Shown here: piece by piece, positions 1 through 46,171 of the stretch | How positions within the stretch are numbered: position 1 is the stretch's first letter | Layout of the letters: the number at the start of each line of letters is the position of its first letter | Origin: Bacillota bacterium | GTDB taxonomy: Bacteria > Sysuimicrobiota > Sysuimicrobiia > Sysuimicrobiales > Segetimicrobiaceae | Assembly (NCBI GenBank): GCA_021324255.1 | Contig: JAJPJL010000106.1 | Span: forward strand, 1-46,171 | Direction: 5' to 3' | DNA length: 46,171 nucleotides | Program-made: the position numbers and the translations under genes | Notes under the pieces: model-generated | What the model saw: only the letters and a program-made list of their open reading frames with translations | Databases searched by the model: none | Told to the model about the DNA's origin: nothing

Positions 1-153
1 GTGCTGGCCATCATCATCCTGCTGTTCGGCCCGAGCCGGCTGGCCGGCCTGGGCGGCGCGGTGGGCAAGGCCATGCGGGAGTTCAAGGACGCGACGAGAC
101 CGGACGATCATAAGCCACCCGCCGCGGACAAGAGCGCCGGGGAGAAGAGCTGA
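1..153 (+). CDS. tatA: Sec-independent translocase subunit TatA/TatE (5' truncated)
   Basis: The window opens inside this frame, so the true start is missing. The 50 visible residues begin in a hydrophobic helix (VLAIIILLFGPSRLAGLGGA). An amphipathic segment follows (VGKAMREFKDATR), then a short charged tail rich in Pro, Asp and Lys. The FGPSRL hinge followed by an amphipathic helix with a KxxREFK-like pattern is the TatA/E family signature. TatA oligomerises in the cytoplasmic membrane to form the passage for folded twin-arginine substrates. TatA, TatB and TatE cannot be separated on this fragment, but the short tail favours TatA/E over TatB. A hairpin and an intrinsic terminator follow. Confidence 0.85.
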   Translation: MLAIIILLFGPSRLAGLGGAVGKAMREFKDATRPDDHKPPAADKSAGEKS

Positions 154-166
154 CCCCGAGGGGGAC

Positions 167-197
167 GCCTCGGAGGCGGCTCGGCGGCCTCCGAGGC
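167..197. other. 10-bp perfect inverted repeat downstream of tatA
   Basis: GCCTCGGAGG (167-176) is perfectly complementary to CCTCCGAGGC (188-197) around an 11-nt loop. No T-run follows, so by itself it is not a canonical terminator. It lies 14 nt after the tatA stop and just ahead of a better terminator, and may stabilise the 3' end of the tatA transcript. Confidence 0.5.
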
Positions 198-213
198 CGG
201 CACGCGTGACCGG

Positions 214-240
214 GGAGCGGTTCGCGCCGCTCCTTTTGTT
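214..240 (+). terminator. Intrinsic terminator after tatA
   Basis: GGAGCGG (214-220), loop TTCGCG and CCGCTCC (227-233) form a 7-bp GC stem followed directly by TTTTGTT. This is a classic rho-independent terminator. It separates tatA from the DUF4321 gene. Confidence 0.8.
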
Positions 241-267
241 GTGTGGAGTCGCCGCGGGGGGTGACAG

Positions 268-537
268 GTGGCGCCGGTGGTCAAGAAGACGCGCGAGCCC
301 TGGTGGGTGCTGCTTGTCATCGTGATCGCCGGCGCCATGCTGGGCAGCGTCTTCGCCGACGCCGTCGGCCAGTTCACCTACCTCGCGCCGCTCGGGCACT
401 CGGTCTCGTTCGGCGTGGATCCACCCGTGACGCTCGACCTCCGCGTGTTCACGGTCACGCTCGGCTTCACGGTGCGGTTGAACCTGGCGATTGTCGCTGG
501 TATAATTGTCGCGATTTACGTGTTCCGCGTGCTGTGA
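268..537 (+). CDS. DUF4321-family small membrane protein
   Basis: This 89-residue protein has two hydrophobic segments, about residues 12-30 (WWVLLVIVIAGAMLGSVFAD) and 70-88 (LNLAIVAGIIVAIYVFRVL). A short polar region between them contains a PLGHSVSFG-like stretch and LDLRVFTVTLGF. Size, two-helix layout and position upstream of radC-mreB match the DUF4321 family of Firmicutes-like bacteria, whose function is unknown. Start is GTG at 268, with a G-rich ribosome-binding site (GGGGGGTG) about 8 nt upstream. A strong promoter for the downstream radC/mre operon is embedded in its last 60 bases. An integral inner-membrane location is inferred from the helices. Confidence 0.75.
   Translation: MAPVVKKTREPWWVLLVIVIAGAMLGSVFADAVGQFTYLAPLGHSVSFGVDPPVTLDLRVFTVTLGFTVRLNLAIVAGIIVAIYVFRVL
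478..506 (+). promoter_or_regulatory. Sigma-70 promoter with extended -10, upstream of radC-mre
   Basis: TTGAAC (478-483), a 17-nt spacer and TATAAT (501-506) are preceded by TGG, giving a TGnTATAAT extended -10. Predicted transcription start is near 513. It lies inside the 3' end of the DUF4321 gene and would give radC about 150 nt of leader. Confidence 0.7.
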
Positions 538-608
538 ATGCGGCTCGGAAGCGCGTGAGGGGGTGGGGGCGGCGGGGTCCAACGCCGAACTCGCCCCATC
601 GTTGTTCC

Positions 609-654
609 ATCACGCGGACCGGCCGCCCGCGACGTCGCGAGCGGCGGCCGTGAT
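609..654 (+). other. Long stem-loop in the radC leader
   Basis: The centre is an imperfect palindrome (GGCCGCcCGCGAC, 621-633, facing GTCGCGaGCGGcGGCC, 634-649). It is flanked by ATCACG (609-614) and CGTGAT (649-654), which can extend the stem. Only three T follow. It could be an attenuator or terminator for the promoter at 478, or a leader structure; the sequence does not decide. Confidence 0.4.
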
Positions 655-663
655 TTCGGCCGT

Positions 664-1425
664 TTGGGTGCGGGGCTGAGCGAATCACCACGCCGGATTG
701 CAGACCTGCCGCAGGAGATCCGCCCCCGCGAGCGGCTCTTGCGACACGGGCCGGCGGCGCTCAGCACCGCGGAGCTGCTCGCCGTTCTCCTCCGCACCGG
801 CTTTCGCGATCACGGCGCCCTCGACGTCGCCACGACCCTGCTCGGCCGCCACGGGACGCTCGACCGCCTGGCGGGCGCCACCCCGTCGGAGTTGCGCCGC
901 ACGCCGGGTGTCGGAGAGGTCAAGGCGCTGCACCTGCTCGCGGCGTTCGAGTTGGGCCGGCGGCTCCGGGCGCTGCCGCCCCGCGCGCGGCCGGTCGTCC
1001 ACCGGCCCGCGGACGCGGCCGCGCTCGTCATGGATGACCTGCGCTTTTGCGAGACCGAGCGGTGCTGGGCGCTGCTGCTCAACACCCGGCACGAGGTGCT
1101 CGATCGGATCGAGCTCACCCGGGGCGGTCTCGCGAGCTCGCCGGTGCATCCGCGGGAGGTCTTCCGGGCGGCGGTGCGCGGGGGCGCCGCCGCCCTGATT
1201 TTGGTGCATAATCATCCGTCGGGCGATCCCACGCCGAGCCGGGCCGATCTCGCGCTCACGGCGCGGCTCCACCGGGCGGGACGCCTCATGGGGATCCCCG
1301 TGCTGGACCATTTGATCGTGGGAGACGGCCGGTACCTGAGCCTGCGCGAGCACGGCGGCCCGTTTGCCCCGTCAACGGACGCGCCGCGCCGGCCGCGGAG
1401 GGGAGCCGGCGCGCACCGGGCCTGA
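664..1425 (+). CDS. radC: RadC / UPF0758 JAB-domain protein
   Basis: The 253-residue protein has the RadC layout. The N-terminal helical UPF0758 region includes a helix-hairpin-helix-like TPGVGEVKALHLLAAFELG (about 80-98). The C-terminal JAB/JAMM domain carries HNHPSGDPTPSRAD (about 182-195), the metal-binding His-x-His-x10-Asp motif. The family was once linked to DNA repair, but its biochemical role is unsettled. Its place next to mreBCD is conserved in many Firmicutes-like genomes. The only in-frame start giving a full N-terminus is TTG at 664, with no good ribosome-binding site. mreB starts 18 nt downstream, so the two are probably co-transcribed. Confidence 0.92.
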   Translation: MGAGLSESPRRIADLPQEIRPRERLLRHGPAALSTAELLAVLLRTGFRDHGALDVATTLLGRHGTLDRLAGATPSELRRTPGVGEVKALHLLAAFELGRRLRALPPRARPVVHRPADAAALVMDDLRFCETERCWALLLNTRHEVLDRIELTRGGLASSPVHPREVFRAAVRGGAAALILVHNHPSGDPTPSRADLALTARLHRAGRLMGIPVLDHLIVGDGRYLSLREHGGPFAPSTDAPRRPRRGAGAHRA

Positions 1426-1442
1426 GAGGAGTGTGAGGGGGG

Positions 1443-2480
1443 ATGATCTTCAACGGCTTGTTCAGCCGGTTCACGCGGGACATGGGGGTGGATCTCGGCA
1501 CGGCGAACACGCTCGTGTACGTGCGGCGCGAGGGTATCGTGCTCCGCGAGCCGTCGGTCGTGGCGCGCCGGGTCGACGGGGGCGAGGTGCTGGCGGTCGG
1601 CGACGAGGCCAAGAGGATGATCGGGCGGACGCCGGGGGACATCATCGCCACGCGGCCCCTGCGGGACGGCGTGATCGCGGACTTCGACACGACAGCCTCC
1701 ATGCTCTCGTACTTCATCAAGCGCGGGCTGCGGGGGCGCGGGTTCATGCGCCCGCGGGTCATCGTGGGCATTCCGAGCGGCGTCACGGAGGTGGAGAAAC
1801 GCGCCGTGATCGATGCGACGCTGCAGGCCGGCGCGCGCGAGGCGTACCTCATCGAAGAACCGATGGCCGCCGCGATCGGCGCGGGGCTGCCGGTCTCGGA
1901 GCCCGTCGGGAGCATGGTCGTGGACATCGGGGGCGGGACCACCGAGGTCGCGGTGATCGCGCTCGGGGGCATCGTGACCGCGCGCAGCATCCGCGTGGCC
2001 GGCGACGAGATGGACGAGGCCATCATTCAATACGCGCGGAAGGCGTACAACCTGTTGATCGGCGAGCGCACCGCCGAAGACATCAAGATCAAGATCGGGT
2101 CCGCGTACCCGCAGAAGGAGGACCAGTCGATCGAGGTGCGGGGGCGCGACCTCGTCTCGGGCCTGCCGCGCACGGTGCGCATGACGGGCACCGAGATCCG
2201 GGAGGCGATGGCGGAGCCCATCGCCGCGATCGTCGAGGCGGTGAAGATGACGCTGGAGCGGACGCCCCCGGAGCTGGCCTCCGACATCGTCGACCGCGGG
2301 ATCATCATGGCGGGCGGCGGGGCGTTGCTGCGCGGGCTGGAGCGTCTCCTGGCGGAGGAGACCGGCATGCCCGTCATGATCACCGAGGACCCGCTGAGCA
2401 GCGTCGTGCTCGGCACGGGGCGCGCGCTGGAAGAGATCGAGACGCTCAAGAAAGTCCTCATCACCAGCAAGAAGATGTAG
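1443..2480 (+). CDS. mreB: Rod-shape-determining actin homologue MreB
   Basis: At 345 residues this is a standard-length MreB. It shows the actin/HSP70 ATPase signatures: phosphate-1 [11 protein letters not shown] (about 17-27), phosphate-2 [18 protein letters not shown] (about 159-176) and the adenosine motif [14 protein letters not shown] (about 287-300). MreB polymerises under the inner membrane and positions the elongasome (MreC, MreD, RodA, PBP2), all encoded immediately downstream. The ATG has a strong ribosome-binding site (AGGAGTGTGAGGGGG). An N-terminal amphipathic [10 protein letters not shown] segment fits direct membrane attachment. mreC follows after 6 nt. Confidence 0.97.
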
Positions 2481-2486
2481 GGGGGC

Positions 2487-3329
2487 ATGCTGCTCTTCCC
2501 GCTGCTCCGGCACCGACGCCTCATCGTCTTCCTGACGCTCGGCATCGTGGCACTCGCCGTGCTGACGGCGCAGGTGCGGACGCCCGAGCGGCGCCGGATC
2601 GGGTGGGCCGGCGCCGCCGTGCAGTTGGCGGTGGCCCCGGCCGCGGCGGTGTTGTCGCGTCTCAGCGGCACGGTCGCCGGGGCCTGGTCGCTCCTCACCG
2701 AGATCGGGAGCCTCCGCACGGAAAACGCCCGCCTGCGGGCCGAGATCGGGCGCCTCCGCGAGGAGAACGCCCGGCTGCGTCCGGCCGAGCAAGAAAACGC
2801 GCGGCTGCGCGCGCTGCTCGGCTTCAAGGAACAGCAGCCGTATCAAACCGTGGCCGCCCGCGTCATCGGACGGGATCCGAGCGATTGGTTCAGCACCGTG
2901 CTCGTCGATCGCGGAACATTCGGCGGCGTGCGGCGCAACGATCCCGTGGTCACGAGTGACGGCTTGGTCGGGCACGTCATCGAGTCTGGCCCGACGTGGT
3001 CGCGGGTGCTCCTCCTGCCGGATCCGCGCAGCGCCGTCGGCGTGCTCGTCGTGCGCTCCCGCGAAGCCGGCGTGGTCGAAGGGCTCGGGCAGTCGCTGCT
3101 CCACGTCAAGTACCTCGCCCGGGACGCGGATGTCCGGCCCGGCGACGAGGTCGTGACGTCCGGGTTGGGCCAGATCTATCCGCCGAGCCTCGTCGTGGGG
3201 AGTGTCGTGCAGGTGGCGCGTGCCGCGGGCGACATGTTCGAGGAAGCGACCGTGCGGCCGTCCGCGGATCTCACCCACCTGGAAGAAGTGCTGGTCATCA
3301 TCCGGGGCGGCGAATCGGTGGCCCGGTGA
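2487..3329 (+). CDS. mreC: Rod-shape-determining protein MreC
   Basis: The 280-residue protein has one N-terminal transmembrane helix (about 11-28, LIVFLTLGIVALAVLTAQV). A coiled coil at about 70-110 has regular LRxENARLR heptads. The beta-rich periplasmic/extracellular MreC core (about 120-275) includes GLVGHVIESGPTWSRVLLL and GDEVVTSGLGQIYPP. MreC scaffolds the elongasome outside the membrane and activates PBP2/RodA. It is tightly coupled: 6 nt after mreB, and its TGA overlaps the GTG of mreD. Confidence 0.95.
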   Translation: MLLFPLLRHRRLIVFLTLGIVALAVLTAQVRTPERRRIGWAGAAVQLAVAPAAAVLSRLSGTVAGAWSLLTEIGSLRTENARLRAEIGRLREENARLRPAEQENARLRALLGFKEQQPYQTVAARVIGRDPSDWFSTVLVDRGTFGGVRRNDPVVTSDGLVGHVIESGPTWSRVLLLPDPRSAVGVLVVRSREAGVVEGLGQSLLHVKYLARDADVRPGDEVVTSGLGQIYPPSLVVGSVVQVARAAGDMFEEATVRPSADLTHLEEVLVIIRGGESVAR

Positions 3330-3832
3330 CCCGCGTCGTGGCCTACGGCGTCCTCGCCGCCGCCTCGCTCGCGCTCGAGGTCACCTGGCTTGCGGTGTTT
3401 CGGCCATGGGGCGCCGTCATCGATCCCTTGCTCGTGCTGGTCGTGAGCGCCGGCCTGCTGCGCGGGCCCGAGGTGGGCGCCGTCGCCGGCGCCGCGGCGG
3501 GGTGGATGCAGGATGTGATCACCGGCGTACCCCTCGGGTTGGGGATGCTTGGGAACCTGTGCGCCGGGTTCGGGGCGGGGCTCGGTGAGGGCCGAATCTA
3601 CCTCGAGGACGCGTGGCTGCCCGGGATCGCCGCCTTTGCCCTGACCGTGGTGCGCAACGTCGTCTGGATCGGCGCCGGGCACCTTGTGGGGCTCGTGGAC
3701 GCGCACCCGGCGCAGGCGCTGCGGCTGACCCTGCTGAGCGCGTGCTATAATGGGTGCATCGCAATCCCGATGTTTCAATGGCTCCGCCGGCTCGACGGGA
3801 GGCTGGAGCGGCTGTCCGAGCGGCCGCGGTAA
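3326..3832 (+). CDS. mreD: Rod-shape-determining protein MreD
   Basis: The start is the GTG at 3326, overlapping the mreC stop (GTGA), and gives a 168-residue protein of normal MreD length. It is almost wholly hydrophobic, with about five transmembrane helices and the family-typical acidic/aromatic loop around GWMQDVITGVPLGLGMLG. MreD is the integral-membrane partner of MreC. The assignment relies on hydrophobic profile, size and synteny because MreD sequences are poorly conserved. Earlier in-frame starts lie inside mreC and are unlikely. A promoter-like extended -10 lies near its 3' end. Confidence 0.9.
   Translation: MTRVVAYGVLAAASLALEVTWLAVFRPWGAVIDPLLVLVVSAGLLRGPEVGAVAGAAAGWMQDVITGVPLGLGMLGNLCAGFGAGLGEGRIYLEDAWLPGIAAFALTVVRNVVWIGAGHLVGLVDAHPAQALRLTLLSACYNGCIAIPMFQWLRRLDGRLERLSERPR
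3725..3751 (+). promoter_or_regulatory. Extended -10 promoter candidate within mreD, ahead of mrdA
   Basis: TATAAT at 3746-3751 is preceded by TGC (TGnTATAAT). CTGACC (3725-3730) at a short 15-nt spacer is a weak -35. Predicted start is near 3758. It would supply mrdA-rodA independently across the 197-nt gap (3833-4029), which otherwise shows no gene. Confidence 0.45.
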
Positions 3833-4029
3833 CGGCGATCCCGGCGAATGCGGGCGCGCGGGCGACGTTGAGGTACGGCAAGGCGTGGCGGACCCCGGTG
3901 GGGGCGCCACGGAGACATCGTGCGGGCGCGGCCGCTCGCCCGACCGGAGTGGGCGCGCCCCAGGCTGCCCCGACCCGCGCGAGGGGCCCGGAGCGGTGTG
4001 CCTGCCGAGCCGCGGGAGGCCCGGGGTAG

Positions 4030-5805
4030 ATGGACCACGAGACCTTCGAGCGGAGGCTCGTCGTCCTCTTCACCGCGGTGGTCGCCCTGCTCGCCGTGCT
4101 CGCGGTGCGGTTGTGGCAGGTGCAGGTCGTGCAGGGCGATTACTTCGCCCGCCTCGCCGACGAAAACCGCCTGCGCGTCACCAGCGTGGCCGCGCCCCGC
4201 GGGCTGATCATCGACCGCGCCGGGCGGCCGCTCGTCGTCAACCGGCCCGCGTTCACGGTCGCGCTCATGCCGACCGAGATGGTGCGCCCCGACGAGGAGA
4301 TTCCCCGCGTCGCCCGCCTGCTCTCGATGGACCCGGCGGACATCCGGCAGCGGCTCGCCGCCGGCCGCGAGCGGCCGTTCGAGCCCGTGCGGCTCCGCCG
4401 GGATGTGCCGAAGGACGTGATCGCGGCGATCGAGGAGAGCCGCATGGACCTGCCGGGGGTCCTGATCGAGATCGAGCCGGTGCGGGACTACCTGTACCGG
4501 GAGCTCGGAGCCCACATGCTGGGGTATCTCGGCGAGATCAGCGACGCGGATCTGCGCCGGTTCCGCGCGGACGGGTACGAAGCGGGCGATTTGATCGGCA
4601 AGGCCGGCGTGGAGCGCGTCTACGATCGGTATCTGCGCGGGCGGAGCGGCGAGCTCCAGGCCGAGGTCGACGCGATGGGCCGCTTGTCCCGGACGTTGCG
4701 GACGATCCCGGCCGTTCCGGGGGACACGCTCGTGCTCGGCATCGATCTCCCCATGCAGCAGGCGGCGGAGGCGGCGCTCGGCAACCGGCTCGGCGCCGTC
4801 GTGGCCATGGATCCGCAGACGGGCGCGGTCGAGGCGTGGGTGAGCCACCCCGCGTTCGATCCCGACCTGTTCTCCACCGGCATCCACGCCCGCGACTGGA
4901 ATGCGCTCCTGCACGATCCCCGGCAGCCCCTCATCGACCGTGCGGCGCAGGCCGGATATCCCACCGGATCGGTCTTCAAGATTGTCACCGCGACCGCGGC
5001 CCTGGAGCTGGGCCTCGTCAACGCCGGCACGGGCTTCTATGATCCCGGGTACTACAATCTCAACGGGCGGATCTTCCACGACAATGCGAACGAGGCGTTT
5101 GGCCACTTGAGTTTCCTGCAGGCCATCGCCGTTTCCTCGAACGTCGTATTCTGGACCATCGGCCGGGCCGTGGGGCCCGAGCACATCTCCGAGTACGCGC
5201 ACCTGTACGGGCTGGGGAGCCGCACGGGGGTCGACCTGCCCGACGAGATTGCGGGCGTCGTGCCCGACCCCGCCTGGAAGCGGCGCGTGTACCATCAGCC
5301 GTGGTACGGTGGCGACACGCTCAACACCGCGGTGGGGCAGGGCTACGTTCTGGTCACGCCGATCCAGGCGGCGCGCATGGTCGCCGCCGTCGCGAACGGC
5401 GGCACGCTGGTCACCCCGCACATCGCCGTGGAAATCCGCGCGCCCGGGGGCCAGGTGGTCGAGCGCATCGCGCCCCCGCCCGCCGGCCATGTCCCGCTCG
5501 GCCCGCAGACGCTCGCGACGCTGCGCGCCGGATTGGCGGCCGTCGTCACACGCGGCACCGCCACCTCGATACAGATCCCGGGGCTGGCGGTCGCGGGCAA
5601 GACCGGCACCGCGGAGAGCGGTCACGGCAAGCCGTACGCGTGGTTCGTGGGGTACGCGCCGGCCGACGATCCCAAGCTGGTGGTCGTCGCGATGGTGGAA
5701 CATGCCGGGTACGGCGCCGAGTTTGCCGCCCCGATCGTGCAGCGCGTGTTGGAGGCGGCCTTTGGTCTGACACCCGCCGCCCAGCCCGGGGACCCCAAGC
5801 CGTGA
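4030..5805 (+). CDS. mrdA: Penicillin-binding protein 2 (elongasome transpeptidase)
   Basis: The 591-residue protein has one N-terminal transmembrane helix (about 9-28), a PBP dimer/pedestal domain (about 50-230) and a transpeptidase domain (about 255-585). Catalytic motifs are in order: SVFK (Ser314, Lys317) in YPTGSVFKIVTA, SSN in IAVSSNVVFW (about 370), and KTGTAE (Lys524). It cross-links nascent peptidoglycan during cell elongation together with the glycosyltransferase RodA, whose gene overlaps its stop by four bases (GTGA). ATG 4030 has a GGAGG-like site upstream. The 197-nt gap from mreD is unusual in this compact operon and holds no convincing gene. Confidence 0.96.
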   Translation: MDHETFERRLVVLFTAVVALLAVLAVRLWQVQVVQGDYFARLADENRLRVTSVAAPRGLIIDRAGRPLVVNRPAFTVALMPTEMVRPDEEIPRVARLLSMDPADIRQRLAAGRERPFEPVRLRRDVPKDVIAAIEESRMDLPGVLIEIEPVRDYLYRELGAHMLGYLGEISDADLRRFRADGYEAGDLIGKAGVERVYDRYLRGRSGELQAEVDAMGRLSRTLRTIPAVPGDTLVLGIDLPMQQAAEAALGNRLGAVVAMDPQTGAVEAWVSHPAFDPDLFSTGIHARDWNALLHDPRQPLIDRAAQAGYPTGSVFKIVTATAALELGLVNAGTGFYDPGYYNLNGRIFHDNANEAFGHLSFLQAIAVSSNVVFWTIGRAVGPEHISEYAHLYGLGSRTGVDLPDEIAGVVPDPAWKRRVYHQPWYGGDTLNTAVGQGYVLVTPIQAARMVAAVANGGTLVTPHIAVEIRAPGGQVVERIAPPPAGHVPLGPQTLATLRAGLAAVVTRGTATSIQIPGLAVAGKTGTAESGHGKPYAWFVGYAPADDPKLVVVAMVEHAGYGAEFAAPIVQRVLEAAFGLTPAAQPGDPKP

Positions 5806-6950
5806 GCGCCGCCACCGCGGCGGCGCCCGCCGCGCTCGACGCCCCGCGGTCGCGCCGGCGGCGGCTCGTCCGCAACCTGGACCCGCTCCTGCTCGGGTCC
5901 ACCGCGGTGCTCGTGGCGTTCGGGCTGCTCATGGTCTACAGCACCACCCGGTCCATGCCGCACCCGCTGGCGTACACCCGCAGCCAGATGCTCCACCTCA
6001 TGATCGGCGTCGGGGTGGGGATCGTGCTCGTCGCCGCGGACTACCGGACGCTCGCCGCCGGGTGGCGCTGGCTGTACGTCGCCAACCTGCTGATGCTCGC
6101 CGCGGTGCTGGTCATCGGGCGCAGCAGCCTCGGCGCCCAGCGCTGGATCCCGCTCGGGCCGCTCGGCCAGTTTCAGCCCTCGGAGCTCGCGAAGCTCGTC
6201 CTCGTGATCACGCTCGCCAAGCACCTGGCCGACCGCCCCGGGCCGTACCGCTCCGTCGCGGACCTCGTGCCCTTTCTCGCGCACGTGGCGGTTCCGATGG
6301 TGCTGATCTTCCGCCAGCCGGATCTGGGGACGGCGCTCGTGTACGGCGCCATCTTTGCCGGGATGTTGTTCGCCGGCGGGGCGCGCCGCCGGGATCTCGC
6401 CGCGCTCGGAGCCGCGGCGTGCCTCGTGTCACCCGTGCTGTGGCACGTGCTCAAGGAGTACCAGCGCCGGCGGCTGCTGGTGTTTCTCGATCCGTCGCTC
6501 GATCCGCGCGGCGCCGGATACGGCATCATCCAGTCCAAGATCGCCGTCGGGAGCGGGCTGCTGTGGGGCAAGGGCCTGTTTGCCGGCACGCAAAACCTGC
6601 TGCAGTTCGTGCCCGAGCACCACACGGATTTCATCTTCTCGGTCATCGGCGAGGAGCTGGGGTTCCTGGGCGGCCTCGCGTTGCTCGCCGTGTTTCTCGT
6701 CTGGCTGTGGCGCGGCGTCCGCACGGCGGCGGTCGCGCGGGACCGGTTCGGCGCGCTCGCCGCGGTCGGGATCGTGTCGATGGTGGCGTTTCACGTGTTC
6801 GTCAACGTGGGCATGACCGTGGGCATCATGCCCATCACCGGGATCCCGCTGCCGTTTATCTCGTATGGGGGGAGCGCATTGATGACGATGCTGTGGGCCA
6901 CGGCGCTGCTGCTCAACATCGGGATGCGGCGCCAACGGATCCTGTTTTAG
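5802..6950 (+). CDS. rodA: SEDS peptidoglycan glycosyltransferase RodA
   Basis: The GTG at 5802 overlaps the mrdA stop and gives 382 residues with about ten transmembrane helices, as in the SEDS family. Family motifs visible include GAQRWIPLGPLGQFQPSELA (about 107-126), RQPDLGTALVYGA (about 168-180), GAGYGIIQSKIAVGSG, HHTDFIFSVIGEELGFLGG (about 268-286) and the terminal ITGIPLPFISYGGSA. The Asp in HTDFIF lies in the region carrying residues essential for polymerase activity. It partners PBP2. An Ala/Arg-rich extension of roughly 25 residues precedes the first helix; a later start cannot be excluded. Confidence 0.95.
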   Translation: MSAATAAAPAALDAPRSRRRRLVRNLDPLLLGSTAVLVAFGLLMVYSTTRSMPHPLAYTRSQMLHLMIGVGVGIVLVAADYRTLAAGWRWLYVANLLMLAAVLVIGRSSLGAQRWIPLGPLGQFQPSELAKLVLVITLAKHLADRPGPYRSVADLVPFLAHVAVPMVLIFRQPDLGTALVYGAIFAGMLFAGGARRRDLAALGAAACLVSPVLWHVLKEYQRRRLLVFLDPSLDPRGAGYGIIQSKIAVGSGLLWGKGLFAGTQNLLQFVPEHHTDFIFSVIGEELGFLGGLALLAVFLVWLWRGVRTAAVARDRFGALAAVGIVSMVAFHVFVNVGMTVGIMPITGIPLPFISYGGSALMTMLWATALLLNIGMRRQRILF

Positions 6951-6981
6951 CGCCCGCCGCCCGTAAAGGAGCTTTGAGACG

Positions 6982-8730
6982 ATGGGCAAGGACATTCTCG
7001 CTACCGTGGACCCGTTCGAGGTGCGCGTCGCGGTCCGCGAGGACGGCCGCCTCGCGGGCATCTTCCTCGAGCGCAGCGAGCCGCTCGCCGGCAACGTGTA
7101 CAAGGGGCGGGTCGCCAGCGTGCTGCCGGGGATGGAGGCGGCGTTCGTCGACATCGGCCTGGAGCGCAACGCGTTTTTGCACGTCACGGACATCCGCTCG
7201 AGCCGGATCGAGCCGGAAGGCGGCGAGGAACTCGAGGACCGCATCGGCCGTGGACCGATCGCGGACCGGCTGCGCGTGGGTCAGGAAATCCTCGTCCAGG
7301 TGACCAAGGAGCCGCGGGGGACCAAGGGCGCCCGCGCCACGACCTACGTCGCGCTGCCCGGGCATTACGTGGTGCTGATGCCGACCGTGACCGGGGTCGG
7401 GGTCAGCCGCCGCATCGACGGCGACGCGGAGCGTAAACGCCTGCGCGCCGCCGCGGAGCGGTTGCGCCCGGACGGCATGGGCCTGATCGTGCGGACGGCG
7501 GCGGAAGGCGTCGCGGAACAGGACCTCGGCGACGACGTGCGCTTCCTCGTGCAGGTGTGGGCCAAGATCACCGACGCCGCGGCGACGAGCCGCGCGCCCG
7601 CCGTGCTCTACCAGGATCTCGGGTTGATCCAGCGGGTGGTGCGGGACCTGTTTACCGGCGACGTGGACCGCTTCATCCTGGACTCCGCGGAGGAGTACGG
7701 GCGGGTTCAGGACCTCGTCGGTACGTTCGGGCGGGACCTGCGCGATCGGGTGCAGCTCCACCGCGGACCGGACCCCATCTTCGACACGTACGGGGTCGAG
7801 CGGGAGATCGAGCGGGCGCTGCACCGCAAGGTGTGGCTGCGGAGCGGCGGGTACCTCGTGTTCGACCGGACGGAAGCCGCGACCGTCATCGACGTCAACA
7901 CCGGCAAGTACGTGGGCAAGACGGACCTCGCGAGCACGATCTTGCGCACGAACCTCGAGGCGGCGGACGAGATCGCGCGGCAGATTCGCCTGCGCGACAT
8001 CGGGGGCATCATCCTCGTCGATTTCATCGACATGGAGGCGGAGAAGCACCGGCGCCGGGTGCTGGGCGCGCTCAACGACGCCGTCCGCGCGGACCGCACC
8101 AAGGTGCACGTCATCGATCTCACGCAGCTGGGGCTCGTCGAGATCACGCGCAAGCGCGTCCACCAGGATCTGGAAGAGGTGCTGCGGATGCCGTGCCCGT
8201 ACTGCGAGGGGCGCGGCCGCGTCCTGTCGCCGGAGAGCGCGGCGGTGCGCGCCGGGCGCGAGTTGCGGCGCGCGGCGGCGACCGCCCGCGGCCGGGCGCT
8301 CATCGGATACGTGCACCCCGAGGTGGCCCGCGTTATGGAGGAGCACGCGGGCTGGCTCGAGGCCTTGGGCCAGGAGCGCGGCAAGACGATCGCCGTGCGC
8401 CCGCGACCGGGCATGCACCTCGACCGGATCGTCGTGGCGCAGGGCGACGACCTGGCGGCCGCGGAGCGGGCCGCCACCAACGGGCAGGCGGCGAAGGCCG
8501 CGCAGGTCCTCTGGCTGGACCCGATCCACGGCGAGGGGTTGGACCTGCCCGAGGACGAGCTGCGGGAACACGCGATCGCGGGCGCGGGAGGCTCCGAGGC
8601 TGCGCCGTCCGGCTGGCTCGGCCGTCTGTGGCGCCTCATCATGCCCGGGCCGGCGCGCCGCGTCCCGCGAGGCGACGGCCCGCCTGCGCCGGCAAACCCG
8701 GCCGGCGCCGGGCGCACACCGGATCGTTGA
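6982..8730 (+). CDS. rng: Ribonuclease G/E family endoribonuclease
   Basis: The 582-residue protein has an N-terminal S1 domain (from about residue 35, GNVYKGRVASVLPGMEAAFV). The RNase E/G catalytic region contains the metal-ligand Asp motifs TVIDVNTGKYVGK and GIILVDFIDM. The Zn-link CPYC (Cys405, Cys408) is followed by EGRGRV. The family cleaves single-stranded AU-rich RNA and matures rRNA and tRNA. Length and absence of a long degradosome-scaffold tail favour the RNase G form. The C-terminal ~120 residues are more variable. ATG 6982 has a canonical AAGGAG site. The next gene's promoter overlaps its last codons. Confidence 0.93.
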   Translation: MGKDILATVDPFEVRVAVREDGRLAGIFLERSEPLAGNVYKGRVASVLPGMEAAFVDIGLERNAFLHVTDIRSSRIEPEGGEELEDRIGRGPIADRLRVGQEILVQVTKEPRGTKGARATTYVALPGHYVVLMPTVTGVGVSRRIDGDAERKRLRAAAERLRPDGMGLIVRTAAEGVAEQDLGDDVRFLVQVWAKITDAAATSRAPAVLYQDLGLIQRVVRDLFTGDVDRFILDSAEEYGRVQDLVGTFGRDLRDRVQLHRGPDPIFDTYGVEREIERALHRKVWLRSGGYLVFDRTEAATVIDVNTGKYVGKTDLASTILRTNLEAADEIARQIRLRDIGGIILVDFIDMEAEKHRRRVLGALNDAVRADRTKVHVIDLTQLGLVEITRKRVHQDLEEVLRMPCPYCEGRGRVLSPESAAVRAGRELRRAAATARGRALIGYVHPEVARVMEEHAGWLEALGQERGKTIAVRPRPGMHLDRIVVAQGDDLAAAERAATNGQAAKAAQVLWLDPIHGEGLDLPEDELREHAIAGAGGSEAAPSGWLGRLWRLIMPGPARRVPRGDGPPAPANPAGAGRTPDR

Positions 8731-8755
8731 CACCCCTGGGGTCGCATGCTACGAT
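8727..8755 (+). promoter_or_regulatory. Strong sigma-70 promoter for rplU-rpmA
   Basis: TTGACA (8727-8732), exactly 17 nt, then TACGAT (8750-8755). The -35 overlaps the TGA stop of rng. Predicted start is near 8762, giving a short (~25 nt) leader before rplU. It separates ribosomal-protein expression from the cell-shape operon. Confidence 0.8.
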
Positions 8756-8785
8756 TTCCGGGTCGTAAGAGGGTGGGGGCGCGGT

Positions 8786-9109
8786 ATGTACGCGGTCATC
8801 GATGTCGGCGGCAAACACCTACGGGTGGAGACCGGGCAGGTCGTGGAGTTGGACCGCGTCGCGGGGGATCCGGGCGCGGAGGTGACGCTGGGCCGCGTCT
8901 TGATGCTCGTGGACGGCGACACCGTGACCTGCGGCGCGCCCGAGGTCTCCGGCGCCGGTGTGGTCGCGACCGTGCTCGGCCATTTCCGAACCCGGAAGCT
9001 GCTCGTCGGGAAGTTCAGGCCGAAGAAGCATTACCGGCGGCGGGTCGGACACCGGCAGCCCCGAAGCCGGCTGCGGATCGAGCGTATCACGGCCGGGCAG
9101 GAGGGCTAG
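8786..9109 (+). CDS. rplU: 50S ribosomal protein L21
   Basis: At 107 residues this is normal bL21 length. It begins [20 protein letters not shown] and contains the C-terminal signature [20 protein letters not shown]. Here it reads KHLRVE, where many bacteria have KQYRVE/KQYKV. It binds 23S rRNA. The ATG is preceded by a GAGGGTGGGGG site and its own promoter. It is the first gene of an L21-L27 operon. No prp (L27-processing protease) gene lies between rplU and rpmA, unlike in Firmicutes. Confidence 0.96.
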
Positions 9110-9110
9110 C

Positions 9111-9371
9111 GTGGCGCACAAGAAAGGCGGCAGCAGCTCCAGGAACGGGCGCGACAGCAACGCGCAGCGCCTGGGCATCAAGCGGTTTGCCGGTGAAGTC
9201 GTGTCCGCGGGGTCGGTGCTGGTCCGGCAGCGCGGTACCCGGTATCATCCCGGGCGGAACGTCGGGCTCGGCAGGGACGACACGCTGTTTGCGCTGGCCG
9301 CGGGCGTGGTTCGTTTTGAGCGGCGCGGCCGCGACGACCGGCAGGTGTCGGTGGATCCCGCGGGGGCGTAG
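9111..9371 (+). CDS. rpmA: 50S ribosomal protein L27
   Basis: The start is GTG at 9111, one base after the rplU stop, with CAGGAGGG upstream overlapping rplU. The 86-residue protein reads [20 protein letters not shown] at its N-terminus. This is the mature bL27 form without the cleaved Firmicutes extension, so no Prp protease is needed. The tail of L27 reaches toward the peptidyl-transferase centre. The core [20 protein letters not shown] is well conserved. An intrinsic terminator follows. Confidence 0.96.
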
Positions 9372-11183
<1,812 letters not shown>

Positions 11184-11184
<1 letters not shown>

Positions 11185-11522
11185 TGGAGGCACGGCGAAA
11201 GGCGCTGCTGGCGGCGGCCGCCGCGGAGTCCAAGCAGGCGGGCGACGTCGTCGTCCTGGACCTGCAGGAGCACAGTCCCGTCACCGACTTTTTCGTGATC
11301 GGGAGCGGCAGCAACCGCGTGCAGATCAAGGCGATCATGGAAGCCGTCGAGGAGGCGCTGGAAGCGTCGGGGGAGCGCGCGCACCGCGCGGAGGGGCGGC
11401 GCGACGGCCGGTGGGTGCTGCTCGACTTCGGCGACGTCGTCGTCCACATCTTCGATCCGCGGGAGCGGGCATTTTACAACCTCGAGCGGCTGTGGGGCGA
11501 CGCGCCCATCGTGGAGCGCTAG
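11184..11522 (+). CDS. rsfS: Ribosomal silencing factor RsfS
   Basis: The GTG at 11184 shares its first base with the nadD stop (TAGTG) and gives 112 residues, normal for RsfS/Iojap. Signature features are DVVVLDLQEHSPVTDFFVIG (about 23-42), the SGSNRVQIKAI region and the terminal WVLLDFGDVVVHIFDP (about 76-91). RsfS binds L14 and blocks subunit joining, lowering translation under starvation. It is the last gene of this operon; the next feature is the independently promoted tRNA-Ala. Confidence 0.94.
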
Positions 11523-11629
11523 ATCGCGGACGCGGTCCCTGCGCGCCGGGTTGCTGCGGGTTCCACCGATGTTGCCAGCGCGCACGGCCGGCCGGGATGC
11601 GCCCGTGAGCGCCGTGAGCGCGACGCCTA

Positions 11630-11658
11630 TGGACCTCCGTGTCCCTTGTCGCTATAAT
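11630..11658 (+). promoter_or_regulatory. Sigma-70 promoter for tRNA-Ala
   Basis: TGGACC (11630-11635), 17-nt spacer, perfect TATAAT (11653-11658). Predicted start is near 11665, about 23 nt before the mature tRNA 5' end. Confidence 0.75.
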
Positions 11659-11687
11659 ACGAGCGTTCCGCGTCGTGTGATGTACGT

Positions 11688-11762
11688 GGGGCTGTAGCTC
11701 AGCGGGAGAGCGCCTCTTTGGCGTAGAGGAGGTCGAGGGTTCAATTCCCTCCAGCTCCACCA
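11688..11762 (+). tRNA. tRNA-Ala (anticodon GGC)
   Basis: The full cloverleaf can be drawn. The acceptor GGGGCTG pairs with CAGCTCC. The D stem is GCTC/GAGC. The anticodon stem CCTCT/AGAGG encloses TTGGCGT (anticodon GGC at 11720-11722, reading GCC). The T arm is GAGGG-TTCAATT-CCCTC. Discriminator A is at 11759 and an encoded CCA at 11760-11762. Position 3:70 is a G-T (G:U) wobble, the main identity element read by alanyl-tRNA synthetase, which confirms Ala. The accessory region starts right after this 3' end, a common integration point. Confidence 0.97.
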
Positions 11763-11789
11763 ACGCAATGAAGCCGAACCAATGTGCTC

Positions 11790-11927
11790 CACTGTGTCTT
11801 CTTCGATCGAGTCGAGCACACTGAGGGTAGTGGCCCCGGATTCCAGGAGCGTCACGAGATAGGGGCGGGACACGTTGAGCACGTCCGCCGCCTCCTGGGT
11901 GGCCAGCAGTTTATCTGGGGACGAGAG
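11790..11927 (-). pseudogene. Relic of an excisionase/antitoxin-type helix-turn-helix protein
   Basis: The minus strand reads LSSPDKLLATQEAADVLNVS from 11927, then RPYLVTLLESG. This is the well-known MerR/excisionase-like DNA-binding segment of Phd/VapB-type antitoxins and excisionases. An in-frame TGA (11928-11930) lies directly upstream. After ESG the frame loses the expected continuation, so neither end is complete. It is a fragment, not a working gene. It lies just beyond tRNA-Ala and is the only recognisable content of 11763-12204. I infer it is debris from a mobile element or toxin-antitoxin module. Confidence 0.6.
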
Positions 11928-12204
11928 TCACCCGTCACCTTCGTGCGGTCTCGCGGGGCTCCGGGGCGTGCCTCTGGCGTGGGCTGGAGGGGTGAAAGCA
12001 TCGTGCTGGCGGAGGCAAGTCCCCAGATCCGGACCGATGAGGCCCCAAACCGGCTTCGCTTCTCTGCGCAAGCAGGCGTACACTAGCAGTGGTGCCTTTC
12101 CTTAACGAACGCCCGCGGCCATGTCCCGGGCTCTCGGCCGGCTCCTCGGAGGAGAAGCCAATCGCAGCCTGGGGGGACGAGAGCAGTTGGTGAGGAGGAC
12201 GATC

Positions 12205-12438
12205 ATGGCGATCGACGACGAACGGAACCGGGTACTGGCTTCGTTACGGGATCAGGCAGAAGGCGCGAATAGTGCCGCGCTGGCCGAGCGTCTCGGTCTC
12301 GTGCGGGAGGTCGTGGAACGCCATCTGCTCTACTGCGCCGACTACGGACTGGTGACGTGGAAGCGGGCGCGGAATGGATTGGGGACCGCGGTGATCACGG
12401 AGCGCGGTCAGGATTACTTGGTGCGCCAGGGTCGGTAG
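12205..12438 (+). CDS. Small winged-helix DNA-binding protein
   Basis: ATG 12205 has an ideal AGGAGG site (12193-12198) six bases upstream, so the longer frame from 12121 is rejected. The 77-residue product reads MAIDDERNRVLASLRDQAEG, then an HTH-like AALAERLGLVREVVERHLLY and a wing-like YGLVTWKRARNGLGTAVITE, ending TERGQDYLVRQGR. This is the topology of short winged-helix regulators (PadR/ArsR/MarR-like). No ligand or effector domain is present. Target genes are unknown; the divergent relic and the large downstream gene are the neighbours. The 261 nt between it and the next gene hold nothing recognisable. Confidence 0.65.
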   Translation: MAIDDERNRVLASLRDQAEGANSAALAERLGLVREVVERHLLYCADYGLVTWKRARNGLGTAVITERGQDYLVRQGR

Positions 12439-12699
12439 CCTGCTCGGCGATTCACGGAAAGTTTCTCGTAACAGCAGCGGCTCGTTGCCGCCTCGAACAC
12501 ATAGACGCGATTGACGGTTCTGTCCCGCGCAGCGCACAATGCACTCTACAACTGAATAAGCCCAGCACAGCGGAGCATTGTCGCGGCACAGGGTCCGCCC
12601 GGCGATACTGGGCCGCGCTCGCCTTTGTACACGGGCGCTGGCACACGGGCTGTTTCCGCAGGCGCGGTGCGGCAGTGGCCGCTTGGGGGATGCTGAGCA

Positions 12700-15600
12700 A
12701 TGGCCAACATCCAAGTCACGCACGACTCCAACCCGAACAACGCGCGCAGCGAATCAAGCATCGCCATCAACCCCAACAACCCGCTGCAGATCGTGTCCGC
12801 CTCGAAAAAGTTCGTCGACATTGAAACGTACAACTTTACGCTGGCAACCGAGTATTCGACGGACGGCGGGCAGACCTGGCACGACTCCGGGCCGCTGGCC
12901 ATGCCCGGCTTCACGGTCATGACGGATCCCACGCTGGCGTGGGACGACATCGGGAACGTGTACCTGGTCGGCTTGGGCGGTACCCTCGGTACGACTCCGC
13001 CGGTGTTCCACACCACCGGCATCGTCATGTACAAGTCGGCGGACGGCGGCAAGACGTGGGGCGCGCCGTACCCCATCCCGGGAACCACCGGCGCCGACAA
13101 ACAGTGGGCCGCGGGCGACAGCAACCCGGCGAGCCCGTATCACGGGAATGTGTACGCGGTGTGGGACAAGCTCGACGCGCCGGGCGGGATGGCGTTCGCG
13201 CGCACGCTGGATCACGGGGCGAGTTGGACCGGCGCAGGCGGCGCGGCCGCCGGGTCCCTCATCTCCACGGGCACGTCCTATCCTGAGATCGATGTGTCGG
13301 CGGACGGCACCATCTATATCGCCTCGCTCGGCTCCAACGAGATTCAGTTGCTGGTCTCGACGGACGGCGGCAACACGTTTCAGCAGTCGGCGACGCCGCC
13401 GGCCACTGGGATTACGACCATCCAGGACGTGCTGCCGCCCACGGACTCGGGCTTTCCGGCGTTTCCGGGCGGCACCTTCCGCGTGCTCACGGATCCAACC
13501 GCTTGTTCGTCCGGACCGATGGTCTTCGTGGCGTGGGCCGATTATCGCGAGGGCGTCTCGCGCATCTACTACGCACATTCGAACGACGCCGGGGCGACCT
13601 GGACCACGGGCGCGTCCGGACAGCCGCTGCTTACCCAGCCGATCCCGTCCAATGTTCAGCACTTCCATCCGCAAATCGTGATCGATCCGAGCGGTGTCGT
13701 CGCGTGCACGTTTTACGAGTTCGGTCCGAAGCCGTCGAAATACATGATCGATGTGATCATGTCCCAGTCGTTCGATCACGGCAGTTCGTTCAACTACCTC
13801 GTCGTGACCGACCAGCCGTGGGATCCGTCTGTTGACGCGCCCCTGGCCGAGGCGTACCCGGACACGACCTTCATCGGCGATTACTTCGGACTCGACGCCA
13901 GCACGCTCGGCTTCTACCCGCTCTGGACGGACACACGCACGGGCATTCAGGAATTGTGGACTGCGATTCTGCCCGAGAAGGGCTGCGAGTTCATCATCGA
14001 TCAGAGCACCATCGGGCAGGATGAAGTGGATACGCTGCGCAAGACGCACGGGCCCAGCGCGGTCATTACGGACGCGTTCCGGGTCGTCGTGGATGGATTC
14101 ACCGCGGCACAACTTGGGGTAACGAGTCCGGCGTCGACGCTCGCGGTCGCGTCGCCCACGACGGGCATGAACGTGGTCTGCACCGGGAACGCGTCCGCCA
14201 CCGGCGCCTACGGCGCGCAAGTGCAGCGGTTCACGTTCTTCTACAACCTGGATTTCGGCACGGACGCCGGCGATCCCGCCTTCGGGTTCAGCGGGCCGAC
14301 GGAGATGCTGACCCTTCACGTGACCGTCGGCGGCGTGTCGGCCAGCGGCCAGATCGAATTGATCAAACAACCCGATCCGTACATGCTGCACGGCGACCCC
14401 GCGTGGTTGAGCGTCGATCTCCGTGTCTTCCCAATCCGGCAGGGCGAAGCCAAATTCGGCCAACCCATGGGCGATGCCACCACCGCCAACACCTTCATCC
14501 AGCAAGTGGCGTGGTCGCTCACGAAGGGAAACGGAACCGCGGCCGGCCAGTCCTTCGACGACCCGAGCGTGCTCTCGCCCGACGAGGAGGGCTCGGCGCT
14601 GTACCTGACGCCGGCCGATGAGCACAACGTCCCCGTCTTCAACTTCGCGCTTGCCCGCGTGCGCTATATCGGCCTGATCGGCGCGGCCGACGTCCGCGTG
14701 TTCTTTCGGCTGTTCTCGGCGCAGCAGACCACCGGCATCTACGACTATCCGCCCGGCGAACAGTATCGACGCGCGACGAATCCCGCAGGCCAGCCCATCC
14801 CGCTGGCCGGCGTCATCGCCAACGAGTACGTGACCATTCCCTGTTTTGCGCTCCCCCGGGTCGACACGACCGCCTCCCCCATGAGTCAGCAGCTGGACTC
14901 GCGGGTCGACGGCAGCGGGAACACGCTCGGCAACGTGCAGACCATCACCGCCCATGCGGATGGCTCTGAGGTGGACACGTTCTTCGGCTGCTGGCTGGAC
15001 ATCAATCAGCCGTTCCGGCCCGACGGCGTAACGCCCAACAACGTCTTGCCGTTGAAAGCGGTCGGTCCGATCGACGGGCCGTTCACGGATCCGAGCAACC
15101 CGCCTAAACCCATCGGTCAGGCGATCCTGCGAAACCTGCATCAATGCTTGATCGCCGAAGTGGCGTTCGACCCGGCGACCATCCCGGTGGGCACCGATCC
15201 GTCGAACTGGGACAAGCTGGCGCAGCGCAATATCGCGTGGAGCCCTGCCGGCTCGGCGCAAGCCGCCACGACGTTTGAAATCCGTCCGACCAGCCCCGAG
15301 CTCCCCGCGGGAGAACGGCCGGACGAGCTCATGATCGACTGGGGAACGACACCGGTTGGCAGCAGTGCCTCCATCTATCTACCGGCGGTGAGCGCCGACC
15401 ACGTGCTCGCGATGGCCTCCCGGATGTACACGTACCATGGCCTGACGCGCGTCGACGACCACACCGTGCAGTGCAAGACGGTCGGCGTGTCTTACGTGCC
15501 GATCCCGCCGAGCTCGGACCGCACGTACGCGGGGCTCCTCTCCATCACGCTCCCGCCTGCCCTGCGGCGCGGCCGGACGCATACGGTGGTGGTGCGCCAG

Positions 15601-16281
15601 GTCACGAACGCGTCCCGCGAGACGCGCCGGCCGGCGGACGGGCGCACCCGCGGAACGCGAGCGGCCGCCGAATCGACGACCCGCTTGGAGTGGCGACGGG
15701 TGGTCGGTGCGTTTCAGCTCACCATCCCGGTGCGCCAGAAGGGCGCGTTGCTGCCGGCGGAAGAACGAAATCTGTCCGTACTGCGCTGGATCGGCGAAGC
15801 GATTCCGACGACCGACCGGTGGCATCCGGTGTTCCACCGTTACCTCGAGGTCATGAGCGGTCGCGTGCGCTCCTTCGGCGGCAATCCCGAGGGGATCTTA
15901 CCGTCGCCGTGGGGCACCGGCGTGCCCGGTCTCCCGGGGTACCCCGGGCACCCGGGCCACCCTGGACACCCCGGGCACCCGGGTCATCCCGGCATCGGCG
16001 AGCACGAGCATCGTCCGTCGTGTACCGGGAAGGTCGACGGTATCATCTACGACCGCTTCGGCGATTTCGAAGGGTTCATCCTGGAGACGATGGAGGGGGC
16101 GCGGCATCGATTCGAAAGCCGCGAACCGCGCGTGCGCGCGATTGTCCAGCGCGCCTGGATGTCACGCATCCTTACGACCATCGTAGTGCGGCACGATCAT
16201 CCGCACAGTCCTCTGGAGATCGTGTTGCACGGCGCACCCCCGGATCAGGAGGAGAGCTCAGGCCGCCGGTTCAATACGTGA
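12700..16281 (+). CDS. Large sialidase-type (BNR/Asp-box) beta-propeller protein with collagen-like Gly-X-Pro run
   Basis: The 1193-residue protein begins MANIQVTHDSNPNNARSESS with no visible signal peptide. The first ~430 residues carry at least six Asp-box repeats (STDGGQTW, SADGGKTW, TLDHGASW, STDGGNTF, SNDAGATW, SFDHGSSF), the mark of BNR/exo-alpha-sialidase propellers. Catalytic sialidase residues cannot be confirmed. The middle (about 430-1065) is beta-rich and unrecognised. Residues 1074-1097 are eight consecutive Gly-X-Pro triplets, five of them GHP. A final ~90-residue domain (about 1105-1193) starts CTGKVDGIIYDRFGDFEGF and looks like a small beta-barrel. Codon use is visibly less GC-rich than in the core genes, suggesting acquisition. 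Carbohydrate binding or an extracellular structural role is a guess. Confidence 0.7.
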   Translation: MANIQVTHDSNPNNARSESSIAINPNNPLQIVSASKKFVDIETYNFTLATEYSTDGGQTWHDSGPLAMPGFTVMTDPTLAWDDIGNVYLVGLGGTLGTTPPVFHTTGIVMYKSADGGKTWGAPYPIPGTTGADKQWAAGDSNPASPYHGNVYAVWDKLDAPGGMAFARTLDHGASWTGAGGAAAGSLISTGTSYPEIDVSADGTIYIASLGSNEIQLLVSTDGGNTFQQSATPPATGITTIQDVLPPTDSGFPAFPGGTFRVLTDPTACSSGPMVFVAWADYREGVSRIYYAHSNDAGATWTTGASGQPLLTQPIPSNVQHFHPQIVIDPSGVVACTFYEFGPKPSKYMIDVIMSQSFDHGSSFNYLVVTDQPWDPSVDAPLAEAYPDTTFIGDYFGLDASTLGFYPLWTDTRTGIQELWTAILPEKGCEFIIDQSTIGQDEVDTLRKTHGPSAVITDAFRVVVDGFTAAQLGVTSPASTLAVASPTTGMNVVCTGNASATGAYGAQVQRFTFFYNLDFGTDAGDPAFGFSGPTEMLTLHVTVGGVSASGQIELIKQPDPYMLHGDPAWLSVDLRVFPIRQGEAKFGQPMGDATTANTFIQQVAWSLTKGNGTAAGQSFDDPSVLSPDEEGSALYLTPADEHNVPVFNFALARVRYIGLIGAADVRVFFRLFSAQQTTGIYDYPPGEQYRRATNPAGQPIPLAGVIANEYVTIPCFALPRVDTTASPMSQQLDSRVDGSGNTLGNVQTITAHADGSEVDTFFGCWLDINQPFRPDGVTPNNVLPLKAVGPIDGPFTDPSNPPKPIGQAILRNLHQCLIAEVAFDPATIPVGTDPSNWDKLAQRNIAWSPAGSAQAATTFEIRPTSPELPAGERPDELMIDWGTTPVGSSASIYLPAVSADHVLAMASRMYTYHGLTRVDDHTVQCKTVGVSYVPIPPSSDRTYAGLLSITLPPALRRGRTHTVVVRQVTNASRETRRPADGRTRGTRAAAESTTRLEWRRVVGAFQLTIPVRQKGALLPAEERNLSVLRWIGEAIPTTDRWHPVFHRYLEVMSGRVRSFGGNPEGILPSPWGTGVPGLPGYPGHPGHPGHPGHPGHPGIGEHEHRPSCTGKVDGIIYDRFGDFEGFILETMEGARHRFESREPRVRAIVQRAWMSRILTTIVVRHDHPHSPLEIVLHGAPPDQEESSGRRFNT
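15919..15990 (+). repeat. In-frame 9-bp tandem repeats encoding Gly-X-Pro
   Basis: Eight 9-base units encode GVP, GLP, GYP and five GHP. The DNA units differ at synonymous sites (GGG/GGC/GGA/GGT, CAC/CAT, CCG/CCT/CCC), so the repeat is maintained at protein level rather than being a recent slippage product. Confidence 0.85.
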
Positions 16282-16449
16282 GCGTTCGGCCCGGCGGGGC
16301 ACCGGGCGAGCTGCGGCCTGATTCGCGCGAACGCCGGCGCCACTCAAGCAGGAGCGGCCCCGGGTAGCGCCAAACGATACCGCAGGGCCGTGACCTCGGT
16401 CCAGGCCACGTCGTCTGTCGGATACGCCTCATGCGCGTCGGAGCGCCGC

Positions 16450-17121
16450 ATGAATGACCACCACCCGGCCGATCACCATGCTGCGGGCGAGGAGGCGCGC
16501 CACCACGGCGGCCACGAGCACCAGGCGGTGCCGTCGGACCTCGCGCTCCGGGTGAAGGCCCTCGAGTCGCTGTTGGTCGACAAAGGACTCGTGGATCCGG
16601 CCGCGCTGGACGCGCTCGTGGACATGTACGAGCGCAAAGTCGGGCCGCGCAACGGCGCCCGGGTGGTCGCGCGGGCGTGGGTGGACCCCGCGTACAAGGA
16701 GCGCCTCCTCCGCGACGCGACGGCCGCGATCGCGGAACTCGGGTACGGCGGCGCCCAGGGCGAGCACATGCGCGTGGTGGAGAACACGCCGGCCGTCCAC
16801 AATCTCATCGTGTGCACCTTGTGCTCCTGTTACCCGTGGTCGGTGCTCGGCCTGCCGCCGGTGTGGTACAAGTCGGCGGCCTACCGGTCGCGGGCGGTCA
16901 TCGACCCTCGCGGTGTGCTCCGCGAGTTCGGCCTCGAGCTCCCCGACGACGTGGAAGTGCGCGTGTGGGACAGCACGGCCGAGCTGCGCTATCTCGTGCT
17001 GCCTGAGCGTCCCGCGCACAGCGAGCACCTTGGCGAGGAGGAGCTCGCGGCGCTCGTCACGCGCGATGCCATGGTCGGGGTCGCCAGGGTGACGATCCCC
17101 CCGGGGGCGCGGCGGCCATGA
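16450..17121 (+). CDS. nthA: Nitrile hydratase alpha subunit, cobalt type
   Basis: ATG 16450 has GGAG six bases upstream; 223 residues. The metal-site motif VCTLCSCY places Cys122, Cys125, Ser126 and Cys127. Thr in C-T-L-C-S-C marks the Co(III) class, where the Fe class has Ser. The downstream [20 protein letters not shown] matches NHase alpha. The N-terminus is His-rich (NDHHPADHH...HHGGHEH), unusual and perhaps metal-binding. The enzyme hydrates nitriles to amides. It is first in the order alpha-beta-activator, overlapping the beta gene by ATGA. Thiocyanate hydrolase gamma is related but usually has a separate neighbouring subunit set. Confidence 0.93.
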
Positions 17122-17777
17122 ACGGCGTGCACGACATGGGCGGGATGCACGGCGTGGGCCGGATCCCCTATGAGCCGGACGAGCCGGTGTTTCACGAGCC
17201 CTGGGAGGGACGGGTGTTCGCGCTGAACCTCGCGATGCGGGCGTGGCGCAAGTGGAACATCGATGCGGGCCGCTACGAGATCGAGCTGATTCCACCGGCC
17301 GAATACCTGCGCATGAGCTACTATGAGCGGTGGTTCGCGCGGCTCGTCGCGCTCATGGTCAAGACCGGCCTGGTCACGCGCGAGGAGGTGGCCGCCGGGA
17401 GGCCGGCCCCGGGCACGACCAGGGCGGAGCCGCCGCTCAGGGCCGCACGCGTGTCTTCGATGACCCGAACGGGAGCGGCCGCGAGCCGCGATCTCCCCGT
17501 GGCCCCGCGCTTTCAGGTCCATCAACGCGTGCGTGCCCGCATGATGCATCCCCAGGGGCACACACGGCTGCCGCGCTACGTCCGCGGCAGAGTCGGTACG
17601 GTGGAGCGCGACCACGGGGTCTACGTGTTCCCCGATTCCAACGCGCTGTTCGCGGGGGAGCGTCCCCAACACGTGTACTCCGTCCGCTTTGCCGCGCGCG
17701 AGCTGTGGGGCGACCAAGCGTCCGCGCGCGACGCCGTCTACCTCGACCTGTGGGACGAGTACCTTGAAGCGGCCTGA
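17118..17777 (+). CDS. nthB: Nitrile hydratase beta subunit
   Basis: The 219-residue protein starts [16 protein letters not shown], the standard NHase beta N-terminus. It has the helical region with [19 protein letters not shown] and [19 protein letters not shown]. The C-terminal SH3-like barrel includes [29 protein letters not shown] and [12 protein letters not shown]. It pairs with the alpha subunit to form the active heterodimer and the substrate channel. The start overlaps the alpha stop (ATGA). A Pro/Arg-rich linker (about 95-130) separates the two halves. Confidence 0.93.
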
Positions 17778-18147
17778 TCCGCCATCCGGGGCCGGGCATC
17801 CCGAGCCGCCGCGTCTTCCCCGGGACTCCGACGGGCCGACGTTCGCCGAGCCGTGGGAGGCTCAGGCGTTCGCGCTGGCCGTGACGCTCGCCGAGGGGGG
17901 CTACTTTTCATGGAAGGAGTGGTCGGCGGCGCTGGCCGACGAGCTCCGGGCGGCCAGCGGTCGCGGTGAGCCCGACGACGGATCGCACTACTACCGGCAC
18001 TGGCTCGCGGTGCTGGAGCGGCTCGTCGCGGCGAAGGGGCTGGCGGATCCGCGGGCTTTGCGGGTGCGAAAGGAGGCGTGGGCCGAGGCCTATCGCCGGA
18101 CGCCGCACGGGAAGCCGGTGGTGTTGCACCCGTCGGAGGCTGAGTAA
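17764..18147 (+). CDS. Nitrile hydratase accessory (activator) protein
   Basis: The frame, probably from TTG 17764 inside the last codons of nthB, encodes 127 residues. It resembles the p14K/NHase-activator family, itself homologous to the N-terminal part of NHase beta: PTFAEPWEAQAFALAVTLAE, YFSWKEWSAALADEL and YYRHWLAVLERLVAAKGLAD. In Co-type systems this protein escorts the alpha subunit and mediates cobalt insertion by subunit swapping. The third position in the operon fits. The first ~20 residues are Pro-rich and non-conserved, so the exact start is uncertain. Confidence 0.85.
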   Translation: MKRPDPPSGAGHPEPPRLPRDSDGPTFAEPWEAQAFALAVTLAEGGYFSWKEWSAALADELRAASGRGEPDDGSHYYRHWLAVLERLVAAKGLADPRALRVRKEAWAEAYRRTPHGKPVVLHPSEAE

Positions 18148-18184
18148 TCCCACCCGCGCTAACGCCGGTCTGTGAGGTGCTGAC

Positions 18185-18655
18185 ATGGCAGCGGTGCATA
18201 TCGCCCGCGTTCGAGTGTACCAGGACAAGCGGCCGAACCGTCGCGCCTTCATCGGCGGCTTTCCCGAGCCGATCCGCTACGGCGTGAACACCGGGATCAA
18301 GGCCTTTTACGGGCTGGAGCCCGAGGAGGAGCTGCCGAGCACGCTCGACCATCTGGTCGGGGCAGCCGCGGGGTGACTGACCGGCACCCTCGCGGGCGCG
18401 CTGGAGGCGCGCGGGATCCCGAGCTATCCCGACAAGCTGTGGACCGAGGCGGAAGGGACGATTGAAGCGCCGGATCGCGTGATGCGCGTCACGGAGATCC
18501 GGGTCACGTACCACCTTGTGATCCCGCGCGGCAAGCGCGAGGAGGCGGAGCGGGCGCTGGCCGTGTTCGAGCGCGGGTGCCCCGTGGCGCAGACGCTCAA
18601 GGGATGCGTGCGGATCACGCATGCCTCGGAGATCGTCGAGGAAGGTGCGTCCTAG
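18185..18655 (+). CDS. OsmC-like thiol-peroxidase-family protein with in-frame TGA at the catalytic Cys position (candidate selenoprotein)
   Basis: ATG 18185 has GAGGTG five bases upstream. The frame runs to TAG 18653-18655 (156 codons) with one interruption, TGA at codon 64 (18374-18376). The context LDHLVGAAAG-(TGA)-LTGTLAGALEARGI is where OsmC-like proteins carry their peroxidatic Cys. All 92 codons after it are open and family-like, including the second conserved Cys in FERGCPVAQTL (Cys132). A GC hairpin lies just downstream. TGA is an ordinary stop elsewhere here (e.g. mreC, speE), so a changed code is unlikely. Readings: selenocysteine (favoured), or a recent nonsense mutation of a Cys codon. 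The product would reduce organic peroxides. It follows the nitrile hydratase operon by 37 nt. Confidence 0.72.
18387..18415 (+). promoter_or_regulatory. Candidate bacterial SECIS-like hairpin after the in-frame TGA
   Basis: GCGCGC (18396-18401), loop TGGAG (18402-18406) and GCGCGC (18407-18412) form a six-pair stem. It can be extended by CCC (18387-18389) with GGG (18413-18415) across a 5' internal loop. The loop begins 25 nt after the TGA and has G in its second position, in line with the known spacing and loop rule for bacterial SECIS elements. In GC-rich coding DNA such hairpins also occur by chance. Confidence 0.45.
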
Positions 18656-18918
18656 TTTCGTTCTCGGTTAGGACCGGCACCGCTGATTCTGAGACTCGTT
18701 CTTCAAGCAGCAGGCCAACGACATCGATCCGAAGCCGCAGAGGTTTTGGCAGAGGAACACGATTGAGTGTGGGAGCATCGGGTGCCGGTTTTCGGATCCG
18801 AAGCGTGGACAGCGCGCGAGCCGGCACAATGTGCGCGATCAGCGTGTCCCGGTCCAGCACCGCCAGTGTTTGACCATTGCGCGCGGCCCGCGGGCGGCTA
18901 AGCGCGCCGCGGGGACCG

Positions 18919-19641
18919 CTATCGGTGGGACCGGGCCGGCACGGGGGCCGGTACGGCGCCGTGCGTTTCCTCCCGCAGGAACTTGATCAGCTCGTCGCGC
19001 GAGAACTCCGCCGGCGCGCGTTTCGTGTGCGCCTCCTCGATCTTCCGCAGCGACGCAAACAACTCGAGCGCGGCGCTCCACAGGTGCGGATCCGCGTGCG
19101 TCTCGCGGTCGCGCACAAAAAATCCGCGCAGGATGCGTCCGTACCGGGCGGCGTCATAGCCGAGCGTGTGCCAGAGCATCTCGGCGTCGAGTTGTCCGCG
19201 CTGCAGCAAGAGGCCGAGCGACTCGAAGAAGTTCGGCACGTCGTATCCGACGCCGTTCGCGCCGTCCGCGGGCCCGTGCGCGGATGACAGCAACATGCCC
19301 GCAAAGCGCTTGCGTTGCTCGATCATGCGTGCCGAGCCCCACTGCGTGGCGTAGTACAGCAGCAACCGCGCCCGCAGGTCCTCGCGCATCATGTCGGCGT
19401 GGGCCTGCGCCATGCGCTCGGTGATGTCGCGCTGCTCGATGGCCGCCTGCTCCGCCGCCGCCACCTGCGCCGTGGCCGCGTCCCGAATCGTCTCGATCTG
19501 CGCGCGGGTCGTGCGCTGCACGCCGCGGGCCAGGGTCACCGTGACCGCGACCGTGATCGCCGCAAGGCACCAGGTCCCGATCGCGGTCCATGCGTCCCAC
19601 GACAATGGCCCAAATCCAGCAGCGGTCGCCTGCCAATCCAT
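18919..19641 (-). CDS. DUF4760-type membrane-anchored protein of unknown function
   Basis: Starting at ATG 19641 (AAAGGAG about 10 nt upstream) the protein has 240 residues. It has a short exposed N-terminus and one transmembrane helix (about 17-38, TAIGTWCLAAITVAVTVTLA). A coiled coil rich in Ala/Glu/Gln follows (RAQIETIRDAATAQVAAAEQ...). The helical domain contains NFFESLGLLLQRGQLDAEML and LWHTLGYDAARYGRIL, typical of DUF4760. Function is unknown. It is transcribed against the flanking genes. The 263 nt between it and the OsmC-like gene (18656-18918) contain no gene I can support. Confidence 0.65.
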   Translation of the reverse strand: MDWQATAAGFGPLSWDAWTAIGTWCLAAITVAVTVTLARGVQRTTRAQIETIRDAATAQVAAAEQAAIEQRDITERMAQAHADMMREDLRARLLLYYATQWGSARMIEQRKRFAGMLLSSAHGPADGANGVGYDVPNFFESLGLLLQRGQLDAEMLWHTLGYDAARYGRILRGFFVRDRETHADPHLWSAALELFASLRKIEEAHTKRAPAEFSRDELIKFLREETHGAVPAPVPARSHR

Positions 19642-19733
19642 GGAGGCCGCGCTCCTTTCCGGGATGGCGATTACTACTCCGCTATCCCGAGCGGCTCCTT
19701 GCCGTTGCGGGGATGTTTTCGAAATCCCGTGGT

Positions 19734-19762
19734 TTGACACCGCCGGGGCGCCCTCGTACCTT
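19734..19762 (+). promoter_or_regulatory. Possible promoter upstream of the truncated HlyD-like frame
   Basis: TTGACA (19734-19739), 17-nt spacer and TACCTT (19757-19762). The -35 is perfect but the -10 matches the consensus at only three positions, so the call is tentative. Confidence 0.35.
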
Positions 19763-19822
19763 GGGAGTGGCCCCGGGTATCATCACAGAGGGCAGGCCGG
19801 CATCCTCCTTTTGAAGGTGGCG

Positions 19823-20218
19823 ATGACCAGATCGTGGCGTCCGCGCGGGATCCGGGCGAGACGGCTGCTCCTGGCACTCGCGGCGGTCGCCGTGACGCAC
19901 CTCGCGCTCCTCGGCGAGGTTGGCGGGGGCGGCCCGCGTCACTCGCCCGCCGCGTCCCCCTCCCGCGCCGCCGGCGCGCGGGCGCTGGTGCCCGTGTCCA
20001 CTGAATCCCCGGGGCGGGTCGTGGCTGTCGGGGCGTCCGAGGGGCAGCACGTCCGCGCCGGCACCGTAGCGGCCGCGGCGCGGACGCGCCTGGCCGTCAG
20101 TGCATGGTTCGGCTCGCCAGCACGCGCCGGAGGATGCGCGCCCGCCGTTCCAGCTGCCGCTGAATTTTGCGCCATTCACGCAGCTTGGTGCGCACGATGC
20201 GTAACCGCACTTCGGTGA
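19823..20218 (+). pseudogene. Possible truncated HlyD/membrane-fusion-type protein
   Basis: ATG 19823 follows GAAGGTGG. The frame starts with a basic stretch and a signal-anchor helix (RRLLLALAAVAVTHLALLGE). A linker follows, then RVVAVGASEGQHVRAGTVAA, which looks like the first half of the biotinyl/lipoyl domain of HlyD-family periplasmic adaptors. Instead of continuing, the frame becomes low-complexity and then overlaps the small minus-strand gene at 20097-20252, ending at 131 codons. I read it as a broken adaptor gene. A small secreted protein remains possible. No transporter partner is adjacent. Confidence 0.35.
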
Positions 20219-20252
20219 GAGCAAGTTCCGTCATCTCGTGCTGGCTCTTCAC
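20097..20252 (-). CDS. Small basic helical protein (51 residues), unknown
   Basis: GTG 20252 is preceded by a perfect AGGAGG eight bases upstream. The product reads VKSQHEMTELALTEVRLRIV, then RTKLREWRKIQRQLERRARI and a short tail. It is a continuous amphipathic helix with heptad-spaced Leu/Ile and many Arg/Lys, suggesting coiled-coil or nucleic-acid/membrane binding. The ribosome-binding site and helix pattern make it more credible than the antisense frame it overlaps. No family is recognised. Confidence 0.5.
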   Translation of the reverse strand: MKSQHEMTELALTEVRLRIVRTKLREWRKIQRQLERRARILRRVLASRTMH

Positions 20253-20561
20253 GGTTCGTGCCTCCTGTCTCCGGATCACGCGGTCCACGTCTCCGCCATC
20301 CGATACATGCGGCCCGCCCGGCCGGCGGCCGAGCCCCCACCCCGCCGCGGGCGCGTGCCGCCCTGATCACGGACTGGCCCCAGCATAGTCCGGCGGGCAT
20401 GACGGCGGCATGACGTCTCGCCGCGCCCGTACCGTGCCGGGGACAGGGGGACCCAGGCCGCGGCACGAACACAAGCACCGGGGGCCGGCCGACACGCCCC
20501 TGTTACATAGGCTCGGGATCATGGGCCGGGAACGATTCGACAACCACGAGGGGAGGATCAC
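20253..20561. other. Divergent intergenic region without recognised gene
   Basis: The 309 nt lie between the minus-strand small gene and the plus-strand secreted protein. They are GC-rich and contain the AGGAGG of the former (20261-20266) and the GGGGAGG of the latter near the right edge. I see no confident promoter hexamers, RNA gene or open frame with family resemblance. Confidence 0.5.
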
Positions 20562-21032
20562 GTGAGGACGATCGCGATCGGGGCAGTGGCGCTCGCGTGC
20601 CTGGGGGTGCTCGGCATGCCGCTCGCGGGCTCCGGACAGGCGATGGCCGGGTCCGTGGACCAAATCCAGATGCAGCTGAAGACCGCCATGTTCCATGCCG
20701 GAGAGCTCGCGCAGAAAGCAACGAATCTTCAAGGTGTCCAACTGCACACGCACCACGTGCTCAATTGTCTCGAGGGGCCGAAGGGCGCCGACTTTTTCGC
20801 GCAGGCGGGCAATCCGTGCCAGTCGCAAGGCAACGGGATCATTCCTGATCTCCAGGTCGCGGCGATGCACAACGTGGCCGGGGCGCAGGCGGCGCTACAG
20901 GAGGCCATGATCTGCCAGAACCTCGCAAAGCAGGCGCTGGCGTCGACCAACCTCAACGAGGCGCAGCCCTACGTGCTCGTGGTCTCCCGGCACCTGCAGG
21001 CGGCGTCCCAGGATCTCGCACAGGCGCAGTAA
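20562..21032 (+). CDS. Secreted small helical protein with HTHH and paired Cys, unknown function
   Basis: Start GTG 20562, with GGGGAGG six bases upstream. The 156-residue product has a clear signal peptide (about 1-29, hydrophobic ALACLGVLGMPLAG, then AMA-G as a likely cleavage site). The mature part is alpha-helical and begins SVDQIQMQLKTAMFHAGELA. A conserved-looking centre contains HTHHVLNCLEGPKG, then GNPCQSQGNGIIPDL, then a two-helix C-terminus ending in LQAASQDLAQAQ. The His cluster and the Cys pair (plus a third Cys in MICQNLAK) suggest metal or heme binding or a disulfide; this is inference. It is monocistronic with a hairpin after the stop. Confidence 0.7.
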   Translation: MRTIAIGAVALACLGVLGMPLAGSGQAMAGSVDQIQMQLKTAMFHAGELAQKATNLQGVQLHTHHVLNCLEGPKGADFFAQAGNPCQSQGNGIIPDLQVAAMHNVAGAQAALQEAMICQNLAKQALASTNLNEAQPYVLVVSRHLQAASQDLAQAQ

Positions 21033-21047
21033 AGCGCCCCCTCGATG

Positions 21048-21080
21048 CGGCCCCGGCGCGATCCGCCGGGGCCGTTGCGT
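21048..21080 (+). terminator. Strong hairpin after the secreted-protein gene
   Basis: CGGCCCCGGCG (21048-21058) pairs perfectly with CGCCGGGGCCG (21064-21074) around CGATC. The stem is eleven GC pairs, but only TTGCGT follows, so it is a non-canonical intrinsic terminator or a 3'-end stabiliser. Confidence 0.55.
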
Positions 21081-21384
21081 GTCCGGCCACCCACGGCGGC
21101 AGTATCCGCACCGATCCGCACCCCGGCCTGTCATCCACGCTGTGGCCAGGATTGAAGCCAGGGGAGATCCGGCCCGGGCGCCACGCATCGCCTCCCGACC
21201 AATGCCGCGCGTGCGGAACGGCGCCGCCCCCCCGGGCCGGCAGGGAACAGCCGGCGCATAGCGGAACAGACACGCTGCTGCGGGGCCAGGCGATGTGCCG
21301 GCGCCCGCCGAGCCGGTGTGGGGGGGATGAGGTGGCTCATGCGCGGGCGACGGCGTCCCGGCGCCGTGTCTGGGGTGGACCGCT
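21081..21384. other. Intergenic stretch with no recognised feature
   Basis: About 300 nt between the hairpin and the DUF2231 gene. It is GC-rich with short open frames on both strands, none with a ribosome-binding site plus family-like sequence. No promoter consensus or RNA motif is seen. Confidence 0.5.
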
Positions 21385-21783
21385 GTGCTGATCCATCCCA
21401 TGGTGGTGCATTTTCCCATCGCGCTCTGGTTGGCGAGCGCGTTGTTCGACCTCATGGGCTGGCGGTCTCAGGATCCGCTCTACCGGCGCATGGCCTACTG
21501 GCTGGTCGGCCTCGGCCTGCTCGGCGCCGGGGTCTCGATCGCCCTGGGCTGGACGGACCTGTTCGCCGTCGAGGCGCAGGGCGTCGGCACCGCGCTGGTG
21601 ACGCGGCATCAGCTCCATAGCTGGATCGCGTACGGGGCCACGGCGGTCTACCTCGCAAACTTCCTCTGGCGGTGGCGGACCGGCAACGCCGCCGGGCGGG
21701 CGTTGCTGCCCCTCTCGCTTGCCGGCGCGGTCCTGATCGTGGCGGCCGGGTACCTCGGCGCCCAGGTGCGCGAGGTGATGTAG
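21385..21783 (+). CDS. DUF2231-family integral membrane protein
   Basis: The GTG start at 21385 gives 132 residues beginning VLIHPMVVHFPIALWLASAL, the HP(x)VVHFPIAL signature of DUF2231 proteins. Four transmembrane helices are visible: about 8-20, 36-54, 79-94 and 108-124. Polar connecting loops carry His residues (HPM, HFP, RHQLHSW). The family is found with c-type cytochromes and other redox proteins and is suspected to bind heme; its function is unproven. leuS follows after 48 nt. A TATGAT at 21790 could be a -10, but no matching -35 is seen. Confidence 0.85.
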   Translation: MLIHPMVVHFPIALWLASALFDLMGWRSQDPLYRRMAYWLVGLGLLGAGVSIALGWTDLFAVEAQGVGTALVTRHQLHSWIAYGATAVYLANFLWRWRTGNAAGRALLPLSLAGAVLIVAAGYLGAQVREVM

Positions 21784-21831
21784 CCGCAGTATGATAAAGT
21801 ATCGCAAGGTCGACATAGCGCGCAGGGACCC

Positions 21832-24276
21832 ATGAGCGATCATTACGACGCGACCGCAATCGAGGCGAAGTGGCAGGCGAGGTGGGCGGCCGACGGCCTG
21901 TACCGGTTCGACGAGCGCGCGCCGCGCCCGAAGTATCTGTTCGTCACGATGTACCCGTATCCGAGCGGCGACCTGCACATCGGTCACTGGTACGCGATGA
22001 CGCCGTCGGACGCCCGGGCGCGCTTCCTCGCCATGCGCGGCCACAACGTCATCTTCCCGATCGGGTTCGACGCCTTTGGGCTGCCGGCGGAAAACGCCGC
22101 GATCCAGCACGGCATCCACCCCTACAAGTGGACGATGGCGAACATCGAGCGGATGCGCGGCCAGCTGCGGTCGATGGGCACGATGTTCGACTGGTCCCGT
22201 GAAGTCGTGACCTGCCAGCCCGACTACTACGTCTGGAACCAGTGGTTTTTCCTCAAGTTTTTCGAGGCCGGGCTCGCGTACCGGGCGCTGGCGCCCGTCG
22301 ACTGGTGCCCCAACTGCAATACGACCCTCGCGCGGGAGCAGGTCATCGGCGCGGACCGTGTCTGCGAGCGCTGCGGGACGCCCGTGATCAAAAAGGACCT
22401 CGAGCAGTGGTACTTCCGCATCACGAAGTATGCGGAGGAGCTCCTGGACTTCAGCAAGATGGAGTGGCCCGAGCGTGTGGAGACGCTGCAGCGCAACTGG
22501 ATCGGACGCAGCGAAGGGGCGGAGATCATCTACCTGAGCGAGCACGGCGATCCGATCACGGTCTTTACCACGCGTCCCGACACGCTGTTTGGGGCCACGT
22601 TCCTCGTGCTCGCGCCGGAGCACCCGATCGTCGACAAGCTGACGGCGCCGGCCCGCCGGCCGGAGGTGGCGGCGTACGTCCACCGGACGCGCCGCCAATC
22701 GGAGATCGAACGGCTCGCGGAGGACCGGGAGAAAACCGGCGTGTTCATCGGCGCCTACGCCCGGCATCCGCTCACGAACGCGCGGATCCCGATCTACATC
22801 GGCGACTACGTCCTGCTGACCTACGGGACCGGGGCGATCCACGCGGTGCCGGCGCACGACAGCCGCGACTTCGAGTTCGCTCGCCGCCACGGGCTGGACA
22901 CGCCGGTCGTGGTCGCGCCGCCCGACTGGGACGGCAAGCCGCTCGCCGGGGCCTACACGGGCGAAGGGACGCTCGTCAACTCCGGCCCGTTCGACGGGCT
23001 GTCCAGCGAGGAGGGCCGCCGGCGGATCACCGAGGCGCTCGCGCAGGCCGGCCGCGGGCGCGCCGCGGTGACCTACCGCCTGCGCGACTGGCTGATCAGC
23101 CGGCAGCGGTACTGGGGGACGCCCATCCCCATCATCTACTGTCCTCGGTGTGGGACGGTGCCGGTGCCGTACCGAGACCTGCCGGTGCTGCTGCCGGAGG
23201 ACGCGGAGTTTGTGCCGACGGGCGAGTCGCCGCTCAAGCGCAACGACGCGTTTCGCACGACGACCTGCCCCGCGTGCGGCGGCCCGGCCGAGCGCGAGAC
23301 GGACACGATGGACACGTTTGTGGACTCGTCGTGGTATCAGTTTCGCTACCTGGACCCGCACAACCGCGACGCGCCGTTCGACCCGGCGCGCGTTCGCCGG
23401 TGGGGGCCGGTGGATCAGTACACGGGCGGGATCGAGCACGCGGTGCTGCACCTCATGTACACGCGGTTTTTCACGAAGGCCATGCGCGACCTCGGACTGC
23501 TGCCCTTCGACGAGCCGATGCTGCGCCTGTTCAACCAGGGCATCATCCTCGGCCCGGACGGCAACCGGATGAGCAAGTCGCGCGGCAACGTCGTCAACCC
23601 CGACGACTACGTGGGGACGATGGGCGCGGACGTCGTGCGCGCCTACCTCATGTTCATCGGCCCGTGGGACGGCGGCGGCCCGTGGAACCCCAAGGGCATC
23701 GAGGGCGTGCACCGGTTCGCGCAGCGCATCTGGCACCTCGTGACCGCGGACGCGCCGGCGGACGGGCCGGCACCGTCACCGGAACTCGCGGTGCAGGTGC
23801 GGCGCACGATCCACCAGACGCTCCGGCGCGTGACCGGCGATCTCGAGGGGTTCCGGTTCAACACCGCCGTGGCGGCGTTGATGGAGTGCGCGAACGCGCT
23901 CGCGCGGCTGCGCGAGCAGGAGGGGGCGGCGACCGACGCCTGGCGGCCGGCGCTGCGCACGCTCGTGCTGATGCTCGCGCCGCTGATGCCGCACCTCGCG
24001 GAGGAGTTGTGGGAGCGGCTGGGGGAACGGTACAGCGTGCACCGCCAGCCGTGGCCGGCCTGGGATCCCGACGCCGTGCGGGAGGACACCATCACCGTCG
24101 TGCTGCAGGTCAACGGCCGCGTCCGCGATCGCGTGACCGTGCCGGCGGGATTCGACGCCGCGCGCCTACGGGAGGCGGCGTTCGGCAGCGACAAGGTGCG
24201 CAAGTTTCTCGACGGCAAGTCCGTCGAAGACGTCGTCGTGGTGCCCGGCAAACTGGTCAACGTCGTCGCGCGATAG
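21832..24276 (+). CDS. leuS: Leucyl-tRNA synthetase
   Basis: At 814 residues this is a normal bacterial LeuRS. It has the class I HIGH motif (HIGH, His49, in PSGDLHIGHWYAMT). A zinc-type CPNC...CERC pair lies at about 160-182. The CP1 editing domain includes TTRPDTLFGATF and the TGAIHAVPAHDSRDFEFA region. The KMSKS loop is RMSKS (579-583, GNRMSKSRGN). An anticodon-binding helical domain and a short C-terminal domain follow. A second Cys-rich insertion (CPRCGTVPVPY...TCPACGG) precedes the KMSKS region as in other bacterial LeuRS. It charges tRNA-Leu and edits misactivated amino acids. No T-box leader is seen upstream. Confidence 0.97.
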   Translation: MSDHYDATAIEAKWQARWAADGLYRFDERAPRPKYLFVTMYPYPSGDLHIGHWYAMTPSDARARFLAMRGHNVIFPIGFDAFGLPAENAAIQHGIHPYKWTMANIERMRGQLRSMGTMFDWSREVVTCQPDYYVWNQWFFLKFFEAGLAYRALAPVDWCPNCNTTLAREQVIGADRVCERCGTPVIKKDLEQWYFRITKYAEELLDFSKMEWPERVETLQRNWIGRSEGAEIIYLSEHGDPITVFTTRPDTLFGATFLVLAPEHPIVDKLTAPARRPEVAAYVHRTRRQSEIERLAEDREKTGVFIGAYARHPLTNARIPIYIGDYVLLTYGTGAIHAVPAHDSRDFEFARRHGLDTPVVVAPPDWDGKPLAGAYTGEGTLVNSGPFDGLSSEEGRRRITEALAQAGRGRAAVTYRLRDWLISRQRYWGTPIPIIYCPRCGTVPVPYRDLPVLLPEDAEFVPTGESPLKRNDAFRTTTCPACGGPAERETDTMDTFVDSSWYQFRYLDPHNRDAPFDPARVRRWGPVDQYTGGIEHAVLHLMYTRFFTKAMRDLGLLPFDEPMLRLFNQGIILGPDGNRMSKSRGNVVNPDDYVGTMGADVVRAYLMFIGPWDGGGPWNPKGIEGVHRFAQRIWHLVTADAPADGPAPSPELAVQVRRTIHQTLRRVTGDLEGFRFNTAVAALMECANALARLREQEGAATDAWRPALRTLVLMLAPLMPHLAEELWERLGERYSVHRQPWPAWDPDAVREDTITVVLQVNGRVRDRVTVPAGFDAARLREAAFGSDKVRKFLDGKSVEDVVVVPGKLVNVVAR

Positions 24277-24325
24277 CCCGCGCCCCACGAACTTTTTTCC
24301 GGTGCCGCCCGTTGTAGCTGGATAA

Positions 24326-24949
24326 ATGGGCAGGCCGGCCGCGGTGGTGTCGATGGCGCGACCCAACGCCTCGCAGGCCGTCTCGTACACAACCGAGGAG
24401 CTCGCGCGGTACGAGGCGATCGTCCAGCGGTATGCCCGCCACGTCTACAACGTCGCATACCGGATGGCGGGGAACGAGGCGGATGCGCGCGACCTGGCGC
24501 AGGAGACGTTCCTGCGGGTATACCGGGCGCTGCGGCGCGTGGAGCCGGACGCCCCGCTGGAGAGTTGGCTGTACCGGATCGTCAGCAATCTCTATATCGA
24601 CCTGCTCCGTAAGCGTCCCCGCGGCCGCGTCGAGTCGCTGGACGCTCCGGTGGACACCCCCCGCGGTGAGCTCCTCCGGGAGATGCCCGATCCGGGGTCG
24701 AGCCCCGAGGCCATCATCGAGCGCGAGCAGCTCGACGCGACGATCCAGCGGGCGCTCGGGACGCTGAGCCCGGATCTCCGCATGGTCGTGGTGCTGAGCG
24801 ACGTCGAAGGCTATTCGTACGAGGAGATCGCGATGTTCTTGCGCGTGCCGCTGGGGACCGTGAAGTCCCGGCTCCACCGCGCCCGTCAGATCCTGCAACA
24901 GCGGCTGGGGCGCTACGTGGAGGCGCGGCGCCGGGGGTGGGAACCATGA
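24326..24949 (+). CDS. ECF-family RNA polymerase sigma factor (RpoE-like)
   Basis: The protein is 207 residues from ATG 24326; ATG 24353 (MARPNASQAV) is an alternative. Region 2 is seen in YARHVYNVAYRMAGNEADAR, DLAQETFLRVYRAL and LESWLYRIVSNLYIDLLRK. Region 4 is in LSPDLRMVVVLSDVEGYSYE, EIAMFLRVPLGTVKSRLHRA. Region 3 is absent, as in ECF sigmas. It is followed, with an ATGA overlap, by a zinc-type anti-sigma factor and then by an RseB-like gene. It therefore probably responds to envelope stress in the manner of the RpoE-RseA-RseB system. Confidence 0.93.
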   Translation: MGRPAAVVSMARPNASQAVSYTTEELARYEAIVQRYARHVYNVAYRMAGNEADARDLAQETFLRVYRALRRVEPDAPLESWLYRIVSNLYIDLLRKRPRGRVESLDAPVDTPRGELLREMPDPGSSPEAIIEREQLDATIQRALGTLSPDLRMVVVLSDVEGYSYEEIAMFLRVPLGTVKSRLHRARQILQQRLGRYVEARRRGWEP

Positions 24950-25452
24950 GGCTCAATCATCATCGGGCGAGCCAATTGCTGTCCGCGTATCTGGACCGCG
25001 AGCTCGGGCCGGCCGAGACCGCGGCGGTGCAGGCGCACTTGCTCGACTGTGCGTCCTGCCGCGCCGCCTACGAGGGCCTGCGCACGACCAAGGAGCTCGT
25101 GGGGCAACTGCCGGTGGCGGAGCCGCCGGCGGGGTTTTGGGCCGCCGTTCGCGCGCCGTGGCTCCCGCGTCGCGCCGGAGCGGCGCGGATCCGCGGTGTC
25201 TTTGGGCGGCGGGTGGCGTGGGCGTCGGCCGCCGCGGTGCTCGCGCTGGCGCTCGCCGCGACCCCGCTCGTCAAGGGGACGATCGACCGCCTGCACGCGT
25301 CGGAGATCGGCGTCGATCTGTACGTGCGGCAGCACGCGCAGGCCATGGGCGCCGAGCCGTTCACGGACCGGGCCTATCTGGGATTGACGACGGGGGACGC
25401 GGACCTCGTGCTGAGCGGGGACGCGCAGCCGGCGGGGACGGCGCCGCGGTGA
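24946..25452 (+). CDS. Zinc-finger-type anti-sigma factor with one transmembrane helix
   Basis: ATG 24946 overlaps the sigma gene stop (ATGA); 168 residues. The N-terminal anti-sigma (ZAS) domain has HLLDCASC (His-x3-Cys-x2-Cys) within VQAHLLDCASCRAAYEGLR (about 24-42). A linker, a transmembrane helix (about 86-104, VAWASAAAVLALALAATPLV) and a ~60-residue extracytoplasmic tail follow. It would hold the ECF sigma at the membrane until released, probably by proteolysis. The downstream RseB-like protein may sense the signal and protect this tail. Confidence 0.88.
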   Translation: MRLNHHRASQLLSAYLDRELGPAETAAVQAHLLDCASCRAAYEGLRTTKELVGQLPVAEPPAGFWAAVRAPWLPRRAGAARIRGVFGRRVAWASAAAVLALALAATPLVKGTIDRLHASEIGVDLYVRQHAQAMGAEPFTDRAYLGLTTGDADLVLSGDAQPAGTAPR

Positions 25453-26771
25453 GGGGGATCCGGGCCGCCGCGGCCCTGGCGCCCGCGCTCGTGGCCGCCC
25501 TGGTCGCGGCGGGCGCGACGCTGGCCGCGCCAGCGCCGCCGGCGCCTCCGTCGGTGGACCGCGTGCTTCAGCTCGCGCTCGACGCGCCGCGCGTCATCGA
25601 CTACGAGGGCACGAAGATCATCACGGCGCCGCGGAACGGACGGACGGAGACCGTGACCGCGGCCGAGTTCCACAAGCGGCCCAACATGACACGCCTGGAG
25701 TACCTGTCGCCGGAGGACGTCGCCGGGCGGCTGATCGTCGACGACGGCGCCACGTCGTGGCATTACGAGCCGCGCCTCAACACGGCGTTCGAAGGACCGA
25801 CGATGACCACGGGGCTGCTGCGCGGTGACCTGAGCCTGCTGCACCGCAACTACCGGGTGACCGGGCTCGGCACCGAGGAAGTGATCGGCCGGCAGGCCTA
25901 CGTCGTCCAGCTTGCGCCCAACGGGCCGGGGGTGAGCCGGGAGCTGTGGATCGATCAGGCGACCGGCACCGTGCTGCGCACCGAAGAGCGAGATCCGTCG
26001 CGCGGCGTCGTGCTCACCACGTACTTTTCGCGCATCAGCTTCAGCCTCAATCTCCCGACGGCGTACTTCCGATTCCGCCTGCCGGCCGGCGCGCGCGTGC
26101 TCCACTTGTTTCCCACGGTCGACGAGGCGGCCACCCCCGAGGCCCTGGGGCGCCAGGCCGGCTTCACGGTGCTGGTGCCCCCGGTGCTCCCCGAGGGCTA
26201 CACGTTCAGCGGCGGCGGGATCAGCCGGTTCGGGAGCCTCACGTCGGTCAACCTCCAATACAGCGATGGGGACAGTCTCCTGTCGCTGTTCGAGGCGCCG
26301 GCCGGATCCATCGGCGCGCCGGCGTTCGGCCAGGACGTTCGGGTCGGCGGGCGGCCGGCGAGGCTCGTCGATCTCGGATACTTTCGTGTGCTGATCTGGG
26401 ACCAGCGGGGCCTGCATCTCACGGCGGTGGGCACGATGCCGACCGAAACGCTGCTGGCCATCGCGGGGCAGCTCCTGTCGGGTCGGGAGCAAGCGCTGGC
26501 GCACTCGGTGTCGCGGCAGGTCGCGGTCGATCCCGGGGTGGTCGACCGACTGCGTCGCGAGGGGTTGACGTTCCCTGAGATCACGCGCGCGGTGGTCCTG
26601 TCGCAGCGGCTCGGGATCGACGTGCCCACGGCAGTGCGCTTCCTGCAGGGGCGTCTGTCCACCGCGCAGCTGGCCCAGCGGGCCGGCGTCACCCCGGCGA
26701 CGCTGCAACGAGGGGTGCGCGAGGCGCTCGACCAGGCGTCCTCGGTCGGGCCGCACCTGCCGGCGCATTAG
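25449..26771 (+). CDS. RseB/MucB-like secreted sigma-E regulatory protein with extra helical C-terminus
   Basis: GTG 25449 overlaps the anti-sigma stop (GTGA); 440 residues with a signal peptide (about 1-26). The LolA/RseB-like N-domain (about 32-215) contains YEGTKIITAPRNGRTETV, HYEPRLNTAFEGP and LWIDQATGTVLRTEERDP. A second domain (about 235-350) contains FTVLVPPVLPEGYTFSGGG and resembles the DUF4367/MucB C-domain. About 75 additional residues (from about 365) form an all-helical segment with repeated GLTFPEITRAVVLSQRLGID-like and QLAQRAGVTPATLQRGV stretches that I do not recognise as part of RseB. The operon context supports a lipid- or lipoprotein-sensing role in sigma control. Confidence 0.8.
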   Translation: MRGIRAAAALAPALVAALVAAGATLAAPAPPAPPSVDRVLQLALDAPRVIDYEGTKIITAPRNGRTETVTAAEFHKRPNMTRLEYLSPEDVAGRLIVDDGATSWHYEPRLNTAFEGPTMTTGLLRGDLSLLHRNYRVTGLGTEEVIGRQAYVVQLAPNGPGVSRELWIDQATGTVLRTEERDPSRGVVLTTYFSRISFSLNLPTAYFRFRLPAGARVLHLFPTVDEAATPEALGRQAGFTVLVPPVLPEGYTFSGGGISRFGSLTSVNLQYSDGDSLLSLFEAPAGSIGAPAFGQDVRVGGRPARLVDLGYFRVLIWDQRGLHLTAVGTMPTETLLAIAGQLLSGREQALAHSVSRQVAVDPGVVDRLRREGLTFPEITRAVVLSQRLGIDVPTAVRFLQGRLSTAQLAQRAGVTPATLQRGVREALDQASSVGPHLPAH

Positions 26772-26834
26772 GCGCCGCGCTGCGCCCGGGTGCGCCGCCC
26801 GGGTCGAACGTTGCGACGTGAGGATGGGTGACCG

Positions 26835-27758
26835 TTGACACACGGGACGATGAGGGTGTGGCGGAGCGCGGGCCTGCTGGCCGGGGTCGTGGCCGTGGCC
26901 GCGTTGATCTGCGCGCCGGCACCGGGGAGTGGGGCTGCGGGGGGCGCGGCGCCGCTGGCGAAAGGCTGGGGCCGCGTCATCGCGTCCGGGACCATCATGG
27001 GCGTCGAGCCAAGCCGCGGCATGCTCACGCTCGCGATCGCGGGCGACGGGCACGTGGATTGGGCCCAGGGCGGCGCCGCGTGGCGTCGCGGGACGCTCAC
27101 CGGGACGCGACGGGTCCGCCTCCTCGGGGCCAGCGTCATCGTCGACGCCGGCGGGCGGGTGGTGCCGATCGCCGGCATCCGGCCGGGCGCGCCCGCGATG
27201 CTATGGGCCGTGGCGCAGCCGGACGGCGAGGTGGTCGGCCTGACGGTGGAGATCGCGTCGCCCCGTGTCGCCATGGCGACCGCGCCGCCCGGGTCGGTGT
27301 CGCGCACCGGCGTGGTCCTCGGGCGCTCGGGATCGACCGTCGACCTGCTGACGAGCGCCGGCAGCCGGCGCAGCATCATCCTGACCGGCGCGACCGTGGT
27401 GCGCGTGAACGGCCAGGTCGTGCCGCCGGCGGCCGTCGCCCCGTACGACATCCTCCGGGTCGGCGGTCCCCTCAACTCTGATGGCAGCCTGGCCGCCACG
27501 CTGATCGATATCGGGTTCTCGGCGCCGGATGCCGCGCGGATCTCCGGCCCGGTGGAGGAGGTAGTCAGCGGCCTCGGCGGCCTCGTGGTCGCCCAGACCA
27601 TGGTCGCGACCACGGCGGACACCTATGTGGTGCGCGGGAACGGGCGTGCCGAGTTTTCCCAGGTCGCGCCCGGAAGGACGACCGTCGTCTACGGCGTGCC
27701 CGTCCTCGACCGCGACACGCCGATCGGTCTCAGCGCGCGCGTCGTCGTGATTCGGTGA
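26835..27758 (+). CDS. Secreted beta-rich protein (DUF5666-like repeats)
   Basis: Start TTG 26835, or ATG 26850, giving ~303-307 residues with a signal peptide (GLLAGVVAVAALICAPAPG). The mature part contains about three related ~70-residue beta segments: GRVIASGTIMGVEPSRGMLT, RTGVVLGRSGSTVDLLTSAG and ISGPVEEVVSGLGGLVVAQT. Each is followed by a VxVNGQVV/VIVDAGGRVV-like strand, resembling DUF5666-type small barrels. Function is unknown. It lies 63 nt after the RseB-like gene on the same strand and may be part of the envelope-stress operon. Its stop overlaps the next start by four bases. Confidence 0.65.
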   Translation: MTHGTMRVWRSAGLLAGVVAVAALICAPAPGSGAAGGAAPLAKGWGRVIASGTIMGVEPSRGMLTLAIAGDGHVDWAQGGAAWRRGTLTGTRRVRLLGASVIVDAGGRVVPIAGIRPGAPAMLWAVAQPDGEVVGLTVEIASPRVAMATAPPGSVSRTGVVLGRSGSTVDLLTSAGSRRSIILTGATVVRVNGQVVPPAAVAPYDILRVGGPLNSDGSLAATLIDIGFSAPDAARISGPVEEVVSGLGGLVVAQTMVATTADTYVVRGNGRAEFSQVAPGRTTVVYGVPVLDRDTPIGLSARVVVIR

Positions 27759-28219
27759 GCCCCGCTCCGCGGACGGGCCGGCGCGGGCTCGACCTCGGCA
27801 CGCTCCAGCAGGCGATCGCCCGAACGTTTGGCGCGCGCGACCGGGCGCGCGGCATGGACGGCACGTTCCGCCGCCTCGTCGAAGAGATCGGCGAGGTGGC
27901 AAACGCCCTCCGGCGCGGCGACCGGCGCGCCCTGGCCCTCGAGCTGTCCGACGTGCTGGCGTGGACGGTGAGCGTGGCGGTGCTGGGCGGCGTGGATCTC
28001 GCGCGCGTCGCGCGCCGGTACGGCGCCGGCTGCCCGCGGTGCGGGACGTCGCCGTGCCGCTGCCCGCAGGACTGGACGTCCGCCGCCGCGCGCGGGGACC
28101 GGCGCGTGTCGGACTCCGTCGGACGCGCGGGCGCCGGGACGGCGCCGGGGGGCCGGGCCGGGCGGCCCGCTACGGGCCGAAGAGGAGCAGCATCTCGCGC
28201 ACGAGCGACGCGGCGATGA
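27755..28219 (+). CDS. MazG-like nucleotide pyrophosphohydrolase
   Basis: The GTG at 27755 overlaps the upstream stop. The core has GTFRRLVEEIGEVANALRRG, then DRRALALELSDVLAWTVSVA, giving the MazG/all-alpha NTP-PPase signature ExxE...ExxD. It continues ARRYGAGCPRCGTSPCRCPQ, a CxxC-x4-CxC zinc-like tail seen in a MazG-like subfamily. The last ~45 codons after CRCPQ are low-complexity, and the final 50 bases overlap the convergent speB gene. The true functional end is therefore probably the Cys motif, and the tail may be an evolutionary run-on. It likely hydrolyses non-canonical NTPs. Confidence 0.75.
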   Translation: MSPAPRTGRRGLDLGTLQQAIARTFGARDRARGMDGTFRRLVEEIGEVANALRRGDRRALALELSDVLAWTVSVAVLGGVDLARVARRYGAGCPRCGTSPCRCPQDWTSAAARGDRRVSDSVGRAGAGTAPGGRAGRPATGRRGAASRARATRR

Positions 28220-28988
28220 TCGCGGTCCGGCCGCTCGGGTCCAGGGCCGGCGCGACCTCGACGACGTCCATGCCCGCGATGCGGCATCCCGCGAGGCTCC
28301 GCAGGCTCTGCAACAGCTCGCCGTAGCCCGCCCCGTCCGGCTCCGGGTTGCCGGTGCCGGGCGCGATCGCCGGGTCGAGCACGTCGACGTCCACGCTGAG
28401 ATACAGCGGCGTGTCCCGCAGGCGGTCCCCGAGCGCCGCCGGCAGCTGGAGGCCGCGGGCCGAATACACGCAGCGCGTCCGGGCGAGCGCAAACTCTTCG
28501 CGCGTGCCGGCGCGGATCCCGAGCTGCACGAGCGGCAGCCCGCCGTCGACGAGGCGCCGCATCACCGTCGCATGGGACGTGCGCTGCCCCGCGTATTCGT
28601 CGCGCAGGTCGGTGTGCGCGTCCCACTGTACCACCACGAGGTCGGGGACGCGCGGCGTGAGCCCCTGCACCGCGCCGAGCGTGATCGTGTGCTCGCCGCC
28701 GAGGAACAACGGGAGCCCGGGCGGCATCTGCCGGCGGATCGCCTTGACCATCTCCGCGGGGGCGAGACCCTCGAGCCGGAGGTCGCCGCCGTCGGTGAAC
28801 GGGACGTCGGCGAGGTCGCGATCCAGCACCGGGCTGTAGGTCTCGATGCTCTCGGACGCCCGCCGGATCGCCCCGGGCGCAAACCGGCTGCCGCGTCGAA
28901 ACGAGGCCGTGGCGTCATAGGGCGCGCCGAGCAACGTGATCCGCGCCGCCGCCGCGGCGCCCGGCGGGCGCGCTCCGAGGAACGTCAT
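28170..28988 (-). CDS. speB: Agmatinase / aminopropylagmatine ureohydrolase
   Basis: The 272-residue ureohydrolase has all manganese-binding motifs: GGEHT (about 96-100), DAHTDLRDEYAG (about 124-135), SHATVMRR, and SVDVDVLDPAIAPGTGNPEP (about 199-218). It releases urea from agmatine to give putrescine, or from N1-aminopropylagmatine to give spermidine. Its ATG overlaps the speE stop (ATGA) and it is the last gene of the polyamine operon, converging with the MazG-like gene. The N-terminal PYDATASFRRGSRFAPGAIR is typical. Substrate choice between the two routes cannot be read from sequence alone. Confidence 0.93.
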   Translation of the reverse strand: MTFLGARPPGAAAAARITLLGAPYDATASFRRGSRFAPGAIRRASESIETYSPVLDRDLADVPFTDGGDLRLEGLAPAEMVKAIRRQMPPGLPLFLGGEHTITLGAVQGLTPRVPDLVVVQWDAHTDLRDEYAGQRTSHATVMRRLVDGGLPLVQLGIRAGTREEFALARTRCVYSARGLQLPAALGDRLRDTPLYLSVDVDVLDPAIAPGTGNPEPDGAGYGELLQSLRSLAGCRIAGMDVVEVAPALDPSGRTAIIAASLVREMLLLFGP

Positions 28989-29833
28989 CGCGCCGCGATC
29001 GCGTCCCTGAGATACGGCGGCAGATCGAACGCGGCGTCGTGGCCGGCGGGCGTATAGTAGCGCAACCCGAAGCCCTCGGTCCGGCGCGCGATCTCGCTCG
29101 AGGGGACGTCGAGCGGGTCGCGCCCGAGCGAGCCGATCGTGAACGACCAGAGGACGCCGGGATACGCCAGCACGGTCGCCGCGTAGGTGCGCACGACCCG
29201 AAACGACGGCGCCATGTTGCGGCGGACCATCGCGATCAGTTCGTGCTGGTACACCGCCGAGCCGGACTGGACGACCAGCACGCCGTCGGGGGTGAGACGG
29301 TCGGCGAGCACGGCGTAAAACTCCCCGCTGAAGAGGCCGGCTGCGGGGCCGACCGGATCCGTGGAGTCGACCAGCGCGACGTCGACCCGCTCGCGCGCGT
29401 CCCCGACGTAGGCGATGCCGTCGCCGATGACGAGCCGGGCGCGGGGATCGTCAAACGCCCCGGCCGAGATCACGTCGAGGTACTGGCGGCTCCGGCGCAC
29501 GACGGCGCCGTCGATCTCCACCATCGTGGCCCGCTCCAGCGGGTGCTTCAACGTCTCCTCCAGCAGCCCGCCGTCGCCGCCGCCGATGATGAGCGCCCGT
29601 CGCGGGGCCGGGTGCGTGAGGAGCCCCGGATGCGCGAGCATCTCATGGTAGATGAACTCGTCCGCTTCCGTGGTTTGCACGGCGCCGTCCAGCACGAGCA
29701 TCCGGCCGAACCTGGGGCTCTCGTAGATCTCGAGATGCTGGTACGGGGTCTGCTCCTCGTGGAGCCGGCGCGTGACCAAAATGCTCGTCGTGAGATCGAG
29801 GCACCCCTGGTCCGTGAGCCAGGCGCCCCTCAT
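28985..29833 (-). CDS. speE: Polyamine aminopropyltransferase (spermidine synthase family)
   Basis: Start ATG 29833 overlaps the decarboxylase stop (ATGA); 282 residues. The N-terminal beta domain contains QTPYQHLEIYESPRFGRMLV and LDGAVQTTEADEFIYHEML. The Rossmann domain has GGGDGGLLEE (dcSAM binding) and DSTDPVGPAAGLFS (catalytic Asp), then FSGEFYAVLADRL. It transfers aminopropyl from decarboxylated SAM to a diamine. Next to an arginine decarboxylase and a ureohydrolase, agmatine is a plausible acceptor, as in Thermus and some archaea; putrescine is the alternative. No SAM decarboxylase (speD) lies in the window. Confidence 0.95.
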   Translation of the reverse strand: MRGAWLTDQGCLDLTTSILVTRRLHEEQTPYQHLEIYESPRFGRMLVLDGAVQTTEADEFIYHEMLAHPGLLTHPAPRRALIIGGGDGGLLEETLKHPLERATMVEIDGAVVRRSRQYLDVISAGAFDDPRARLVIGDGIAYVGDARERVDVALVDSTDPVGPAAGLFSGEFYAVLADRLTPDGVLVVQSGSAVYQHELIAMVRRNMAPSFRVVRTYAATVLAYPGVLWSFTIGSLGRDPLDVPSSEIARRTEGFGLRYYTPAGHDAAFDLPPYLRDAIAAR

Positions 29834-30321
29834 CGGGGCAGGCCGGTCGGGGTCGGCCAGAACAGGGCGAGCGCGACCGCGCAGCCGGCGCGCTCCACGG
29901 CGTGCTCGGCGGCCGCCACCACGACCTCGTCGAGCCGCAGGCGCCGCATCTCGAACCCCTCGATCACCATGCGACGCGCCGCGGCCTCGGCCTCCGCGCG
30001 CGAGGTGTGGCCCGTGTATTCCATGATCACCCCGTGGCTCCTCCGGGACAGCCCGACGCCGATCGCCGCGCTGATGCGGTCGCCCGGCCGCGTGCTCACG
30101 ATCCGCGCGTAGACGGCGGGCATCAGCACGCCCGGCGGATACGGAGGCAGCTCGATGACGCGCGCGCCCGGCGGCAGGATGCTGGTCACGCGCAGGAAAT
30201 TGAGGTCCGCCGCGCCCGCGTCCATGAGCGCACGATCGAACGCATTGATCTCGGTGCCGCCCTCGCCGTGTCCCGCGACGAGGGAGATCGCTCGGGGGAG
30301 TTGCCACATAGGCGTCAACAT
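29830..30321 (-). CDS. pdaD: Pyruvoyl-dependent arginine decarboxylase
   Basis: ATG 30321 gives 163 residues, the family length; ATG 30378 would add 19 non-conserved residues. The N-terminus AISLVAGHGEGGTEINAFDR, then ALMDAGAADLNFLRVTSILP, matches archaeal PvlArgDC. Self-cleavage is expected between Thr46 and Ser47 in RVTSILPP, turning Ser47 into the pyruvoyl group. YTGHTSRAEAEA and GFEMRRLRLDEVVVAAAEHA support the fold. It converts arginine to agmatine without PLP. It is first of three overlapping genes, so the operon makes polyamines from arginine. A TATAGT on the minus strand (30398-30393) could be a -10, without a good -35. Confidence 0.92.
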   Translation of the reverse strand: MLTPMWQLPRAISLVAGHGEGGTEINAFDRALMDAGAADLNFLRVTSILPPGARVIELPPYPPGVLMPAVYARIVSTRPGDRISAAIGVGLSRRSHGVIMEYTGHTSRAEAEAAARRMVIEGFEMRRLRLDEVVVAAAEHAVERAGCAVALALFWPTPTGLPR

Positions 30322-30449
30322 TCCACCCGAGCGGGGGGCCTCCTCCGAAGGGCGGCGCGCCTGAGGGGGGACGCGCATCTACCGCGGAGGATACTATATC
30401 GGAGTTCGTAGCCGTCCGCCCACACGACGGATGATCATGGAGGAGACCG

Positions 30450-32132
30450 TTGCGCCCGTTACGGCCGATCATGCTCGCATCGCTGCTCATCGCGGCGGCG
30501 CCGTTTGCGTTCGCGTCCGCCCAGACGCCGCCGCGCTCCTCGTCGCCGGCCGCGCCGGGCGACACGTTCGGCATCGACCTGGCCTCGCCGCAACATCCGT
30601 CCGGCACCGCGGCCAGCCCGTCCACCGTGGCGCTCGGCGGCATCGGCTGGGTCCGCATCGTCGCCGATTGGGCCGTGCTCGCGCCAAGTCGCGGCGCGTA
30701 CCTCTGGACGCCGCTCGACGCGGCGATCCGGCAGGCCGCGGCCGCCAAGACGCACGTCGTCCTGTTGCTCCAGGGCACGCCGCGCTGGGCGGCCATGACG
30801 CCCGACGCGCCGGCGTCGGTGTGGAGCCGGCAGCCGCCGCAGCGCGTCGCCGATTGGGCCGCGTTCGTGACCGCCATTACCCAGCGCTACGGGAGCCGGG
30901 TGGCGGCGTGGCAGGTGGAGCCGTCGTTGGATCTCGCCGATTTCCGCGGCACCACGCAAGACTACGTGGCCATGCTCCACGTCGTGCGGGCGGCCGTCAC
31001 GCGCGCGGACCCCGGGGCTCTCGTGGTCGCCGCGTCTCCGGGCGGGTTTGACCTGCCGTACGTGCAGATGATGCTGACCAGGCACGGCAGCGATTTCGAC
31101 GCGATCATGCTCTACCCGCGCGGGCGGCGGCCCGCGGAGGCCCTGCAGGCGCTCAGCACGATCCATACCCGCATCCTCACGGACGCGCGCCACCAGCTGT
31201 GGATGTACGGCCGGCAGGACTGGGGCGCGCCCGTGCAGCTCGCGGCGCTCGGCGTGGCCGAGGGCGTCACGCGCGAGTTCTGGCCGGCGCTCGACCCGCC
31301 GGTGCTCACGGCGATGCGCTACCTCGCGGGCGCCCGGTACGTGGGGCCGCTCGACCGGGGTCCGGGGATTGTGGCGCTGATGTTCGACAAAGGCGGCGCC
31401 CCCGCCGTCGTGGCCTGGACGGCGGGTGAGCCGCAGGCGGTCGCCATCCCCACGATCGGTCCCGCCGCCGTGGTCACCGCGTCGGGTCAGCCCGCGCTCG
31501 TCGCCCCGGGCGAGGCGGGCACGATCACGGTCGGCCCGGATCCGGTGTGGGTGACGAACCCCGACCGGGCGCTCGTGGACGAGGCGGCGCGCGCGGCGGC
31601 GCAGGGGCCGCTCGCCATGGCCGTCGATCCCGCCCACGACTTCTCCCGCGCGGACGCCGTCTCGGCACAGCTCGGCGCGACCGACGACGAGCACGGCTTG
31701 TACAACCAGCGGCTCCGCTCGCTGCCGTCCGGCGCGATCGTCCCCGTCACCGTGGACGGCAGCCCGGCGGTGCGCACCGACGCGAGCACGGAGGCCGTCT
31801 ACGTCTATTTCGTCGTGGACGGCACGTTCGCGTACTTCGATAACGGCCGGGACGACTTTGTGGTGACCGTGGAGGCGCACCGGGCCAGCGCGGCCCAGCT
31901 CGTCGGGTTCAACCTGATGTACGACTCGATGACGGGCTACCGGTTTACGCCCTGGCAGTGGGTGGATGCGGGGAGCGGGTGGGCGACCTACACGTTTCGC
32001 ATCACGGACGCCGACTTCTCGAAGACCTGGGGCTGGGACTTCGCGATCAACGGCGCCGGCGACCGCAAGGAAAATCTCGTGGTGCGGTCGGTGAGCGTGC
32101 AGCGGGTGGCGGCGGGGGCACCGGCGCATTGA
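30450..32132 (+). CDS. Secreted glycoside-hydrolase-like (TIM-barrel) protein
   Basis: TTG 30450 follows GGAGGAG by about four bases; 560 residues with a signal peptide (MLASLLIAAAPFAFASAQ). The N-terminal domain (about 40-300) resembles clan-A glycosidases such as the GH39/cellulase type: GIGWVRIVADWAVLAPSRGA, then the strand HVVLLLQGTPRWAA, then WAAFVTAITQRYGSRVAAWQ. After WQ the text is VEPSLDL, where active members have N-E, so the acid/base Asn-Glu pair is altered. The C-terminal ~170 residues are beta-rich with VYVYFVVDGTFAYFDNGRDD. A carbohydrate-binding or degenerate glycosidase role is plausible but unproven. Confidence 0.65.
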   Translation: MRPLRPIMLASLLIAAAPFAFASAQTPPRSSSPAAPGDTFGIDLASPQHPSGTAASPSTVALGGIGWVRIVADWAVLAPSRGAYLWTPLDAAIRQAAAAKTHVVLLLQGTPRWAAMTPDAPASVWSRQPPQRVADWAAFVTAITQRYGSRVAAWQVEPSLDLADFRGTTQDYVAMLHVVRAAVTRADPGALVVAASPGGFDLPYVQMMLTRHGSDFDAIMLYPRGRRPAEALQALSTIHTRILTDARHQLWMYGRQDWGAPVQLAALGVAEGVTREFWPALDPPVLTAMRYLAGARYVGPLDRGPGIVALMFDKGGAPAVVAWTAGEPQAVAIPTIGPAAVVTASGQPALVAPGEAGTITVGPDPVWVTNPDRALVDEAARAAAQGPLAMAVDPAHDFSRADAVSAQLGATDDEHGLYNQRLRSLPSGAIVPVTVDGSPAVRTDASTEAVYVYFVVDGTFAYFDNGRDDFVVTVEAHRASAAQLVGFNLMYDSMTGYRFTPWQWVDAGSGWATYTFRITDADFSKTWGWDFAINGAGDRKENLVVRSVSVQRVAAGAPAH

Positions 32133-32235
32133 GGCACAGGCCGGCGCGTTCGGGAGCCGCGCGGACCGCGCGGTCCGAGCAATCGGCCGCGCCGGGCCGG
32201 GGGCGCGGCGCAGGCGCGCGGCGATGCGGCGGACG

Positions 32236-32261
32236 CGAGACGTCGAGACGTTTCGAGACGT
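32236..32261. repeat. Three copies of CGAGACGT upstream of the rpsU promoter
   Basis: CGAGACGT occurs at 32236-32243, 32244-32251 and 32254-32261, nine bases ahead of the rpsU -35. The last part (GACGTTTCGAGACGTC) is a near-palindrome. The arrangement could be an operator or part of a 3' structure for the upstream gene. Confidence 0.5.
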
Positions 32262-32269
32262 CGGGTTGG

Positions 32270-32299
32270 TTGATGGTCTCGCGCCCGGTCGTGTATAAT
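32270..32299 (+). promoter_or_regulatory. Sigma-70 promoter for rpsU
   Basis: TTGATG (32270-32275), 18-nt spacer and perfect TATAAT (32294-32299). Predicted start is near 32306. It overlaps the ATG at 32298, so that ATG cannot be the rpsU start when this promoter is used. Confidence 0.8.
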
Positions 32300-32342
32300 G
32301 ACCCCATTGTCGCGTGTCGCGCGCGTCGTGGAGGTGGGCCGG

Positions 32343-32510
32343 TTGACCGAGGTTCGAGTCGGCAAAGACGAGACGCTGGATAGCGCGCTCCGTCGATTCA
32401 AGCGGCAAGTCAAGCGGTCCGGAATCCTCACCGACGCCAAACGTCACGAGCACTACGAGAAACCGAGCCAGAAGCGCCGCCGCCGCGCCGTTCGCCGTAA
32501 ACGCCACTAG
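32343..32510 (+). CDS. rpsU: 30S ribosomal protein S21
   Basis: The start is TTG 32343, with GGAGGTGGG (32330-32338) giving GGAGGT seven bases upstream. The upstream in-frame ATG lies inside the -10 element. The 55-residue product reads [20 protein letters not shown], then [20 protein letters not shown], and ends in a basic [15 protein letters not shown] tail. This is typical bS21, which sits near the anti-Shine-Dalgarno site of 16S rRNA. It is monocistronic or leads into the Nudix gene 142 nt downstream. Confidence 0.94.
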
Positions 32511-32652
32511 CCGCGGGGTCGACGGATAGGGTCCGAGCGCGCCGGATCGGTCGGGGTACGCGCCCGGTGTCGGAACGGTCCGCCGGTGCCGGGACCGCAG
32601 GCGGCGGCCCGCCTCTCGGACGGCGCGTTTGCGCGCGCGCAGGAGGACGACG

Positions 32653-33168
32653 GTGCCGCAGCCGTGGCGCAAGGTCAAGCCGGCCCGCAGCGCGGGCGGC
32701 GTCGTGTTTCGACGGAGCGCCGCCGCCAGCCCCCAGGACGATGTGCGCATCCTGCTCCTGCAGCACGAGACCGGCAAGTGGATGCTCCCCAAGGGCACGA
32801 TCGAAGCCGGTGAGACCCCCGAGGCCGTGGCCCGCCGCGAAGTCGCCGAGGAGACCGGGATCCGCAACGTGCGCGTCGTGTCCGATCTCGGCGAGGAGCG
32901 CTACACGTTCTTTTGGAAGGCGGAAGACACCTACTACGACAAGACCGTGCACTACTACCTCATGGAGTTCCTGGGCGGCGAGGAGGCCTCCCCGCAGCGC
33001 GAGGAAGGCTTCGTACGCTGCGAGTGGGTCACGCTCGACGAGGCGCTGGATCGCATCAAGTACAAGGAAACGCGTCAGGTCGTGCGGCGCGCGCAGGCGG
33101 CCTTGACGCGGCCGGTGCCGGACGCGGCGGGCCAGGCGGAGGTGCATGGTGATCCCGGACTCGCGTGA
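32653..33168 (+). CDS. Nudix hydrolase
   Basis: GTG 32653 has AGGAGG (32641-32646) six bases upstream, better than the earlier frame start; 171 residues. The Nudix box runs from GTIEAGET through PEAVARREVAEETGI (Gx5Ex7REUxEExGU, all positions present). PARSAGGVVFRR and WMLPKG flank it, and the downstream YFFWKAED-like segment (YTFFWKAEDTYYDKTVHYYL) resembles diadenosine-polyphosphate/8-oxo-dGTP Nudix enzymes. Substrate is not determinable. The 3' end overlaps the aminotransferase start by 23 bases, suggesting translational coupling. Confidence 0.9.
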   Translation: MPQPWRKVKPARSAGGVVFRRSAAASPQDDVRILLLQHETGKWMLPKGTIEAGETPEAVARREVAEETGIRNVRVVSDLGEERYTFFWKAEDTYYDKTVHYYLMEFLGGEEASPQREEGFVRCEWVTLDEALDRIKYKETRQVVRRAQAALTRPVPDAAGQAEVHGDPGLA

Positions 33169-34489
33169 GCCCGCCCCGTCCGGCGGGTGCCCCGTGCCGC
33201 TGCTTCCCCCGGCGGAGCGTGAGCGTCTCGTGGCGGAGACGATCGATCGGTACCAGCGCTACGTGAACCCCGGGCTTGCGCGGCTGTTCAAATTCGGCGG
33301 GTCCGAGACCGTGGAGTGGGCCGCGCGGGACTGCCTGGTTTGGGACGCGCACGGGCGCGAGTACGTGGACTGCGCGTGCGGCCCGGCGATCTTCAACGTG
33401 GGCCACCGGCATCCGCGGGTGCTGGCCGCCGTGCGCGACCAGCTGGACCGGATGCCGATGTCGGTGCGGACGATGCCGAGCGCGGCGCTCGGGGAACTGG
33501 CGGAGCGCCTCGCCGCGTTCACGCCGGGGGACCTGTGCTACACTTTTGTCTGCAACAGCGGCGCGGAGGCGGTGGAGGGCGCCCTCAAGCTCGCGCGCCT
33601 GGCGACCGGCCGCATCGGGTTCGTGGCGATGCGGGAGGCGTTTCACGGCAAGACGCTGGGGGCGCTCTCGGCGACCGGCCGGGAGTACTACCGGGCGCCG
33701 TTCGCGCCGCTCGTGCCGGGCTTTACGCACGTGCCCTTCGGTGACGCCGGCGCCGTGGACGGCGCGATCGGGCCCGACACCGCCGCGGTGATCCTGGAGC
33801 CGATCCAGGGCGAGGCGGGCGTCATCGTGCCGCCGGCGGGGTACCTGCGCCGGGTGCGGGAGATCTGTGATCGCCGCGGGGTGTTATTGATCGCCGACGA
33901 GATTCAATCGGGCCTCGGCCGCACCGGGCGCCGGTTCGGCGTCGATCACGAGGACGTCGTTCCGGACATCCTCACGGTCGCCAAGGCGCTCGGCGGCGGC
34001 GTCATCCCGATCGGCGCGTTTGTCGCCCGCCCGGCGCTCTGGGGCCCGTTCGGACGCCAGCCGTACATCCACTCGTCCACGTTCGGCGGCAACCCCCTGG
34101 CCTGCCGCGCCGCGATCGCGACCCTCGAGGTCTTAGAGGAGGAGCGCCTCCCCGAGCGCGCCGCGGCGATGGGCGAGCGGTTTCTCGCGCGGCTCCACGA
34201 TCTCCGCCGGCGGTATCCGGGCGTGATCCGCGACGTGCGGGGGCGCGGCCTCCTGCTCGGCGTCGAGTTCGTGCACAGCGACTACGCGCTCATGGTCGCC
34301 GCCGAGGCCGGGCACCGCGGTGTGATCACGTTCTACACGCTGAACAAGCCGGAGGTCATCCGCATCGCGCCGCCGCTCACGATCACGCCGGATCTGATCG
34401 AGCGTGCCGCCGCGGGCATCGACGGGGCGGTCGCGGAGGCCGACCGCGTGCTGGCCTCGGTCCGCGAGGCGGCCGCGGAGCGCGCCTGA
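33146..34489 (+). CDS. Class III PLP aminotransferase (putrescine/ornithine type)
   Basis: The 447-residue fold-type I enzyme has the family N-terminus RYQRYVNPGLARLFKFGGSE, VCNSGAEAVEGALKLAR (PLP phosphate binding), LEPIQGEAGVIVPP and LIADEIQSGLGRTG (Asp for the pyridine nitrogen). The Schiff-base lysine is Lys280 in ILTVAKALGGGV, and STFGGNPLACRAA follows. The N-terminal pattern is closest, from memory, to putrescine:2-oxoglutarate and ornithine aminotransferases, not to ArgD. Proximity to the polyamine operon (3 kb away) fits putrescine catabolism. The specificity is inference. Confidence 0.88.
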   Translation: MVIPDSREPAPSGGCPVPLLPPAERERLVAETIDRYQRYVNPGLARLFKFGGSETVEWAARDCLVWDAHGREYVDCACGPAIFNVGHRHPRVLAAVRDQLDRMPMSVRTMPSAALGELAERLAAFTPGDLCYTFVCNSGAEAVEGALKLARLATGRIGFVAMREAFHGKTLGALSATGREYYRAPFAPLVPGFTHVPFGDAGAVDGAIGPDTAAVILEPIQGEAGVIVPPAGYLRRVREICDRRGVLLIADEIQSGLGRTGRRFGVDHEDVVPDILTVAKALGGGVIPIGAFVARPALWGPFGRQPYIHSSTFGGNPLACRAAIATLEVLEEERLPERAAAMGERFLARLHDLRRRYPGVIRDVRGRGLLLGVEFVHSDYALMVAAEAGHRGVITFYTLNKPEVIRIAPPLTITPDLIERAAAGIDGAVAEADRVLASVREAAAERA

Positions 34490-34495
34490 GACGCC

Positions 34496-37213
34496 GTGCG
34501 CCAGCCGATGACGGGCGCCGACATCCGGGAGGCCTTTCTCCGGTACTTCGAGGGGCAGGGGCACACGCGCGTCCCGAGCGGCTCCCTGGTGCCGGCGGGT
34601 GACCCGACCCTGCTGTTTGCCAACGCCGGCATGGTGCAATTCAAGGATGTGTTCCTCGGGCTCGAGCAGCGGCCGTACGTGCGCGCCACGACCGCGCAAA
34701 AGTGCATGCGCGTGAGCGGCAAGCACAACGACCTGGACAGCGTGGGGCCGTCGCCGTGGCATCACACGTTCTTCGAGATGCTCGGCAATTTCAGCTTCGG
34801 CGACTACTTCAAGCGCGACGCCGTGCGATTCGCCCTGGAGCTCGTCACGGGCACCCTCCGGATCCCCCGGGACCGGCTGGTCTTTACCGTGTTCGAGGCC
34901 GACGACGACGCGGCCGCGGCATGGGCGGCGCTCGGGGTGCCGGCGGACCGCGTGGTGCGCATGGGGGAGCGCACGAACTTCTGGATGATGGGCGACGTCG
35001 GGCCGTGCGGCCCGACCAGCGAGCTGCACTACGACCGGGGACCGGAGGCGTGCACGTGTCGCCGGCCCGACTGCGGCGTCGCGCTCGACAACGGCTGCGC
35101 CCGCTGGGTCGAGATCTGGAACCTCGTGTTCATGGAGTTCAACCAGGCCCCGGACGGCAGCCGCACGCGGCTGCCCAAACCCGGCGTCGATACCGGCATG
35201 GGACTGGAGCGCATCGCCTCGGTGCTGCAGGGGGCGCCGACCAACTACGACACCGATCTGTTTCTGCCGATCCTCGACGGGCTGCAGACCCGCATCCTCG
35301 GCCACACCGCGGCGCAACGGGCGGCGCACACCATCGCGTATCGCGTGCTCGCGGACCACGGGCGGGCCATGACGTTCCTCGTCGCCGACGGGGTGACGCC
35401 GGGGAACGAGGGCCGCAATTACGTGCTGCGGATGATCATCCGCCGCGCGATGCGCTTCGCCCGCCGCATGCTCACCGCCGATCCGGGGCGGCGCCGGCCC
35501 GGGACGCCGGAACCGCTGCTGCCGCAGATCGCCGACGAGGTGATCGCCCTGCTCGGCGGGGCGTACCCGGAGCTGGTGGCGCAGCGATCGTATATTCACC
35601 AGGTCCTGGCCGCCGAGGAGGCCCGGTTCGAGCGGACCCTGGACGACGGGCTCGCGCGGCTCGATGCCCTGATCGCCGCCACCCGCGCCGGGGGCGGCGC
35701 GGTGCTGGCCGGCGCCGACGTGTTTCGGTTGTACGACACCTACGGGTTTCCGATCGACCTCACGCGGGACGTCGCGCGCGAACATGGCATGGAGGTGGAC
35801 GAGGGGGGCTTTCGCGCGGAGATGGACCGGCAACGCGAGCGGTCGCGCGGCGCGCTCGCGTTCAAGTTCGAGGCGCCCGACCGGACCGTGTACGCCGAGC
35901 TGCGGGACGCCGGGATCGAGACGGTCTTTACCGGCTACGGCCCGCTGGAGGCGGACGGCCGGGTCCTTGCCGTCATCGCCGGCGGCGCGCGCGTCCACGC
36001 CGCGGACGCCGGCCGTGATGTGGAGGTCGTCTGCGACCGCACGCCGTTCTACGCCGAGGCCGGGGGCCAGGTCGGCGATACCGGGACCATCCGCGGCCCC
36101 GCCGGGACGGTCACGGTGGACGACACGCAGCGCCCGGTGCCCGGGCTGTGGGTCCACCGCGGGCGCGTGACCGCGGGGCGGATCGAGACCGGCGACCTGG
36201 TGCGGCTGGCCGTCGACGGCGCGCGGCGCAGCGATGTGGCCCGGAACCACACGGCCACGCACCTGCTGCACAAGGCGCTGCGCGAGATCCTCGGCGAGCA
36301 CGCGCGCCAGGCGGGATCGCTCGTGGCGCCGGACCGGCTGCGGTTCGACTTCACGCACGTGGCCGCGCTCACGCCGGACGATCTCACGCGCATCGAGGAC
36401 CGCGTCAACGCGCAGATCCTGGCCGCGCTTCCGGTCGCGACCGCGGTGATGCCCTATCGGGATGCGGTCGAGTCCGGCGCGATGGCGCTCTTTGGCGAGA
36501 AGTACGGCGACGAGGTGCGGGTCGTCAGCATCGACGCGTATAGCCGCGAACTGTGCGGCGGCACGCACGTGGGCGATACCTCGGACATCGGCCTGTTTCT
36601 CGTGACCAGCGAGGGATCCGTCGGGGCCGGCACGCGGCGCCTGGAAGCGGTCACGGGCCGGGAGGCGCTCGATCGCCTGCGGGACGCACAGGCGAAGCTG
36701 CGGGACGCCGCGGCCGAACTGCGCGTGCCGCCCGAGTCGCTGCCCGAGCGCATCCGGCAACTCGATCAGCGGCGGCGCGCCGTGCAGCAGCGCGCGGAGC
36801 GCGCGCGTGCGCGAGAGGCGGCGCCGGATCTCGAGGAAGCGGTCCGGTCGGCCCGCGACGTCGACGGCATCGCCGTCGTGGGCGTGACGGTCCCGGGCGC
36901 CGATCAAGCGTCGCTCAGGGCGCTCGGGGACCGGGTCAAAGGGCGCCTGCCGGCCGGCGTCATCGTGGCGGCCGGCCGCGCGAACGGCCGCGTTGAGATC
37001 GTGGTGATGGCGACCCAGGGTGCGGTGGCGCGCGGCGCCGCGGCCTCGAAGATCATGCAGGCGCTCAACCGCCGGCTCGGCACCCGCGGCGGCGGACGGC
37101 CGGAGCTCGCGCAAGGGGGCGGCGGCGATCCGGAGCGCTTGGACGAGGCGATCGACGCGCTGCCGGAGATCGTGCGCGCGGTGCTCGCGGACACCGCCCG
37201 GGAGCGGCGGTGA
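34496..37213 (+). CDS. alaS: Alanyl-tRNA synthetase
   Basis: GTG 34496 (ATG 34508 is an alternative) gives 905 residues, a full-length AlaRS. The class II catalytic domain begins RYFEGQGHTRVPSGSLVPAG and has LLFANAGMVQFKDVFLG and KCMRVSGKHNDLDSVG. The editing domain has NHTATHLLHKALRE and the zinc-binding RELCGGTHVGDTSDIGLF. The C-Ala domain includes GGGRPELAQGGG near the end. The enzyme recognises the G3:U70 pair present in the tRNA-Ala encoded at 11.7 kb. The GTGA overlap with ruvX and the alaS-ruvX order are common. No T-box is seen in the short upstream space. Confidence 0.97.
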   Translation: MRQPMTGADIREAFLRYFEGQGHTRVPSGSLVPAGDPTLLFANAGMVQFKDVFLGLEQRPYVRATTAQKCMRVSGKHNDLDSVGPSPWHHTFFEMLGNFSFGDYFKRDAVRFALELVTGTLRIPRDRLVFTVFEADDDAAAAWAALGVPADRVVRMGERTNFWMMGDVGPCGPTSELHYDRGPEACTCRRPDCGVALDNGCARWVEIWNLVFMEFNQAPDGSRTRLPKPGVDTGMGLERIASVLQGAPTNYDTDLFLPILDGLQTRILGHTAAQRAAHTIAYRVLADHGRAMTFLVADGVTPGNEGRNYVLRMIIRRAMRFARRMLTADPGRRRPGTPEPLLPQIADEVIALLGGAYPELVAQRSYIHQVLAAEEARFERTLDDGLARLDALIAATRAGGGAVLAGADVFRLYDTYGFPIDLTRDVAREHGMEVDEGGFRAEMDRQRERSRGALAFKFEAPDRTVYAELRDAGIETVFTGYGPLEADGRVLAVIAGGARVHAADAGRDVEVVCDRTPFYAEAGGQVGDTGTIRGPAGTVTVDDTQRPVPGLWVHRGRVTAGRIETGDLVRLAVDGARRSDVARNHTATHLLHKALREILGEHARQAGSLVAPDRLRFDFTHVAALTPDDLTRIEDRVNAQILAALPVATAVMPYRDAVESGAMALFGEKYGDEVRVVSIDAYSRELCGGTHVGDTSDIGLFLVTSEGSVGAGTRRLEAVTGREALDRLRDAQAKLRDAAAELRVPPESLPERIRQLDQRRRAVQQRAERARAREAAPDLEEAVRSARDVDGIAVVGVTVPGADQASLRALGDRVKGRLPAGVIVAAGRANGRVEIVVMATQGAVARGAAASKIMQALNRRLGTRGGGRPELAQGGGGDPERLDEAIDALPEIVRAVLADTARERR

Positions 37214-37644
37214 CGCGCTACCTCGGCGTGGACCTCGGCGCGAAACGCGTCGGCGTCGCGCTGAGCGACCCGACCGGCATCCTCGCGTCGCCGCTCGTCA
37301 CGTTTGCGCACCGGTCGTTGCGCGAGGACGCCGCGCAGGTGGCGCGCCTCTGCGCGGCGCATGGCGTCGACCGGGTGGTGGTGGGGTGGCCGCGCAACAT
37401 GGACGGCAGCGCCGGTCCCGCCGCGCGGCAGGCGGAGGCGTTCGCGGCGCGACTTCGCGCCGACACCGGCCTGCCGGTCGAATTGTGGGACGAGCGGTTG
37501 TCGACCGTGGCCGCGGACCGGGCCATGATCCGCGGCGGCGCTCGCCGCGGGACACGGCGCGAGGCGCGCGACCGCGTCGCCGCGGCGGTCGTGTTACAGT
37601 CGCGCCTCGACGCGCAAGCGGCGCGCGGGTCGCCCGACGGGTAG
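37210..37644 (+). CDS. ruvX: YqgF/RuvX Holliday-junction-resolvase-like nuclease
   Basis: GTG 37210 overlaps the alaS stop; 144 residues. It has an RNase H-like fold with YLGVDLGAKRVGVALSDPTG at the N-terminus (first catalytic Asp in VDLG), VVVGWPRNMDGSAGP, and LWDERLSTVAADR (catalytic Glu). The C-terminal Asp is in RDRVAAAVVLQ. The family acts in pre-16S rRNA 5' processing and possibly DNA recombination. It ends the alaS operon. The DNA after it becomes unusually AT-rich, marking the promoter of the next unit. Confidence 0.94.
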   Translation: MTRYLGVDLGAKRVGVALSDPTGILASPLVTFAHRSLREDAAQVARLCAAHGVDRVVVGWPRNMDGSAGPAARQAEAFAARLRADTGLPVELWDERLSTVAADRAMIRGGARRGTRREARDRVAAAVVLQSRLDAQAARGSPDG

Positions 37645-37717
37645 CATGACACGCATGTCCACTCCGAATCCTCACAGTTGATTTTCGGATGGTCGGTCCA
37701 CTCGTAGTCACAACCTT

Positions 37718-37760
37718 TAGACAGTCTCTTGACAAGTTTCTATGAATATGCTTTTCTAAT
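37718..37760 (+). promoter_or_regulatory. Promoter region of the c-di-GMP riboswitch unit
   Basis: An AT-rich patch unlike its surroundings. The best pairing is TAGACA (37718-37723), 17 nt, TATGAA (37741-37746). A second, looser pairing is TTGACA (37729-37734), 20 nt, TCTAAT (37755-37760). Either starts transcription just ahead of the aptamer. Confidence 0.6.
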
Positions 37761-37782
37761 GGGGACAATTCCATAGCCACAC

Positions 37783-37875
37783 CGCTTCTGTAGGGGCAAA
37801 CCCAGAGAGATCTGGGGACGCAAAGCCACGGGACAGGCCAGCGCGAGCTGGCAAGTCAGCCGGGTTGCCGGAGCG
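37783..37875 (+). ncRNA. Cyclic di-GMP class I (GEMM) riboswitch
   Basis: The architecture can be drawn completely. P1 is CGCTTC (37783-37788) with GGAGCG (37870-37875). GGGGCAAACC (37793-37802) leads into P2, CCCAGA/TCTGGG capped by a GAGA GNRA tetraloop (37801-37816). The invariant GACGCAAAGCC follows (37817-37827). P3 contains GCCAGC-GCGA-GCTGGC (37837-37852) and closes with GCCGGGTTGCC. These are the GEMM-I conserved blocks. The base equivalent to G20 of the Vibrio Vc2 aptamer is G, favouring c-di-GMP over cAMP-GMP. A terminator follows 10 nt later. GGTT(G)CCGG (37863-37871) could instead pair with CCGGAACC (37880-37887), a possible alternate fold. Confidence 0.93.
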
Positions 37876-37885
37876 ACGACCGGAA

Positions 37886-37921
37886 CCTCCCGTGAATGCG
37901 TTGCGGGAGGCTTTGTTTTTC
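37886..37921 (+). terminator. Riboswitch expression-platform terminator
   Basis: CCTCCCG (37886-37892) pairs with CGGGAGG (37904-37910), followed by CTTTGTTTTTC. It is positioned to control readthrough from the riboswitch into the sigma-factor gene at 38120. Whether ligand turns transcription on or off cannot be decided; the alternate hairpin overlaps its left arm by only two bases. Confidence 0.8.
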
Positions 37922-38119
37922 TCGCCCACGAGCCGCCCGCGCGCCACGGCCCGCGCTTTTTCCGTCCCCTTTGCTCTGGCTCTGCATCTCTGCTGCCCCC
38001 AGGAGTGCCCTGCCACGATCGCGTTCGATCTGCCGCGGAGACGCGGAGGCGGTACAGGTTGCCGCGCACGCCCACATGGCGGGCGGCAGCGTGCGGGTGC
38101 ACCGGAACGGGGGGGGAGC

Positions 38120-38902
38120 ATGGGCAGCACTGCGTTAGCCGCGAGGCAGGATGTGGACTCGGATGGACCGGGGATTCACGACGCGTTCCGGCAATACCGG
38201 CGGACCAAGGACGTTCGGCTCTACCATCAACTGGTCTGCCAGTATCTGCCGCTCGTCCGCAAGATTGCCCGGCGCTACGTGCGGCAATCGGTCTCCCTCG
38301 ACGACCTGATCCAGGTCGGCTCGATCGGCTTGATGACGGCCGTCAACACCTTCGACCCCGGGCGCAACGTCAAGTTCGAGACCTACGCCTACCACCACGT
38401 GGCCGGCGAGATCCGCCACTATCTCCGCGACGACGCGGACCTCATGCGCACGCCCCGGTGGGCCCGCAAGCGCTACGGGGAGATGAAGGCGGCCGCGGCC
38501 GAGCTGCAGCAGACACTCGGCCGGTCCGCCAGCCTCGCCGAGATCGCCGAGCACATGGAGCTCAGCGAGCCGGAGTTGCGCGACGTGCTCCGGGCCTACG
38601 GCGCGACGCGCGTCGAGCGGATCAACGATGAGGGCGCGGCGGGCGACGCGCCGCCGCAGCCCCGCCAGCGGTACGCGTCCTTTCAGCTACCGGTCGAAGA
38701 TCGCGTCATGCTGCTGCAGGCGATCGAGCGGCTGGCCGAGGTGCAGCGCAAAGCCGTCTACTACCTGTTCTATCTCGATCTCACGCAGAGCGAGACCGCC
38801 AAGCTCATGGGCATCTCCCAGCGGCACGTCTCCCGGCTGCTGGCCGCCGCCCTCAAGCGTCTCGCGCCGCTCGTGCAGACCGTCGGCGCCGACGGCGCGT
38901 AA
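38120..38902 (+). CDS. SigB/SigF-like alternative sigma factor 1
   Basis: ATG 38120 follows GGGGGGAG; 260 residues. Region 2 is LVCQYLPLVRKIARRYVRQS, then SLDDLIQVGSIGLMTAVNTF. Region 3 is GRSASLAEIAEHMELSE. The region 4 helix-turn-helix is MGISQRHVSRLLAAALKRL. There is no sigma-1.1, so it is a group 3 sigma of the SigB/SigF/FliA kind. It is the first gene after the c-di-GMP riboswitch and ~200 nt of leader, so its synthesis should follow c-di-GMP levels. It has a paralogue two genes downstream. No anti-sigma or anti-anti-sigma gene is adjacent. Confidence 0.93.
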   Translation: MGSTALAARQDVDSDGPGIHDAFRQYRRTKDVRLYHQLVCQYLPLVRKIARRYVRQSVSLDDLIQVGSIGLMTAVNTFDPGRNVKFETYAYHHVAGEIRHYLRDDADLMRTPRWARKRYGEMKAAAAELQQTLGRSASLAEIAEHMELSEPELRDVLRAYGATRVERINDEGAAGDAPPQPRQRYASFQLPVEDRVMLLQAIERLAEVQRKAVYYLFYLDLTQSETAKLMGISQRHVSRLLAAALKRLAPLVQTVGADGA

Positions 38903-38935
38903 TCGTCGATTCCGCTGAAAGGAGACCACGGGGTC

Positions 38936-39274
38936 ATGGGACCAAGGCTCAGCACCCTGCCGATCTACCCCATCCGCACCGCCGCGGCGCTCACGGGCGT
39001 GGAGCCTCGGCGGCTGCGCATGTGGGAGGTGGAATATCGCCTGCTGCAGCCGGCGCGGACGCGAGGGCATCACCGGCTCTACTCGATGAAAGACCTGGAG
39101 CTCATCCGCCAGATCCGGCGTCTCATCGAGGAGCAGGGGATGAGCCTGCAAGGCGTCGGCGCGTGGCTCGCCGCCCAGCCGCCCGACCCGCAGGACGACG
39201 GCGACGAGGATGCCGCGGAGTCCCAGGACCCGTCGCAGACGCCCGTGACCGCCGGCGAGCGGCGGAACGGCTAG
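38936..39274 (+). CDS. MerR-family regulator (HTH domain only)
   Basis: The 112-residue protein starts 33 nt after sigma 1, with AAAGGAG upstream. The MerR winged helix is clear: YPIRTAAALTGVEPRRLRMW, then EVEYRLLQPARTRGHHRLYS, with the GxxRxY wing. LIRQIRRLIEEQGMSLQGVG follows. The usual dimerisation/effector region is replaced by a ~35-residue acidic Pro/Gln-rich tail with no Cys, so metal or redox sensing is unlikely. It resembles the GlnR/HspR-sized members. It lies between two sigma genes and probably tunes their promoters. Confidence 0.9.
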   Translation: MGPRLSTLPIYPIRTAAALTGVEPRRLRMWEVEYRLLQPARTRGHHRLYSMKDLELIRQIRRLIEEQGMSLQGVGAWLAAQPPDPQDDGDEDAAESQDPSQTPVTAGERRNG

Positions 39275-39293
39275 CCGCCTCCCCGGTGTCCTG

Positions 39294-40127
39294 GTGACCG
39301 TGCGGGTCGACCATCGGTCGCCCACGGACGACTATCCGGCGCCCCCGCCGCCGGCGTCGTTCCCCGCCGCGGCGTCCGCGGCCGAGGACGGCATCCTCGC
39401 GCTGTTTCGCGAGTACCGGCGGACGCGCAGCGCCGATCTCTTCGAGGATCTCGTCTGCCGGTTTCTCCCGCTCGTGCGCAAGGTGGCCCACCGGTACGTG
39501 CGCCCGTCCGTGGCGCTCGAGGACCTGACCCAGGTGGGGACGATCGGCCTGATGCACGCGGTCCGGAACTTCGACCCGGATCGCGGCGTCCGGTTCGAGG
39601 CCTACGCGTTCAGCCACGTCTCGGGGCACATCCGGCACTACCTCCGCGACGACGCGGATACCGTGCAGGTGCCGCGGTGGGCGCGGAAGCTCTACGGCGA
39701 GCTCACGGCGGCGGTGGCGGCCCTGCAACAGGAGCTGGGCCGGACGCCCACGCACGCGGAGATCGCGGTCCGCATGAACACCACGGAAAAGGGGGTCGAC
39801 GAGATCATTCGGGCCTACGACTCCACGAGCGTGCGGTCCATCGACGACATCATTGCCGAAGCGGGCGTGCGGCGGGAGGCCATCACCCATCAGCGGTACG
39901 TGTCGTTTCAGCTGCCCGTGGAGGACCGCATCGTCCTGCTGCAGGCCATCGAACGGCTGGCCGACCTCCAGCGGAAGATCGTATACTACCTGTTCTACAT
40001 GGACCTCAGTCACAGCGAGGTCGCGGCGCGCCTCGGCATCTCGCAGCGGCACGTCTCGCGGGTGCTCGCCGCCGCGCTCAAGCGCCTCGCCGCGATGACG
40101 CATGTTGCGGACCTGCACCGTCGCTAG
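39294..40127 (+). CDS. SigB/SigF-like alternative sigma factor 2 (paralogue of sigma 1)
   Basis: GTG 39294; 277 residues. It is colinear with sigma 1: LVCRFLPLVRKVAHRYVRPS, LEDLTQVGTIGLMHAVRNFD, region 3 GRTPTHAEIAVRMNTTE, and region 4 LGISQRHVSRVLAAALKRL. Both share the SFQLPVEDR...LLQAIERLA stretch before region 4, showing a tandem duplication with the MerR gene between. A Pro/Ala-rich N-terminal tail of ~30 residues is extra. It is probably co-transcribed with sigma 1 under the riboswitch. Differences in region 2.4 and 4.2 would show whether the two recognise the same promoters. Confidence 0.92.
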   Translation: MTVRVDHRSPTDDYPAPPPPASFPAAASAAEDGILALFREYRRTRSADLFEDLVCRFLPLVRKVAHRYVRPSVALEDLTQVGTIGLMHAVRNFDPDRGVRFEAYAFSHVSGHIRHYLRDDADTVQVPRWARKLYGELTAAVAALQQELGRTPTHAEIAVRMNTTEKGVDEIIRAYDSTSVRSIDDIIAEAGVRREAITHQRYVSFQLPVEDRIVLLQAIERLADLQRKIVYYLFYMDLSHSEVAARLGISQRHVSRVLAAALKRLAAMTHVADLHRR

Positions 40128-40457
40128 CGCCGGGTCGCTCATGCCCGACAAGACGAGAAAGGGCCGAGCGGACCTGGCCGGCCGTCCTGGCTTGCGCCGC
40201 AGGGAGCGGGCGTTGGTCTCGGGCCTCATGACATCGGGTCCAGCGAGCGCCTCGACTCCTCCGGCGGCTGTGGCCGCCTCCGGCCGACGCTCACCGTGGG
40301 TGCATGTGGGCGGCCTCACCCGACATGCGCGGCGCGCGGACCGGATCGACGGGTGTGTGCGGCGCCGTGCGTGGCGCACAGGACCGGTCCGGCCGGCCCG
40401 GCCCCGCACCGAAGCCGCACACAGGCGCGCCGGCGCCCGAGGCTCGAGGAGCGATTC
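40128..40457. other. Intergenic stretch before the Roadblock genes
   Basis: 330 nt, GC-rich, with several short inverted repeats (for example GGCGGCTGTGGCCGCC) but no T-run, no sigma-70 consensus, no second GEMM motif and no supported gene. A promoter for the twin sigma factors, whose consensus is unknown, could lie here. Confidence 0.45.
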
Positions 40458-40832
40458 ATGACGAGAACGCGAGAAATCCTGGACTCCATCGTCTCCGGCA
40501 CCCCCGGCGTCCTGGGCGCGGGCGTGCTCGCCATGGACGGGACGCCGATCGACGTGGTGAAGGTCGACGCGCATTTTCCGCTGGAGGCCGTGAACCAGGA
40601 GATCGCCACGCTGGTCAAGCTCCTGGTCTACACCTGCCGCAAGCTGCACGACCCGGCGTTCCACGACTTCATGATGAGCTGCGAGCGGTTCACCGTGCTC
40701 GTGGCGCAGCCGGCCGTCGACCGGTGCGTGGTCGTCTTCCTCGGGGGCAAAGCCAACGTCGGCACCGCGCGCGTGCAGCTCCGGCGGCACCTGCCGGCCC
40801 TGGCATCGGCGACGGAGACACTTGCGGGGTAA
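40458..40832 (+). CDS. Roadblock/LC7-type domain protein 1 (divergent)
   Basis: ATG 40458, with GAGGAG upstream; 124 residues. It begins MTRTREILDSIVSGTPGVLG, then AGVLAMDGTPIDVVKVDAHF, the alpha-beta-beta start of Roadblock/LC7 (MglB-like) folds. Helix EAVNQEIATLVKLLVYTCRK and strands FTVLVAQPAVDRCVVVFLGG follow, and it ends RVQLRRHLPALASA. In bacteria such proteins act as co-GAPs for MglA-type small GTPases that set cell polarity and pilus position. No MglA is in the window. It is followed by a second Roadblock protein and pilus ATPases. Confidence 0.75.
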   Translation: MTRTREILDSIVSGTPGVLGAGVLAMDGTPIDVVKVDAHFPLEAVNQEIATLVKLLVYTCRKLHDPAFHDFMMSCERFTVLVAQPAVDRCVVVFLGGKANVGTARVQLRRHLPALASATETLAG

Positions 40833-40858
40833 GGCCAGCCAATCATGGGGGGTGGATC

Positions 40859-41230
40859 GTGGTCACAAACCTGACGGGGAGCCTCAAGGACATCCTGAAC
40901 GACCTCACGCACAAGGGGTCGATCGTCGCCGCCGTCGCGGTGAGCCGGGACGGGTTCGTCATCGACGGGGCGAAGTCGGAGGAGGTCGACCTCGACGCCA
41001 TCGGCGCGCTGGTGAGCAGCGCGATGCTGGCCTGGGAGGCCGTCGCCACGGAGATCTCGGCGAGCGACCCGCCGGACGTGGTGCTGGCCGAGTTTCCGGC
41101 CGGGCCGATCGCCGTGACCCAGGTCAACAAGGACGCGATGCTCGTGCTCATGGGGAGCCGCTTCTGCAACCTGGGCCGGATCCGGGTCGAGACCCAGCGC
41201 GCGCGCGCCGCGGTGGCCGAGTGCCTGTAG
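40859..41230 (+). CDS. Roadblock/LC7 domain protein 2 (MglB-like)
   Basis: GTG 40859 follows a GGGGGGTGG run; 123 residues. It reads VTNLTGSLKDILNDLTHKGS, then IVAAVAVSRDGFVIDGAKSE, the canonical Roadblock/LC7 opening (VxGAxVVSxDGLxID). DLDAIGALVSSAMLAWEAVA and AVTQVNKDAMLVLMGSRFCN complete the fold, ending GRIRVETQRARAAVAECL. It is more typical than protein 1. Two different Roadblock proteins in tandem suggest a heterodimer. Its end overlaps the TPR-PilB start by 10 bases. Confidence 0.85.
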   Translation: MVTNLTGSLKDILNDLTHKGSIVAAVAVSRDGFVIDGAKSEEVDLDAIGALVSSAMLAWEAVATEISASDPPDVVLAEFPAGPIAVTQVNKDAMLVLMGSRFCNLGRIRVETQRARAAVAECL

Positions 41231-43692
41231 ACCGCGTCGAAGGCGTGCGCGCCGCCGGCGACCGCGCCGGGGCGGACCAGGGCGTGCGGGACCGGCTCGC
41301 CGCCTACCGCGCCGCGCTGTCGCTCGCGGAGCACGACACCACGCTCGACGTCGCCGTATGGTTTCACGAGGGCGTGCTGCGCCAGCGCCTCGGGGATGCC
41401 GACGCGGCCGTCGCGTGCTTCAAAAAGGTCATCGAGCTGGCCCCGGACGACCCCTGGGCGTACTGGGAGCTCGCGGGGCTGTACGCCGCCCAGGCCGATG
41501 CGCGGCCGGCCGTGATGGTGCTCACGGCTCTCGGCGACCGCTGCCTCGAACGAGGCCGGTGGACCGAGGCGAACCGTGCGTTTGCCCGCGCCGCGGAGCT
41601 GGCGCCCGACGACGCGGACATCCTCAGGTCGCTCCGGCGCGCGGCGGAGTACGCGGGGCAGACGCGCCAGCTGGCGGCCATCGACGAGGCCATTCGCGCG
41701 GCACGCGCGCGGCGTTCGCCCGGGCCGCGCGCTCCGGAGGCGCCCGGCGGCGCGTCGCCGGCGACCGTCACGGACGGGGACGGCCCGTGGGCCGCGGCCG
41801 CCCCGGCGGACGCCGTGGAGATCATCGCCGGCCCGGCGGCGGGGATCGCGGACCCCGAGGTGGAGATCATCGCGGACTCCGCGCCCGTGCTCGCCGATCC
41901 CGCCGGGGACGCGATCGCGGCGCCCCCGGCGCCGGAGACCGCGCCGGCCGTGCCGGTCGACTCGCCCACACCCGACGGGCCGGCCACGCGGCAACGGTGG
42001 GGCGCGCTCCTCGGCGAGATCATCGTCCGCCAGGGCTGGGTCACGCCGGACCAGGTCAAGGAAGCGCTCAATTCCCAGCAGCGGAACGGTGCGCCGCTCG
42101 GCCGCATCCTCGTGAACATGCAGGCGCTGACCGAGGAGCAGCTGGCGATGGCGCTGGCGGTCCAGTGGAACCTGCCGTTCACCAACCTGCCCGAGCGGGA
42201 GGTCGATGGCGAGGCCGCGCGCCTCGTGCCGTCGTACATCGCCCGGCGCCACGGCGTCGTCCCCGTCCGTCGCGCCGGCAACCGCCTCGTCGTGGCGATC
42301 GCGGATCCCGCCAATGTGGTCGCGATCGACGACATCCGGCTGGTGACCGGCCTCGATGTGGACCTGGTCATTGCGAGCCCCGTCGACATCGCGCGGGTGC
42401 ACGGGATGGTCTACGGCGGTCAGGCCGACATCGAGGAGATTCTCCGCGGCTCGGTCGAGGCCGAAACGGTCCGCGACGCCCCCGCGGAGGAGGCGAGCGT
42501 CGAGCACCTCCGCGCGATGGTCGAGGATGCGCCCATCGTCCGGGCGGTCAACCAGATCCTCGCGCAGGCCGTGCTCGCCGAGGCCAGCGACATCCACATC
42601 GAGCCGCACGCCCACGAGGTCAAGGTGCGGTTTCGGGTCGACGGGATCTTGCAGGACTTCATGGCGCCGCCCAAGGCCGCGCAGGCCGCGCTCATCTCGC
42701 GCATCAAGATCCTGGCCAACATGGACATCGCGGAGCGCCGGCTGCCCCAGGACGGGCACATTCACCTCCGGACCCAGAACAAGGACCTCGACCTGCGGGT
42801 CAGCACGCTGCCGACCGTGCTGGGGGAAAAGGTGGTGCTCCGCATCCTGGACCAGTCGCGCACGCGGCTCACCCTGCCGCAGCTCGGCTTTGCCGCCGAC
42901 CTCCTCACGGCGTGGGAGAGCCTGATCACCAAGCCCTACGGCCTGATCCTGGTCACGGGGCCGACGGGGAGCGGCAAGACGACGACGCTGTACACGTCGC
43001 TGGCGCGGATCAACACCCCCGAGCGGAACATCGTGAGCGTGGAGGATCCGGTCGAGTACCAGATCCCGCGCGTCAACCAGGTCCAGGTCAACCCGAAGGT
43101 GGGGCTCACGTTTGCGAGCGGCCTGCGCACGATCCTCCGGCAGGACCCCGACGTGATCCTGATCGGCGAGATCCGGGACCGCGAGACCGCGGAGATCGCG
43201 ATCCAGGCGTCCATGACCGGGCACCTCGTGCTGAGCACCGTGCACACCAACGACGCGCCGAGCGCGACCACGCGGCTCGTGGACATGGGGGTGGAGCCGT
43301 TCCTCATCGCGTCGTCGCTGATCGGCGTGCTGGCCCAGCGGCTCGTCCGCGTCGTCTGCGGCCGCTGCAAGGAGGCGTACCCGGCGCCCGGCGACGTGGT
43401 CCGCCACCTGGGGCTCCCGGAGTCCGGGGCCACGCCGGTGCAGCTGTACCGCGGGCGCGGCTGCGACGCCTGCCGCAAGACGGGGTATCGCGGCCGTCTC
43501 GGCGTGTTCGAGCTGATGACGATGAACGAAGGACTGCGCCAGCTCGTGCTCGGCGGGCAATCCGCGGACCGGCTGCGCGAGGCGGCGCAGGCCGCGGGGA
43601 TGCGGACCCTGCGGCAGCACGGGATCGAGCGGGTGCTCGACGGCAGCACCACCGTGGACGAGATGCTGCGGGTCGTGTTCGTCAACGACTGA
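41221..43692 (+). CDS. pilB: TPR domain fused to PilB/GspE-type ATPase
   Basis: GTG 41221 gives 823 residues. An N-terminal TPR-like region (about 22-165) has DVAVWFHEGVLRQRLGDADA, ACFKKVIELAPDDPWAYWEL and NRAFARAAELAPDDADILRS. An Ala/Pro-rich linker (about 170-255) has repeats of VEIIAxxA. An MshEN-type domain (about 258-390) starts RWGALLGEIIVRQGWVTPDQ. The secretion ATPase core has Walker A GPTGSGKTTT (Lys586), Walker B LIGEIRDRE (Glu650), and zinc CGRC/CDAC (Cys713, 716, 748, 751). It powers type IV pilus extension or type II secretion. MshEN domains bind c-di-GMP in related proteins. The TPR fusion is unusual. Confidence 0.93.
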   Translation: MPVDRVEGVRAAGDRAGADQGVRDRLAAYRAALSLAEHDTTLDVAVWFHEGVLRQRLGDADAAVACFKKVIELAPDDPWAYWELAGLYAAQADARPAVMVLTALGDRCLERGRWTEANRAFARAAELAPDDADILRSLRRAAEYAGQTRQLAAIDEAIRAARARRSPGPRAPEAPGGASPATVTDGDGPWAAAAPADAVEIIAGPAAGIADPEVEIIADSAPVLADPAGDAIAAPPAPETAPAVPVDSPTPDGPATRQRWGALLGEIIVRQGWVTPDQVKEALNSQQRNGAPLGRILVNMQALTEEQLAMALAVQWNLPFTNLPEREVDGEAARLVPSYIARRHGVVPVRRAGNRLVVAIADPANVVAIDDIRLVTGLDVDLVIASPVDIARVHGMVYGGQADIEEILRGSVEAETVRDAPAEEASVEHLRAMVEDAPIVRAVNQILAQAVLAEASDIHIEPHAHEVKVRFRVDGILQDFMAPPKAAQAALISRIKILANMDIAERRLPQDGHIHLRTQNKDLDLRVSTLPTVLGEKVVLRILDQSRTRLTLPQLGFAADLLTAWESLITKPYGLILVTGPTGSGKTTTLYTSLARINTPERNIVSVEDPVEYQIPRVNQVQVNPKVGLTFASGLRTILRQDPDVILIGEIRDRETAEIAIQASMTGHLVLSTVHTNDAPSATTRLVDMGVEPFLIASSLIGVLAQRLVRVVCGRCKEAYPAPGDVVRHLGLPESGATPVQLYRGRGCDACRKTGYRGRLGVFELMTMNEGLRQLVLGGQSADRLREAAQAAGMRTLRQHGIERVLDGSTTVDEMLRVVFVND

Positions 43693-43710
43693 GGGAGGCG
43701 CGAGGGGGCG

Positions 43711-45303
43711 ATGGAACCGCAGACGAGGAGCAGCACGACCGTGACACCGACGGACGAGTCCATCGAGGCAACGATCCTGCACGGGTTCATCCAGGACAAG
43801 CAGCTCATCATGCTCGCGCTGCGCGAGGGCTTCCAGCAGGAGATGCTGCGCACGCCCGGGGCCGTGCGGCTCTGCAAGGCGGTGCTCGAGCTGTACAACC
43901 GGCCGAACAGCGTCGTCGACCCCGCGTCCGTCCGGGCGCATCTGGAGCAGACCGGGGCGCTCACCACCGCGATGGAACGGTACCTCGCGACCGTGCGCGG
44001 CACCCCGCCCGTGGACGCCGGCAGCGTGATGGCGCTCGTCGAGGCGCTGCGCGGCCGGGCCCGCCGGGACCGGCTCGGCGCGCTCCATGGCCGGCTCGGG
44101 CGGTTTCTCCACACCCAGACGCCGTCGGACGGCGACATCGCCCAGCTCGCGGCGGAGATGATCCGCGAGCTCGTGGAGCTCGGGCGCCACCGCATCCACA
44201 CGCACCTGCAGCCGGTGAGCGAGGTCATCGGCCGGCTCGCGGACGAGGCGGAGCGGCGCCAGGGGCAGCCCGGGGTCCTCGGGTATTCGCTCGCGCCGTT
44301 CGACCGGCTGACGACCCTGCTGTCGGGGTTGCGCCGGGGATTCTACTACGGCCTGGCCGGCGCGCCGCGGCGGGGCAAGACCAACCTGACGCTGCAGCTC
44401 GCCACGTACCTCGCGACGAACCACCACATCCCGGTGCTGTTCTATTCGTGGGAGCAGACGGCGCAGGTGCTCGGCGCGCGGCTCATCGCCAAGGAGAGCG
44501 GCATCAACCCCGTGGCCATCCTTAGCGGCCACGACGCGGATGGGCAACCGGTGGCCGCGCCGGTGCGGGCGGCCTATGAGCAGATGACCCGGTACGCCCC
44601 GTACATGTTCCTGATCGAGGGGGGGCGCCAGGACACGGTCGACCGCATCCGGGCGCACGCCTACAACGTCATGCAGGAGTTTGAAACGAGCGAGATCGCG
44701 CTGTTCTTCGACTACCTGCAAAAGATCCCGCTCGGGGAGTCGCTCGCGGACTGGAAGGCGCGGACCGACCGGATCTCCACGGAGCTGGCGGAGCTCAGCC
44801 TGGAGCTGAACGTGCCGATCTTCGCCATTTCCCCGCTGGACAAGGAAGGGTGCCGGCTCGACGAGCAGCCGCCGGACGACGAGGCCGACGCGTACTCGCT
44901 GTACCACCGGCCGACGATGCATCACAGCGTGGGCAGCGGCGACCTCGAGTACGACCTCGACGTGGCCATGGTGCTGGCCAAGGACTGGCGGGCCACCGCG
45001 GAGTTCGGGCAGTTCGTGGAAAACCGCGCCAAAGCGGCGAACGTCGATCCGGCGACGCTCCCGAAGCTCGACATCATCAACCTCCACATCGACAAGAACC
45101 GCGACGCGCCGGAGCATCCGGCCAGCATCATCCAGTACGCGTTCTTCGTCACGCTCAACAAGTTCGTCGAGCTCGACTACAAGCTGGAGGCGGAGTACCG
45201 TCCCGACTACCACGCGTTCATGAAGCTGCAGAACATCTACGCGCAGCTCACCGACACGGGTGCGCTGCCCGTGGCGGCGGGGCGCGCTCGAGAGGGGAGA
45301 TAG
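43711..45303 (+). CDS. DnaB-helicase-like RecA-fold ATPase within the pilus cluster
   Basis: The 530-residue protein starts at ATG 43711. The N-terminal helical domain resembles DnaB N-terminal domains: IEATILHGFIQDKQLIMLAL, then TPGAVRLCKAVLELYNRPNS, then PASVRAHLEQTGALTTAMER. The C-terminal RecA-like domain has LSGLRRGFYYGLAGAPRRGK with Walker A GAPRRGKTN (Lys223), VLFYSWEQTAQVLGARLIAK, and Walker B-like IALFFDYLQKIP. DnaB is the replicative helicase, but here it sits between two pilB genes with 18 and 2 nt spacing. It is probably a paralogue with a different job (pilus/secretion motor partner, DNA uptake, or KaiC-like regulation). Confidence 0.75.
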   Translation: MEPQTRSSTTVTPTDESIEATILHGFIQDKQLIMLALREGFQQEMLRTPGAVRLCKAVLELYNRPNSVVDPASVRAHLEQTGALTTAMERYLATVRGTPPVDAGSVMALVEALRGRARRDRLGALHGRLGRFLHTQTPSDGDIAQLAAEMIRELVELGRHRIHTHLQPVSEVIGRLADEAERRQGQPGVLGYSLAPFDRLTTLLSGLRRGFYYGLAGAPRRGKTNLTLQLATYLATNHHIPVLFYSWEQTAQVLGARLIAKESGINPVAILSGHDADGQPVAAPVRAAYEQMTRYAPYMFLIEGGRQDTVDRIRAHAYNVMQEFETSEIALFFDYLQKIPLGESLADWKARTDRISTELAELSLELNVPIFAISPLDKEGCRLDEQPPDDEADAYSLYHRPTMHHSVGSGDLEYDLDVAMVLAKDWRATAEFGQFVENRAKAANVDPATLPKLDIINLHIDKNRDAPEHPASIIQYAFFVTLNKFVELDYKLEAEYRPDYHAFMKLQNIYAQLTDTGALPVAAGRAREGR

Positions 45304-45305
45304 CG

Positions 45306-46171
45306 ATGGCCGCACGCGCGATGGACGACAAGCTGGTGCAGACGCCCGCGGCCGCGGAGCCGCGAGGGCGTCCCGCGGTCGGCCCGCGCCGGCGCCGGCT
45401 CGGGGAGATCCTCGTGCAGGCGGGGGTGATCTCGCTCGAGCAGCTCGCCGATGCGCTCGGCGAGCAGAAACGCGGGAGCCGGCACCGGGGCTTGGGCCAG
45501 GTGCTCGTGGAGATGGGGCTTGCCACGGAGCGCGGGATCGGTGAGGCGCTCGCGCTCCAGCTCGGATTGGAGTACGTCGATCTGCGCGAGGTGATCCCCG
45601 ACGAGGCGGCGATGCTGCTCCTCCCGGAGCACCTCGCGCGGCGCTTCCAGGCCATTCCCATCCGGCAGGAGGGGGACACCGTCACGGTGGGCATGGTGGA
45701 CCCGCTCGACGTGCTCTCGCTGGACGACATCCACCGGCGGATGGGGCGCCTGATCCGGCCCGCGGTGATCACGCGCGAGGACTTCCAGCGCGCGCTCACC
45801 CAATATCCCGCGCTCGACGAGAGCGTGGAGAACGTGATCACCGAGATCAAGGCCAAGGCGCGCCCGGAGGAGCTGGGCGTGGACCAGCTGCGCGCGCTGG
45901 TCGACGAGGCGCCGGTCGTGCGCCTCGTCAACATGATCATCCTGCAGGCGATCCGCCAGCGGGCCAGCGACATCCACATCGAACCCCAGGAGCACCGGAT
46001 GCGGGTGCGCTACCGGATCGACGGCGCGCTGTACAACGTCATGACGCCCGCGCGCGAGATCCAGGCGGCCGTGGTGTCGCGCATCAAGATCATGGCCGAG
46101 GTCGACATCGCGGAACGGCGCGTGCCGCAGGACGGCCGCATCGCGTACCGGGCCGAGGGGCGGGAGTACGA
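45306..46171 (+). CDS. pilB: PilB/GspE-type ATPase (3' truncated by window)
   Basis: ATG 45306, two bases after the previous stop; 288 residues are visible and the frame is open at the window edge. A basic Pro-rich leader is followed by an MshEN domain (RRLGEILVQAGVISLEQLAD, then GLGQVLVEMGLATERGIGEA, LALQLGLEYVDLREVIPDEA). The N2 domain begins VVRLVNMIILQAIRQRASDI, HIEPQEHRMRVRYRIDGALY and RIKIMAEVDIAERRVPQDGR. Walker motifs lie beyond the window. It is the closer match to ordinary PilB; the upstream TPR-PilB is its fused paralogue. Confidence 0.93.
   Translation, partial: MAARAMDDKLVQTPAAAEPRGRPAVGPRRRRLGEILVQAGVISLEQLADALGEQKRGSRHRGLGQVLVEMGLATERGIGEALALQLGLEYVDLREVIPDEAAMLLLPEHLARRFQAIPIRQEGDTVTVGMVDPLDVLSLDDIHRRMGRLIRPAVITREDFQRALTQYPALDESVENVITEIKAKARPEELGVDQLRALVDEAPVVRLVNMIILQAIRQRASDIHIEPQEHRMRVRYRIDGALYNVMTPAREIQAAVVSRIKIMAEVDIAERRVPQDGRIAYRAEGREY

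Follow-up and report, generated by a model that had tools for sequence, protein, structure and literature searches.

The window analysed here, a stretch of 46,171 nucleotides (positions 1 to 46,171 of contig JAJPJL010000106.1, assembly GCA_021324255.1), has a GC content of 71% and belongs to a genome that is 94.85% complete in 142 contigs. Its forward strand carries a gene of the OsmC family (18185–18655), recognised by its PF02566 match and its orthologs, that would encode 156 residues if the TGA at codon 64 (18374–18376) is translated as selenocysteine (Sec, U). From the ATG at 18185 to the TAG at 18653–18655 this TGA is the sole in-frame stop. The read-through product is a member of the OsmC family by domain score (PF02566, 51.9 bits against a curated cut-off of 27.5, E 1.1e-13) and by fold, since the structure predicted from the family alignment (mean pLDDT 93.8) has OsmC and Ohr proteins as its best matches in the PDB. 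HMMER alignment to 1ukk, 1qwi and 1nye places codon 64 on the first, peroxidatic active-site Cys and places C132 (18578–18580, same strand), the presumed resolving Cys, on the second ('GCPV') Cys of these solved proteins; both U64 and C132 are invariant in our alignment (A1). The two active-site positions of OsmC proteins would then be occupied by Sec and Cys, with Sec replacing the first Cys. A first-pass annotation of this DNA had claimed one frame broken only at codon 64, a TGA at the catalytic Cys and a retained second Cys, all of which agree with these alignments, and its claim that TGA is a normal stop elsewhere is borne out even by several orthologs of this gene, which themselves terminate in TGA.

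Directly upstream, at a distance of 37 nt, lie genes for the alpha subunit, beta subunit and activator of nitrile hydratase (16390–18147, forward strand), identified by Pfam and NCBIfam matches. Among 20 related loci this arrangement is kept only in a genome of the same genus (G001), and we therefore give the adjacency no general meaning and consider nitrile hydratase probably not a functional partner. Comparison of loci across the family found no neighbour common to the whole of it. The nitrile hydratase alpha subunit has a CTLCSC metal-site motif together with a match to the NHLP leader peptide model, and upstream of the three genes a protein of 1193 residues (12700–16281) shows weak matches to BNR/Asp-box repeats.

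Conservation of the TGA codon

Searching 61 genomes gave 21 orthologs; they all come from the order of the window's genome and carry the TGA (20 of the 21 were extracted and read). An ortholog with 52% identity in a metagenome-assembled genome of the Methylomirabilota (L015) led us to search that phylum, where 65 copies, full or partial, occur in 57 of 95 genomes and all 65 have a TGA; direct reading covered 50 of the loci. In a wider sample of 386 genomes, 14 had a match outside the window's order, 13 of them with TGA, and after removal of G226, which duplicates a known sequence, 12 further TGA genomes remained. Alignment of homologues at position 64, proposed as a check in the first-pass annotation, finds TGA in every orthologous copy that covers the codon, approximately 98 from approximately 90 genomes of uncultured bacteria, a count that excludes one fragment ending at the Sec codon (in G086). 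No intact Cys ortholog was found in the searches of the 61, the 95 Methylomirabilota and the 386 genomes. A plasmid search was without a match, and nothing was found in the phylum of G048, for which there were only four genomes.

Two matches were considered as Cys orthologs and rejected. The match in G412, which lacks the TGA, is a Cys-bearing OsmC placed with the Cys clade by the tree, and the reading frame in G086 ends exactly at the codon in question (GGGTG followed by TCCGCTAAAG) with unrelated sequence after it. The latter copy (L108, contig C204 of G086, positions ~1380–1480) turns into unrelated sequence once the first two letters (TG) of the Sec codon are passed; it is an ambiguous fragment, truncated or rearranged, or else misassembled.

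A tree built from 41 Sec and 17 Cys sequences separates Sec from Cys on one branch with support of 99/96; it has long branches, and its inner order is less sure. One sequence from a genome of the window's order (L054, G040:C104) groups inside the Methylomirabilota branch, a placement that reflects either horizontal transfer or a misbinned contig.

Selection acts on the protein both ahead of the TGA and past it. Across 14 pairs, dN/dS is 0.02–0.17 upstream of the codon and 0.04–0.20 downstream, which indicates purifying selection in the two parts alike; the description of the downstream codons in the first-pass annotation as open and family-like is in keeping with this lack of erosion. A conserved in-frame UGA with selection on both flanks is the pattern by which selenoprotein genes are recognised.

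The hairpin and the selenocysteine machinery

Published rules for the bacterial SECIS element (bSECIS) call for a loop of 3–9 nt with a G in its first two positions, a stem of 4–16 bp, a loop placed 16–37 nt past the UGA and an energy of at most -7.5 kcal/mol (PMC13188914). Every one of these is satisfied by a hairpin at 18396–18412 on the forward strand, GCGCGCU-GGA-GGCGCGC, in which 18396–18402 and 18406–18412 form a stem of 7 bp, the GGA loop lies 25–26 nt past the TGA and the energy is -11.2 kcal/mol. The first-pass annotation had described a GC hairpin with its loop 25 nt past the TGA and had suggested a bacterial SECIS prediction; the hairpin is real and agrees with the published rules. 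Its argument from the hairpin and the open frame is weaker than it implied, given how often both occur in DNA of this composition: 77 TGA triplets in the window are flanked by open frames as long as those of the OsmC gene, a hairpin with SECIS geometry follows 17% of all TGA triplets in the window, and one as stable as that of the OsmC gene follows 5.5%. An open frame with a hairpin is weak evidence in a sequence of 71% GC and would be insufficient alone; it is homology and conservation that decide.

The hairpin is itself conserved. Pairing holds in 90% of stem cells over 64 distinct sequences, compared with 27–61% in slid controls; the stem had been picked from the same 64 sequences on which it was scored. 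One stem pair shows a compensatory change, being G-C in 46 sequences and C-G in 17, a swap that is probably a single inherited event. Within the window's clade, no other six-codon stretch of the gene is under synonymous constraint as high as that formed by the hairpin codons (+7 to +12), which is what a use of the RNA itself would predict. In one sub-branch (L060–L084) the stem at this position is shorter or weaker, and an alternative hairpin closer to the TGA competes with it.

All four genes that the first-pass annotation had named as a check, selA, selB, selC and selD, are present in the window's genome, which therefore has the SelA, SelB, tRNA-Sec and SelD by which a selenoprotein-producing bacterium is recognised. 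The genes for SelA, SelB and tRNA-Sec are adjacent in a row on contig C83, and selD (383 bits; G000:C92:36492-37412, L109) has an in-frame TGA of its own, in MVACAG-U-ASKLSP, at the position where SelD proteins usually have Sec. This selD is very likely a selenoprotein gene itself, independently of the OsmC gene. Among genomes that carry the OsmC gene, selB was found in 18 of 21 from the window's order and in 49 of 57 Methylomirabilota; 11 of 78 are without a selB match, five of them with a strong tRNA-Sec, and most of the 11 are fragmented assemblies. Genomes that lack this gene commonly have selB too, so its co-occurrence is supportive rather than discriminating.

Reading of the UGA codon

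The mid-gene stop is almost certainly read as selenocysteine, and we assign a probability of about 0.95 to the gene encoding an OsmC-family peroxidase in which the UGA at codon 64 is translated as Sec. This reading is supported by the homology to OsmC with both active-site positions, the Sec machinery and the conserved TGA, together with selection on both sides of the codon, the separate Sec and Cys clades and the conserved hairpin with its compensatory change. Of the outcomes listed against it in the first-pass annotation, none of those open to testing came true: the Sec genes are present, the TGA is kept and the codons past it show no erosion.

A single-base change is enough to turn TGC or TGT into TGA, and the codon might on that account be a Cys codon called wrongly or a mutation that disabled a now decayed gene. 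The identical codon in the ~98 copies, from independent assemblies, and the purifying selection past it speak against both, and with so many independent orthologs carrying the TGA this explanation is already refuted, leaving it a negligible chance. Hardly more probable is that translation stops at the TGA and restarts just past it, giving two separate OsmC pieces. Such a restart would suit the Methylomirabilota branches, where the codon after the TGA is ATG (TGAATG), but of the 21 sequences aligned first, 19, with the window's among them, have a Leu codon CTN with a variable third base after the TGA, which is no start codon. The split would moreover cut through the active-site helix of the predicted structure (H53-74), and it accounts neither for the Sec machinery nor for the choice of TGA over TAA or TAG. 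We regard as similarly improbable a suppressor tRNA that reads the UGA as Cys, Trp or some other residue. Our search for other UGA-reading tRNAs was non-exhaustive and Sec insertion is something that we infer, as are the catalytic cycle, the substrate and the reductant, which leaves such a tRNA some room; against it stand the complete Sec system with its TGA-containing selD, the use of TGA to end genes elsewhere, several orthologs of the OsmC gene among them, and the conservation of the SECIS-like element.

Under translation as selenocysteine, Sec-tRNA(Sec) would be made by SelA using selenophosphate from SelD and would be brought by SelB, which would bind the hairpin past the UGA. Membership of the family suggests that the product is a peroxidase, most likely one with Sec64 as the attacking residue and Cys132 as the resolving one, by analogy with the mechanism established for OsmC and Ohr. 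The peroxide attacked by Sec64 would probably be an organic hydroperoxide, as it is for Ohr/OsmC, and Cys132 would then resolve the oxidised selenium by forming a selenenylsulfide with it.

Relation to known OsmC proteins

Reports of OsmC-like selenoproteins with the motif UxxT date from 2005 for the Sargasso Sea and from 2008 for the GOS data (PMC1088965, PMC2398784), and a 2026 review includes such proteins (PMC13188914), so that the first-pass annotation was right in stating that they are known from metagenomes. The window's protein resembles them in its OsmC fold (PF02566/COG1765), the apparent replacement of Cys by Sec and the bacterial SECIS; it departs from UxxT in having Gly at +3 (U64-L-T-G-T68; across its branch of the family the motif is U-[LM]-T-G-T or U-M-[YF]-G-T), a comparison that extends to the reported motif only, for which the authors' counting may differ. 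The NCBIfam model NF041052, an OsmC-related (seleno)protein that is Sec-bearing by its name, matches the C-terminal two thirds, yet the window's protein reaches only 14.7 bits, and the best of seven members scored 28, against a cut-off of 95. With the OsmC/Ohr thiol peroxidases (E. coli OsmC, 1qwi/1nye; T. thermophilus OsmC, 1ukk) it shares the fold and both active-site positions, but it has the predicted Sec for the first Cys, an identity of ~20% and a score of 33.7 bits against the TIGR03562 cut-off of 85.8.

Proteins of this kind have been known since 2005, and what is apparently new is the branch, which is unmodelled and seems to be Sec-only. In the open-access literature searched we found no paper on the gene in the window's order or in the Methylomirabilota lineages. 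Standard annotation halts at the UGA, and wherever present the gene is called as a fragment or skipped; with a branch-specific model, a conserved redox selenoprotein would be regained for the Methylomirabilota and the window's order. The apparent absence of Cys orthologs makes the branch well suited to testing why certain enzymes retain selenium. One speculative answer, which we think doubtful, is that the branch is Sec-obligate across several phyla, its reaction being impossible with Cys, and that Cys forms are for this reason missing from the ~90 genomes.

The 2026 review cites a Methylomirabilota metagenome-assembled genome with 63 predicted selenoprotein genes (PMC13188914). In four Methylomirabilota loci of the present set (L089, L092, L106 and L107), a Prx-like gene lies ~0.3–0.9 kb upstream of the OsmC gene and has an in-frame TGA at the usual UxxC position (FYRGRW-TGA-PYC), and these genes probably encode a second selenoprotein.

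Follow-up and report, generated by a model that had tools for sequence, protein, structure and literature searches.

What is a relative of the replicative helicase DnaB doing between two genes for pilus motor ATPases? The question arises from a single open reading frame in the window, by which we mean the whole 46,171-nucleotide stretch of DNA that was analysed, and from the DnaB-like ATPase, here called DBL, that it encodes (Table 1). As the first-pass annotation of this DNA had pointed out, DBL is tightly packed between two pilB genes, 18 nt after the stop codon of the upstream gene (which ends at 43692) and 2 nt before the next ATG (45306). The upstream neighbor, TPR-PilB, has a T2SSE domain scoring 471 bits, and the sigma factor and MerR genes that lie farther upstream recur as neighbors in other families of the phylum. 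No primase, phage or replication gene lies near DBL, again as first described; the closest nucleic-acid gene is ruvX (37210-37641).

Table 1. Genes of the DBL locus and functional residues of DBL, in window coordinates.
Feature	Position	Strand	Remarks
Two sigma-70-family genes flanking a MerR-family gene	37865..40127	+	Just upstream of the Roadblock pair
Roadblock-like protein 1	40458..40832	+	No Pfam match; profile match to Roadblock 2 (96.3%, E 1.9e-9)
Roadblock/LC7 protein 2, MglB-like fold	40859..41230	+	39 bits (cut-off 23)
TPR-PilB (TPR + MshEN + T2SSE fusion ATPase)	41221..43692	+	Probable GTG start, overlapping the preceding stop
DBL (DnaB-like SF4/RecA ATPase, 530 aa)	43711..45303	+	ATG start
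Walker A GAPRRGKT, residues 217-224	44359..44382	+	GAPRRGK in 35/35; last residue T, S in 2
Catalytic Glu248, SWEQT motif (DnaB SLEMS)	44452..44454	+	Invariant
Walker B Asp334 (DYLQ)	44710..44712	+	Invariant
Pro375, motif H4 sensor position	44833..44835	+	P in 27/27 of the phylum, S in 8/8 others, Q in 7/7 DnaBs
DNA-loop V407-G410, equivalents of Geobacillus DnaB R381-G384	44929..44940	+	
Lys462/Arg464 finger (DKNRDAP)	45094..45102	+	Both invariant
Second pilB (MshEN + T2SSE)	45306..46171	+	Gene interrupted by contig end

The homology of DBL to DnaB extends from end to end. A helical N-terminal domain (residues ~14-160) precedes a RecA core (~190-490), the same domain order as in replicative DnaB, and a C-terminal extension continues to residue 530. 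Pfam DnaB_C matches DBL with 80 bits (cut-off 27), and the N-terminal DnaB domain alone reaches 13.8 bits, under its cut-off of 23. When an alignment of 17 family members was compared with canonical DnaBs by hhalign, residues 13-486 were aligned at an E-value of 3e-35, and the best match in an hmmsearch of PDB sequences was Geobacillus DnaB (119.8 bits, columns 8-481). These two results bear out the original description of an open reading frame for a full-length DnaB-type protein carrying GAPRRGKT, the profile-profile alignment spanning the whole of DnaB. No T2SSE domain (PF00437) was matched in DBL. An AlphaFold2 model built from three input sequences was weak (pLDDT 47), and a Foldseek search with it ranked only DnaBs at the top, with TM-scores too low for use; the fold assignment thus rests on sequence profiles.

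DBL is nevertheless distinct from the replicative helicase. It scores 107 bits against the TIGR00665 equivalog model, well short of the cut-off of 385.25, and the same genome encodes a canonical DnaB (360 bits) on contig C55 in the order ychF - rpsR - rplI - dnaB, to which DBL is 21% identical across 441 aligned positions. With DBL as the query against 386 genomes, full-length orthologues scored at least 317 bits and ordinary DnaBs at most 73, and a canonical-type dnaB match was found in nearly all of the genomes searched. In a phylogenetic tree the DBL proteins are monophyletic, set apart from DnaB by a long stem with a support of 0.95. DBL is therefore not the only dnaB of its genome, and none of the DBL loci in relatives shows a replication context. 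The scores and the tree mark DBL as a paralogue of DnaB, as the first-pass annotation had proposed, and as a second ATPase separate from the replicative helicase. Two observations concern other DnaB-type genes. In most genomes of the phylum (L083-L102) the canonical dnaB matches fall into separated profile pieces (1-33, 31-198 and 197-255) within frames of ~780-1490 aa, a pattern that suggests inteins; the dnaB of the window's own genome is uninterrupted. A 526-aa frame at G042:C165:2835-3434 (L113), in a genome without pilus ATPases, has a DnaB_C match of 79 bits and by score lies outside the DBL family.

The DBL family is widespread and conserved. Within the window's phylum the gene is present in 36 of 43 genomes, and the comparison with a congener (dN 0.017, dS 0.198, dN/dS ~0.085) indicates that it is under strong purifying selection; this retention and this ratio together argue that DBL is more than a chance occurrence. 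The phylum of G297 and G160 has it in 35 of 40 genomes, four of which (family f263) encode short divergent forms, and the phylum of G055 in 34 of 54. Additional members occur in G283/G147 and in G125, outside the lists for those two phyla, so that the family spans at least four phyla. The f263 relatives are ~400-450 aa long and have no N-terminal domain. The only one of them that was aligned, L135:8035-9309 (on the DBL-bearing strand), retains neither Walker A nor the catalytic Glu nor the finger residues Lys and Arg and is likely an ATPase-dead paralogue. Other members from the G297 phylum (L133, L134, L136, L138, L139, L140 and L141; 555-797 aa) possess a Zn-ribbon-like CxxC...CxxC N-terminus, and some of these carry a long insert.

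Is the position beside pilB conserved? Gene calls in the relatives were computed here, spurious antisense open reading frames of these GC-rich genomes being removed with a codon-usage model, and the contigs are fragmentary. In family f1, the genes occur on one strand in the order sigma - MerR - Roadblock 1 - Roadblock 2 - TPR-pilB - DBL - pilB - pilT - pilC. In families f2 and f5, TPR-pilB and DBL point away from each other, and DBL is followed downstream by pilT and pilC and, in f2 only, by pilB; in f2 the MerR gene separates DBL from pilB. In G028, DBL belongs to another pilus cluster, one that contains pilC, pilD, a pilin gene, pilM and a secretin gene. Thus, the link between DBL and pilus genes is kept through three arrangements: co-directional, head-to-head, and transferred to another pilus cluster. 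Family f4 has an intact pilus cluster without DBL, which is encoded elsewhere, unlinked. Outside the window's phylum, pilB is found four genes downstream of DBL in L068, and an MshEN protein and a TPR-Roadblock protein share the DBL cluster in L067. A PilB-type protein of 1046 aa, in which MshEN and T2SSE are joined to an ATPase domain of the histidine-kinase type at the C-terminus, is encoded two genes downstream of DBL in L134 (12589-15726) and L139, and two pilin-like genes lie near DBL in L140. In the family of G055, no type IV pilus-type gene is adjacent to DBL, and in that phylum the neighbors are housekeeping genes; this case and that of f4 weigh against the pilus link. Directly after DBL in L068, L070, L073 and L136, all outside the window's phylum, is a gene for a lipobox-bearing helical-repeat protein, possibly a pilotin-like partner.

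The presence and absence of DBL point to a specific partner. The TPR part of TPR-PilB is absent from only six of the 43 genomes of the phylum (G012, G023, G024, G025, G041 and G042); DBL is absent from these and from G016, so that the two agree in 42 of 43 genomes. G016 was rejected as a true exception: its contig terminates inside the gene that neighbors DBL in the sister genome G015, so that its DBL falls in an assembly gap. The Roadblock genes are absent from the same six genomes and from three others that are 68-78% complete. Since PilB-type ATPases in general (T2SSE) are present in 42 of the 43 genomes, what DBL tracks is not the type IV pilus in general but the TPR-PilB/Roadblock module, and this module, not pilB genes at large, is its partner signal. 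The losses are concordant. In genus g2 of family f1, DBL, TPR-PilB and the Roadblock genes were lost together while pilB, pilT, pilC and the sigma and MerR genes were retained; in family f7, sister to f5, the DBL module was lost along with the pilus genes. At least these two losses, and perhaps four, are independent events; a Fisher test of the co-occurrence of DBL and TPR-PilB gives P = 1e-6, a value that ignores ancestry. A DnaB-based tree places f7 beside f5 and f6 at the base, the placement of f3 and g2 being without resolution. The tie to a pilus module that had been suggested from the window is thus supported by gene order within f1, by linkage that survives rearrangement in f2, f5 and G028, and by co-inheritance with TPR-PilB. 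DBL very probably has a non-replicative function tied to this module.

The sequence of DBL bears on what that function might be. We surveyed 35 aligned family members (27 from the window's phylum and 8 from others) together with 7 DnaBs (Table 1). Because Walker A, Glu248, Asp334, Lys462 and Arg464 are invariant, ATP hydrolysis by a DBL ring with trans-acting fingers is expected. The motif H4 Gln of DnaB, however, is absent from every intact DBL member, Ala occupying the position in L132. This loss, and the disappearance of Walker A, catalytic Glu and finger from L135, would fit a protein that has ceased to be a motor and serves as an ATP-binding structural scaffold or timer, closer to the archaeal protein ArlH; we consider this unlikely, since apart from L135 no member departs from the catalytic Glu, the Walker B Asp or the Lys/Arg finger.

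The DNA loop has changed as well. In Geobacillus DnaB, R381 forms a salt bridge with single-stranded DNA, and E382 and G384 contact it through the backbone (PMC8421360). The residue equivalent to R381 is Val or Met in the window's phylum and Thr or Lys in other phyla; the window's DBL has P375, V407 and G408 in place of the DnaB Gln, Arg381 and Glu382, and the equivalent of the backbone-contact residue Gly384 is retained. Of the helicase-specific residues for which a comparison had been recommended, then, the Lys/Arg finger is preserved, and the H4 Gln and the loop residues Arg381 and Glu382 are gone. Replacement of the Arg that contacts single-stranded DNA weakens the case for DNA translocation as the role of DBL, and nucleic-acid binding may persist in those phyla with Lys at the contact position. 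DBL could, alternatively, act on nucleic acid as a regulator of pilus-gene expression or as a cell-cycle or replication sensor, away from the motor itself. The sigma and MerR genes at the same locus, the co-inheritance of DBL even where it is unlinked (f4), and the Zn-ribbon N-terminus in the G297 phylum are in keeping with such a role, which the lost H4 sensor, the altered DNA loop and the lack of a detectable DNA-binding domain in the window's DBL make distinctly improbable.

Ancestry from DnaB combined with pilus linkage also brings to mind a DNA helicase that acts when the pilus takes up DNA or when incoming DNA is processed during competence, and the Lys that some other phyla keep at the DNA contact and the retained Gly384 equivalent would suit a helicase of this kind. 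In the window's phylum, however, the side-chain contact defined in Geobacillus DnaB (PMC8421360) has become Val or Met. Moreover, the occurrence of ComEC does not match that of DBL: ComEC (PF03772) is missing from 12 of 12 f1 genomes, the window's included, nine of which carry DBL, and it is present in G012 and G041, which have no DBL. Outside f1, ComEC is present in most of the phylum. With an entire family lacking ComEC, DNA uptake is disfavored, a role in ComEC-dependent transformation is unlikely, and the suggestion in the first-pass annotation of a DNA-uptake factor fares poorly; we regard a competence helicase as a long shot. It is scarcely credible that DBL represents an extra or mobile replicative helicase that came from a phage or plasmid and lies beside pilB by chance, for although DnaB_C matches it and phage DnaB profiles match below their cut-offs, the top phage matches are too weak and partial (23-29% identity, coverage of at most 66%) to sustain a phage origin, the distribution is vertical and phylum-wide in several phyla, and the synteny is kept through rearrangement with no replication genes adjoining DBL.

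The best overall explanation, to which we assign a probability of roughly 0.6, is that DBL is a DnaB-derived RecA ring serving the TPR-PilB/Roadblock type IV pilus module. In this phylum DBL occurs only in genomes with that module, which suggests that a replication machine was given a new use beside a pilus motor. As an ATP-fuelled RecA-type ring, DBL would serve one motor module consisting of TPR-PilB, the PilB/PilT/PilC set and the two Roadblock proteins. From the retained trans-acting Lys/Arg finger we infer assembly into a hexamer. Contact with the TPR-PilB hexamer or its TPR arm may be made by the helical collar at the N-terminus of DBL or by the extension at its C-terminus. The DBL hexamer would dock on TPR-PilB and be gated by the Roadblock pair. 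The nucleotide state of DBL, read by the Roadblock pair, could then switch or modulate which PilB-type ATPase drives pilus extension. Whether DBL operates as such a ring partner at the motor is, in our estimation, evenly balanced. More tentatively, and with the odds against it, DnaB may have given rise in several phyla to a second RecA ring, stacked on a PilB-type hexamer and switched by Roadblock and TPR proteins, in a two-ring motor convergent with the archaeal ArlH-ArlI pair.

Among the open-access papers searched, we found none that links a member of the DnaB family to the motor of a type IV pilus. If the proposed reading is true, a replication motor has found a new role in a pilus machine and persists, as one family of orthologues, across at least four phyla, and it would provide an entry point to Roadblock control of pili outside Myxococcus. 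The family also calls for caution in annotation: DBL genes resemble replicative helicases in profile searches and are neither replicative helicases nor phage remnants.

How does DBL compare with known systems? With replicative DnaB (TIGR00665, PF00772 + PF03796) it shares full-length homology, domain order, Walker A and B, the catalytic Glu and the Lys/Arg finger; it differs in having GAPRRGKT rather than ARPSxGKT, in the loss of the H4 Gln and, in this phylum, of R381 and E382, in its C-terminal extension, and in its lack of a replication context. RadA/Sms likewise has a DnaB-type RecA core, but its matches to DBL are marginal (PDB hmmsearch E 0.28-0.31), and NCBIfam RadA falls far under its cut-off. 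The Myxococcus MglA/MglB/SgmX system resembles the window's module in that Roadblock and TPR proteins control a PilB-driven pilus; in the portion of its literature consulted, no DnaB-type ATPase is described, unlike in the DBL module. The closest functional precedent is archaeal. ArlH forms a RecA/KaiC-fold ring, and its gene adjoins that of the T2SSE ATPase ArlI; the protein binds the C-terminal domain of ArlI 1:1 and stimulates the ATPase activity of ArlI (PMC6011876, PMC8978795). ArlH/FlaH beside ArlI/FlaI and DBL beside TPR-PilB are both RecA-fold ATP-binding proteins whose genes are adjacent to one for a T2SSE-family hexameric ATPase, with which ArlH works and DBL would work, and DBL, as would be looked for in an ArlH-type gene, is both adjacent to and co-inherited with its T2SSE ATPase. 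ArlH is, however, KaiC-like, single-domain and without ATP hydrolysis, whereas DBL is DnaB-derived, carries an N-terminal domain and has its catalytic residues intact. DBL gave no match to the KaiC/ArlH family PF06745 at an E-value of 0.1, and no ArlH appeared among its PDB profile matches. Since DBL derives from DnaB and stands in the same genetic relation to its neighbor as ArlH does, the resemblance would be one of convergence. By this analogy, the best reading is that DBL would work as ArlH does beside ArlI but is of separate origin, which would make it, with TPR-PilB, a bacterial counterpart of the archaeal ArlH-ArlI pair.
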